From Desulfobulbaceae bacterium (GTDB taxonomy: Bacteria > Desulfobacterota > Desulfobulbia > Desulfobulbales > Desulfobulbaceae), in NCBI GenBank assembly GCA_019163135.1, contig JAFLKR010000077.1, forward strand, positions 1 through 36,987: a DNA stretch of 36,987 nt. The letters run 5' to 3'. The position numbers were made by a program, and so were the translations under genes. Within the stretch, counting starts at the first letter, position 1; the number at the start of each line of letters is the position of its first letter. Positions 1 through 36,987 of the stretch are shown in pieces. The notes beneath the pieces were generated by a model. The model ran no database searches, was not told the origin of the DNA, and worked only from the letters and a program-made list of their open reading frames with translations.

Positions 1-85
1 CCTTGGCCACATCAAAGGCAAAGATTTCATCTGCCAGTTTAAAGGTCAGGTATTGGACGGTTTCAGTTATTCCTGCCACGCTCAT
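1..85 (-). CDS. cheW: CheW-like chemotaxis coupling protein, N-terminal fragment
   Basis: Only the first 28 codons lie in the window; the gene runs off the left edge. The start ATG at 85 is preceded by an AAAGGAGG Shine-Dalgarno at about 92-99. The visible peptide contains VQYLTFKLADEIFAFDV, which matches the opening beta strand of CheW proteins (typically QYLtFxLgxExyaidi). CheW links chemoreceptors to CheA on the inner face of the membrane. It follows the receptor gene at 180-2012 on the same strand, 94 bases downstream, so it is probably the next gene of the same operon. The CheW identity rests on this short motif and the context; a CheV (CheW plus receiver) cannot be excluded from the fragment. 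Confidence 0.8.
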   Translation of the reverse strand, partial: MSVAGITETVQYLTFKLADEIFAFDVAK

Positions 86-179
86 GGCTTTTCCTCCTTT
101 AGGGCGGTTGGTTACAGGCTGAAGCATCGGCCCGAAGACTCCGGGTCCATGACGCTACGCCTGACAGGTTACACCTGAA

Positions 180-2012
180 TTAGAATTTCTCAAACTCCTC
201 ATCAAGATGATCCCCACCACCTTTTAAACCCATGTCGAGCTGAACTCCACCTTCGGATCTTCCTGCCTTGGCAGGCTTGGCCGCTCTAGAGGGTGCAGCC
301 TTGGAGGGAGCGACATGGCTGATTGCGTATTGTTTTCTTGGCACACCCTGCGGTACCCCTATCACCCGTCGTGATCTGCCGGTGTCCAGCGTGAAAAAGG
401 CAATGGCTGCCTTGAGCTGTTCGGCCTGACTGGAAAGCTCTTCGGTGGTGGAGGCCATTTCCTCGGCAGATCCGGCGTTTTGTTGAATAACCTGATCGAG
501 TTGTTGAATGGCCTTGTTGATCTGCTCAGCACCGGTATCCTGTTCTTTGCTCGAAGCACTGATTTCCTGAACCAGTTCGGCGGTCTTCTGGATATCGGGC
601 AGCATTTTGCCCAGCATATCGCCTGCCTGCTCGGCAATGGCGACGCTTGAGGTGGACAACTGGCTGATTTCACCGGCCGCCGACTGACTGCGTTCGGCCA
701 GTTTCCGGACCTCGGAGGCAACAACGGCAAAGCCTTTGCCATGTTCTCCGGCCCTGGCGGCCTCGATGGCGGCGTTTAAGGCCAGCAGATTGGTCTGACG
801 GGCGATTTCTTCAATGATCGAGATCTTGGTGGCGATCTGTTTCATCGCCGAGACGGTTTCATTCACCGCCTTGCCGCCATCTTTGGCATCGGAGGAGCTT
901 TTTACAGCGATCTTTTCGGTTTGCATGGCGTTATCGGTATTCTGGCGGATGTTGGAGGCCATTTGCTCCATGCTCGAGGAAATCTCTTCGGCACTGGCCG
1001 CCTGCTCGGTTGCACCCTGCGACATCTGCTGGGCGGTGGCGCTCATCTCCTGGGCGCCGGTGGCGACGTTGTCGGCGGAGGACTGGACCTCGGTGACCAC
1101 CTCTTTCAGCTTGTCGACCATGGTGGCCAGGGCCTCGATCAGTTCATCCTTATCGCTGCGTTTCTTCAGGTCGACCATGAGATTGCCTTGGCTTATCTGT
1201 TTGGCGCTGGCGGTTATATCTTCAAAGGCCCCGACCATCTTTTTCATCGCCGCCATGACGCTGGTGGTATCCGTAGCGGCAATGGCGATGTGCCCGGTAA
1301 GGTCGCCGACCGCCACCAGATTGGCGATTTCGCCTACCTGTTTGGGGTCGCCGCCCAACTGACGCATGACGATTCGGGCAATGATGAGGCCAAGACCGAT
1401 GGCGATAATCATGCCGAATGCCGCCAAAATAGTCATGATGAGGGTGGCCCGGGCGGCCAAAGTGGTATTGCCATCGGCAACGGTTTTACCTGAGGCGATT
1501 TTCGATTCAACCATCTTGACAATGGCGGTTTGTTCCTCGCGGGAGGCCTTGCCGGCATCGCCCTGGAGCAGGGCGGTGGCCTCAACGGTTTTTCCTTCCT
1601 TGGCGAGAGCGATCACCTTGTCAAGCAGAGGTCCGTACACCGTTCGCGTCCTTTTGAACTCCTCATAGATCTTTTTGCCGTTTTCGGAGAAAAGGGTTTT
1701 TTCGTAGCTATCGGCGTTTTTATTTATACTCTCACGCAGGTCCTTGATACGCCCGACGAATTGCTCCCGCTTCTCAGGGGTATCAGCAGACACTATATCT
1801 CGGGCATTAACGCGTAAGCGCTGGAACTCGGTGGAGATAGCGCTAACTTCTCCAAAAGGAACAACAATTCTTTCATACAGCATGGTGTCAGCTGTAGCAA
1901 TCTGCTTAATGTTGTAAATCCCGAAGCCACCGATAACTCCGGCAATAATCGCCACGGTAATGAACCCGGCTAGCAGCTTGCCTTTTAGTGTCATGTTGGT
2001 GAACCAGTTCAT
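180..2012 (-). CDS. Methyl-accepting chemotaxis protein (membrane chemoreceptor)
   Basis: A 610-residue receptor that should pass a periplasmic stimulus to CheA through CheW. The layout is classical: a first transmembrane segment at about residues 10-33, a periplasmic helical region of about 155 residues resembling the 4HB_MCP sensor fold, a second transmembrane segment at about 190-215, a HAMP domain, then the cytoplasmic coiled coil with the conserved tip [20 protein letters not shown]. The C-terminus ends in DEEFEKF, so there is no classical NWETF-type pentapeptide for CheR/CheB tethering. The longer frame reaches 2075, but the ATG at 2012 ([14 protein letters not shown]) has a GGGGGAG Shine-Dalgarno and fits the family start. 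It lies between cheA and cheW on the same strand. The ligand cannot be predicted. Confidence 0.93.
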
Positions 2013-2270
2013 GTCATCTCCCCCTTGTTGAATTGTGTTTGTCAATATCGCCAAAACAGTTCGCCCGCAGGTCACGCCCTATTGCGTGATCGGACGGTGC
2101 TTGTATTGCCGCATCGTTTAAAAAACAGGGTGTGTCGGATTTTTCCACCATTGCACTCTCTCCTCTTCCGTTGTCTTGCTGTTGGGTTGATACCAGGGCC
2201 TGGAGTCGTCCCCTCTGTTTCCTTGACTGCAAATCCTGTGTAGCAATTTATACTCCGGCAATTACGCTGG

Positions 2271-4385
2271 TCAGAGCTGGTTAAGCTCCCTGGCCTCGGC
2301 CATTCTAGCCAGATCAGCAGGGGAAAGAATCAGGGCAACCGAACCATCTCCCAGGATGGTGGCGCCGGAGATGCCCTTGATATCCTGAAAAAGAATCCCC
2401 AGCGGCTTGATGACGGTCTGGTGCTCGCCGACCACGAAATCAACCACAAAGCCAATTCTGTTGCCCCGCACCGAAACAATCACGATCTGCTCGATTTCCG
2501 GTCGGTTGCCGACAATGGAGAATTGATCCCGCAGGCAGATGAAAGGAGTCAAATTGCCCCGCACCTTGGCCAGGTTACGGCCATGGGAGGCTTGCACATC
2601 GGCCCGCGACAATTCGACACATTCTTCCACCGCCCCCAGCGGCAGCACAAAATGGCTGTCGCCGATCTTCACCAGCAGGCTTTCGATGATGGCCAGGGTC
2701 AGCGGAATTTTAAGGGTGATGGTTGTTCCCTTGCCCAACTCGCTATCCACCACGATAGTGCCCCGCAACCCCTCGATACCGCGCTTGACCACATCCATGC
2801 CGACCCCGCGGCCGGAAACGCTGGTGATCTTGGCGGCCATGGAAAAACCGGGGGCAAAGATGTAGCCATAAATTTCCTGGTCCGACAATTCGACGCCGGG
2901 TGGAATCATGCCCAGCTCAATGGCCTTGGTCCGGATGGCGTCGCGATTGATGCCGCCGCCATCGTCATGGATGGTAATCAGCACCGAATCGCCGGCGTGC
3001 TCGGCTCCTAAACGAATGGTGCCGATGGCGGGTTTGCCGGCCGCGGTGCGGACCGCCGGTTTTTCGATACCATGATCGATGCTGTTGCGGATAATGTGGA
3101 CCAGGGGATCGTTGAGTTTTTCGATAACGGTCTTGTCCAATTCGGTATCGGCACCGAAGGTCACCATTTCGATCTCTTTGCCCAGCTCCTGGGAAAGATC
3201 ACGCACCAACCGTTTGAATTTGCTGAAGGTGCTGCCGATGGGCAGCATGCGGATGTTGAGGGCGGTATCGCGCAACTCGTTGGTCAGTCGCTCCACTTCC
3301 TCGGCTATGGAGATAAAGTTGGCGTCGCCCAGGGTATTGGAAACCTGGGTCAGGCGGGCCTGCACGGTCACCATCTCGCCGACCAGATTGACCAGTTGAT
3401 CCAGTTTATCCGCAGGTACCCGGATGCTGGCAGCAGGTTCAGGAGCGGCGTGCTCCTGCCTGGTTTTTTTGACATGCTGTTGCTCGGCCAGCGCCGATTC
3501 CACCTTCTCCGAAGTAACCGCGCCCTGATCCACCAGCATTTCCCCCAGCGGCCTTTGCTGCTGCAACACCTTGTTGAGGGCCTCAGGGGTGATATCGCCA
3601 CGCTCGATCAGGATTTCACCAAGCTTTTTGGGGGTGTCAGTGCCGTCAGTCTGACTGGGGTCATCGATCAGTTCAACCTTGATCTGGCAGTCATCCTCGA
3701 CGAAGATAAAAACATCGTTGATGGCAGCCTCACCGCGACTGGAGGTCAGGATGATGTCCCAATGGAGATAGCAGTGTTCGCCGACCAAGCTCTCAAGCGG
3801 GGGAACAGCGTCAAAATGGGCGGTAACCTGACAGTTTCCCAGGCCCCGCAACTCATTGATGAGCGATATCGGATTGCTGCCGCAAAGCAGCAGTTCCCGG
3901 TTCGGTTGAAAGCGAATCCGCCAGGTCTTCTGCTGAGCCTCTTCTGCTTGTGTCGCGCCAGGCGGCGCCATTACGGTCGAATCGGATTCCTCGACTGCTG
4001 TTGCCGGTTGCGGGACCAACTGTCGCAGGCCGGTGATAAGGGCGTCGCCCGCCTGCTTATCCACCTCGCCAGAGCCTGCCGAAGCCTCGAGCAATGCGGA
4101 AATATGGTCGCGTGATTTGAGGGTCAGGTCGAGCAGTTTTTTGGTCACCACCATTTTACCGTTGCGGACCAGATCAAAAACGGTTTCGACCTCGTGGGTG
4201 AAGGCGGCGATATCATCGAATCCGAACATCGCTCCGGAGCCCTTGATGGTATGCATCGCCCGAAATACCCGGTTGATCAAATCGTTGTCATCGGGTGTTT
4301 CTTCTAGATCGAGCAGGGAGGTTTCCAGTTCGGCCAGTAATTCTCCGGCTTCTTCGCGATAGGTGGCAATGTGTTGTTCAATCAT
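2271..4385 (-). CDS. cheA: Chemotaxis histidine kinase CheA with inserted MshEN-like motifs
   Basis: A 704-residue CheA that autophosphorylates on its Hpt histidine and passes the phosphate to CheY-type receivers. Visible domains: N-terminal Hpt with H45 in HTIKGSG; a central region (about 150-245) that may replace the P2 domain; two tandem motifs (254-277 and 279-303) of the form LGExLxxxGxxTxxxxxxxLxxQ, as in MshEN/T2SS-E N-terminal domains; the dimerisation helices (about 322-400); the HATPase domain with its N box around NSIDHGIE and glycine-rich lids; and a C-terminal CheW-like domain. The inserted MshEN-like motifs are unusual for CheA and raise the possibility of c-di-GMP or partner input. 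The gene is 64 bases after cheY and before the receptor, all co-directional. Confidence 0.95.
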   Translation of the reverse strand: MIEQHIATYREEAGELLAELETSLLDLEETPDDNDLINRVFRAMHTIKGSGAMFGFDDIAAFTHEVETVFDLVRNGKMVVTKKLLDLTLKSRDHISALLEASAGSGEVDKQAGDALITGLRQLVPQPATAVEESDSTVMAPPGATQAEEAQQKTWRIRFQPNRELLLCGSNPISLINELRGLGNCQVTAHFDAVPPLESLVGEHCYLHWDIILTSSRGEAAINDVFIFVEDDCQIKVELIDDPSQTDGTDTPKKLGEILIERGDITPEALNKVLQQQRPLGEMLVDQGAVTSEKVESALAEQQHVKKTRQEHAAPEPAASIRVPADKLDQLVNLVGEMVTVQARLTQVSNTLGDANFISIAEEVERLTNELRDTALNIRMLPIGSTFSKFKRLVRDLSQELGKEIEMVTFGADTELDKTVIEKLNDPLVHIIRNSIDHGIEKPAVRTAAGKPAIGTIRLGAEHAGDSVLITIHDDGGGINRDAIRTKAIELGMIPPGVELSDQEIYGYIFAPGFSMAAKITSVSGRGVGMDVVKRGIEGLRGTIVVDSELGKGTTITLKIPLTLAIIESLLVKIGDSHFVLPLGAVEECVELSRADVQASHGRNLAKVRGNLTPFICLRDQFSIVGNRPEIEQIVIVSVRGNRIGFVVDFVVGEHQTVIKPLGILFQDIKGISGATILGDGSVALILSPADLARMAEARELNQL

Positions 4386-4449
4386 GGTGAAGATCCTTAT
4401 GTCGTCATCAGAGACTGACCAAGTCTACTATCTCTATTTTAGCCCTTCT

Positions 4450-4815
4450 TTATCCCAACACTTTTTTAACCACCGCGATCAATTGTTCCGGCTTGAAGGG
4501 TTTGACGATCCAGCCGGTAGCGCCCGCGGACTTGCCTTCCGCCTTTTTTGAATCCTGAGATTCGGTGGTCAGCATGACAATTGGAATGAATTTATTGAGA
4601 GCGCTGGCACGAACCCCTTTAATCAACCCGATCCCGTCGAGTTTGGGCATATTGAGGTCGGTCAGCAGCATATCCACTTTTTTGGTCGCGAGTTTTGTCA
4701 GGGCGTCCTGGCCGTCAACCGCTTCCACGACCTCGTAGCCGTTTTGCTTGAGCGTGAAGGCCACCATCTGCCGCACACTGGCCGAATCATCGGCTGTCAT
4801 GATCAGTTTTGCCAT
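4450..4815 (-). CDS. cheY: CheY-like single-domain response regulator
   Basis: A 121-residue stand-alone receiver. The acidic pocket D9/D10, the phospho-acceptor D53 (in LLTDLNMP), the switch threonine T83/T84 and the conserved lysine K105 (VKPF) are all present, so it should be phosphorylated by the adjacent CheA. There is no output domain, so it acts by binding a partner, such as the flagellar switch in classical chemotaxis or another target in an alternative chemosensory pathway. Its start overlaps the end of the STAS gene upstream by 13 bases, which implies translational coupling, and cheA follows 64 bases downstream. No flagellar or pilus gene is visible here, so the target is unknown. 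Confidence 0.93.
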   Translation of the reverse strand: MAKLIMTADDSASVRQMVAFTLKQNGYEVVEAVDGQDALTKLATKKVDMLLTDLNMPKLDGIGLIKGVRASALNKFIPIVMLTTESQDSKKAEGKSAGATGWIVKPFKPEQLIAVVKKVLG

Positions 4816-5168
4816 TTTTTTTCACCTCCGAATTGACGAAAACAGGCATTGTTCTTGTTTGTGCAGTGCTCAAAGCGTTCCGCCCCGGCTGCCGTCGAAA
4901 GATCGAGCAGGGCCTGAGGCACCGGCCCACGATGGATAAAGCGTTTGCCCTCGGCGGTGGCCGTTTTGCAGGCGGAACAAAAGACCTGCAGTGCGGTGAT
5001 ATCCATCTCCACCTCGGGATTAAACTCAACGACCACTGTTGAGGCCTCTGTCAAACCCGTGCGAATGCGGCCAATGAAATCAGCAATGGTATCGATGGTC
5101 AGACGGTCACCGGAGCTGATCACGCACTCGTTACCCTGCTCCGAACTGTTTGCGGTTATAGATTCCAT
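4803..5168 (-). CDS. STAS-domain protein of the chemosensory operon
   Basis: A 121-residue protein starting at the ATG at 5168, which has a GGGGGAG Shine-Dalgarno; a longer in-frame extension to 5273 would run back into the hemerythrin gene and is unlikely. The sequence shows the alternating strand/helix pattern of a STAS domain, with VVVEFNPEVEMDITALQVFCSACKTA in the position of the regulatory loop (normally DxSGL). Here a threonine stands where anti-sigma antagonists carry the phosphorylatable serine. STAS proteins of this size often sit beside CheY/CheA in deltaproteobacterial chemosensory clusters. It overlaps cheY by 13 bases. The family call is from pattern and context, and the partner is unknown. 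Confidence 0.75.
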   Translation of the reverse strand: MESITANSSEQGNECVISSGDRLTIDTIADFIGRIRTGLTEASTVVVEFNPEVEMDITALQVFCSACKTATAEGKRFIHRGPVPQALLDLSTAAGAERFEHCTNKNNACFRQFGGEKKWQN

Positions 5169-5226
5169 GGAACGTCTCCCCCGAGCCATCAAGCGTTGAT
5201 GTCGGTCATGGTGGATTTCAATTGCA

Positions 5227-5637
5227 TTAAATACGGAAGTTGCCAGCGTTGATGAAACGGCCAAATTCGGCATCTGACTGGAGGATATGCGCAGAGAGCC
5301 AATCGTTGAGAAAGGTTAAAAGTTCGAGCGATATTTGTCGTCTGCCTTCATGGTAATCCTTATGCATCTCCACCACTCTCCTGATAAAAAGGGCATGCTC
5401 TTCTTTATGCTTTTCAAAATGAGGAAAAAAACTTTCCTGCATCCAGTATTCCTCAGCAGAAAAATGATAGGTGGCATAATCAACCAGTTCATCGAAAAGA
5501 GAGGTTATATTATCGCCACGAATCTTATTGATAAAATCATTATAAAGCTTGTTCAGCAGAGAAAACAAATGTTGGTGATGTTCGTCAACCTGCTGAAGCC
5601 CAATCGAATAACGGTCATTCCACTCAAAAATAGACAT
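5227..5637 (-). CDS. Bacteriohemerythrin
   Basis: A 136-residue protein that should bind O2 at a non-haem di-iron centre in a four-helix bundle. The family ligand pattern is visible in order: a histidine in QVDEHHQHL, the H...E pair in YHFSAEEYWM, two histidines in FPHFEKHKEEH and the final H...D in SAHILQSDAEFGRF. The start chosen is the ATG giving MSIFEWNDRYSIG (5637), which has GAGGG just upstream and matches the usual start of the family; another in-frame ATG lies at 5652. It sits 34 bases after the MCP-like gene and 58 before the STAS gene, so an oxygen-binding protein is embedded in the chemosensory operon. It could buffer or deliver O2 for sensing, or protect; the sequence does not decide. 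Confidence 0.93.
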   Translation of the reverse strand: MSIFEWNDRYSIGLQQVDEHHQHLFSLLNKLYNDFINKIRGDNITSLFDELVDYATYHFSAEEYWMQESFFPHFEKHKEEHALFIRRVVEMHKDYHEGRRQISLELLTFLNDWLSAHILQSDAEFGRFINAGNFRI

Positions 5638-5671
5638 ATTACCCTCAAGCATTCCTATGGCTCATCCGCCG

Positions 5672-7672
5672 TTAAAAGAGATCAACGTTATCACCGAACT
5701 CAGAATCAGAATCTTTTGAACTGGCTACCTCTACGGGTGCGCTTGCAGTTATCACCCCATGCTTTCTGGCGATGTCTTCATGGATACGCCGTTCGCTTTC
5801 CATGGTATACCGCTCCGCCATCCGGCGCAGATCCTCCTTGAAGGCGGCGCTGGCCGGGTACAACTCCCTGGACTGGTTGCAAATTTGCCGGAGATTACTC
5901 AGAACTTCATCAGCCATCGCTTTGCACCGTTCATGCACATCGATGCCGCGGTTGATTTTCTCTATCTCCACGGAAAGGGCGTTAACCCGGCTATGAATCT
6001 GGGAGAGCATGGAAAACAGTTCCGTTCCCATGTTTTCAAGGATGGCCAGGATATCGTTCAGCGCCGCTTTCATTTCGATGAGTTTCGCAGTGAGATTCTC
6101 CTCACCGCTTTTTGCTTCATCGAAAAGAAGACCGGTGGTGGCGTCAATATCCGTCAAGGTCGAGGTGATAGATTCCGTACGCTGCACATCCCCGTGGGAA
6201 AGGTGACCGATTTCTTCAGCCAGCACACACATGGAGGCCCCTTCCGGGCCGGTGCTTGCCGCTTTAATTCTGGCATTCAGCGCTATCTGATTAATGTCCT
6301 GACCGATGTTTTCAATATCGGCAACAAAACCTGTTATTTCATTTACCGTATCGGTGACCTCTTTCATGATAACGGCCAAGTCAGCATTGGTCCCTGCACA
6401 GGTGGTCAGCAACTCGGTGATCGATGTCATGTGATGGCTGACATCATCAATAAAAGATCCGTCTGAGGTATTGCTCATGCCGGTATGGGCATAAATATCC
6501 TGGGCCATCAACTTCTGCTGCCCGCTGATATCAGACAGATTACTTACTATCGAGGAAACGGCTGCATAGAGTTCTACCGAGGCAAACTGCAATTGCGCTT
6601 CCTGAAGTTCGCAAACATCTCCAGCCTTACTGATCACTTCCTCAGCATTGCGACCTTCGGGCGCTTCGGTATCGAACTGGCCCCCTGAGATTGACGGCAG
6701 CAAGCCTTCCAGGGCCTCAATAACATGCTCGACTTGTTGTCGGAAAATATCGTGAAACTGCATCGACTGAACAATCTGGCTGATATGGTTTGCATTTTCA
6801 CTTGAAGCAGAGGATATGGCGTTCCCTAACATGGAAAATCGTTGATTGACCGAGTCGAGTCCGGAAATACTGGTGGCCGTATTGGCAATGGTTGACAACA
6901 CCATGCCCTTTTGGTTTTCGAGTGCAGTGTTAGCCTCTTTAATGTTTTTGGAAATTATTGAGGATAAGAGCACTCTATGATTACTTATAATATTTGATTT
7001 CTCTTTAATCTGCTGAGTCAGCTTGTTGATATCGAGAGCAAGATTAATAAACTCATGCCCGCTTTCCCCTATATGTGCGCTCTCTATCTTGATCAATACT
7101 TCAAGAATATAAAGATTCTTGCTCATCTTCTTAAAGCCTTCCAAGGGTGCGGCAATCTTCTCCAGAAGACTTCCCACCGAATCAAAGGTCGTACAAAAGT
7201 TAGCGTTCTGCGATTGTGTTTGATCGAGGTACGCCTCCATCTCGCGGAGAATCTGACGCAGTTGTTCGGTCAAATTTTGCACACGCTCACCGGAAGCCGC
7301 CTCTACAAAATTCTGGGCGTCCTGGGAAAGAGTGGCTGAACGATGATAGACGCCCTGCATCTCGTTGCCGATATGCAAAAATTCGCGCTCGGTGGCACCT
7401 GCCAACCGGCGGAGCGTCTTCAGAGAGGACGAGATAGTCGATGACCAGGCATCAAAAGGAAAGGAAGGGGGAGGGATGGTTCTGCTGCTGCCATTTGAAG
7501 GCATACGCTCATTCTGCTGGTTGTCCACTGGCGGGAAACACTCGTCTTGCATCCGCCCGACTGCGGCGTGGGCTGGCGCGACCGGGCTTTGCAAGTGCAA
7601 GTTCCCGATATTGCCCATGATAGAACGGATCAGTTCCATAAGACTCCTTGTACCCATGAACGTCGGGTTCAT
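5672..7672 (-). CDS. Cytoplasmic MCP-like protein with degenerate signalling tip
   Basis: A 666-residue, mostly helical protein with no transmembrane segment or HAMP domain. Long heptad-rich helices fill residues 60-600. At about 455-480 it has IALNARIKAASTGPEGASM, recognisable as the receptor tip (canonical [14 protein letters not shown]) but with several core residues changed, so normal CheA/CheW contact is doubtful. A tail with poly-charged DSDSEFGDNVDLF ends the protein. Two starts compete: the ATG at 7672 overlaps the stop of the preceding regulator gene (ATGA) with a weak AGGA, while the ATG at 7639 has a better AAGGAG. Hemerythrin follows 34 bases downstream. It may be a soluble chemoreceptor, a scaffold, or a phosphatase-like regulator of the pathway; the role is not established. 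Confidence 0.8.
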   Translation of the reverse strand: MNPTFMGTRSLMELIRSIMGNIGNLHLQSPVAPAHAAVGRMQDECFPPVDNQQNERMPSNGSSRTIPPPSFPFDAWSSTISSSLKTLRRLAGATEREFLHIGNEMQGVYHRSATLSQDAQNFVEAASGERVQNLTEQLRQILREMEAYLDQTQSQNANFCTTFDSVGSLLEKIAAPLEGFKKMSKNLYILEVLIKIESAHIGESGHEFINLALDINKLTQQIKEKSNIISNHRVLLSSIISKNIKEANTALENQKGMVLSTIANTATSISGLDSVNQRFSMLGNAISSASSENANHISQIVQSMQFHDIFRQQVEHVIEALEGLLPSISGGQFDTEAPEGRNAEEVISKAGDVCELQEAQLQFASVELYAAVSSIVSNLSDISGQQKLMAQDIYAHTGMSNTSDGSFIDDVSHHMTSITELLTTCAGTNADLAVIMKEVTDTVNEITGFVADIENIGQDINQIALNARIKAASTGPEGASMCVLAEEIGHLSHGDVQRTESITSTLTDIDATTGLLFDEAKSGEENLTAKLIEMKAALNDILAILENMGTELFSMLSQIHSRVNALSVEIEKINRGIDVHERCKAMADEVLSNLRQICNQSRELYPASAAFKEDLRRMAERYTMESERRIHEDIARKHGVITASAPVEVASSKDSDSEFGDNVDLF

Positions 7673-8055
7673 CGATCCTGCGCGTTTTGGAGAAGAAGCT
7701 GTTCGATTCTTTTGATTTCAGCGATCAGTTGATCACGACTGAACGGTTTTTCGACAAAGCCGGCACAGCCGTTTTTGAGCGCTTCGATGACCAGAGTCGT
7801 GTCGGCATAAGCGGTCATGATCAAAACGGGCAAAGTTGCATGCACCTGCCGAATTTCCATCAACAGATCAATGCCATTGGTTATGGGCATCAGGTAATCG
7901 GTGATAATCAGATCGAACCCGTGATCCTCCTGGGAAAGAAGCTCCAGGGCCTGCCGGGCGTTATAGACGCCGACGACCGAGTACCCTTTGCTTATCAGGC
8001 CAATCTTTATCGATTCGACCATCATGGCTTCATCGTCAACAACAAGTATTTTCAT
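7669..8055 (-). CDS. Single-domain response regulator
   Basis: A 128-residue CheY-like receiver beginning at MKILVVDDEAMMVESIK. Acidic pocket D7/D8, phospho-acceptor D53 (LIITDYLMP), switch threonine T81 (IMTAYAD) and K103 (VEKPF) are all intact, and there is no output domain. The start at 8055 has an AGGGG Shine-Dalgarno; the frame extends to 8304 but that part is non-coding leader containing the promoter. It is the first gene of the chemosensory operon, about 170 bases downstream of the predicted sigma-54 start site, and its stop overlaps the next ATG. It could take phosphate from the CheA of this operon or from the adjacent kinase at 9839-13195. Confidence 0.92.
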   Translation of the reverse strand: MKILVVDDEAMMVESIKIGLISKGYSVVGVYNARQALELLSQEDHGFDLIITDYLMPITNGIDLLMEIRQVHATLPVLIMTAYADTTLVIEALKNGCAGFVEKPFSRDQLIAEIKRIEQLLLQNAQDR

Positions 8056-8161
8056 CTCTGACCCCTTCGAAGAGCAAGATTTATGCACTGACAGACCGGA
8101 ATCCCGGCGGAACGTAATCGGGAACATTATTTCCCCGCGAACCTCCTGGTACGCAAGACCA

Positions 8162-8179
8162 ACGGAATGCCATTTTGGA
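8162..8179. repeat. Third copy of the activator-site-like repeat, in the operon leader
   Basis: The 18 bases ACGGAATGCCATTTTGGA match 8419-8436 at 17 of 18 positions. Unlike the other copies this one lies downstream of the predicted transcription start (about 8226), in the leader of the response-regulator gene. It could be a binding site used for feedback, or an evolutionary duplicate. Confidence 0.5.
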
Positions 8180-8237
8180 AACTGGCCCTCTTCCCGAGTC
8201 GTTCTCCGGCAATCATGATACCGCTCATCTTTCACAT

Positions 8238-8253
8238 AGCAAAGGTCGTGCCA
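8238..8253 (-). promoter_or_regulatory. Sigma-54 (-24/-12) promoter
   Basis: Read on the minus strand the bases are TGGCACGACCTTTGCT, which fits the RpoN consensus TGGCACG-N4-TTGCW at every defined position, with the GG and GC dinucleotides at the required spacing. Transcription would start near 8226 and run into the response-regulator gene at 8055 and on through the chemosensory operon. A sigma-54 activator gene lies immediately upstream (8460-9833), and two copies of a repeat sit 115-185 bases upstream, where enhancer sites are usual. Confidence 0.85.
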
Positions 8254-8368
8254 CCTGAACCAAGAATGGGTGATAAGCAGATCAACTATTTGATAAATAA
8301 GCAATTATACAAGTATATAAAGAGAGGGCGGCTGGTGGAACGAGGTGGAACAAAGGATGAAGACTGTT

Positions 8369-8382
8369 CCATTTTGGACTAG
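8369..8382. promoter_or_regulatory. Candidate activator-binding site, copy 1
   Basis: CCATTTTGGACTAG is repeated exactly at 8427-8440. It contains a short dyad (TCCA-TTT-TGGA) of the kind bound by Fis-type helix-turn-helix dimers. It lies about 120 bases upstream of the -24 element, a typical enhancer distance for NtrC-family activators. Binding by the neighbouring activator is inferred. Confidence 0.55.
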
Positions 8383-8421
8383 CAGTTACCGAAACTCCGG
8401 CGGATGCAACGATCCGGGACG

Positions 8422-8459
8422 GTATGCCATTTTGGACTAGTGGTTCCTTTATGGCATAC
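8422..8459. promoter_or_regulatory. Candidate activator-binding site, copy 2, inside a 9-bp inverted repeat
   Basis: The second CCATTTTGGACTAG (8427-8440) lies within a larger dyad, GTATGCCAT (8422-8430) and ATGGCATAC (8451-8459), perfect over 9 bp with a 20-base centre. The dyad begins directly after the stop codon of the activator gene. It has no T-tract, so an operator is more likely than an intrinsic terminator, although a transcript hairpin at the mRNA 3' end is possible. It is about 180 bases upstream of the sigma-54 promoter. Confidence 0.55.
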
Positions 8460-9833
8460 TCAGACTATCCCATAAGACTGCAGCTTGCGCCGAAGGGTAT
8501 TCAAGCCGATTTCCAGCAAGCGCGCAGTTTGTAATTTGTTTTCGCCGGTATAGCGATAAGCCTTGAGAATATGGTCTTTTTCAACATCGGCCAGTGGAGC
8601 AACGGACTCGGGGGGCAACGATGGCGCTACCCGATGTTTCTTTGATATCGCGGTGGTTACGTAGGCGGGCAAATGATGGATAGAAATCGACTTTCCTTTG
8701 GCCAGGCTTGCCGCATATTGCACAATCGATTTCAGCTCTCTGACATTTCCCGGATAGTCATACGCACTCAGCACAGCCCAAGCCGGCTCTTCTATGTCTC
8801 CGCTGCCATGGCTGGCGTCGCCATCCCGTAAAAAGGCTTCCACCAGAAGGACGAGATCCTCCCCTCTTTCTCGTAAAGGGGGCAGATCCAGCCAGGCGCC
8901 GCACAGACGGTAGAAAAGATCTTTACGGAACAGCCCCTGATCCTGCAATTTATCCAACTCGGCATTGGTCGCGGCAATGAAGCGAACATCCGCCCCCAGG
9001 GGTCTGCTGACTCCCAGTTTAAAATATTCACCTTCCTGGAGCACCCGAAGCAGTTTCCCCTGCAACTCGAGCGGCAGACTGCCGATTTCATCCAGAAACA
9101 GGGTCCCTCCGGAGGTTGTTTCGAGATAGCCTTTTCGATCCTGGGTGGCCCCGGTAAACGCCCCTTTGGTATGACCGTAAAACTCAGCTTCAAACAAGGT
9201 CGCGTTCATGGAGGACATGTTGACGGGGGTAAAGGTGCGCCCCGCTCTGGAACTGGCCCGATGAATCGCCTGAGCCAAGAGTTCTTTACCGGTTCCGGTT
9301 TCTCCCGTTATCAAGACCGGAACCTTCCTGGCGGCATGGAGCTCAGCCTCCTTCATAATCTGGAGCATCTTTTCCGACTGGGTGATGATGGGCGCAAAGG
9401 CCTCTGGGTACAGCAGGTCCGGTATCTTTTTCTGTTTCCCTATCCGTTGAATTTCCAGGAAATTTTTTCTTTCCAGAGCCTTGGCAATGACGATCAGCAG
9501 CTCTTCCAGGTTGAGCGGCTTGACCCGGTAATCAAAAGCCCCTTTTTTTATGCAGCTTACCGCCAGGCTGGCCTCATCGGCGGCGGTTACCATGATGCAT
9601 TCGGTAGCTGGGCTACAGCTTCGGATACGATCCAGCAACTCGACGCCGGTCATCCCCGGCATGGTGATATCAATGATGGCAATATCCGCCGACTCGCCCT
9701 GCTGAAACAATGCCGCAGCTTTCCGGGGGTCGCTTTCGGCCCGAATGTTCCGGAACCCGCTCAGGAGCAACCCCCTCTCGAGGCTTTCCAGAAAATCCTG
9801 CTCATCATCTATTAAAAAAATACGGGATTGCAT
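8460..9833 (-). CDS. Sigma-54-dependent response regulator (NtrC family)
   Basis: A 457-residue enhancer-binding protein in three parts. The receiver (1-120) has D9/D10, phospho-acceptor D55 (IAIIDITMPG) and the conserved lysine in YRVKPL. The AAA+ domain (about 150-390) has Walker A GETGTGKE, the sigma-54-contacting loop GAFTGA, Walker B TLFLDEIG and the LPPLRERGEDL region. A C-terminal Fis-type helix-turn-helix (about 418-455) has KLQTARLLEIGLNTLRRKL. It lies 5 bases after the histidine kinase gene, so the two are surely co-expressed and form a pair. A consensus sigma-54 promoter and two repeat sites lie immediately downstream, making the chemosensory operon the likely target. Confidence 0.95.
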   Translation of the reverse strand: MQSRIFLIDDEQDFLESLERGLLLSGFRNIRAESDPRKAAALFQQGESADIAIIDITMPGMTGVELLDRIRSCSPATECIMVTAADEASLAVSCIKKGAFDYRVKPLNLEELLIVIAKALERKNFLEIQRIGKQKKIPDLLYPEAFAPIITQSEKMLQIMKEAELHAARKVPVLITGETGTGKELLAQAIHRASSRAGRTFTPVNMSSMNATLFEAEFYGHTKGAFTGATQDRKGYLETTSGGTLFLDEIGSLPLELQGKLLRVLQEGEYFKLGVSRPLGADVRFIAATNAELDKLQDQGLFRKDLFYRLCGAWLDLPPLRERGEDLVLLVEAFLRDGDASHGSGDIEEPAWAVLSAYDYPGNVRELKSIVQYAASLAKGKSISIHHLPAYVTTAISKKHRVAPSLPPESVAPLADVEKDHILKAYRYTGENKLQTARLLEIGLNTLRRKLQSYGIV

Positions 9834-9838
9834 GCCGA

Positions 9839-12800
9839 TTACCCTGTTGTCAGTTGGTTTAATGGCGCTGGCGTTGCCTTGAGCAGTATGCGAAAAAGGC
9901 TCCCCTTGCCCTCTTCACTTTCGACCTCGATGCGCCCCCCCAATTCCGACACTAATCGTTGGGTGATGGAGAGGCCCAACCCGGTACCAACGCCAGCCGC
10001 TTTGGTGGTAAAGAATGGATCGAAAATCTTTTTCTGGGTTTCGATATCCATGCCGCAACCGTTATCGCTTACTTCCACACGCACTTCGCCATCGGGCTCG
10101 GAAGGTCCGATTATCTTCAACCGCACCCATGAATCCTCTTTATCCATTGCCTGGATGGCGTTGATCAGGAGATTGACGACCACCTGTTCCATGGCCAACG
10201 GATCGGTACACAGGGCGGGAAGATCTTCGGGAATATCAACTTCAAAGGTCTTGACGGTTTTTCTGATACGCCCCTGGCAAATGAATATGCCTTTTTCTAT
10301 GACTTGCTTCAGGTCAATCCGCCGATTTTCCCCCTTCCCCCGCTCACGCACAAACTCTTTTAGATTTCCTACAATCTGGTTGATCCGGACCGAGCCGTGC
10401 TCAATATTGCCCAATAATTTAAAACAGTCCTCCCGGAAAAACGAATAGGGCCGATTGAAAACCTGCAAATCCGGATGCTCCAGCACATATTCGTCTACAA
10501 TGGTCAGCAGAAATTCGAGATACGATCGCAAAATGGGTGTATTGAAATAAATGAAATTATTCGGATTATTTATCTCGTGCGCGATCCCGGCGATCAGCAG
10601 CCCTAAGGTGGCTAATTTTTCGCTCTGGATGAGCTGCCGGTCCATCACTCTCGCCTGGGTAATGTCAAGGATGCGTATTATTGTGGCCTCGATCGCTCCC
10701 GATTCATTCTTTACCACGTCCACAACCACCTGCTTCAGCCTCTCGGGATCCATTTTCCCCTGACGCTCATAGGACCCCGAATATCCTTGCAGGGCTGAAA
10801 AGGGCCGCTCACAGCCTTCACATGGAATCGACCTGCCCTGAAACCCTTCAAAACAATATTTGCCGATGACCTGCTCGTAATCGGCTAATGCATAGTAGTT
10901 CATGGCAGCCTTGTTCAGCTGTTTTATCCGGAGCTCTGCGTCCAGCATGATGAGCGGATCGGAGATCCCGTCAAGGGCCATGGCCAGCGTAGCCTTACTG
11001 TTGAAAAGTTGCTCCTCGACCCCCCTGCGCTCTTCCATTTCCTGAAGCAGTTGCTCGTTAGCCGATTTCAGATTGACCGTCCGTTCCTCCACCCGCCTTT
11101 CCATTTCATCACGGGCCTTTTTCAGCGCATCCTCGATTATTTTACGCTCGGTGATATCGGTGTGCACGATGACCACGCCGAAACTCACCGGCCGCAGCGG
11201 GGTGACGTTCATGGTGAACCAACGCTCCCGCCCCGGTGCATGGCAGGGGTATTCCAGACTGAAAGCGGGCAGGCTGCCGCTCAACACAGCTTGAATGCCC
11301 TCCAGACTTTTCAAAGCAGCATCATCCGATGCCGAACCGTAACTCTTGCGGCAGGCTGTCAAGTAGTTCGCGCCGACCTCCGTAAAGGGTGCCGGCTTGC
11401 CGGGCTCAACCCCGTTTTCAAGCGCAAACCGGCGCCAAGGCTCGTTGACGGCGATGATCACCCCGTCAGCATCCAGCACCACGATTTCCGAGGTGACGGA
11501 GTCCAGAATCGCGACACTGAAAGCCTTGCTTTCCAGCAGCGCTGCTGTCCGTTCTTCAATACGCGACTCCAGCAACTGGTTGATCCGGTTTATCTTGCCG
11601 AACTGCTCGGATAATGAATCCGCCATCTCGCTGAAATTGTGGATCAGGTGTGCAGATTCCTTTATGCCGCTTTCAGGCCAGACAATCTCCCGGTTCTCTG
11701 TCCCCAATTTAATTGGCAGGTCTTGGGTAATCAGGCGGAGTCGTTCAAGGGTACTCATGGACCGACGACTTAATAATTCCGCCAGAACCAGCGATCCGAG
11801 AAAAATCAAAAACAACAACGACAGCTTGCCAGCATAAGCATCGACAAGCATCTTCTGGAACGGGGCTACCGGTTGTTCTAGAATCAGTTTCCATTCAGCG
11901 AGATCGCCAACAGCTATTTCAGCGACATACAGCGATTTCTGCCAGCGTTCCATGGTGGGAGTATGGGAGGGGATGACCGGCACCCACTGACTGATTTCTG
12001 CATCGAGACGTTCAAGCGTCCCTTGATCACGCGCAAAAGGTTTCAGGACCGTTTGATCTGTCCGGTTGGAAATAATGACAGTACCGTTTTTATCTATCAA
12101 GGTGTAGAGCGTCGCCTTATTTTGCGAACTCTTATCGAGAAGGTCTTGAATCTGCTCCAGACTCAAGATACCGATAACGTAACCGCCGTATTCTCCGCCA
12201 GTGATTACCGGGGCAAGCATTGCAACCATAGGCCGTGGCGACCCGATTCGGGCCATGACCACTTCCGAGAGCATCGGCTTGCGCGCCTGCTTGAGTTGCT
12301 GATTGAAGGGACGGTCCGCAAATACTTTGCCGATATTTTCATCGCCGGATTCGTCGAGCAGAGGGTGGTAGGCTTTTACGGTGGCCTCTTGGTCGAGCAA
12401 CCCCATCCGCAGGAAATTGGTATCCGATTTTTTAGCGAGCCCCAGATGAAATTGCATCTGCGGCAAGGTGGCTGTGGCCGCCAGATCCGCGAGATTCATT
12501 ACAGCGGTTTTGCGGTTATACAACCAGGTCGCCAAGAGATGATTGACCCGTTCACCGTCTCGAATGAGGGTGGTGCGGATCGTACGGTCGATTTCGTTAA
12601 AATCGGTTCGACCACTGACTGCGAGCATGATCAGAGCCGGATACAGCACAAAAAAGGTCAAGAGATTGCAGGCAATATCACTAAACGATATCGTCGCGGA
12701 GCGCGACAGAAGTACGAACCCGGTATAGAGCAGCCTGGCGACAATGGCATTGGCAATGCCGTTGACCGCCTGTTTGATCATGGTGATCGCGACATTACTG

Positions 12801-13195
12801 AAAGGGACATGCATGACCAGATGGTAGAAAAGATAGACCAGCGGCATACCGACAAGGAGCCAGTAGAGCGTATCTGCCAGCACCATCTTTATCTTGCGGC
12901 GCTCCATCAGCCAGCCAACGACCGCGACCTCGGCGGTCATGATGATGATGGCATAGGGGTGATTCCAGAGAATATAGGAAAAACTGGCTATCATGGCTGC
13001 AGCCAGGACGCCGCGGCCAAGACCGACCAACTGCAGCGCCAGCATCGCAAAGATGCTTCCGAACAGAAAATCTATATTGAGGAAGATTGGAAATTTAAAA
13101 TAGTTGCCGGCGAGACCAAAGGCAACCACGGCGATGAATAGAGGAATACTGCGTTTGTCAGGTATGGGGGTGTTGTTTTGCGGAGCGATTGGCAT
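9839..13195 (-). CDS. Membrane sensor histidine kinase with extracytoplasmic sensor and two PAS domains
   Basis: A 1118-residue kinase. Residues 15-195 hold about six to eight hydrophobic segments, a polytopic membrane module. About 196-465 is a soluble extracytoplasmic part resembling a double Cache fold (VIGILSLEQIQDLL, TLIDKNGTVIISNR). A further transmembrane helix at about 468-490 is followed by a linker, two PAS-like domains (about 560-680 and 735-840), a HisKA domain with H in AGIAHEINNPNNF, and a HATPase with N box VVNLLINAIQAM, VSDNGCGMD and GVGTGLGLSI. The second PAS carries cysteines in CFEGFQGRSIPCEGCERPF, possibly a metal or redox site. The ATG at 13195 has no clear Shine-Dalgarno. 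The gene ends 5 bases before its partner activator. The ligand is unknown. Confidence 0.93.
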   Translation of the reverse strand: MPIAPQNNTPIPDKRSIPLFIAVVAFGLAGNYFKFPIFLNIDFLFGSIFAMLALQLVGLGRGVLAAAMIASFSYILWNHPYAIIIMTAEVAVVGWLMERRKIKMVLADTLYWLLVGMPLVYLFYHLVMHVPFSNVAITMIKQAVNGIANAIVARLLYTGFVLLSRSATISFSDIACNLLTFFVLYPALIMLAVSGRTDFNEIDRTIRTTLIRDGERVNHLLATWLYNRKTAVMNLADLAATATLPQMQFHLGLAKKSDTNFLRMGLLDQEATVKAYHPLLDESGDENIGKVFADRPFNQQLKQARKPMLSEVVMARIGSPRPMVAMLAPVITGGEYGGYVIGILSLEQIQDLLDKSSQNKATLYTLIDKNGTVIISNRTDQTVLKPFARDQGTLERLDAEISQWVPVIPSHTPTMERWQKSLYVAEIAVGDLAEWKLILEQPVAPFQKMLVDAYAGKLSLLFLIFLGSLVLAELLSRRSMSTLERLRLITQDLPIKLGTENREIVWPESGIKESAHLIHNFSEMADSLSEQFGKINRINQLLESRIEERTAALLESKAFSVAILDSVTSEIVVLDADGVIIAVNEPWRRFALENGVEPGKPAPFTEVGANYLTACRKSYGSASDDAALKSLEGIQAVLSGSLPAFSLEYPCHAPGRERWFTMNVTPLRPVSFGVVIVHTDITERKIIEDALKKARDEMERRVEERTVNLKSANEQLLQEMEERRGVEEQLFNSKATLAMALDGISDPLIMLDAELRIKQLNKAAMNYYALADYEQVIGKYCFEGFQGRSIPCEGCERPFSALQGYSGSYERQGKMDPERLKQVVVDVVKNESGAIEATIIRILDITQARVMDRQLIQSEKLATLGLLIAGIAHEINNPNNFIYFNTPILRSYLEFLLTIVDEYVLEHPDLQVFNRPYSFFREDCFKLLGNIEHGSVRINQIVGNLKEFVRERGKGENRRIDLKQVIEKGIFICQGRIRKTVKTFEVDIPEDLPALCTDPLAMEQVVVNLLINAIQAMDKEDSWVRLKIIGPSEPDGEVRVEVSDNGCGMDIETQKKIFDPFFTTKAAGVGTGLGLSITQRLVSELGGRIEVESEEGKGSLFRILLKATPAPLNQLTTG

Positions 13196-13379
13196 GATTT
13201 ATAAAAAGTGGAAAAAGAAACAAATTTGAGAAAAACATTTTGTTTAATATATCCCGGTTCAGCACGGAAGACCAGCAAGGATTCCTGAGCACCACAGGCA
13301 CTGTGGGTGTGCGGTGGGGACAGCCCGGTCCATTTCTCGATGAATTTCGGTCCGCTTGCCCGTATCCGCACCGGCAAGC

Positions 13380-13568
13380 TTGTCGACCACCTGCCTTCTA
13401 TCGGCAGGAAAAGAGGTCTCGTCGCCTGGGTAGCGCGAAATCGGCCACGCCACCCTGTGCGACCAGACGATAAAAATCACCGAAATCGGCCAACCACTGC
13501 TTAACCTGCTCAAAGAGGAGGGGCTCAAAGGCAGGTTAACCGAAGCCTTTAACTGGCAGTTTCAGCTC
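13380..13568 (+). pseudogene. Decayed coding remnant, family not recognised
   Basis: Between the kinase and the QmcA-like gene, the plus strand has a stretch whose codons look protein-like but which is broken: a frame from 13380 gives SAGKEVSSPG, a TAG stop at 13431, then REIGHATLCDQTIKITEIGQ and on to about 13568, running into the 3' end of the convergent gene. There is no credible start codon or ribosome site. REIGHATL faintly recalls the REIGH motif of polynucleotide phosphorylase, but the surrounding residues do not follow that family, so no identity is claimed. It could equally be chance. The rest of 13196-13379 shows no gene. Confidence 0.3.
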
Positions 13569-14485
13569 GCCCTGACTTCCTTTACAGTGGACATCGCGGT
13601 GGCAATAATGCCCGCGACATCAGCTACATTGCTGGGCATAATGATTGTATTGTTTGTCTTGGCCAGATTACCGAATTGGGTGATGTACTGTTCCGCCAAG
13701 CGCATGTTAAGCGCCTCGATACCGCCTTGTTCCTTGATGGCCGTGGCTACCTTATTGATACCCTCGGCCGTGGCTGTGGCGATGACCTCGATTCGCTTAG
13801 CATCGGCCTCGGCAATGAGCGTGACCTGCGCGGCCTTGCCTGTGGCCTCATTGATTTGTTTCTGCTTCTCGCCTTCGGACTGGTTGATCATGCTCTGCCG
13901 CAATCCTTCGGAGGTGGCAATATCCGCCCGTTTCTGACGTTCGGCGGTCATCTGGGCTTCCATGGCCTGCTTCACCGATATGGGAGGAGTTATATCCTTG
14001 ATTTCATAACGAAGAACCTTTACCCCCCAGGTCATCGCCGCCTGATCGATGGCATCGATTACTTCGGTGTTGATTTTCTCCCGTTCCTCAAAGGTTTTAT
14101 CAAGATCGATTTTGCCGATGGCTGAACGCAGCGTCGTCTGAGCCAGTTGGGTAGCCGCGCGGAGGTAATTATCGATGCCATAAGCCGCTTTATGCGGGTC
14201 TTGTATTTCCAAATAAATAATTCCGTCGACCTCAACGCTCACATTATCTTTGGTTATACAGATTTGTGCGGGAATATCCACGACCTGCTCTTTGAGACCG
14301 AAAACGTAAGCAGCTCGATCAACAAAAGGAATCAGAATGTGGAAACCGGCTTCGAGAGTGCGGTCAAACTTGCCGAGACGCTCTATGATGAAAGCGCTTT
14401 TTTGAGGAACGATGACCGCGCCTTTGACAAGAGCAATGATGACTAGGATGGCGACAGCGATAAGGGCAATGAGTGTTGGGGTCAT
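13562..14485 (-). CDS. SPFH/Band-7 (stomatin-like, QmcA-type) membrane protein
   Basis: A 307-residue protein with one N-terminal transmembrane segment (about 4-24), then a Band-7 domain opening VPQKSAFIIERLGKFDRTLEAGFHILIPFVDRA, a typical stomatin/QmcA signature. A charged coiled coil follows (about 165-240, rich in EAQMTAERQKRADIATSEGLRQ-type repeats) and a C-terminal helix. Such proteins oligomerise on the inner membrane and organise membrane domains or modulate proteases. The NfeD-like gene lies 117 bases upstream on the same strand, the standard stomatin/NfeD pairing. A GGAG lies about 11 bases before the ATG at 14485. Confidence 0.93.
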   Translation of the reverse strand: MTPTLIALIAVAILVIIALVKGAVIVPQKSAFIIERLGKFDRTLEAGFHILIPFVDRAAYVFGLKEQVVDIPAQICITKDNVSVEVDGIIYLEIQDPHKAAYGIDNYLRAATQLAQTTLRSAIGKIDLDKTFEEREKINTEVIDAIDQAAMTWGVKVLRYEIKDITPPISVKQAMEAQMTAERQKRADIATSEGLRQSMINQSEGEKQKQINEATGKAAQVTLIAEADAKRIEVIATATAEGINKVATAIKEQGGIEALNMRLAEQYITQFGNLAKTNNTIIMPSNVADVAGIIATAMSTVKEVRAS

Positions 14486-14602
14486 AATAACGAAATCTCC
14501 TGTTTATTTTTGATGATCTGGAAAGTTATGACGCACGATTACGGACTGGAAAAAGGTTGGCCCGACATGAGTAAGAGGACTAAAATCCGGCTGCCAGTTT
14601 TT

Positions 14603-15067
14603 TCAAGGACGTTTTACGGCTTTGAGTTTGAGGCAAGACCTGTTCACCTTGTCGACGCCAACGATTTCGGCTTCCGACCCGGCGGGAATACGGTCCTCCG
14701 AAACAGCGGTCCACATGGTGCCCCGGTATCGCACCCGTGTCGCATTCCCAGGTTCGATATCTTGCTCGATTTTGATCCTCGTGCCGACTGAAACGTTTCC
14801 AGTGTCATCGTTTTCAGAAACCTCGCTTCGTCCCACGAAGGTGCGCATAGCCATTTTACGAAGGGTTGCAAGCGAAGTCAGCGATACAACCAAGAAGGCT
14901 ATAAGTTGGTTGGAATAGGCTTCTGGAGCGATGGCAGCCACTGCTGCAGCGCCCAAGCAACCCAGCCCAAAAAAGATGATCACAAAGCCGGGAACGGCAA
15001 GTTCGGCGAGCATGACGGCGATACCGGTTAAAAACCAGATCAGCCATGGGGAAAAATCGATGGGCAT
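14603..15067 (-). CDS. NfeD-like membrane protein
   Basis: A 154-residue protein with two or three N-terminal transmembrane helices (about residues 5-70, including GFVIIFFGLGCLGAAAVAAIA) and a C-terminal OB-fold domain (about 90-150) with VGTRIKIEQDIEPGNATRVRYRGTMW-type beta strands, as in short NfeD proteins. The start at 15067 (MPIDFSPW) has an AAGGAG Shine-Dalgarno; a frame extension to 15124 is less likely. Short NfeD proteins partner stomatin/QmcA homologues, and the next gene downstream is exactly that. There is no ClpP-like protease domain. Confidence 0.9.
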   Translation of the reverse strand: MPIDFSPWLIWFLTGIAVMLAELAVPGFVIIFFGLGCLGAAAVAAIAPEAYSNQLIAFLVVSLTSLATLRKMAMRTFVGRSEVSENDDTGNVSVGTRIKIEQDIEPGNATRVRYRGTMWTAVSEDRIPAGSEAEIVGVDKVNRSCLKLKAVKRP

Positions 15068-15371
15068 GCGTTGACTCCTTATCGGATGAGAGAGTGAAAG
15101 GTCTATTCCATGCACCAAAATCATAGCATATTTAGCGCACCGTTTGCATCAAGGTGTTGAGAAAAATAAGCGGGAGAACACCAGCGCCTGACTCCGCCCC
15201 CTATCCCGATAAGCGTATTCGATTGAGGACCTTTTCTACCGAGGGGAGAACGGAGACAAACGAACGGTCCGAGAAGGGGCCCCCGATAATGCTCGCCAGA
15301 GGATCGGTCGTTTGGCCGTAGCGGAGACAACAAGGAGCAGCTTTTACCAGACTGACGTCGCACATTCGAAG

Positions 15372-15391
15372 AGACCTTCCTATGAAGGTCT
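15372..15391 (+). other. Short perfect hairpin
   Basis: AGACCTTC (15372-15379) pairs with GAAGGTCT (15384-15391) around a 4-base loop and is followed by TT. The stretch 15068-15417 otherwise holds no gene I can support; small frames there lack ribosome sites and recognisable content. The hairpin could be a weak terminator. Confidence 0.35.
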
Positions 15392-15417
15392 TTATGAGGG
15401 CTGGCATAGAAGAAAAA

Positions 15418-15444
15418 ATAAGCCCTTGAAATTCAAGGGCTTAT
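15418..15444 (-). terminator. Intrinsic terminator left behind downstream of the tRNA-Ser integration site
   Basis: ATAAGCCCTTGAA and TTCAAGGGCTTAT form a 13-bp near-continuous palindrome; on the minus strand it is followed by TTTTTTCTTC. It lies immediately beyond the outer 20-bp att copy, in the place and orientation expected for the original terminator of the tRNA-Ser gene before the island separated them. Confidence 0.75.
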
Positions 15445-15453
15445 AAATATAAA

Positions 15454-15473
15454 TGGCGAAGAAGGTGAGATTC
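15454..15473. repeat. Distal att copy of the tRNA-Ser island
   Basis: TGGCGAAGAAGGTGAGATTC matches the tRNA-Ser 3' end (18043-18062) at 19 of 20 bases, covering CCA, the acceptor strand and part of the T arm. It is the fragment displaced when the island entered. Confidence 0.85.
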
Positions 15474-15501
15474 CTGTTTTTTACAGTAATCAGTTCTAAG
15501 T

Positions 15502-15522
15502 GTTTGAATTTACTATTCAAAC
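15502..15522. other. Hairpin inside the island's distal end
   Basis: GTTTGAAT (15502-15509) and ATTCAAAC (15515-15522) form a perfect 8-bp stem with a 5-base loop. The island stretch 15474-15733 has no gene; it holds this hairpin and one TTGTGTGACA repeat, which suits a recombination end region. Confidence 0.45.
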
Positions 15523-15733
15523 CTAAATGATGCGTGACAGTTTGTGTGACATATACAGATGTGCCTTAAAGTCAACTTCCCTTCACAAGTTCCGGTCTGG
15601 CGCAACACAAGTGAATTATCAGTAACCATCAAATAATGGCAGCTGTAGGTTTTGGTGATAAAACTACCCATTCAGGTTTGCATAATTCGCTATTACAATG
15701 AGCGATTTTAGCAATTATTTCAATGAGATATAT

Positions 15734-16759
15734 TTAATGATCATGCCGATGGTGAGCATCTGGAAAATGTGGGTGTGAGTGTTTCAATTCATTGTGCTGA
15801 TGATGATGGCTAGCCATGAATAAGTTCTTGTGATGTTCATCAAGCAGAAGTTCGTGGTCATGTTCCAACACTTCGTGAACATGTTCATGTTCGTGATTCT
15901 CTGTCAGATGCAACCAGATGCCCAACATCATCAACCCACCGGCAATTAACAGAGGCATTGTTACCGGTTCGCCTAATGCGACAGCCAATACCGCACCGAA
16001 GAATGGAGCAACTGAAAAGTAGGCACCTGTTCGAGCGGTGCCAAGATGACGTAAGCTTATGACGAATAGTGTCAAGCTTACTCCATAGGCGAGAAACCCC
16101 ACAACCATGGTGATTGCTATATTAGACAAAGGGGGCCATGCTGCTCCCAAGGAAAAAGCCAGAACAAGATTAACCGTGCCTGCAATCAATCCTTTTATAG
16201 AGGCAATCCAAGTAGCATCTGTCAACGATACTTGGCGTGTCAAATTGTTATCGACACCCCATGCGAAACAAGCACCCAATACTGCCAATGAAGGCCATAA
16301 ACCCTTGAACAGGAATTCCTCTGGGCAGCTTAAAACGACAGCACCAAACACAATCGCTGTCATCCCAAATGCGATTCTATAACTAAAATTTTCTTTAAAA
16401 AGAAACCACGCCAGCAGTGCCGTAAATACGCTTTCTGCATTCAATAACAACGAGGCACTTGATGCGGGCATCTCGGTCAGCCCTATCATTAATAATACAG
16501 GTGCAATAATGCCCCCTGCCAATATTGCACCCGCAAACCACAACATATCAGCACGTGACAATCTGCCTGATGGGGCATGGGTCAACTTGCGATATAGTGC
16601 AAGACCAACCCCGGACCCTAAATAAAGCAAACCTGCCAGCAACCAAGGGTTGACACTGCTTAACAATAGTTTCGCTAGTGGCGTTCCCGCACCAAACAAC
16701 AAGGCGGCTCCCAACGCAGACCGAACCCCCATTTGGCGAAGGCTATCTTTCCAGTTCAT
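15734..16759 (-). CDS. DMT/EamA-family transporter with histidine-rich C-terminal tail
   Basis: A 341-residue inner-membrane protein with about ten hydrophobic segments over residues 12-285 arranged as two EamA repeats (an early PLAKLLL segment, TEMPASSASLLLNAESVFTALLAW, and later LGTARTGAYFSVAPFFGAVLAV). Such proteins export or exchange small metabolites. After the last helix there is a tail of about 55 residues packed with His, Glu and Asp (HEHEHVHEVLEHDHELLLDE, then SHHHQHNELKHSHPH). That tail could bind Ni, Co, Zn or Cu and sense or buffer metal. It lies alone in the tRNA-Ser island, AT-richer than the host genes. The substrate is unknown; metal export is an inference from the tail only. 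Confidence 0.88.
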   Translation of the reverse strand: MNWKDSLRQMGVRSALGAALLFGAGTPLAKLLLSSVNPWLLAGLLYLGSGVGLALYRKLTHAPSGRLSRADMLWFAGAILAGGIIAPVLLMIGLTEMPASSASLLLNAESVFTALLAWFLFKENFSYRIAFGMTAIVFGAVVLSCPEEFLFKGLWPSLAVLGACFAWGVDNNLTRQVSLTDATWIASIKGLIAGTVNLVLAFSLGAAWPPLSNIAITMVVGFLAYGVSLTLFVISLRHLGTARTGAYFSVAPFFGAVLAVALGEPVTMPLLIAGGLMMLGIWLHLTENHEHEHVHEVLEHDHELLLDEHHKNLFMASHHHQHNELKHSHPHFPDAHHRHDH

Positions 16760-16841
16760 TTATAATCTCGTGCGATTACAGCAGATTGATTTTTTATGAA
16801 TAACTAACGACATCCCTTTAAGTCCTAAATAAGGACCCTGA

Positions 16842-17207
16842 TCAGACCCAAGTATTTTCTTCAATGCGTGGTGCTTGGATGTATCTTATTTCTATAAGAT
16901 TGCGCTTCGGTTCGGGTGCCTGTTTTTGCATCTGCGGTTTTGGATAGCTATAATGGAAATTAAATGAATGTGGCTGAAGAGCGAGAGCAGTTAATCCTAA
17001 TGCTGCCAGCAATATGGGCGAGGTTATAAATCCAATAAAAGCACAGATTAATCCAAGTATACCCCACAAGAATTGCCGTTTGAAAAGTGCGACTATTCCG
17101 GTGAGTATAGCCAGCGGTACGAAAATGGGTGACATGTAGAAAATGCTTATAATACCAAGGACAAAGGAGGTTAGTCCTTCGGGTTTGCTCGGTTTGTTAT
17201 TCATCAA
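16842..17207 (-). CDS. Small membrane protein (DUF4190-like)
   Basis: A 121-residue protein with two or three hydrophobic segments (about 12-32, 33-45 and 46-78) in the GIISIFYMSPIFVPLAILTGIVALF and LWGILGLICAFIGFITSP style of DUF4190-type proteins, followed by a polar tail rich in Pro, Gln and Lys (KPQMQKQAPEPKRN) that should be cytoplasmic or periplasmic. It is island cargo, 38 bases downstream of the zinc-ribbon/NifX-like gene on the same strand. No function can be given. Confidence 0.65.
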   Translation of the reverse strand: MMNNKPSKPEGLTSFVLGIISIFYMSPIFVPLAILTGIVALFKRQFLWGILGLICAFIGFITSPILLAALGLTALALQPHSFNFHYSYPKPQMQKQAPEPKRNLIEIRYIQAPRIEENTWV

Positions 17208-17245
17208 GATAGTGGTCGATAATTATTTTCGGTATCACGACAGCT

Positions 17246-17716
17246 TCATCCACGAAGTTCACCCCGCAAAAACGACTCTACAGCGTATTTAGCATTTCCC
17301 GATGCGCCTCTTATCGTTCGTATGCCTTTAATACCCAAAACGTTTATCGTTCCATCACCTATTCCGCCAGCAATCAAAGTCATGACTCCACATTGCGCTA
17401 AAATATTAGACATGCTCGACTGGACATTACCAGTCACTGAAGATTCCATGACCTCCTCAGCCTTGATTAGTTTATCTTCGACAGTATAAATTGTGCATTT
17501 TCGACAATTATCAAAGTCTTGATCGATTTGTTCACCGATGGTCGGAACTGCTATTTTCATTATAACTCCTACTTCTTTTCCAATGTTTCCCAACTTAAAG
17601 TCAGAATGAAATTTGGTCCCGCACGTTGGGCAAGCCATCAGAATTCCACCAATGTTATCCGGGAATCGTAAACGCTGACGACATATCGGGCACTTCTTCT
17701 CAGTAAAAGCAGTCAC
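17246..17716 (-). CDS. Zinc-ribbon plus dinitrogenase cofactor (NifX/NifB C-terminal)-like fusion protein
   Basis: A 156-residue protein. Residues 8-37 carry two CxxC pairs (CPICRQ...CPTCG), a zinc ribbon. From residue 53 (MKIAVPTIGEQIDQDFDNCRKCTIYTV) to the end it matches the dinitrogenase iron-molybdenum cofactor domain (PF02579), with the typical GVMTLIAGGIGDGTINVLGIKGI segment. Such domains bind or carry metal-sulfur clusters or act in Mrp/NBP35-linked cluster handling. The internal Met53 lies where free-standing family members usually begin, so the zinc ribbon looks like an added module. It lies 7 bases after the end of the integrase fragment and inside the island. Confidence 0.8.
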   Translation of the reverse strand: MTAFTEKKCPICRQRLRFPDNIGGILMACPTCGTKFHSDFKLGNIGKEVGVIMKIAVPTIGEQIDQDFDNCRKCTIYTVEDKLIKAEEVMESSVTGNVQSSMSNILAQCGVMTLIAGGIGDGTINVLGIKGIRTIRGASGNAKYAVESFLRGELRG

Positions 17717-17723
17717 GATATTA

Positions 17724-17945
17724 CTAGAAACATGCTAAAATTATGTAATAAAGAAAGAATATAATCAGATTAATGGGGTTATGAATTAGCCATTTGTGGG
17801 ATATGGTTTCAGCTTCAGATTTCCTACCAGTACCCAATGATATTCTAAGTACTGGTGATATGGAAGGAAATTTCCGCAGGATAGGCGATGGAATTCGTCT
17901 TTGATAGTAGAATGTGCCATTGCGATTAAGTAGATAGTCAGCCAT
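17724..17945 (-). pseudogene. Truncated tyrosine recombinase (integrase), N-terminus only
   Basis: A 73-codon frame beginning MADYLLNRNGTFYYQRRIPS, the typical start of phage-type integrases (NGxYYFRRRVP). The similarity continues to about residue 55 (LGTGRKSEAETISHKWL), then gives way to a hydrophobic, AT-rich tail and a stop. The arm-binding region is present, but the core-binding and catalytic domains (R..HxxR..Y) are missing. The gene starts 98 bases from the tRNA-Ser 3' end, the normal place for an integrase using that site. It is therefore the relic of the enzyme that inserted the 15454-18042 island. Confidence 0.75.
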
Positions 17946-17998
17946 TGTGTCCCGCCTTGTGTGACAGGATACTCGACCTTCTCACTCCACCAAAAGAG

Positions 17999-18032
17999 AA
18001 AGCCCTGTAACTCGTAAGAATTACAGGGCTTT
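17999..18032 (-). terminator. Terminator downstream of tRNA-Ser
   Basis: AAAGCCCTGTAA (17999-18010) pairs with TTACAGGGCTTT (18021-18032) with a 10-base loop; T-runs lie on both sides, so it may act in both directions. It sits 10 bases past the tRNA CCA end. By the integration model this terminator came with the island and replaced the host one now at 15418-15444. Confidence 0.75.
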
Positions 18033-18042
18033 TTTTATATAG

Positions 18043-18128
18043 TGGCGGAGAAGGTGAGATTCGAACTCACGGTACTTGCATACACACGCGTTCCAGGCGT
18101 GCACCTTAAACCACTCGGTCACCTCTCC
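18043..18128 (-). tRNA. tRNA-Ser (anticodon GGA)
   Basis: The minus strand folds as an 86-base tRNA with a long variable arm. Acceptor GGAGAGG pairs with CTTCTCC, discriminator G, encoded CCA. The anticodon stem-loop CACGC-CTGGAAC-GCGTG gives anticodon GGA, which reads UCC/UCU serine codons. The T arm contains the GAGTTCGAATCTC pattern. The last 20 bases are the att copy of the adjacent island, so the functional gene's 3' end was supplied by the element. Confidence 0.95.
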
Positions 18129-18218
18129 GTAATATGCGCATCAAGGGGCGGTGAAAGCAACCATCGCGCCTGACGTGGGCCATTACTAAACTGAGTTCAT
18201 CTTTTTTACAACAGAAAA

Positions 18219-18701
18219 TTAACGTCGGTTTCTAAAAAAGGTTCGAAGCAGGAGGCTGCAGTCTTCTGCCAGCACTCCGCTGGTAACGGCAAAACGGTGG
18301 TTAAGCAGCCCATCGGTGCCGATGCGATATTTGGAGACAATGGCCCCGGCCTTGGGATCTGCAGCCCCGAAAACCAGACGACCGATCCGGGCATGGACCA
18401 TCAAGGCCGCGCACATGGCACAGGGTTCAAGGGTCACATACACGGTCACACCGGGCAGGCGGTAATTCCTGACGGCCAATGCCGCTATTCGCAGCGCCAC
18501 CATTTCCGCGTGTCCCGAAGGATCGGAAGTGGTGACGCAAGCATTGCCCGCTTCGGCCAGAATCGTCCCGTCGGCCCCAAGGACCACGGCCCCCACCGGC
18601 ACCTCCCCGGCAGTGCCAGCCCTCCGGGCCTGCACCAGAGCCTTGGCCATCATCAGCTTATCGTCGACCGATGGTTCTATGACCGTTGCTATCGCTTCCA
18701 T
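18219..18701 (-). CDS. tadA: tRNA-specific adenosine deaminase TadA
   Basis: A 160-residue zinc deaminase that converts A34 to inosine in tRNA-Arg(ACG). The catalytic HAE motif (H64, E66 in GHAEMVAL) and the zinc ligands C94 and C97 in the PCAMC motif are present, with the usual MVHARIGRLVFGAADPKAGA after them. Length and order fit the bacterial enzyme. A short N-terminal extension (about 14 residues) precedes the domain. An AGAGGTGG lies just upstream of the ATG at 18701. It is read away from the divergent sigma-54 activator gene; the 90 bases to the tRNA-Ser hold no other gene. Confidence 0.94.
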   Translation of the reverse strand: MEAIATVIEPSVDDKLMMAKALVQARRAGTAGEVPVGAVVLGADGTILAEAGNACVTTSDPSGHAEMVALRIAALAVRNYRLPGVTVYVTLEPCAMCAALMVHARIGRLVFGAADPKAGAIVSKYRIGTDGLLNHRFAVTSGVLAEDCSLLLRTFFRNRR

Positions 18702-18733
18702 TCCACCTCTCGGAACAACTGAAAGAACTTCCC

Positions 18734-18762
18734 TTGGCTTTTCCTGCCGGGCAGTTTATAAT
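18734..18762 (+). promoter_or_regulatory. Sigma-70-type promoter with a palindrome in the spacer
   Basis: TTGGCT (18734-18739) and TATAAT (18757-18762) are separated by exactly 17 bases; the -10 is perfect and the -35 matches TTGACA at 4 of 6. The spacer holds the 11-base palindrome CTGCCGGGCAG (18744-18754), which could be an operator. It would drive the activator gene at 18816 with a leader of about 45 bases. Confidence 0.65.
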
Positions 18763-18815
18763 TACGAAAAAGATATTGAAAATACGAAACCGAAACTCAA
18801 CAACGGTACTGGACC

Positions 18816-20195
18816 ATGGATGAAAAAAAAGTAGCCGTGCTTGCCTACGAATGCTCCCCGGAAAACCGAAGCAGTATCGAAAAGGCCTTGACCTCAAACT
18901 TCGACATCACCTTTCAAAACGATCCGCAGTCCTTTCAGCAGGCAATGAGCAAAAAGCAGTATGACGTTATTTTCATGAATATCCTCCCGGAAAATGGCAG
19001 AAAGATCGATCTGCTTGAAAGAATTCACGACCACACCCCCTTCACCCCGATTATCATCACCTGTGATTCCGAAGATACCATGCTGCTGGATAAGGCGCTG
19101 GAACCGGGGGTGTACGATGTCATGGCCCATCCGCTTTCACCGGCGACCATCAAACGAACCGTGCGGCAGGCGCTTTATAAACGCCAATTGACCAACGAGT
19201 TGGCCTACCTGCGCCGCACCCAGGATATTGTCTACAGTTTCGACCGGATCATCGCCGAGAGCGATAATTTCCGGATGATCATCAACAGCCTGCGGAAATT
19301 CGCCTCCACCGACGCCACCATCCTCCTCACCGGCAACACCGGCACAGGCAAGAGCTTTCTCTCCGGCACCGTGCATCATAATTCACCCCGCCGGGACAAT
19401 CCGTTCATCAAAATCAACTGCGCCAACATTCCGGAGGCCTTGCTGGAATCCGAACTCTTCGGCCATGAAAAAGGATCGTTCACCGGTGCTGACAAACAGC
19501 GTATCGGCCGGTTCGAACAGGCCGACGGCGGGACAATTTTCCTCGACGAAATCGGTGAGATTCCGCTGGAAATCCAGTCCAAACTCCTGCGGGTGCTGGA
19601 GGAAAAATCCTTTGAACGGGTGGGCGGCAACAAAACCATCCAGGTGGATGTGCGGCTCATCGCCGCCACCAATCGCGACCTGCCTCACCAGATTCTGGCC
19701 GGAAAATTCCGCGAAGATCTCTATTATCGGATCAATGTCCTGCCCGTACACCTGCCGCCGCTCAAGGATCGCTCCCGCTGCCTGGCCCCCCTGGCGATAA
19801 AACTGCTGGAAAAGGCCACGGCTTCGATGAAAAAAAAGAACATCACCGGCTTCACCGCCGAAGTTCTGGCCCTGATTCAGGGGTACGACTGGCCGGGCAA
19901 TATCCGTCAGTTGGCCAACACCATCGAACGGGCGGTCATCCTTGAAGACGACGACCTGATCACCCTGTCCTCCCTGCATATCCCTGAATTGGGCCGGACC
20001 ATGGCCCCCTTGATCCAGGTCACCGAACCCCTGGAAACCCATGAGCGCGAGCTGATTCTCAAGGCCCTGGCCGAGAATCTCTGGGTGCAAAAAACCGCCG
20101 CCCGCTGCCTGGGAATCAGCCCCAGGGCTTTAAATTACAAAATCAAGAAGTTCGGCATTACCCATCAAAACTGGCGAAAACACAAACAAGCATGA
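18816..20195 (+). CDS. Sigma-54 activator with a degenerate receiver domain
   Basis: A 459-residue NtrC-like protein. The AAA+ domain (about 140-375) is complete: Walker A GNTGTGKS, GSFTGA in the sigma-54 contact loop (Ala to Ser against the usual GAFTGA), Walker B TIFLDEIGE, and the VDVRLIAATNRDL and HLPPLKDR segments. A C-terminal Fis-type helix-turn-helix follows (WVQKTAARCLGISPRALNYKIKKFG). The N-terminal 125 residues have receiver shape, but the acidic pocket reads AYE, position 55 is Asn instead of Asp (VIFMNILPEN), and the conserved Lys is His (MAHPLS). It should not be regulated by ordinary phosphorylation. No partner kinase is nearby. Its stop directly abuts the convergent nikR gene. 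Confidence 0.93.
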   Translation: MDEKKVAVLAYECSPENRSSIEKALTSNFDITFQNDPQSFQQAMSKKQYDVIFMNILPENGRKIDLLERIHDHTPFTPIIITCDSEDTMLLDKALEPGVYDVMAHPLSPATIKRTVRQALYKRQLTNELAYLRRTQDIVYSFDRIIAESDNFRMIINSLRKFASTDATILLTGNTGTGKSFLSGTVHHNSPRRDNPFIKINCANIPEALLESELFGHEKGSFTGADKQRIGRFEQADGGTIFLDEIGEIPLEIQSKLLRVLEEKSFERVGGNKTIQVDVRLIAATNRDLPHQILAGKFREDLYYRINVLPVHLPPLKDRSRCLAPLAIKLLEKATASMKKKNITGFTAEVLALIQGYDWPGNIRQLANTIERAVILEDDDLITLSSLHIPELGRTMAPLIQVTEPLETHERELILKALAENLWVQKTAARCLGISPRALNYKIKKFGITHQNWRKHKQA

Positions 20196-20606
20196 TCAAT
20201 GCAGGTGGTCGCCCGTGCTCGACATGGTCAGATTGCCATCCTTAACGCCCCGCAAGGCGATCAGCCGCTCAGCCAGTTCCTTGACCTGCGAAGCCCTGCC
20301 CTTGACGATGGTCACCTCCAGGCAGTGGTGATGGGCCATATGCACATGCGTGGTTGAGGTGATCTGCTGGTGGTACTCATGCTGCAACTCGGTAATCTTT
20401 TCCTGAAGCTGCGGCTGGTGGTGATTATAAACCAGGGTCACCACCCCGACGACCTCGCTGTCCTGCTCCCATTGCTCGTTAATCAAAACCTTTCTGATCA
20501 GGTCGCGCACCGCCTCGGACCGGTTGGAATAGCCTCTGGGCCTAATGTAGTTGTCGAATTGGTCCGACAGTTTTTCATCCAGTGAGATAGAAAATCGTTT
20601 CAGCAT
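20196..20606 (-). CDS. nikR: Nickel-responsive regulator NikR
   Basis: A 136-residue transcription factor: an N-terminal ribbon-helix-helix (MLKRFSISLDEKLSDQFDNYI, then GYSNRSEAVRDLIRKVL) and a C-terminal ACT-type nickel domain. The four nickel ligands of E. coli NikR, H76, H87, H89 and C95, occur at the same numbers here (QHEYHQ, THVHMAHHHC), so it is very likely nickel-sensing. The tail is also His-ended (GDHLH). It lies 6 bases after the M48 peptidase gene and is probably co-transcribed with it. No nickel transporter gene is in the window, and I could not identify its operator. Confidence 0.95.
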   Translation of the reverse strand: MLKRFSISLDEKLSDQFDNYIRPRGYSNRSEAVRDLIRKVLINEQWEQDSEVVGVVTLVYNHHQPQLQEKITELQHEYHQQITSTTHVHMAHHHCLEVTIVKGRASQVKELAERLIALRGVKDGNLTMSSTGDHLH

Positions 20607-20612
20607 GGTTGG

Positions 20613-22034
20613 TTATATCCCTTTTTCCAGATCTTTCAGTTTATCCAGGATGTTTTTGGCATCATAGCGCTGTTTTTCCGGCACACTTTTATCTTTTGAC
20701 GCACGGGTGAGATACTGTTTGGCCAGCTTTTCCCGTCCCAGATAGAGGTTGTATTTGCCCAGATAATAAATACTGCTCCCCTCCTTGCCCCGGTCGGCCT
20801 CGATTTGCCCCATATCATAGTAAAGCTGCGGATATTCAGGCATAACCGTCATCACCCGCTGCAGCAGCTGCTCTGCTTTGGCGCCGTTCCCTCGCATCAG
20901 TTCCAGTTTGGCCAGCTGATAGACCCCGTACATATCGTTTGGATTCCGCTTGAAGGCCTGCTCCAGTAAACGGCGGCCCTCCTCGACCCGACCGCTTTCC
21001 ATCAGCATGACCGCGCGATCGATTTCGAGGATATCCTTGGTTGGATACTGGGCACGAACTTCGTCGAGATACTGCAAGGCCTGGTCGAAATTTCGATTTT
21101 CGCCCTCCAGCAGAACCAAGCCGTACTTGGCCATGGTTTGTTGCTCCTTGTCTGTGCCGGTGGTGAGAAGGTTGACACAACTTACCCGAATTTTTTCCTG
21201 GTCAACGGACTGCATCAGCACCCGGTATTTGAAGCGGAGAAACGCGAAATTATCGGTTTTCAGATAAAAATCCTTGGTCTTCTGCTGCGGGTCCTGTTCG
21301 ATCAGGGAGGCCACATACCCCATCCGGGCCTCGGGATTGGGATGGGTCAGGAGGTATTGGGGCGTATCACCGCCAACCCGGTAACGACTGATGCGCCGCA
21401 TCGTCTTGAGCATCTCTTCCATCGCAACGGGATTGCGTTTCATTTTCTGCATCCACCCAAAGCTGATCCGGTCGGACTGTTCCTCGTCCTCACGGCTGTA
21501 CTGCAGATTGATTGCCTGCCCGCCGGCCATGGACCCCATCAATAGTCCCTGCGAGAGTCCCGGCACCCCCAGAGCCAATCCCGCGACCCCAAGAAGCAGT
21601 GAAATGGCACTGATTTTCGTGCCTTTATCCATCCGCTGGGAGATGTGGCGACTGGCCACATGGCCGATTTCATGGGCGAGCACGCTGAGGAGTTCATCTT
21701 CGGTACGCATGGTTTCAATCAGGCCGGTATAAAAAAACACCAGACCTGCCGGGGCGGCAAAAGCATTGAACTGCTGACTTTTGACTACAAAAAAGCGATA
21801 TTCAAAATACTGGGGGCCAGCGATATCAAGCACCGATTTCCCCAACTGATTAATGTACTGACTGATATCGGGATCTTCCAGAATGGGCAGTTCTTTGCGT
21901 ACCGAAAAGAGCAACTGCTCGCCGATCTTGCGTTCTTCACCGATGGTTAAGGCCAGGGCCTGCAACGGCAGCAGGGTATAGGCAAGCAGGGTGAGACCGG
22001 CGATGAAACGTAAAACAATCCTATTATTTTTCAT
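20613..22034 (-). CDS. M48 metalloprotease with TPR repeats (BepA-like)
   Basis: A 473-residue periplasmic protease/chaperone. A signal peptide covers about residues 1-29 (cleavage near LALTIGEE). The M48 zinc motif is H121EIGH125 with a likely third ligand Glu in QYSREDEEQSD. The loop GSMAGGQAINLQYSRE precedes it as in BepA/YfgC. The C-terminal half (about 300-460) contains tetratricopeptide repeats (QALQYLDEVRAQYP, EEGRRLLEQAFKRNPNDMYGVYQLAKLELMRGN and similar). BepA degrades or matures stalled outer-membrane LptD, and a related role is likely here. It precedes nikR by 6 bases; the amino-acid transporter ends 107 bases upstream. Confidence 0.92.
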   Translation of the reverse strand: MKNNRIVLRFIAGLTLLAYTLLPLQALALTIGEERKIGEQLLFSVRKELPILEDPDISQYINQLGKSVLDIAGPQYFEYRFFVVKSQQFNAFAAPAGLVFFYTGLIETMRTEDELLSVLAHEIGHVASRHISQRMDKGTKISAISLLLGVAGLALGVPGLSQGLLMGSMAGGQAINLQYSREDEEQSDRISFGWMQKMKRNPVAMEEMLKTMRRISRYRVGGDTPQYLLTHPNPEARMGYVASLIEQDPQQKTKDFYLKTDNFAFLRFKYRVLMQSVDQEKIRVSCVNLLTTGTDKEQQTMAKYGLVLLEGENRNFDQALQYLDEVRAQYPTKDILEIDRAVMLMESGRVEEGRRLLEQAFKRNPNDMYGVYQLAKLELMRGNGAKAEQLLQRVMTVMPEYPQLYYDMGQIEADRGKEGSSIYYLGKYNLYLGREKLAKQYLTRASKDKSVPEKQRYDAKNILDKLKDLEKGI

Positions 22035-22141
22035 GAGTTATTCCAAATTCTGAACAGATGGAAACGACAACGTGGGTCGCGATGGCAACCTTCAAGGTAA
22101 CGCGTTCCAGCAGGCGCTGCAACCTTGCCGGATTAATTTTC

Positions 22142-23023
22142 TCACCGTTTCCGGTTCAATCGGCGGTCCAGGCGATCCACGGCCAAGGAACAGGGAAAGG
22201 TCAGCAAAAAATAGAGTGCGGCGATGGTCAGCCAGACCTCAATAGTCAGATAGGTCGAGGCCATCAACTGGGTGCCCTGGTAGGTCAATTCCTGGATTGA
22301 AATCACCGAGACAATCGCCGAATCCTTGATCAAAGAAATCCCCTGCCCGGCCAGCGGCGGCAGGACTCGTCGCACCGCCTGTGGCAAAATGATATGACGA
22401 AGGCTCTGGCTGTGGGTCAGCCCCAGGGCGGTGGCCGCATCCCGCTGGGGGCGGCCGATGGATTCGATCCCGGCTCGGAGGATCTCGGCCACATAGGCGC
22501 TTTCAAAGACCGCCAGGGTGAGCAGGGCGGAGCAAAAGGCGGAGAGCTGCTCCGGCGGGGCCAACACCAGGGGCAGCCACTGCTTCCAGAAGGGCGAGAC
22601 TCGAGTTGCCAGGGTATCAAGGTGGAGCAGGGGCATCAGTTGATCGGCCAGGAAGAAATAAAAAAGAAACACGATCACCAGCGGCGGCAGATTGCGCATC
22701 AACTCGATATAGGTCCGCGCCACCAGCCGCCAGTAGAGGCTCCGGCTGGTGCGGGCCAAGGCCATGCACAGTCCGAGGATGAGGGCCAGCACGCTGCCCC
22801 ACAGGGTCAGCCGCACCGTGGTCAACAGCCCCTGGATCAGATAGTTGGCCACCCATCGATCGGTTTCCCGGTCGTAACGGAAAAGGAACTGCGGCAGCAC
22901 CGACCAGTTCCAGGTGTAGTTGAGGTGCACCGTGATCCGGTAGGCCACGAACCCAGCCGCCCCGAACAGCAGGGCCAGCAGGACGGCATCAAGCCAATGG
23001 AAAGAACGATGTCGGGACAACAT
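22142..23023 (-). CDS. Polar amino-acid ABC transporter permease
   Basis: A 293-residue HisM/GlnP-type permease with about five to six transmembrane segments and a TM domain starting near residue 60 (LIQGLLTTVRLTLWGSVLAL). The EAA loop that docks the ATPase is visible as IESIGRPQRDAATALGLTHSQSLRHIILPQAVRRVLPPLAGQ. It lies 30 bases after the substrate-binding protein gene. With the second permease at 24719-25510 it would form a heterodimeric channel of a HAAT-family importer. The first ~40 residues form an extra N-terminal hydrophobic segment, as in AapQ/AapM-type permeases, whose substrate range is broad. Confidence 0.92.
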   Translation of the reverse strand: MLSRHRSFHWLDAVLLALLFGAAGFVAYRITVHLNYTWNWSVLPQFLFRYDRETDRWVANYLIQGLLTTVRLTLWGSVLALILGLCMALARTSRSLYWRLVARTYIELMRNLPPLVIVFLFYFFLADQLMPLLHLDTLATRVSPFWKQWLPLVLAPPEQLSAFCSALLTLAVFESAYVAEILRAGIESIGRPQRDAATALGLTHSQSLRHIILPQAVRRVLPPLAGQGISLIKDSAIVSVISIQELTYQGTQLMASTYLTIEVWLTIAALYFLLTFPCSLAVDRLDRRLNRKR

Positions 23024-23053
23024 GTAAAATCGGCAACCGAATAATAACAGGAT

Positions 23054-23881
23054 TCACTGCACCAGCGTCTGCCACTGAGTGGTTTCAAACCAGTAGTGGT
23101 AGCGTTCGTCAATCCAGCCCTTGCTCTTGACGACCTCGATCCAGTTATTGAAAAAATTGAGGGTGTCGACATCACCCTTGCGGATACCGAAACAGATCGG
23201 TTCTTTCATCAGCTGGTCGGGATAGGCCTTGAGCGTCTCGGGCGCCGCTGCGGCGATATGGGCCGGCAACGGCTGACCGGCAACCAGGGCGTGGACCCGA
23301 CCGTTCCTGACCTCCTGGACTGCGGCGGGCTCATCGTCAAAGAGCCGCAGGGTTGCCTTGGGAAACCGCTCCTTGGCGGCCAGGGCGGCGGTTGAGCCCA
23401 GGCGGGCGGCCAGGGTGATTTCAGGCCGGTTGAAATCTTCGAGGGTTAGTCCTTCGGCCAGCTTCTTGTTGGCAAGCAAACCCTGGCCGGTGTGGTAGTA
23501 GGGATTGGTAAAATTGATCTTCATGTTGCGCTCGGCGGTGACGGTCATGCCGCCGATGATCACATCAAATTTTCCGGCCAGCAGCGAAGGAATAATCCCG
23601 GACCATTTGGTAGGCACGAATTCGATTTTAAGCCCCATATCCTTGGCCAACTGCCGGGCAACATCGATTTCAAAACCGATCAGCTCGCCTTTTTTGTCCT
23701 TCATCGCCCAGGGGACAAAAACGTCCACGCCTACCCGGAGAATGCCACGCTGGACAATCTGCTCGATAGCGCTTTCGGCCACCAGTTTTTGCTGGGTTTC
23801 GCCGGCTGCCGCCCTTCGCGCAGACAACAGCACCACCACCAGTATAAGCACGACCATCCCGACCATTTTTATTTGTTGCAT
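23054..23881 (-). CDS. Amino-acid ABC transporter substrate-binding protein
   Basis: A 275-residue periplasmic binding protein (SBP_bac_3 family). The start ATG at 23881 has an AAGGAGG Shine-Dalgarno and begins a signal peptide (MQQIKMVGMVVLILVVVLLS, cleavage near AAAGE). The fold-specific segments follow: GILRVGVDVFVPWAMKDKKG, LIGFEIDVARQLAKDMGLKIEFV, GKFDVIIGGMTVTAERNMKINFTNPYY and a C-terminal DTLNFFNNWIEVVKSKGWID. It delivers a polar amino acid to the membrane complex. It lies between the ATPase and one permease. The ligand cannot be told from sequence alone. Confidence 0.93.
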   Translation of the reverse strand: MQQIKMVGMVVLILVVVLLSARRAAAGETQQKLVAESAIEQIVQRGILRVGVDVFVPWAMKDKKGELIGFEIDVARQLAKDMGLKIEFVPTKWSGIIPSLLAGKFDVIIGGMTVTAERNMKINFTNPYYHTGQGLLANKKLAEGLTLEDFNRPEITLAARLGSTAALAAKERFPKATLRLFDDEPAAVQEVRNGRVHALVAGQPLPAHIAAAAPETLKAYPDQLMKEPICFGIRKGDVDTLNFFNNWIEVVKSKGWIDERYHYWFETTQWQTLVQ

Positions 23882-23953
23882 CCCAACCTCCTTGCTTCCA
23901 ATGGTTCCCTGCTGAACCGATTTTCCTCTCCAAATTCCGGCAGCCGCAAACAC

Positions 23954-24718
23954 TCACAAAATCTGCCGGAGAAACTCCCGGGTTCGCTCCTGGACGGGTT
24001 GGAGAAAGAACTGTTCGGTCGCGCCCTCCTCCACCAACCGTCCCGCCTCCATCAACACCACCCGGTCGCTGACTTCCCGGGCAAAACCCATCTCATGGGT
24101 GACCACCACCATGGTCATGCCCTCTTCGGCCAGGGTGCGCATGACCTCGAGGACCTCGCCGATCATCTCCGGGTCGAGTGCGCTGGTGGCCTCGTCAAAC
24201 AGCATCACCTTGGGCCGCAGGGCCAAGGCGCGGGCAATGGCCACCCGCTGCTGCTGGCCGCCGGAGAGTTCATCGGGATAGCTGTCAATTTTCTCCCCCA
24301 GGCCCACCTTGGCCAGCAACTCCCTGGTGGTCCGGGTGGCCTCGGGTTTGCTTTTTTTGCGGACCAGGCACTGGGCCAGATTGATGTTTTCGAGGACCGA
24401 AAGATGCGGAAAAAGGTTGAAGGATTGAAACACCATGCCGACTTCGCGCCGGATGGCCAGCCGATTGCTTTCGTGGTGATCAAGGGGAATGGCGTCGATG
24501 ACGATGGTGCCGGAATCGATGGCCTCCAGCCCGTTGAGGCAGCGCAGCAGGGTCGACTTGCCCGAACCCGAGGGGCCGATGACCACCAGAACCTCGCCCC
24601 GCTTGACCCGGATCGAAAAATCGTCAAGGGCTAGGACCGGGCCGGGGAAAGTCTTCACCAGGTGTTCGGCGACAATAATGACCTCGTCCCGATTGATGCT
24701 TTGCTTGTTTAGCTCCAT
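23954..24718 (-). CDS. Amino-acid ABC transporter ATP-binding protein (GlnQ-like)
   Basis: A 254-residue ATPase with Walker [11 protein letters not shown]-loop [14 protein letters not shown], signature [15 protein letters not shown], Walker [15 protein letters not shown] and the H-loop [13 protein letters not shown], all typical of GlnQ/HisP. An N-terminal extension of about 15 residues precedes the domain. Its ATG directly follows the TGA of the permease gene upstream, so the two are translationally linked, and the binding-protein gene follows downstream. It powers import through the two permeases. Confidence 0.95.
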
Positions 24719-25510
24719 TCAGGCAATCCGGGGGTAGCGGCGTTCCAACCCGTTGGCCAAAACCGACAGGGTGAGGGTGAGGCCAAGATAGAGGGCGGCC
24801 ACCACCAGCCAGATTTCAAAGGTGAGGAAGGTTTCTGCAATGATGGTCCGCCCCTCCATGGTGAGATCGTAGACCGCGATGGTACTCACCAAGGCGGAAT
24901 CCTTGATCAGCGAGACCGCCTGACTGGTCAGCGGCGGCAGGATGCGGCGGAGGGCCTGGGGCAGGATCACCCGGCCATAGGTCTGCGCGCGGCTTAAGCC
25001 CAGGCTGTGGCAGGCCTCCCACTGGCCGCGGCCGATGGATTCGATTCCGGCCCGGAAGATTTCGGAGGCATAGGCCCCCTCGAACAGGCTCAGCGCCAGG
25101 ACCGCGGTGGCAGTTCGACCGATATCGAAGATCGGGGCCATGACAAAATAGAGAAAAAAAAGCTGGACCAGCAGCGGGGTGTTACGGATCGACTCCAGAT
25201 AGAACCTCGCCAGCCCTCGGCCAATCAGGGAGGAGGAGAGCCGCAGCAACGCGGTCATCAGGCCGAGCACGCCGGCCAGCACCAGGCTGATGGCGGTAAT
25301 TTCCAGGGTCAGCGCCAATCCTTTGAGGAGCGGTCCCGGCAGAAACTGTCCATCAATCAAGGTATAAAAATAGCGCGGAACCTGCCGCCAGTGCCAGTTG
25401 TAGCCGAGTTGTTCGCTGCCCCGCAGGATCAACAGGACCGCCGCGGCGATGGTCAGGCCAAAACCGAGCAAATCCCTGATCTGGATAAAAACAGCGGAGC
25501 GGGTACGCAT
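24719..25510 (-). CDS. Polar amino-acid ABC transporter permease (second)
   Basis: A HisM/GlnP-type permease; the chosen start at 25510 (MRTRSAVFIQIRDLL) gives 263 residues. The frame continues to an ATG at 25627 (302 residues), but that extension is Pro/Arg-rich and unlike the family; neither start has a strong Shine-Dalgarno. About five transmembrane segments follow, with the EAA loop IESIGRGQWEACHSLGLSRAQTYGRVILPQALRRILPPLTSQ. It is the first gene of the operon permease-ATPase-binding protein-permease. It resembles its partner at 22142-23023 throughout, so the two look like paralogues in one heteromeric importer. Confidence 0.9.
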   Translation of the reverse strand: MRTRSAVFIQIRDLLGFGLTIAAAVLLILRGSEQLGYNWHWRQVPRYFYTLIDGQFLPGPLLKGLALTLEITAISLVLAGVLGLMTALLRLSSSLIGRGLARFYLESIRNTPLLVQLFFLYFVMAPIFDIGRTATAVLALSLFEGAYASEIFRAGIESIGRGQWEACHSLGLSRAQTYGRVILPQALRRILPPLTSQAVSLIKDSALVSTIAVYDLTMEGRTIIAETFLTFEIWLVVAALYLGLTLTLSVLANGLERRYPRIA

Positions 25511-25778
25511 GGTATCGATGGTTTGCGGAAAAATTTCAGGGGAAACTCGGATTCCGGCGGGTTGCGGCCTCCTGCTCTGCAAATCCCGGCCAGGCAACGG
25601 CAACCACTCCCCAGCCCCCGGATCCACCTGGATTTATACTCACTCTCTCCATCTTTTCAAGACCTTATTCCCGAAGGGGTAGATTAACCGTCGCCGCCGG
25701 CCCCTGCTATCTTCCTGTTGCCCTCGGGCCGCCCCTCGGGTAGATTAGCGCCATTATTCCTTCCTTTGATGGACATCC

Positions 25779-27425
25779 ATGGCCCCCTTGCTGCACATCG
25801 ACAACTTTTCGCTGACCTTCCTCGCCCACGGGCAGGAGGACGCCCCGCCCCCGGTGCTGGAAAATATCAACCTGCGCATTGAACCAGGCGAAACCCACGC
25901 CCTGGTCGGCGAATCCGGCTCCGGCAAGTCGGTGACCGCGCTCTCGATCCTCCGCCTGCTGGAAGAAACCAACCGGATTCAAAGCACCGGCTCGATCGTC
26001 TTTGCCGGCCAGGAAATCACCGCCCTGGACAAAAAGGCGATCCGAGCCATTCGCGGCAATCGCATCGCCATGATTTTCCAGGAGCCGATGACCGCGCTCA
26101 ACCCAGTCTACACCATCGGCAATCAGCTGATGGAGCCGCTCCTGCTCCACCAGGGACTGACCAAGGCCCAGGCGCATGAGCGGGCCCTGCAATTGCTGGT
26201 GCGGACCGGGATCGACAACCCGGAATACCGGATCAACTGCTATCCCCATCAACTCTCCGGCGGGCAGCGCCAACGGGTGATCATCGCCATGGCCCTGGCC
26301 TGCCGGCCGCAGCTGCTGATCGCCGACGAACCGACTACCGCGCTCGATGTCACCATCCAGGATCAGATCCTCCAGCTCATCAAAGATATTCAAGCCGAAT
26401 ACGGCATGGCGGTGCTGCTCATCACCCACGACCTGCCGATGGTCCGCAAGATCGCCGACACCGTCTCGATCATGCATCAGGGTCGGATCATCGAGCAAAA
26501 CACCATGGCTCAGCTCTTCGCCGATCCCATCGAAGCCTACACCCGACGCCTGCTGGCCGCCGTGCCCCGGGGCATCCAGCCGACGCGACCGGGCGGGCCG
26601 AAGCTGATCGAGTTCCAGGCGGTCACCTGCGCTTTTGCGATGAAATCGGCGTGGACCGATTTTCTGCAACGGAAGAACACCGTGATCAAGGCGGTCGATC
26701 AGGTCAGCCTCAGCCTTAACCAGGGGACGACACTCGGCCTGGTCGGCGAATCCGGCTCGGGCAAATCGACCCTGGCGCTGTGCCTACTCGGCCTGACCCG
26801 CTTTGAGGGCAAGGTCTGGTATTACCCCGGCACCGAAACCCATTGCCTCTCAGCGCTTACCAGCGCCCGCTTCCGCCCCCTGCGCAAAGAACTGCAGATC
26901 GTTTTTCAGGACCCTTTTTCGTCCCTGTCGCCCCGGATGACCGTGGAACAGATTATCGCCGAGGGCTTACAGGTCCACGGACTCGGCGGCACCAAGGCGG
27001 AGCGGCAGGCTCTGGTGGAACAGGCCCTGCTCGATGTCGAACTCGATCCGTCCACGGCCGGCCGCTTTCCCCACGAATTCTCCGGCGGCCAGCGCCAGCG
27101 GATCGCCATTGCCCGCGCCATCATCCTGCGCCCCAAGCTGCTGATCCTTGATGAACCCACCAGCGCGCTCGATATGACCATCCAAAAGCAGATCATCGAA
27201 TTGCTGCGCGACCTGCAGCAACGCTTTCAACTCACTTATATCTTCATCACCCACGACCTGCGGGTGGTGCGCTCGCTGGCCGATCAGTTGGCGGTCATGC
27301 GCCACGGCCGAATCGTGGAGAGCGGACCGGCGGCCGCCATCTTTGCCAATCCGCAGCAGGACTACACCCGACGGCTGTTTAACGCCGCCTTTGACGTTAC
27401 CGAACGCATGGAGAACCCCGCATGA
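25779..27425 (+). CDS. Double ABC ATPase of a peptide-type transporter (YejF-like)
   Basis: A 548-residue protein with two complete nucleotide-binding domains. First (about 5-260): Walker [10 protein letters not shown], signature [15 protein letters not shown], Walker [17 protein letters not shown], with the oligopeptide-type motif [15 protein letters not shown]. Second (about 285-540): Walker [28 protein letters not shown], signature [15 protein letters not shown], Walker [14 protein letters not shown]. This is the Dpp/Opp/YejF type. No permease or binding-protein gene for it is in the window, so they must be elsewhere or it is an orphan. GGGTAGATTA occurs twice upstream (25677-25686, 25738-25747). 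The downstream dsrE-like gene overlaps it by 4 bases (ATGA). Confidence 0.93.
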
Positions 27426-27772
27426 ACTACCGAGCCGTCTTTCACGTCGACCTCGACGACCCCAAAATTTTTGCCCTGGCCCTGGCCAATGTCGGCAACC
27501 TGCTCCGGGCCATTCCGGAGCGCCATTACGACCTTGTCATGGTCTTCAACGGCCCGGCGGTCAGCCTGCTGGAGACCGAGGAATGCGCCCCCTTCCTCGA
27601 AGAGATCTGGCAGCTGCAGCAGGCCAGGGTCTCATTCAAGGTCTGTCGCAATGCCCTCAACCGCTTGAATATCGACCCGGATAACCTCATCGAAGGGCTT
27701 GAAATCATCCCGGCCGGGGTGGTCACCCTGATTGAGCTGCAGCAGGATGGCTACGCCTACATCAAACCCTGA
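27422..27772 (+). CDS. DsrE-family protein
   Basis: A 116-residue protein with the single-domain DsrE-like fold: VFHVDLDDPKIFALALANVGNLL, then YDLVMVFNGPAVSLLETEECA, a cysteine in FKVCRNALNRLNIDPDNLIEG and an IIPAGVVTLIELQQDGYAYIKP ending, typical of the YchN/DUF1791 branch of this superfamily. Family members shuttle sulfur or act as small regulators; Cys in VCRN is the candidate active thiol. It starts inside the end of the ATPase gene (ATGA). Its last 19 bases, including the stop, are one copy of the direct repeat of the element that begins here, and its end once overlapped the start of uvrC. Confidence 0.85.
   Translation: MNYRAVFHVDLDDPKIFALALANVGNLLRAIPERHYDLVMVFNGPAVSLLETEECAPFLEEIWQLQQARVSFKVCRNALNRLNIDPDNLIEGLEIIPAGVVTLIELQQDGYAYIKP
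27754..27772. repeat. Left 19-bp direct repeat (att) of the uvrC element
   Basis: CGCCTACATCAAACCCTGA is identical to 33468-33486. It covers the last six codons of the dsrE-like gene. In another frame an ATG at 27747 opens ATPTSNP, the sequence that now begins uvrC 5.7 kb away. Confidence 0.9.
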
Positions 27773-27817
27773 CGGCGTTATATTTTATTGTTTAATTACA
27801 AATTTTTAAATGGTTTT

Positions 27818-28432
27818 TCACCCCTGCGCCAGCATGGGTTGATGTACTTTTGATGTACTTTCTTCCAAAGATGGCAGTGCTTGCATCGCTCTCTTGTTGT
27901 TGGTGATGAGTGTATGAATGTACCGCTGCGTGGTTAAAATGGATGCGTGGTGACACTTCCGCATGTTACCTGGCGTTGAGGGACAATAAATGGCCCTTTC
28001 ACGCTGCGGTTCAAATGAATCCTGACGCAGTGGTGGTGAAGATGCCCCTTCCTGTTCCAAGTGACTCACTTCTTCCGCAGAACAGTACTCGACCCCATAA
28101 CCTCCAAAGCGCAAGGCTCTGGCAATCGCCCTGGTCTCGGCCAACTCAAGTATTGCCGGTGCTATCTTGGCGTCACGTTCCACGCTGGCCATGCCCATCC
28201 CACAAAAACACCCTTTGGTAGTGGTGCAGACCGCTTTGACAACAGCCACGACCCCATCGTATTGAAAAACCTCGGTGCTGATATCGAAGGATTCATTTTG
28301 AAGATGAGCCAGCCGTAACCGGCCACCTACCTTGGGGAATTCGGATTCGATCCACTGCCCCGTCTTCTGGTTATAGTGCCGTAATGAAAGGATTTCCTCG
28401 GGCTTAAATTCACTTCCATTGACCTGTTGCAT
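27818..28432 (-). CDS. Rad52/Erf-like N-terminus fused to an integrase C-terminal remnant
   Basis: A 204-residue frame with a good AAGGAGG ribosome site before the ATG at 28432. Residues 1-130 look like a phage/plasmid single-strand-annealing or related protein: a beta-rich part (VVAVVKAVCTTTKGCFCGMGMAS) then ILELAETRAIARALRFGGYGVEYC, the helix and glycine turn seen in Erf/Rad52-type proteins. From about residue 160, HHASILTTQRYIHTLITNNK is the C-terminal catalytic end of a tyrosine recombinase with its tyrosine. No arginines of the active site remain, so recombinase activity is excluded. The fusion probably arose by deletion between two element genes. The N-terminal family call is by pattern only. 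Confidence 0.6.
   Translation of the reverse strand: MQQVNGSEFKPEEILSLRHYNQKTGQWIESEFPKVGGRLRLAHLQNESFDISTEVFQYDGVVAVVKAVCTTTKGCFCGMGMASVERDAKIAPAILELAETRAIARALRFGGYGVEYCSAEEVSHLEQEGASSPPLRQDSFEPQRERAIYCPSTPGNMRKCHHASILTTQRYIHTLITNNKRAMQALPSLEESTSKVHQPMLAQG
27841..27861. repeat. Left subterminal iteron pair
   Basis: Two tandem GATGTACTTT units one base apart, repeated exactly and in the same orientation at 33345-33365 (21 bases in all). They lie 68 bases inside the left att and overlap the 3' part of the integrase remnant, where arm-type sites are expected. Confidence 0.75.
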
Positions 28433-28774
28433 AGATAACCTCCTTTTGATGAATTTGAGTAAAACTCCAACGATAACAACTCATTCACCAAGAAAGACCA
28501 CTATAAACGGCCAATAATCAGCACGATTAAGCAGCCAACAACCAATGGCAATAACTACATTCAAGGGTGGCCGGGCTATAATAAATGTAAATCCCTACAG
28601 GTTGGCTGAAGGGTGTTTGTTGCCTACCAAGATAAACTATTGATTAAAAAACCTTTCGACCACCAACGTCGCAACGAATGCTTCCTGCTAACCAAATTTT
28701 AGGATAAGGGTAACTGTGCCGATAAATAGCTGAAAATCACAATAGGATTAGTTGAACTTTTCAAGGTGGCTCGG

Positions 28775-29200
28775 ATGAGAATTTGCGGTGTTGAGTTGAA
28801 GGGAAGCGAAGCTATATTCGCCCTCATCGAAGTAGTGAATGAGGAGATATCCCTCGTAGCCTGCCAGACTCGGAAAATCAAATTTGGCGACACTGCTGAG
28901 CAACAGTCAGCTCGTTTATTTTACGATGCCATCTGTGTGTTTATTCTCGAACATAAAATCGAACAGATCGGTATCAAACAGAGAGCCCCCAAAGGTCCGT
29001 TTGCTGGTGGACCGGTTACCTTCAAAATGGAGGGATTGTTTCAGCTCAATCCTCACGCTGCTATCCAGCTTTTTCCTGGTCCAACGATAGCTGCTGCAAC
29101 ACGTCGGCATGACTTCAAAGTTCCTGACCAACTAAATCAGTACCAGGCTGAAGCATATCTAACTGCCTGCTGTGCTGCGATGACATTGAATATAGTATGA
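28775..29200 (+). CDS. DUF3010-family protein
   Basis: A 141-residue protein starting MRICGVELKGSEAIFALIEV, the standard opening of DUF3010 proteins, with IKQRAPKGPFAGGPVTFKMEGLFQL in the middle and a QYQAEAYLTACCAA end. The ATG at 28775 has AAGGTGG five bases upstream; a GTG at 28766 is possible. The biochemical role of this family is unknown to me. Its stop overlaps the start of the RNase HI gene (ATGA), so the two are translated together, which suggests a link to nucleic-acid metabolism. The 342 bases upstream (28433-28774) hold no gene or repeat I can recognise, only AT-rich leader. Confidence 0.8.
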   Translation: MRICGVELKGSEAIFALIEVVNEEISLVACQTRKIKFGDTAEQQSARLFYDAICVFILEHKIEQIGIKQRAPKGPFAGGPVTFKMEGLFQLNPHAAIQLFPGPTIAAATRRHDFKVPDQLNQYQAEAYLTACCAAMTLNIV

Positions 29201-29694
29201 CTCTTAAACACGTTGAAATTTTTACTGATGGTGGATGCCTGGGCAATCCAGGACCGGGAGGGTATGGTGCAATACTGGCCTGTGGAGAGCATCGTAGGGA
29301 ACTTTCGGGCGGCTATAAACATACCACCAATAACCGAATGGAATTAATGGCCTGTATCATCGCTCTGGAGGCCCTGAAATTTAGATGCGCTGTAACCGTA
29401 TACAGTGACTCGAAATACATGGTTGATAGTGTGTCCAAAGGATGGGCCGTGAAATGGAAGCGTAATTACTGGAAACGTAGCGGTGGAGATAAGGCCGAGA
29501 ATATTGATTTGTGGGAGCGACTGTTGTCTGAAATCGAAAAGCACCAGGTCAAATTCCAGTGGGTGAAAGGTCATGATGGCCACGAGGAAAACGAGCGATG
29601 CGACCAACTTGCAACGGAAGCGGCTAATGGATCTGGGCTACTAGAAGACGCGGGGTATATCGCTCGGCATTCTCCTGTGCTCTCTATGATGTGA
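29197..29694 (+). CDS. rnhA: Ribonuclease HI
   Basis: A 165-residue enzyme that cuts the RNA strand of RNA-DNA hybrids. Catalytic residues are in place: D11 (IFTDGGCLGNPGPGG), E49 (NNRMEL), D71 (VYSDSKY) and D136 (NERCDQLA), with the flexible-loop histidine region GHDGHEEN. The basic handle VSKGWAVKWKRNYWKRSGG is present. An extension of about 15 residues follows the usual end (GLLEDAGYIARHSPVLSMM). Its ATG overlaps the DUF3010 stop. It lies inside the integrated element, so it may be an additional rather than the only RNase HI of the host. Confidence 0.94.
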   Translation: MTLKHVEIFTDGGCLGNPGPGGYGAILACGEHRRELSGGYKHTTNNRMELMACIIALEALKFRCAVTVYSDSKYMVDSVSKGWAVKWKRNYWKRSGGDKAENIDLWERLLSEIEKHQVKFQWVKGHDGHEENERCDQLATEAANGSGLLEDAGYIARHSPVLSMM

Positions 29695-29731
29695 TGGTCC
29701 TATTAATCGAGCCCTACAGTCCGCTATTAAC

Positions 29732-29869
29732 TTACTTGAGGCGAGCAAGCAATCTTCTTCCTTCCTGATACTCCTCAAGGCATTTTTGGAATTCTGCATT
29801 TTCCCGCAACTGCTTGGTAAAAGTTCCTGATTTGAGACCAAGCATTTTGGCCACGTGCGCCGCATTCAT
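29732..29869 (-). CDS. Small hypothetical protein with helix-turn-helix look
   Basis: A 45-residue frame: MNAAHVAKMLGLKSGTFTKQ then LRENAEFQKCLEEYQEGRRL and a short basic end. AHVAKMLGLKSGTFTKQL has the spacing of a helix-turn-helix. An AAAGGAG lies about 10 bases before the ATG. The open frame continues upstream without a start (HYAIRAIKESGE), so it may be the end of a gene truncated at its 5' side. It is convergent with RNase HI. Not recognised as a family. Confidence 0.45.
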   Translation of the reverse strand: MNAAHVAKMLGLKSGTFTKQLRENAEFQKCLEEYQEGRRLLARLK

Positions 29870-29953
29870 CTCGCCAGACTCCTTTATAGCCCTAATCGCG
29901 TAGTGGGTTCGGGTCTTTAGTAAAACAATTCGACATCATCGAAAGGAAAGATC

Positions 29954-30085
29954 ATGCAAGATTTGTCCGAGATACTCCTTGATGCAATTCGTCACGCAAC
30001 ATCGACCATTGGCGAATCAGCCGACAAGTCGGCATTTCAAACCAGCCTCGCCTCCATGCTGCGAGAAGTAATGAGGAAGTCATAA
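29954..30085 (+). CDS. Small hypothetical protein (43 aa)
   Basis: A 43-residue frame with GAAAGGAAAG before its ATG: MQDLSEILLDAIRHATSTIG, then ESADKSAFQTSLASMLREVM and RKS. It is predicted helical and amphipathic. Its stop is 3 bases before the next gene's ATG, so the two probably form one unit. Nothing in it points to a function. Confidence 0.5.
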   Translation: MQDLSEILLDAIRHATSTIGESADKSAFQTSLASMLREVMRKS

Positions 30086-30088
30086 AAA

Positions 30089-30568
30089 ATGGAAACCGAA
30101 GTGAAACACTTGGAAGATGAGCAACTCGCCAACGGCGTTGTGGTACGGTTTTATGATGAATCCCGCAGGGTGGCTGGTGATCGCTGGCAGGTTACAGTGC
30201 GCCACGATGTTGTGGTCTCGGTCCCTGAAACCTTTTGGAACCTGGTGAGTGGAGAGCCGGAAATGAATGAGGAGATCCGTGCCGCTTTAGGGGCAGAGAT
30301 TGTTCTTACCAGTGTCAATGAGCGGAATTTTATTTCAGTGGAGGAAAAGGAGGCGTTGGTTGCCGAAATAGTCAGCCGGACTCGGAAAAACATCTTTGGT
30401 TATCTCGCTGCTCCTGAATTTCCCGAGAGTTATTTTAAACGCCGTTTTAAGGAAGCACGCGAGGAAATTGAGCGGAAAAAGAGAGAGGCGTGGGTTCCGG
30501 ATAATGAAGATATAGAAGAGCCCGTTGATTTTTCCCATCTTTTTTCAGATGTGAAAAAGAGCGAATAA
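30089..30568 (+). CDS. Conserved-looking hypothetical protein
   Basis: A 159-residue soluble protein. The first half is beta-rich (VVVRFYDESRRVAGDRWQVT, VRHDVVVSVPETFWNL). The second half is charged and helical, with FPESYFKRRFKEAREEIERKKREA and an acidic end (DNEDIEEPVDFSHLFSDVKKSE). There are no Cys pairs, transmembrane segments or recognised motifs. It follows the 43-residue gene by 3 bases. It lies in the element among RNA-related genes, but I do not recognise a family and assign no function. The 286 bases after it are AT-rich leader for the RRM gene. Confidence 0.75.
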   Translation: METEVKHLEDEQLANGVVVRFYDESRRVAGDRWQVTVRHDVVVSVPETFWNLVSGEPEMNEEIRAALGAEIVLTSVNERNFISVEEKEALVAEIVSRTRKNIFGYLAAPEFPESYFKRRFKEAREEIERKKREAWVPDNEDIEEPVDFSHLFSDVKKSE

Positions 30569-30854
30569 TTCAAAAGCTATTATTACACACTTTCTCTCCG
30601 TCAGGCAGAACCCCGGTTTTTCCCTGTTGCCAGATGCTTCCCCGTGACCGGCAACTCACCCTATTTATATTATGTATAAGCGCTAAGCTATTCCAGAGTT
30701 CATATTGAGAATTATTATCTTGTAATATAAAAACATACAGTGTATAAAGGTAAGAATAATCAAATAGCATTTTCCTTTCCTGATATCTTATGCTTCAATT
30801 TCTTATCCTTCGATACCATAAAAGTTTTTTGCTCATTACACTTGGAGAATAAGC

Positions 30855-31121
30855 ATGAAACTTTTTGTTGGTGGCCTTCCTTACAATATCGTTGAATCTG
30901 AACTTTCTGAACTATTTGGCAAATTTGGCAGTGTAGTCACCGCCAAGCTTGTTGTCGATCAAGTCTCTAGGGAATCTAAAGGTTTCGGCTTTGTTGAGAT
31001 GTCTAGCCGGTCAGAAGGTCACAGGGCGATGGATGGATTAAATGGCAAAGAATACAATCATCGTACGCTAGTCTGCAATGAAGCCAAGCCGCCGGTTAAA
31101 AAAGGCCAGCGCCGCAGATAA
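30855..31121 (+). CDS. RRM-type RNA-binding protein
   Basis: An 88-residue single RNA-recognition-motif protein. RNP2 is KLFVGGLPY at residues 2-10 and RNP1 is KGFGFVEM in SRESKGFGFVEMSSRSEGHR; both carry the aromatic residues that stack on RNA. A short basic tail (KPPVKKGQRRR) would add affinity. Such one-domain proteins occur in cyanobacteria and deltaproteobacteria, often cold-induced. A TTGGAGAA site precedes the ATG at 30855. Next come a DEAD-box helicase and a cold-shock protein, a coherent set for unfolding RNA. Confidence 0.95.
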   Translation: MKLFVGGLPYNIVESELSELFGKFGSVVTAKLVVDQVSRESKGFGFVEMSSRSEGHRAMDGLNGKEYNHRTLVCNEAKPPVKKGQRRR

Positions 31122-31241
31122 CCTATTCCCCATCTTCCTTTCCAAACTTTTCAATCTAATTACGTGCCTATCAGGCATTGGACTGATAAACGCTTTCAAG
31201 TCGATTTTTTATTGATCGGTTGTCGCGTATGCATGCCCTTT

Positions 31242-31264
31242 CTGCTGAAGTAACAGCAGGTTTT
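31242..31264 (+). other. Weak hairpin followed by T-rich DNA in the helicase leader
   Basis: CTGCTG (31242-31247) and CAGCAG (31254-31259) form a 6-bp stem, then GTTTTACTTATTTTTT. It lies 110 bases before the helicase gene and could be an end for the RRM transcript or an attenuator. The remaining leader 31122-31372 has no gene. Confidence 0.35.
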
Positions 31265-31372
31265 ACTTATTTTTTAGCGATTAACAACGATTCGCCGCCA
31301 GAGATTCTGCGTTGCGACAATGTGCAATGAACTGATCATGGATGCAAGAGCCGTATAATTGCAGGAGTAGTA

Positions 31373-32641
31373 ATGAGTTTTAACGATTTCCATTTTAACA
31401 ACCACATTTCCCAAGCTATCCTAAAGTGTGGTTTTACCGCACCAACACCCATTCAGAAACAGGCGATAGCTCCTATTCTTGAACGGCGTGACCTTTTGGG
31501 CTTGGCGCAGACCGGAACCGGGAAGACCGCAGCATTTATTTTGCCGACCGTGCAGCATCTCATGACAACCTCCGGAAAACAAGTCAGAGTCTTGATTGTT
31601 GCTCCGACCAGAGAGTTGGCGGAACAGATCAATGATTTCACCAAGACAATCATTCAGGGGACCCCTTTAAGGAGCATGGCGATCTACGGGGGGGTCAGCA
31701 AACAAGTCCAGATTACCAGAATTCGTAACGGCGTCGATATTGTCGTTGCCTGTCCAGGGCGTCTGTTAGATATTCTTAACGATAAGGCGATCAATTTAAG
31801 TCATGTTGAGACGTTGATCCTTGATGAGGCCGATCACATGTTCGACAAGGGATTCCTTCCTGATATCCGTAGAATATTGCGACTGCTTCCCAAAGAAAGA
31901 CAATCACTTGTTTTCTCAGCAACCATGCCGGGGGAAATTAGACATCTTGCCGAAGATATCTTGAACAATCCAGTGGCGGTGCAGATCAACCACACCCGAT
32001 CAATCAAGAGTGTATCCCACCAAGTGTATGCGATTGGACAAGGACAGAAAACTGAACTGCTCTTGCACCTGTTGAGGCTTGAGAATATGAAAACTACCTT
32101 GGTCTTTACCCGTACCAAGCACAAGGCAAAGAGCCTGGCTATGAAATTAGCGCAATCTGGTTTCAGAGCCACCTCATTGCAGGGAAATCTTTCGCAGAAC
32201 AAACGACAGGAGGCGCTTGACGGCTTTAAGGACGGCACCTTCAAGATCCTCGTGGCTACCGATATTGCCGCGCGGGGGATTGATGTCACCGGTATTTCCC
32301 ATGTCATCAACTATGACATGCCGGATACAGCGGAGGCCTACATTCACCGCACAGGTAGAACCGGCAGGGCTGCCTGCACAGGCGAGGCCCTAAACTTTGC
32401 TACGCTAGAGGATACTCGGATGATCCGATCCATTGAGCAATCCCTTGATGGAAAAATGCAGCGTCAACCCGTTGATCCTACTGTGCTTGCTTCCCGGCAC
32501 GCCGAACCGGATCCCCGCTCGGACGAACGCAATAGAAAGCCTGTCGGCAACAAGACAAGAACCGCATCAGGCTCACAACGTCCGCGCAACCGCTCATCCG
32601 CATCCGGTGTTTTCAATTCCTCCGGACGATCCAAACAATGA
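31373..32641 (+). CDS. DEAD-box RNA helicase, RhlE type
   Basis: A 422-residue ATP-dependent RNA helicase. In order: Q motif (FTAPTPIQKQAI), motif I AQTGTGKT, Ia PTRELAEQ, II DEAD, III SAT, IV LVFTRTKHKA, V ATDIAARGIDV and VI HRTGRTGR. The C-terminal tail (about 370-422) is basic and rich in Arg, Ser and Asn, as in RhlE proteins that use it to bind RNA. GCAGGAG precedes the ATG by 5 bases. It should remodel structured RNA, for example in ribosome assembly or RNA decay at low temperature. It lies between the RRM and cold-shock genes within the element. Confidence 0.95.
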   Translation: MSFNDFHFNNHISQAILKCGFTAPTPIQKQAIAPILERRDLLGLAQTGTGKTAAFILPTVQHLMTTSGKQVRVLIVAPTRELAEQINDFTKTIIQGTPLRSMAIYGGVSKQVQITRIRNGVDIVVACPGRLLDILNDKAINLSHVETLILDEADHMFDKGFLPDIRRILRLLPKERQSLVFSATMPGEIRHLAEDILNNPVAVQINHTRSIKSVSHQVYAIGQGQKTELLLHLLRLENMKTTLVFTRTKHKAKSLAMKLAQSGFRATSLQGNLSQNKRQEALDGFKDGTFKILVATDIAARGIDVTGISHVINYDMPDTAEAYIHRTGRTGRAACTGEALNFATLEDTRMIRSIEQSLDGKMQRQPVDPTVLASRHAEPDPRSDERNRKPVGNKTRTASGSQRPRNRSSASGVFNSSGRSKQ

Positions 32642-32701
32642 GCTGAGCTTGAAACAAACACATATTACCGCATGATCATTTTGATAAAGCGGTGTATTAC
32701 C

Positions 32702-32752
32702 GATGGCCCCAAAGTGGGTGCCATCCACCCTACTGTGCGACAAGTGCGCACA
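32702..32752 (+). promoter_or_regulatory. Two hairpins in the cold-shock gene leader
   Basis: GATGGCCCC and GGGTGCCATC (32702-32725) pair with one bulge around AAAGT; TGTGCG and CGCACA (32734-32752) pair around a 7-base loop. They end 8 bases before the Shine-Dalgarno of the cold-shock gene. Cold-shock leaders are often structured and temperature-responsive; that role here is inferred. The first hairpin has no T-tract, so it is not a clear helicase terminator. Confidence 0.45.
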
Positions 32753-32772
32753 ACGAAAAAGGAGTAGTTACA

Positions 32773-32973
32773 ATGGCTGAAGGAACTGTAAAATGGTTTA
32801 ATGATTCTAAGGGTTTTGGCTTTATCGAGCAAGATGGTGGCAAGGATGTATTCGTACATCATTCCGCTATCCAGGCTGACGGGTTCAAATCTCTCCAGGA
32901 GGGAGAACGCGTAAAGTTCAATGTGGAAGATGGCGCCAAAGGCCCGTCGGCTACAAATGTTGTAAAAGCCTGA
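32773..32973 (+). CDS. Cold-shock protein (CspA family)
   Basis: A 66-residue single cold-shock domain that binds single-stranded RNA and DNA. RNP1 KGFGFIEQ and RNP2 DVFVHHSAI are intact, with [20 protein letters not shown] as the start and [13 protein letters not shown] as the end. The frame extends upstream to 32692, but the ATG at 32773 with AAAAAGGAG is the normal start. A strong terminator follows 23 bases after the stop. It closes the RNA-handling gene set of the element. Confidence 0.96.
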
Positions 32974-32996
32974 TCTTTAAATCTGTCGTCATATAA

Positions 32997-33023
32997 AAAC
33001 CCCGCCTTGTGCGGGGTTTGTTG
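32997..33023 (+). terminator. Intrinsic terminator of the cold-shock gene
   Basis: AAACCCCGC (32997-33005) pairs with GCGGGGTTT (33011-33019) around CTTGT, followed by a T-rich TGTTGTTTG. Its A-rich 5' side may give some activity in the other direction. Confidence 0.9.
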
Positions 33024-33152
33024 TTTGTACATTGTCCAGCCTGTCACACTCTCTCTCCGCTGCTTACGTACACATTGCCATAAATCCACCTATAAATTCC
33101 GTTTCAACCTGCCCCTCCCCTCACCTTCTCTTCGTTTAATATGGAGGAAAAA

Positions 33153-33224
33153 ATGGGCGACAAAGGGTCGAGTCACGATAAATCTTTTCGAGTAAACGAG
33201 GATGCCCACTTGGGCACTAAATAA
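33153..33224 (+). CDS. Possible 23-residue peptide
   Basis: ATG at 33153 follows TGGAGGAAAAA, a strong ribosome site, and encodes a hydrophilic 23-residue peptide (MGDKGSSHDKSFRVNEDA and a short tail) to the TAA at 33222. It may be a leader peptide, the start of a decayed gene, or chance. The remainder of 33024-33460 holds only the right iteron pair and a possible hairpin (ATGAGGGTT / AACCTCAT near 33247-33272). Confidence 0.35.
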   Translation: MGDKGSSHDKSFRVNEDAHLGTK

Positions 33225-33344
33225 AATCAGCCGGCTTTGTAAATTTATGAGGGTTACAAAATTAACCTCATTGAGTTTAATGGTTCGGGGTTTTAAAATA
33301 TTTGGATATCATTGGGAGCAAGCCCAAATTAAATCCAAAGATCC

Positions 33345-33365
33345 GATGTACTTTTGATGTACTTT
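33345..33365. repeat. Right subterminal iteron pair
   Basis: Identical over 21 bases and in the same orientation as 27841-27861: two tandem GATGTACTTT units one base apart. It lies 102 bases inside the right direct repeat. Confidence 0.75.
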
Positions 33366-33460
33366 TATCTAGTTTCAAGGCGTAAAACAGTGATTATTGT
33401 TGCTCGGTAATGTTTATGCAAATACCTAACAATACAGTAAAACGGATCGGAGAGTGACAT

Positions 33461-35332
33461 TTGGAACCGCCTACATCAAACCCTGAGAAGCCTGTTGCTT
33501 CTCAGGACGGCTCATCCCCGCTGTCCGCCGAATTCCTTGCCACCGTCAGCCACGGGCCGGGCGTCTACCAGATGCTGGCCAAGAAGCAAGTGCTCTATGT
33601 GGGCAAGGCTCGCGACCTGCGTAAGCGCCTCAGCCAGTACGCCCATTTCACCGGCCCGGTCCACTCCAAAACCGCGGTCATGCTCTCGCATGTCCAGCGG
33701 GTGGAGACCATCCTCACCACCACCGAAAAAGAGGCCTTAATTCTCGAGGCCTCGCTGATCAAACAACACCGGCCGCGCTACAATGTCATCCTCCGCGACG
33801 ACAAAAATTATCCGCTGATCAAGGTGACCACCCGCGACCCCTGGCCGCGCATCGTGGTCACCCGCAAACGGCTGCGCGACGGCAACCGCTACTTCGGCCC
33901 TTATTCCTCGGGCACCGCGATGCGGACCACCCTGCAGCTGCTCTACGCCCAGTTCCCCCTGCGGCGTTGCAAGACGGTGCGCGAACGCCAGCGTCCCTGC
34001 CTCAATTATCAGATGGGCCGCTGCCTCGCTCCCTGCGCCGGCAAGGTCAATGCCGAGGACTATCAGCAGATGGTGCATGATATCCTGCTCATCCTCGAGG
34101 GTAAGGTCACCGAGGTGATCCGCGCCTTGAACGAAAAAATGGCGCAGGCCTCGGCGGAGCTGGCCTTTGAACAGGCAGCCCTTTACCGTGACCAGATCCG
34201 CGCCTTGACCAAAACCACCGAACACCAGGCCATCGTCGCCGAACACCACCTCGACCAGGACGTCTTCGGCATTCACCGCCAGGACGCCTCGGTGGGCGTG
34301 GCCCTGCTTTTTGTCCGGGGCGGCATGATCACCGGGGCCCAGACCTTTTTCCTGGCCGATCCCCTGGGCGAAGACGAGAACCTCCTGGCCCAGACCCTCC
34401 TGCTCTACTATTCCAATGAACGTCAGCCGCCCCGCGAACTGCTGCTGCCTTTTGCAATTGAAGACCAGGAACTGATTGCCGAACGCCTGGCCGAATTGCG
34501 CGAGGGGCCTGTGACCTTAGCCGCCCCCCAGCGCGGCAAACGGATGCAATTGATGCAGATGGCGACCGCCAATGCCGCCCAGATCTTCTCCGAAGCGACC
34601 AAAAAGATCGAGTCCTGGGAGACTCTGGCCGTGGCTCTGCAGAGCAAGCTTCGGCTGGTCAATCGGCCGGAGACCATCGAATGCCTCGACATCTCCAACC
34701 TCATGGGCAAACAGGCGGTGGGCTCGCTGGTCTGTTTTGTTCGCGGCGAAAAGGCGGTCAAGCAGTTCCGCCACTACCGGATAAAATTGCAAGACACCCC
34801 GGATGATTATGCGATGATGCGCGAGGTTTTGGAACGACGCATGACCAAAGGGGTCGAGATCGACAATCTCCCCGATCTGCTGCTGCTTGATGGCGGCAAG
34901 GGCCAGTTGCAGGTAGCCTTTGAGGTGCTGTCCCGCTTCAACCTCCTGGAAACCGTGGATCTGGCGGCCATTGCCAAGGAAAAAGCCGAGGAAGGCGAAA
35001 AGCTGTTCCGGCCGGGGCGCAAGAATCCGATCCTGCTGCCAGCGCATTCACCGGTGCTGCTTTATTTGATGCGCATCCGCGACGAGGCCCACCGCTTCGG
35101 CATCACCTTCCACCGCAAACTGCGCGGCAAGGAGCAATTGCATTCGCAACTCGACCGGATCGAAGGCATCGGCCCCCTGCGCAAAAAGCGGTTACTGCAA
35201 ACGCTCGGCAGCTTCAAACGGGTGCAAGAAGCCGGGATCGACGATCTGGCCGCGGTGCCCGGCATCGGCCCGGAGCTGGCGCGCCAACTCTACGCCCAAC
35301 TTCACCCGGAGGCCCACGATGCAACCGGATGA
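33461..35332 (+). CDS. uvrC: UvrABC excinuclease subunit C, with a start supplied by the element
   Basis: A 623-residue nuclease that makes both incisions in nucleotide excision repair. Domains: GIY-YIG (about 25-105; GPGVYQMLAKKQVLYVGKARD), a Cys-rich loop (RRCKTVRERQRPCLNYQMGRCLAPC), a UVR motif (about 205-245) that meets UvrB, the RNase H-like C-terminal nuclease with ECLDISN and LLLLDGGKGQL, and two helix-hairpin-helix motifs (IEGIGPLRKKRLL, VPGIGPELARQLY). The start is TTG at 33461 with GGAG 9 bases upstream. Residues 4 onward (PTSNPEKP) match the frame opened by the ATG at 27747, so the element replaced only the first codons. The BFD-like gene overlaps its end by 14 bases. Confidence 0.95.
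   Translation: MEPPTSNPEKPVASQDGSSPLSAEFLATVSHGPGVYQMLAKKQVLYVGKARDLRKRLSQYAHFTGPVHSKTAVMLSHVQRVETILTTTEKEALILEASLIKQHRPRYNVILRDDKNYPLIKVTTRDPWPRIVVTRKRLRDGNRYFGPYSSGTAMRTTLQLLYAQFPLRRCKTVRERQRPCLNYQMGRCLAPCAGKVNAEDYQQMVHDILLILEGKVTEVIRALNEKMAQASAELAFEQAALYRDQIRALTKTTEHQAIVAEHHLDQDVFGIHRQDASVGVALLFVRGGMITGAQTFFLADPLGEDENLLAQTLLLYYSNERQPPRELLLPFAIEDQELIAERLAELREGPVTLAAPQRGKRMQLMQMATANAAQIFSEATKKIESWETLAVALQSKLRLVNRPETIECLDISNLMGKQAVGSLVCFVRGEKAVKQFRHYRIKLQDTPDDYAMMREVLERRMTKGVEIDNLPDLLLLDGGKGQLQVAFEVLSRFNLLETVDLAAIAKEKAEEGEKLFRPGRKNPILLPAHSPVLLYLMRIRDEAHRFGITFHRKLRGKEQLHSQLDRIEGIGPLRKKRLLQTLGSFKRVQEAGIDDLAAVPGIGPELARQLYAQLHPEAHDATG
33468..33486. repeat. Right 19-bp direct repeat (att) of the uvrC element
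   Basis: CGCCTACATCAAACCCTGA, identical to 27754-27772; here it encodes uvrC codons 4-8 or so. A perfect 10-bp hairpin (33482-33506) starts inside it. Confidence 0.9.
33482..33506. other. Perfect 10-bp hairpin at the right junction
   Basis: CCTGAGAAGC (33482-33491) and GCTTCTCAGG (33497-33506) pair perfectly around CTGTT. It overlaps the last five bases of the right direct repeat and lies within the first codons of uvrC. Before integration it would have followed the dsrE-like stop, so it may be that gene's transcript end as well as a feature of the recombination site. Confidence 0.6.
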
Positions 35333-35537
35333 ACGCACCATGGCCAGGCTCAAGGCCGGCTGTATCTGCAAAGGAGTCAAGCTGATCCGCCTGATTGAGG
35401 CCATTGAAAACGGCGCCGCCAGCTTTGACGAGGTGGCCGCCGCCACCGGCATCGGCGATGGCCCCTGCCAGGGGAAACGGTGCGGGGAGAAGGTGGCGGC
35501 GTTGCTGGAGCAATATGCTGGCCGCCGCAACGGGTAG
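35319..35537 (+). CDS. BFD-like [2Fe-2S]-binding protein
   Basis: A 72-residue protein with the four-cysteine pattern of the BFD-like [2Fe-2S] fold: CIC near residues 15-17 (AGCICKGVKLIRLIEAIENG) and CQGKRC near 50-55 (TGIGDGPCQGKRCGEKV). Stand-alone versions include bacterioferritin-associated ferredoxin; the same domain also occurs in larger redox enzymes. The ATG lies 14 bases inside the uvrC end, so it is translationally coupled to it. Its partner here is unknown; no bacterioferritin gene is in the window. Confidence 0.87.
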   Translation: MQPDERTMARLKAGCICKGVKLIRLIEAIENGAASFDEVAAATGIGDGPCQGKRCGEKVAALLEQYAGRRNG

Positions 35538-35614
35538 AAATCGTGCCTAATCGAAAAAATTTGCATCATGCACCGCTCCAGGCAATGTATTCGGATCGAA
35601 CCCCCATACACAAC

Positions 35615-36550
35615 ATGAGTAAACGCATACTACGGCCATTGCCGGTTCTTCTCACCCTGGTTTTGACGCTCGTGCTGGGGGCTTGCGGGTGGTCATTTCC
35701 TCCAGGAGGCGCCCAGGACTTTCACCATCTTGTCATTCTCGGTGACCCCCATCTGCCGGGGCCCAATCTGGTACAGAAGGAAGCGGTTCTCGAAACGATC
35801 AACGCCTGGGACGATGCGGAGATGGTGATTGCGGTGGGCGATATCTGCGAGGAATACGGCACCGATGCCGAATACGCGGCGGCTGCCAGCTTTTTCAGCA
35901 AGCTTCGCAAACCACTCTTTCCGGTGGTAGGCAACCACGATTACATTTTCGCAACCCCTGCCTGGCCGGGCGGCGGCTATAACACCGGTTCCCGTGCTTC
36001 GCAAGAGGCTAAGCTGCAGACCTTTCGCACCACCTTCGGCCTGGCCAGCCATTATTACAGCAAAAAGGTCGGCAACTATTTCCTGGTCTTCCTCTCCACC
36101 GATCACGAAAGCTTTGCCACCGGACTGGCCGAGCCGCAACTCGCCTGGCTGCGCAAGCAACTGGCCCGCCATCGCCAAACGCCCACCATCATCGTTTTCC
36201 ATGGCCCCCTCATCGGCACCCAGCACAACTTCCGGCGCTACATCAACCGCCCCCACGCCGTTGCCCAACCGACAGAAGCCATCCATGCTCTGATCACCGC
36301 CAACCCGCAGGTCTTTCTCTGGGTCTCCGGCCACACCCACACCCCACCGACCGAGGCAAGCTACGCCGCCCCCATCAATGTCTATGCCGGGCAGGTAACC
36401 AACATCCACAATACCGATATGCGAGGCGCCACCCTCTGGACCAACTCCCTGTGGCTCTATCCCGACCGGGTTGAGGTCAAGACCTACAACCATCAAACCA
36501 ACACCTGGCTTCCGGCCTTGGATCGCACCATCCTGCTGCCCCGACGTTAA
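35615..36550 (+). CDS. Lipoprotein calcineurin-like metallophosphoesterase
   Basis: A 311-residue secreted phosphoesterase. The start at 35615 (MSKRILRPLPVLLTLVLTLV) gives a lipoprotein signal with lipobox LGAC, so it should be anchored to a membrane; in-frame ATGs at 35480 and 35585 are less likely. The dinuclear-metal motifs appear in order: GDPHL (DxH), VGDICEEYG (GD), VGNHDYIF (GNHD), FHGPLIG and SGHTHTPP (GHxH). Targets of such proteins range from nucleotides to phosphodiesters and cannot be told here. It follows the BFD-like gene by 77 bases, perhaps in the uvrC operon. No strong ribosome site precedes the chosen ATG. Confidence 0.88.
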   Translation: MSKRILRPLPVLLTLVLTLVLGACGWSFPPGGAQDFHHLVILGDPHLPGPNLVQKEAVLETINAWDDAEMVIAVGDICEEYGTDAEYAAAASFFSKLRKPLFPVVGNHDYIFATPAWPGGGYNTGSRASQEAKLQTFRTTFGLASHYYSKKVGNYFLVFLSTDHESFATGLAEPQLAWLRKQLARHRQTPTIIVFHGPLIGTQHNFRRYINRPHAVAQPTEAIHALITANPQVFLWVSGHTHTPPTEASYAAPINVYAGQVTNIHNTDMRGATLWTNSLWLYPDRVEVKTYNHQTNTWLPALDRTILLPRR

Positions 36551-36650
36551 TTGGCTGCATCAAAATATATCTCCAGGTTGCCGGAGAGAATCAAAGAAAG
36601 ATGGTAGGCGGGGCTGAGGGATGGCAATTGATTGATCGTGATCGATTGAT

Positions 36651-36700
36651 CGTTCCCACGCTCCAGCGTGGTAACGCAGCCAGGGACGCTCCCGCGTCCC
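36651..36700. repeat. REP-like double hairpin
   Basis: Two adjacent palindromes: CCCACGCT-CCA-GCGTGG with flanking CGTT/AACG (36651-36676), and GGGACGC-TCCC-GCGTCCC (36683-36700). This pair of motifs is familiar as a dispersed intergenic repeat in several proteobacteria. It lies about 100 bases after the phosphoesterase stop and is preceded by repeated GATCGATTGATCG-type units (36630-36652). Confidence 0.7.
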
Positions 36701-36750
36701 GTTTCATTGTCACCACCGATTAAAAACTGACCCACCAGGTGCTATTTTTC

Positions 36751-36901
36751 AGACCCACCCGCTTTGTGGCACAGTGGGTATTTGATGAAAACATTTTTCT
36801 TTCAAATCCCCTCCCAATAAGGAACGAGGGCGTTTGAAAGAAAAATGTCGCTGCGCTACAACGACAATGGGTGGTGAACCAAATCGTTGGTGGGTGGGTC
36901 T
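36751..36901. repeat. MITE-like nested inverted repeat
   Basis: AGACCCACCC (36751-36760) is matched by GGGTGGGTCT (36892-36901), and inside it ACATTTTTCTTTCAAA (36791-36806) by TTTGAAAGAAAAATGT (36833-36848), a perfect 16-bp arm, with CCCTC/GAGGG pairing further in. The 151-base unit has no coding content. It could be a miniature transposable element or a structured RNA. The rest of 36551-36987 shows no gene. Confidence 0.6.
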
Positions 36902-36987
36902 ATAATCGATCGGCGGTGACAGTTTCATTCAAACCATGAGTCAATCCCGATCAGTCCCGACTGCACACAGCGGATCGGAATCAGGTC

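Follow-up and report, generated by a model that had tools for sequence, protein, structure and literature searches.

Chemosensory arrays are usually taken to be always present in the cell or to be linked to flagellar synthesis. A locus in a 3.64-Mb draft genome, the relatives of which are labelled Desulfobulbaceae and Desulfocapsaceae, raises the question whether one sensory system can decide about the production of another. The window, i.e. the whole stretch of 36,987 nucleotides analysed here (contig C23 of the draft), carries a two-component gene pair next to a run of chemosensory (che) genes, and an earlier note had proposed that the pair switches on this run through a sigma-54 promoter in the gap between them.

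Gene content of the locus

On the minus strand the genes follow each other in the order kinase, enhancer-binding protein (EBP), a gap of about 400 bases, RR1, MCP-like gene, hemerythrin, STAS-like gene, CheY, CheA, MCP and the start of cheW (Table 1). The kinase gene ends 5 bases from the EBP gene, and its dCache match reaches 42.5 bits, slightly below the Pfam cut-off of 45. The EBP combines a receiver, an AAA+ domain with an intact GAFTGA loop and a Fis-type HTH (Pfam, sequence), and the genome encodes RpoN on another contig (a 486-aa open frame, Sigma54_DBD with E 2e-61). Pfam agrees with the previously described succession of receiver, MCP-like, hemerythrin, STAS, CheY, CheA and MCP genes, with the STAS match below its cut-off. 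The description of the operon as "complete" holds in part: CheA, CheY, MCP and CheW are encoded together, CheW by its first 28 codons only because the contig ends within the gene, so that the operon is only partly visible. In the relative G011, CheW, CheR, CheD and CheB come next.

The last 4 bases of RR1 are also the first of the MCP-like gene; cheA and the likely start of the MCP gene are 258 bases apart. The MCP-like protein can be aligned to its relatives only from residue ~57-73, and its true start may therefore be internal; the first ~57-70 residues, which have no counterpart in the relatives, could reflect a misplaced start or formerly intergenic DNA that is now translated.

Table 1. 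Features of the window discussed in the text, in the direction of transcription
Feature	Position	Strand	Evidence and remarks
Histidine kinase, 1118 aa	9839..13195	-	Pfam: N-terminal membrane region, Cache-like sensor, PAS domains, HisKA/HATPase
NtrC-family response regulator / sigma-54 enhancer-binding protein (EBP)	8460..9833	-	Pfam: Response_reg, Sigma54_activat, HTH_8
Weaker operator-like site	8442..8458	-	10/14; adjoins operator 1
Operator 1 (predicted)	8423..8439	-	12/14 to TATGCCA-N3-TGGCATA; -185 from the 17-mer promoter match
Operator 2 (predicted)	8365..8381	-	10/14; -127 from the promoter match; 58 bases from operator 1
Sigma-54 promoter (predicted), 17-mer GTGGCACGACCTTTGCT	8238..8254	-	exact core; position conserved in EBP orthologs
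Operator-like site in the leader	8166..8182	-	10/14; downstream of the promoter
RR1, stand-alone receiver, first gene of the operon	7669..8055	-	Pfam
Soluble MCP-like protein	5672..7672	-	Pfam; weak MCPsignal
Hemerythrin-like protein	5227..5652	-	Pfam
STAS-like protein	4803..5273	-	Pfam; 25.8 bits, below the cut-off of 29.2
CheY	4450..4815	-	Pfam; 88-99% identity among order relatives
CheA	2271..4385	-	Pfam: Hpt, dimerisation, HATPase and CheW domains
MCP with four-helix-bundle sensor	180..2012	-	Pfam; start is the chosen likely position
cheW, first 28 codons	1..84	-	sequence; contig end

Promoter and operators

The postulated sigma-54 promoter between the NtrC-type activator gene and the receiver-led che operon is borne out by an exact -24/-12 core, TGGCACGACCTTTGC (8253-8239, minus strand), which is the sole exact core match in the window and has the form TGGCACG-N4-TTGC, with the -24 GG and the -12 GC at the correct spacing. 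Because exact matches to the bare core are not unusual in this genome (9 vs 7 for the reversed control), the significance of the promoter rests on its position and conservation. Of 2000 Markov simulations of the gap, 3 attained a sigma-54 score of 15, and the window scores 18.6; the matrix follows the published consensus, and these scores are approximate and to be read relative to each other.

Upstream of the promoter, the 14-bp repeat CCATTTTGGACTAG is present in two exact copies (8369-8382 and 8427-8440) with no further copy at up to one mismatch in the genome, and an exact repeat of this length arises in 1 of 2000 Markov simulations of the gap. Once the gap is aligned with those of relatives, each copy turns out to fill most of a 17-bp inverted repeat, TATGCCA-N3-TGGCATA, and the one at 8427-8440 lies largely within operator 1. 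The two repeats noted earlier are exact, but the predicted functional unit is the 17-bp inverted repeat and not the 14-bp direct repeat. A half-site of the weaker operator-like site next to the EBP gene forms a 9-bp inverted repeat with operator 1 (8422-8430/8451-8459). The earlier note had overlooked a third copy of the core, CCATTTTGG at 8170, on the downstream side of the promoter; the leader site to which it belongs could be a feedback element or a relic.

Conservation among EBP relatives

The intergenic region used directly as a DNA query found no relatives, and the comparison was made through the EBP protein; for G000, the genome under study, a search at class level returned the same set as one at order level. 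Orthologs of the EBP are 94% (G020), 76% (G191), 68% (G015) and 67% (G502) identical, and the last three form a single clade with the EBP of the window (support 100/100). The nearest comparison is missing because the contig of G020 stops right at the promoter gap. In all three of the others, which are the closest usable EBP relatives, operator sites, a sigma-54 promoter (ATGGCATCATCTTTGCA in G191, CTGGCACGCACTTTGCT in G015, ATGGCACCTTTATTGCT in G502) and a homolog of RR1 come after the EBP gene, with MCP genes beyond; this conservation supports the original proposal. The genes after RR1 vary among the three, and RR1 homologs behind the EBP in other genomes are 38-53% identical. The C-terminal part of the kinase is 64-66% identical to the EBP-adjacent kinases of G015 and G191, while its sensor half is ~60% identical to another kinase of the same genome (contig C150, 3665-5335). 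The C-terminal half is conserved with the EBP and the sensor half resembles other kinases, so that the sensor has been swapped.

The operator motif was derived from the window and the first relatives and then applied to 60 other EBP loci from another class, with EBPs 51-61% identical. At least 12 of the 14 positions were matched in 35/60 held-out loci, compared to a mean of 1.25 and a maximum of 8 in 150 scrambled-arm controls, and at least 13 in 12/60 (controls 0.05). Two peaks stand out among the distances from the sites to the sigma-54 match, one at about -185 (19 in the bin) and one at about -126 (17 in the bin; scrambled controls at most 5), and the sites of the window lie at -185 and -127. 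The held-out loci are related by descent and do not represent 60 independent trials, yet the scrambled-arm controls have the same relatedness and fail.

Targets of the EBP family

Most of the held-out EBP genes are divergent from a gene for MTHFR (PF02219, confirmed by Pfam in L145) or from an HdrA-like gene (recognised by sequence only), with operators and promoter in between. A 55-aa fragment of one divergent gene found no match; the full gene encodes MTHFR. The MTHFR side comprises L127, L130-L132, L137, L138, L145, L146, L148, L156-L159, L165, L166 and others, the HdrA-like side L154, L160, L162, L169, L170, L175, L177, L178 and L180. The paired operators and sigma-54 promoters at these genes suggest that in Desulfobacterota the EBP family controls genes of C1 metabolism or electron transfer. 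Because so many of its members face such genes, the EBP family as a whole is not specific for chemosensory targets.

At least four other lineages nevertheless have an operator and a sigma-54 promoter upstream of che genes: these elements precede RR1-GAF-HD, CheR, MCP, CheW, CheD, CheY, CheB and CheA in G713, MCP, CheW, a receiver, CheA and CheB in G643, and an RR1-kinase and CheA in G593, and in G422 two operators and a sigma-54 promoter precede RR1 and CheA, with MCP and CheR after them. A hierarchy of one sensory system above another, which had been called uncommon, is therefore recurrent. The EBP tree requires several changes, so that targets of the RR1/MCP type must have been gained or lost repeatedly. 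In L083, L084, L085 and L184 a KaiC-like gene (Pfam for L084, sequence for the others) follows the EBP and an RR1 gene with operator comes after it; in the last three a kinase and receivers stand between the KaiC-like gene and the operator-controlled RR1 gene. Within the genome of the window, a sample of 13 stretches with AT-rich spacers and the other exact sigma-54 core sites contained no paired operators at the standard distances.

Orthologous che operons

Upstream of the MCP-like/hemerythrin/STAS/CheY/CheA operons of relatives, neither this EBP nor its operator is present. Most of these operons have a sigma-54 match immediately ahead of the MCP-like gene, with scores of 12-16 in L001-L005, L052 and L053 and of 10.4 in L050 (matches of at least 12 occur in the background once per 17 kb); L051 has no match at this place. 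Two further types of inverted-repeat enhancers accompany these matches: GGAGGTAA-N2-TTACCTCC in L001-L005 (13 sites; scrambled controls 0.19, maximum 2) and ACTGTCTAC-N4-GTAGACAGT in L050, L052 and L053 (8 sites; controls 0.56, maximum 3), for both of which the controls overstate the evidence because the sequences counted are those that had yielded the motifs, by eye and repeat search. In L001 and L005 the former type and a sigma-54 match appear again further on. Neither type is present upstream of the che operon of the window. We also considered that the ancestral promoter of the che operon might have survived before the MCP-like gene of the window, and rejected this possibility, as there is no match of at least 12 there. 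The simplest reading suggested by these sequences is that the orthologous che operons retained sigma-54 control and exchanged the activator, as the exchange of enhancers implies.

Proposed mechanism and alternatives

The chain from the neighbouring kinase and EBP through the paired operators and the sigma-54 promoter to an RR1/che transcript is, in our judgement, the best explanation and a highly probable one. The DNA itself shows the promoter and operators, the order of the genes, rpoN, the intact motifs of the EBP, and the conservation of operator and geometry with the EBP family, and the link that the earlier note drew from EBP over repeats and promoter to the receiver-led che operon gains support from the conservation of operator sequence, geometry and gene order, including the held-out set. 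The membrane kinase would phosphorylate the adjacent EBP, as family knowledge, adjacency and the conserved kinase C-terminus suggest; the EBP would bind operators 1 and 2, and DNA looping together with ATP hydrolysis at the GAFTGA loop would lead to the opening of sigma-54 RNA polymerase at the promoter. We infer phosphotransfer, looping and activation because they are standard for the EBP family. The transcript would start with a leader of ~170 bases, encode RR1 first and continue into the che genes, and the whole chemosensory pathway would be produced only while the first sensor is active. Given the 4-base overlap of RR1 with the MCP-like gene, transcription probably runs on from one into the other; that one transcript extends to cheW and further is conjectural, and another promoter could lie in the gap ahead of the MCP gene. 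Counting against this explanation are the 258 bases between cheA and the MCP start and the match of operator 2, which is 10/14 only.

The former of these two points also favours the possibility that the EBP drives RR1, with or without the first few genes, and that the core che genes, at least MCP and cheW, are transcribed mainly from an internal constitutive or sigma-28 promoter. Several relatives, in which the target of the EBP is RR1 plus MCP or a kinase only and no che operon, fit with such an arrangement, as do sigma-70-like matches, which occur in the region at chance rate. However, the overlap of RR1 with the MCP-like gene and the tight packing from there to cheA argue for continuous transcription, terminator matches in the region are not above chance, and the window has no sigma-54 match of at least 12 directly before the MCP-like gene, where most orthologous operons possess one. 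We therefore consider this possibility unlikely.

Less probable still is that another EBP acts at the promoter and that the operators of the neighbour serve a different purpose such as autoregulation or insulation. The orthologous che operons do use different enhancer motifs, and presumably different EBPs, and many relatives of the EBP carry the operator upstream of their own gene; but neither of the alternative motifs precedes the operon of the window, the geometry of its operators to the RR1 promoter is the standard of the family, and no operator site of at least 11/14 lies upstream of its kinase gene. That promoter and repeats are non-functional chance matches might be argued from the bare core, which is genome-wide no commoner than its reversed control. 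Against this stand the simulations of the gap, the conservation and above all the held-out counts and distance peaks, which make chance extremely improbable.

Significance and comparison with known systems

Whether a given chemosensory array is built at all seems to depend on a dedicated two-component pair, which would act via an operator open to searches and experiments. We think it somewhat probable that kinases with a swappable sensor, a single EBP family and TATGCCA-N3-TGGCATA at about -185 and -126 make up a portable, phylum-wide cassette, which has repeatedly been placed before complete chemosensory operons and genes of C1 metabolism, and that, in the other direction, a single orthologous che operon stayed under sigma-54 while at least three types of enhancer, and hence activators, replaced one another in front of it. 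The orthologous che operons then represent a natural experiment, in which a promoter keeps its sigma-54 class and changes its activator. The EBP family is widespread in Desulfobacterota, and the operator also predicts targets for it, MTHFR and HdrA-like genes among them.

A che system is coupled with an NtrC-type regulator in Myxococcus xanthus (Che3/CrdA), in the opposite direction: there the che system controls the EBP. We found no description of the EBP-operator-che arrangement in a partial coverage of the literature, in which motif logos are not searchable, and a search for the operator string gave no match, which is weak evidence since motifs are usually printed as logos.

A two-component tier above motility genes is known from FlrB/FlrC (PMC12607845). 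FlrB/FlrC of Vibrio cholerae and FleS/FleR of Pseudomonas are a tier within the flagellar gene hierarchy, whereas the pair of the window adjoins a single chemosensory operon, its kinase is a large membrane-sensor protein, and the stretch studied contains no flagellar gene.

In Desulfovibrio vulgaris, EBP genes are as a rule co-located with their sigma-54 target, bind inverted-repeat sites and have small regulons, and the promoter consensus is tGGcacg/tTGCt (Kazakov et al. 2015, PMC4641369). The window shares this logic of an EBP beside its sigma-54 target and of inverted-repeat sites. In the portions of that account drawn on here, however, no EBP is listed with a che target, and a chemotaxis-linked promoter is given without a predicted enhancer site; its motifs are presented as figures, and one of them may equal TATGCCA-N3-TGGCATA.

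A similar promoter placement in related bacteria comes from Geobacter, for which sigma-54 promoters were predicted directly upstream of the major che clusters (Tran et al. 2008, PMC2577667). The parts of that paper considered here name no activator or operator, and its authors state that the predictions gave little specific insight; in the window, in contrast, a candidate activator, its operator and a fixed geometry can be identified.

Follow-up and report, generated by a model that had tools for sequence, protein, structure and literature searches.

The 2.57-kb segment at positions 15474-18042 of the window, the 36,987-nucleotide stretch of DNA analysed here, is supported as a decayed genomic island of about 2.6 kb that occupies the 3' end of a tRNA-Ser(GGA) gene. 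A small decayed island at this place had been proposed by an earlier, sequence-only reading, and the att pair, an empty site in relatives and an integrase stub bear the proposal out. Very probably, an island of the DUF6538 type integrated site-specifically in the tRNA gene and later decayed by deletion, with its exporter gene kept. Site-specific recombination would have placed the island in the last 20 bases of the gene. The tRNA sequence would thereby be left intact, with the native terminator displaced to the distal side and a tRNA-Ser-type terminator of the island taking its place behind the tRNA. The integrase is envisaged as having bridged both ends, with its N-terminal domain on tandem 12-bp sites and its catalytic domain on the att core. 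We infer that one deletion took everything past integrase residue 52 and that another probably fused two cargo genes, after which the island would have been unable to move on its own. The gene for the exporter would have stayed intact, and its product probably exports nickel or cobalt.

Island limits and the empty site

The window derives from a 3.64-Mb draft genome in 217 contigs. Features that define the limits of the island are as follows.

18043-18128, minus strand: tRNA-Ser(GGA), the integration target, with the tRNA-side att copy as its final 20 bases
18043-18062, minus strand: att copy within the tRNA 3' end, identical to 15454-15473 at 19/20 bases
15454-15473, minus strand: distal att copy, a repeat of the tRNA 3' end
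17999-18032, minus strand: terminator now serving the tRNA, a hairpin directly after the gene and of a tRNA-Ser type in the order
15418-15444, minus strand: displaced native tRNA-Ser terminator, a hairpin past the distal att that matches the empty site of relatives

The near-identical 20-bp ends noticed in the sequence-only reading thus agree at 19 of 20 bases, one copy lying inside tRNA-Ser(GGA); random sequence (2 x 37 kb) would be expected to give about 4e-6 such matches. The DNA between the att copies is poor in G and C. Its GC content is 42.5%, compared to a mean of 53.3% and a minimum of 44.6% among 293 same-sized pieces from the rest of the window. No RNA family other than tRNA scores above its gathering threshold in a search of known families, and a PADLOC search for defence cargo gave one weak match (E 0.0049), which is taken as chance.

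Sequences 3' of tRNA-Ser(GGA) were surveyed in the 26 relatives that have the gene, making 27 loci with the window. Five of these relatives (L010, L014, L019, L020 and L022) have an empty site in which the tRNA is directly joined to a AAGCCCTTGA...TCAAGGGCTT terminator, the one found in the window beyond the distal att. In these five, 37-38 of the first 45 bases past the tRNA agree with the distal flank of the window, compared to 18-23 for the DNA that follows the window's tRNA today; the remaining relatives carry other sequences there. The earlier reading had predicted that the tRNA end of strains lacking the island would run directly into sequence of the 15418-15444 type, as it does in 5/26 relatives. 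It had also named an arrangement that would speak against an island, namely relatives with the same genes in place and no att repeats, and none was found. Of 55 genomes, only that of the window contains the integrase stub, and the only strong homologue of the exporter (G054, 81% identity) lies in a 20-kb stretch that has no tRNA. No intact copy of the element was found in these 55 genomes, where the arm pattern described below occurs in the window only.

In the nearest relative, G019, likeness past the distal att extends for about 70 bp, and the NfeD and SPFH genes that follow the distal att in the window sit elsewhere, not beside tRNA-Ser. The comparisons therefore establish the insertion, but one of the two lineages has undergone rearrangement of the wider distal flank. 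Two marks of a tRNA island are thus present, direct repeats from the tRNA 3' end (19/20) and an empty site in relatives (5/26, with a comparable distal flank of only about 70 bp). A mark of an active island, a functional integrase, is replaced by a 52-residue stub, and because of this reduction the island is a remnant and not an active island.

The exchange of terminators also holds as first described, with one hairpin (17999-18032) behind the tRNA and a native-type hairpin (15418-15444) beyond the distal att. Elsewhere in the order, in G001, G018 and G506 among others, hairpins of the former type directly follow tRNA-Ser(GGA). On a simple reading, the island would carry a tRNA-Ser end and terminator acquired in another host, and these would keep the tRNA gene working. 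The neighbourhood of this gene on its other side is conserved, since tRNA-Ser(GGA) lies beside tadA in 27 of the 30 tadA loci scanned, including that of the window (18043-20195).

The integrase stub and the tandem sites

An open reading frame at the tRNA end of the island and two short tandem repeats, one at each end, retain features of an integration system.

17724-17945, minus strand: integrase stub of 52 DUF6538 residues followed by 21 unrelated residues, with the core-binding and catalytic domains absent
17946-17966, minus strand: putative arm-type tandem on the tRNA side, TGTCACACAaggcGGGACACA, which abuts the integrase start codon
15531-15551, minus strand: putative distal arm-type tandem, TGTCACACAaacTGTCACGCA, with a period of 12

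The stub scores 34.5 bits against PF20172 (DUF6538), above the curated cut-off of 27, and lacks the catalytic domain of DUF6538 tyrosine integrases. Complete relatives are about 570-700 residues long, and scans of six full-length relatives found DUF6538 in all six and the Phage_integrase model in five. Because it is truncated after 52 DUF6538 residues, the stub is dead as a recombinase. An integrase start adjoining the tRNA had been noted, and the DUF6538 reading frame indeed begins (17945) 97 bp from the tRNA end. Protein searches with the stub gave no match in 54 close relatives and no close relative in genome contigs, plasmids or phages; its relatives were recovered by the DUF6538 family profile only. 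The genome of the window contains a second broken DUF6538 integrase (L153, G000:C5:70000-72614, at about 1900-2250), which adjoins tRNA-Leu(CAG) and has an internal TAG. Elsewhere in the window, the C-terminal part (HASILTTQRYIHT) of a reading frame at 27818-28432 presumably resembles the tail of a tyrosine recombinase, as judged by eye; the frame has no family in Pfam.

Repeats some 70-80 bases inside each end had also been pointed out. Copies of TTGTGTGACA are located at 15542-15551 and 17957-17966, 69 and 77 bp inside the island ends. Each is part of a tandem 12-bp pair, in the same orientation at both ends, and the tRNA-side pair is imperfect, its second unit reading GGGACACA. In IMG/VR, the distal tandem is matched exactly only once, 2 bp before an ATG of a full-length integrase. 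There, in a viral contig (L360:8184-9817), the identical 21-bp tandem precedes a tyrosine integrase of 536 residues that contains a Phage_integrase domain; the true start of this integrase is uncertain in that the open frame runs on upstream through the tandem. At their N-termini, the integrase and the stub have RISLGT and a subsequent AE in common (8/20 residues; one-sequence search, E 0.009). The distal pattern read backwards has no match in IMG/VR, and the exact tRNA-side tandem is absent from viral contigs.

DUF6538 islands compared

DUF6538 is present in 31 of 395 genomes sampled across the phylum, and 26 of the 30 loci of a first set have a tRNA or tmRNA gene next to the match. In a second set, drawn from named genomes, such a gene is upstream of 43 of 64 domains, and of the 45 distances from tRNA to integrase, two of them from viral contigs, 40 are 85-132 bp.

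Many islands of this family carry a common motif at their two ends. In the first test, 25 loci were scanned and 11 had a candidate distal att copy; one (G301, a 14-base match) was dropped to leave ten, and for G327a the second match was used, the first being in another tRNA gene. The sequences of this set had already been inspected before testing. In direct orientation, the shared end motif beats all 200 shuffles in eight of the ten islands (p = 0.005). The window is modestly significant (p = 0.035, 200 shuffles) and the last island fails (p = 0.129). The direct motif exceeds the inverted one in 9/10, and it stops 66-100 bp short of the distal att. For the second test, removal of five duplicates from the 43 named-genome domains with a tRNA left 38, ten of which have a distal copy. 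Six of these ten islands beat all 60 shuffles and four do not. Direct exceeds inverted in 6/10, and the motif lies 55-117 bp from the distal att.

The tandems are likely arm-type sites of the DUF6538 integrase family, with DUF6538 itself their likely reader, because of the shared end motif, its position and the IMG/VR match just before an integrase ATG. Position and shared motif are the basis on which the domain would be assigned binding to the tandem sites. DUF6538 is not mentioned in the open-licence papers searched, and as far as that literature shows, the arm-site geometry of the family is undescribed.

A structure model of DUF6538 (pLDDT 93) was compared with known folds. Among matches found by VIA-align, the attP-binding N-terminal domain of a P4-like integrase (PDB 3rmp) ranks second by Z, with a middling Z of 4.7 and an rmsd of 2.0 over 49 aligned residues. 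However, 3rmp is not recovered by the DUF6538 sequence profile, and a Foldseek search of the model against the PDB gave no significant match. The model is thus suggestive only of a P4-like attP-binding fold.

An alternative reading is a non-autonomous element. In one form of this idea, the island is a passenger whose 52-residue DUF6538 protein still binds its sites, steering or blocking recombination by a foreign integrase, and this is judged very improbable. In another, which we regard as very improbable, an island that kept its att and arm sites is moved in trans by the related integrase of another element. Its att copies (19/20) and distal tandem arm site are indeed intact, and a similar island of 3.5 kb with a truncated integrase exists in G327. 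Short frames are also common, 18 of the 43 DUF6538 matches listed being shorter than 250 residues, in a count that does not exclude contig ends. However, neither a second arm pattern nor a matching full integrase is present in the window's own genome or in 54 relatives, and the second DUF6538 gene that the genome has, at tRNA-Leu, is itself broken by its internal TAG. It is hardly credible that the repeats arose by duplication of the tRNA 3' end or by recombination between tRNA copies, without insertion by an integrase: the hairpin currently following the tRNA is indeed of the tRNA-Ser type, but the DUF6538 stub at the usual spacing of its family, the arm-type tandems at both ends, the low GC of the island and the empty site in relatives all argue against such an origin. 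Site-specific integration followed by decay remains the preferred reading.

Two other properties of DUF6538 loci were observed in the course of these comparisons. In many DUF6538 loci the integrase leader (gaps L086-L115 and L236-L315) folds strongly, and the resulting hairpin contains the arm sites and often also the Shine-Dalgarno sequence. The mean z is -3.2 for 23 loci, a set with hand-picked integrase start codons in which G238, G379 and G414b are near-duplicates, and -3.5 for 38 loci, compared to -0.56 for a control inside the gene. At least five of six Shine-Dalgarno bases are paired in 31 of 57 leaders. The hairpin in the window's own leader is weak (z -1.08). Islands of the family can also be very small. 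In Geomobilimonas luticola (L281, about 9900-12000), att copies at tRNA-Pro match at 40/40 bases and are 2.1 kb apart, which leaves room for little more than the integrase.

Known islands and cargo genes

tRNA-targeting genomic islands and ICEs of the P4, HPI and ICEKp1 kind share with the window's island an integration site at the 3' end of a tRNA gene and an integrase that comes first, in the direction of the tRNA. Targeting of tRNA genes, displacement of the terminator and integrase leaders with stem-loops are known from ICEKp1 and others (PMC13023037), and a displaced tRNA terminator at the far end is a further common trait. In contrast to this kind, the window's island has a DUF6538 N-terminal domain, measures only 2.6 kb and contains a dead integrase. 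It also brings a tRNA-Ser-type terminator, whereas int of ICEKp1 is read from the tRNA promoter through stem-loops in its 5' UTR.

Taken alone, the island is an ordinary remnant, from which the host probably gained a metal exporter. A more useful outcome is the rule that the distance between a DUF6538 integrase and a tRNA or tmRNA gene hardly varies and that both ends of such an island have in common a tandem motif specific to the integrase. This rule suggests arm-site binding as a testable role for DUF6538, a domain of unknown function. It also helps to find island ends even where the integrase is broken, as it is in the window.

Three reading frames make up the cargo.

15734-16759, minus strand: intact EamA/DMT exporter, a relative of the nickel exporter CnrT, with a histidine-rich tail
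16842-17207, minus strand: small membrane protein of 121 residues, with no family over cut-off
17246-17716, minus strand: chimeric reading frame, a zinc-ribbon piece and then a NifX/FeMo-co-type domain with its own ATG at 17560

Among the genomes searched, the closest homologue of the exporter is that of G054, from another family of the order, and dN/dS between the two is about 0.08, a value that covers their whole divergence, not the time spent in the island. Annotated plasmid relatives include CnrT of Cupriavidus metallidurans (52.7% identity over 68% of the query), a protein counted among Ni(II) exporters in PMC11647595. The island exporter is homologous to CnrT and, by this likeness, probably transports nickel or cobalt; unlike CnrT, it stands alone, with no other cnr genes.

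The chimeric reading frame looks like a second deletion scar. Over 49 residues, its zinc-ribbon piece shows 73% identity to a protein that stands alone elsewhere in the genome. Its NifX-type domain, the start of which is preceded by AGGAG, is 58% identical over 102 residues to another protein of the same genome. A gene for the nickel-responsive regulator NikR is located at 20196-20606, 2.1 kb from the tRNA and near the exporter-bearing island.
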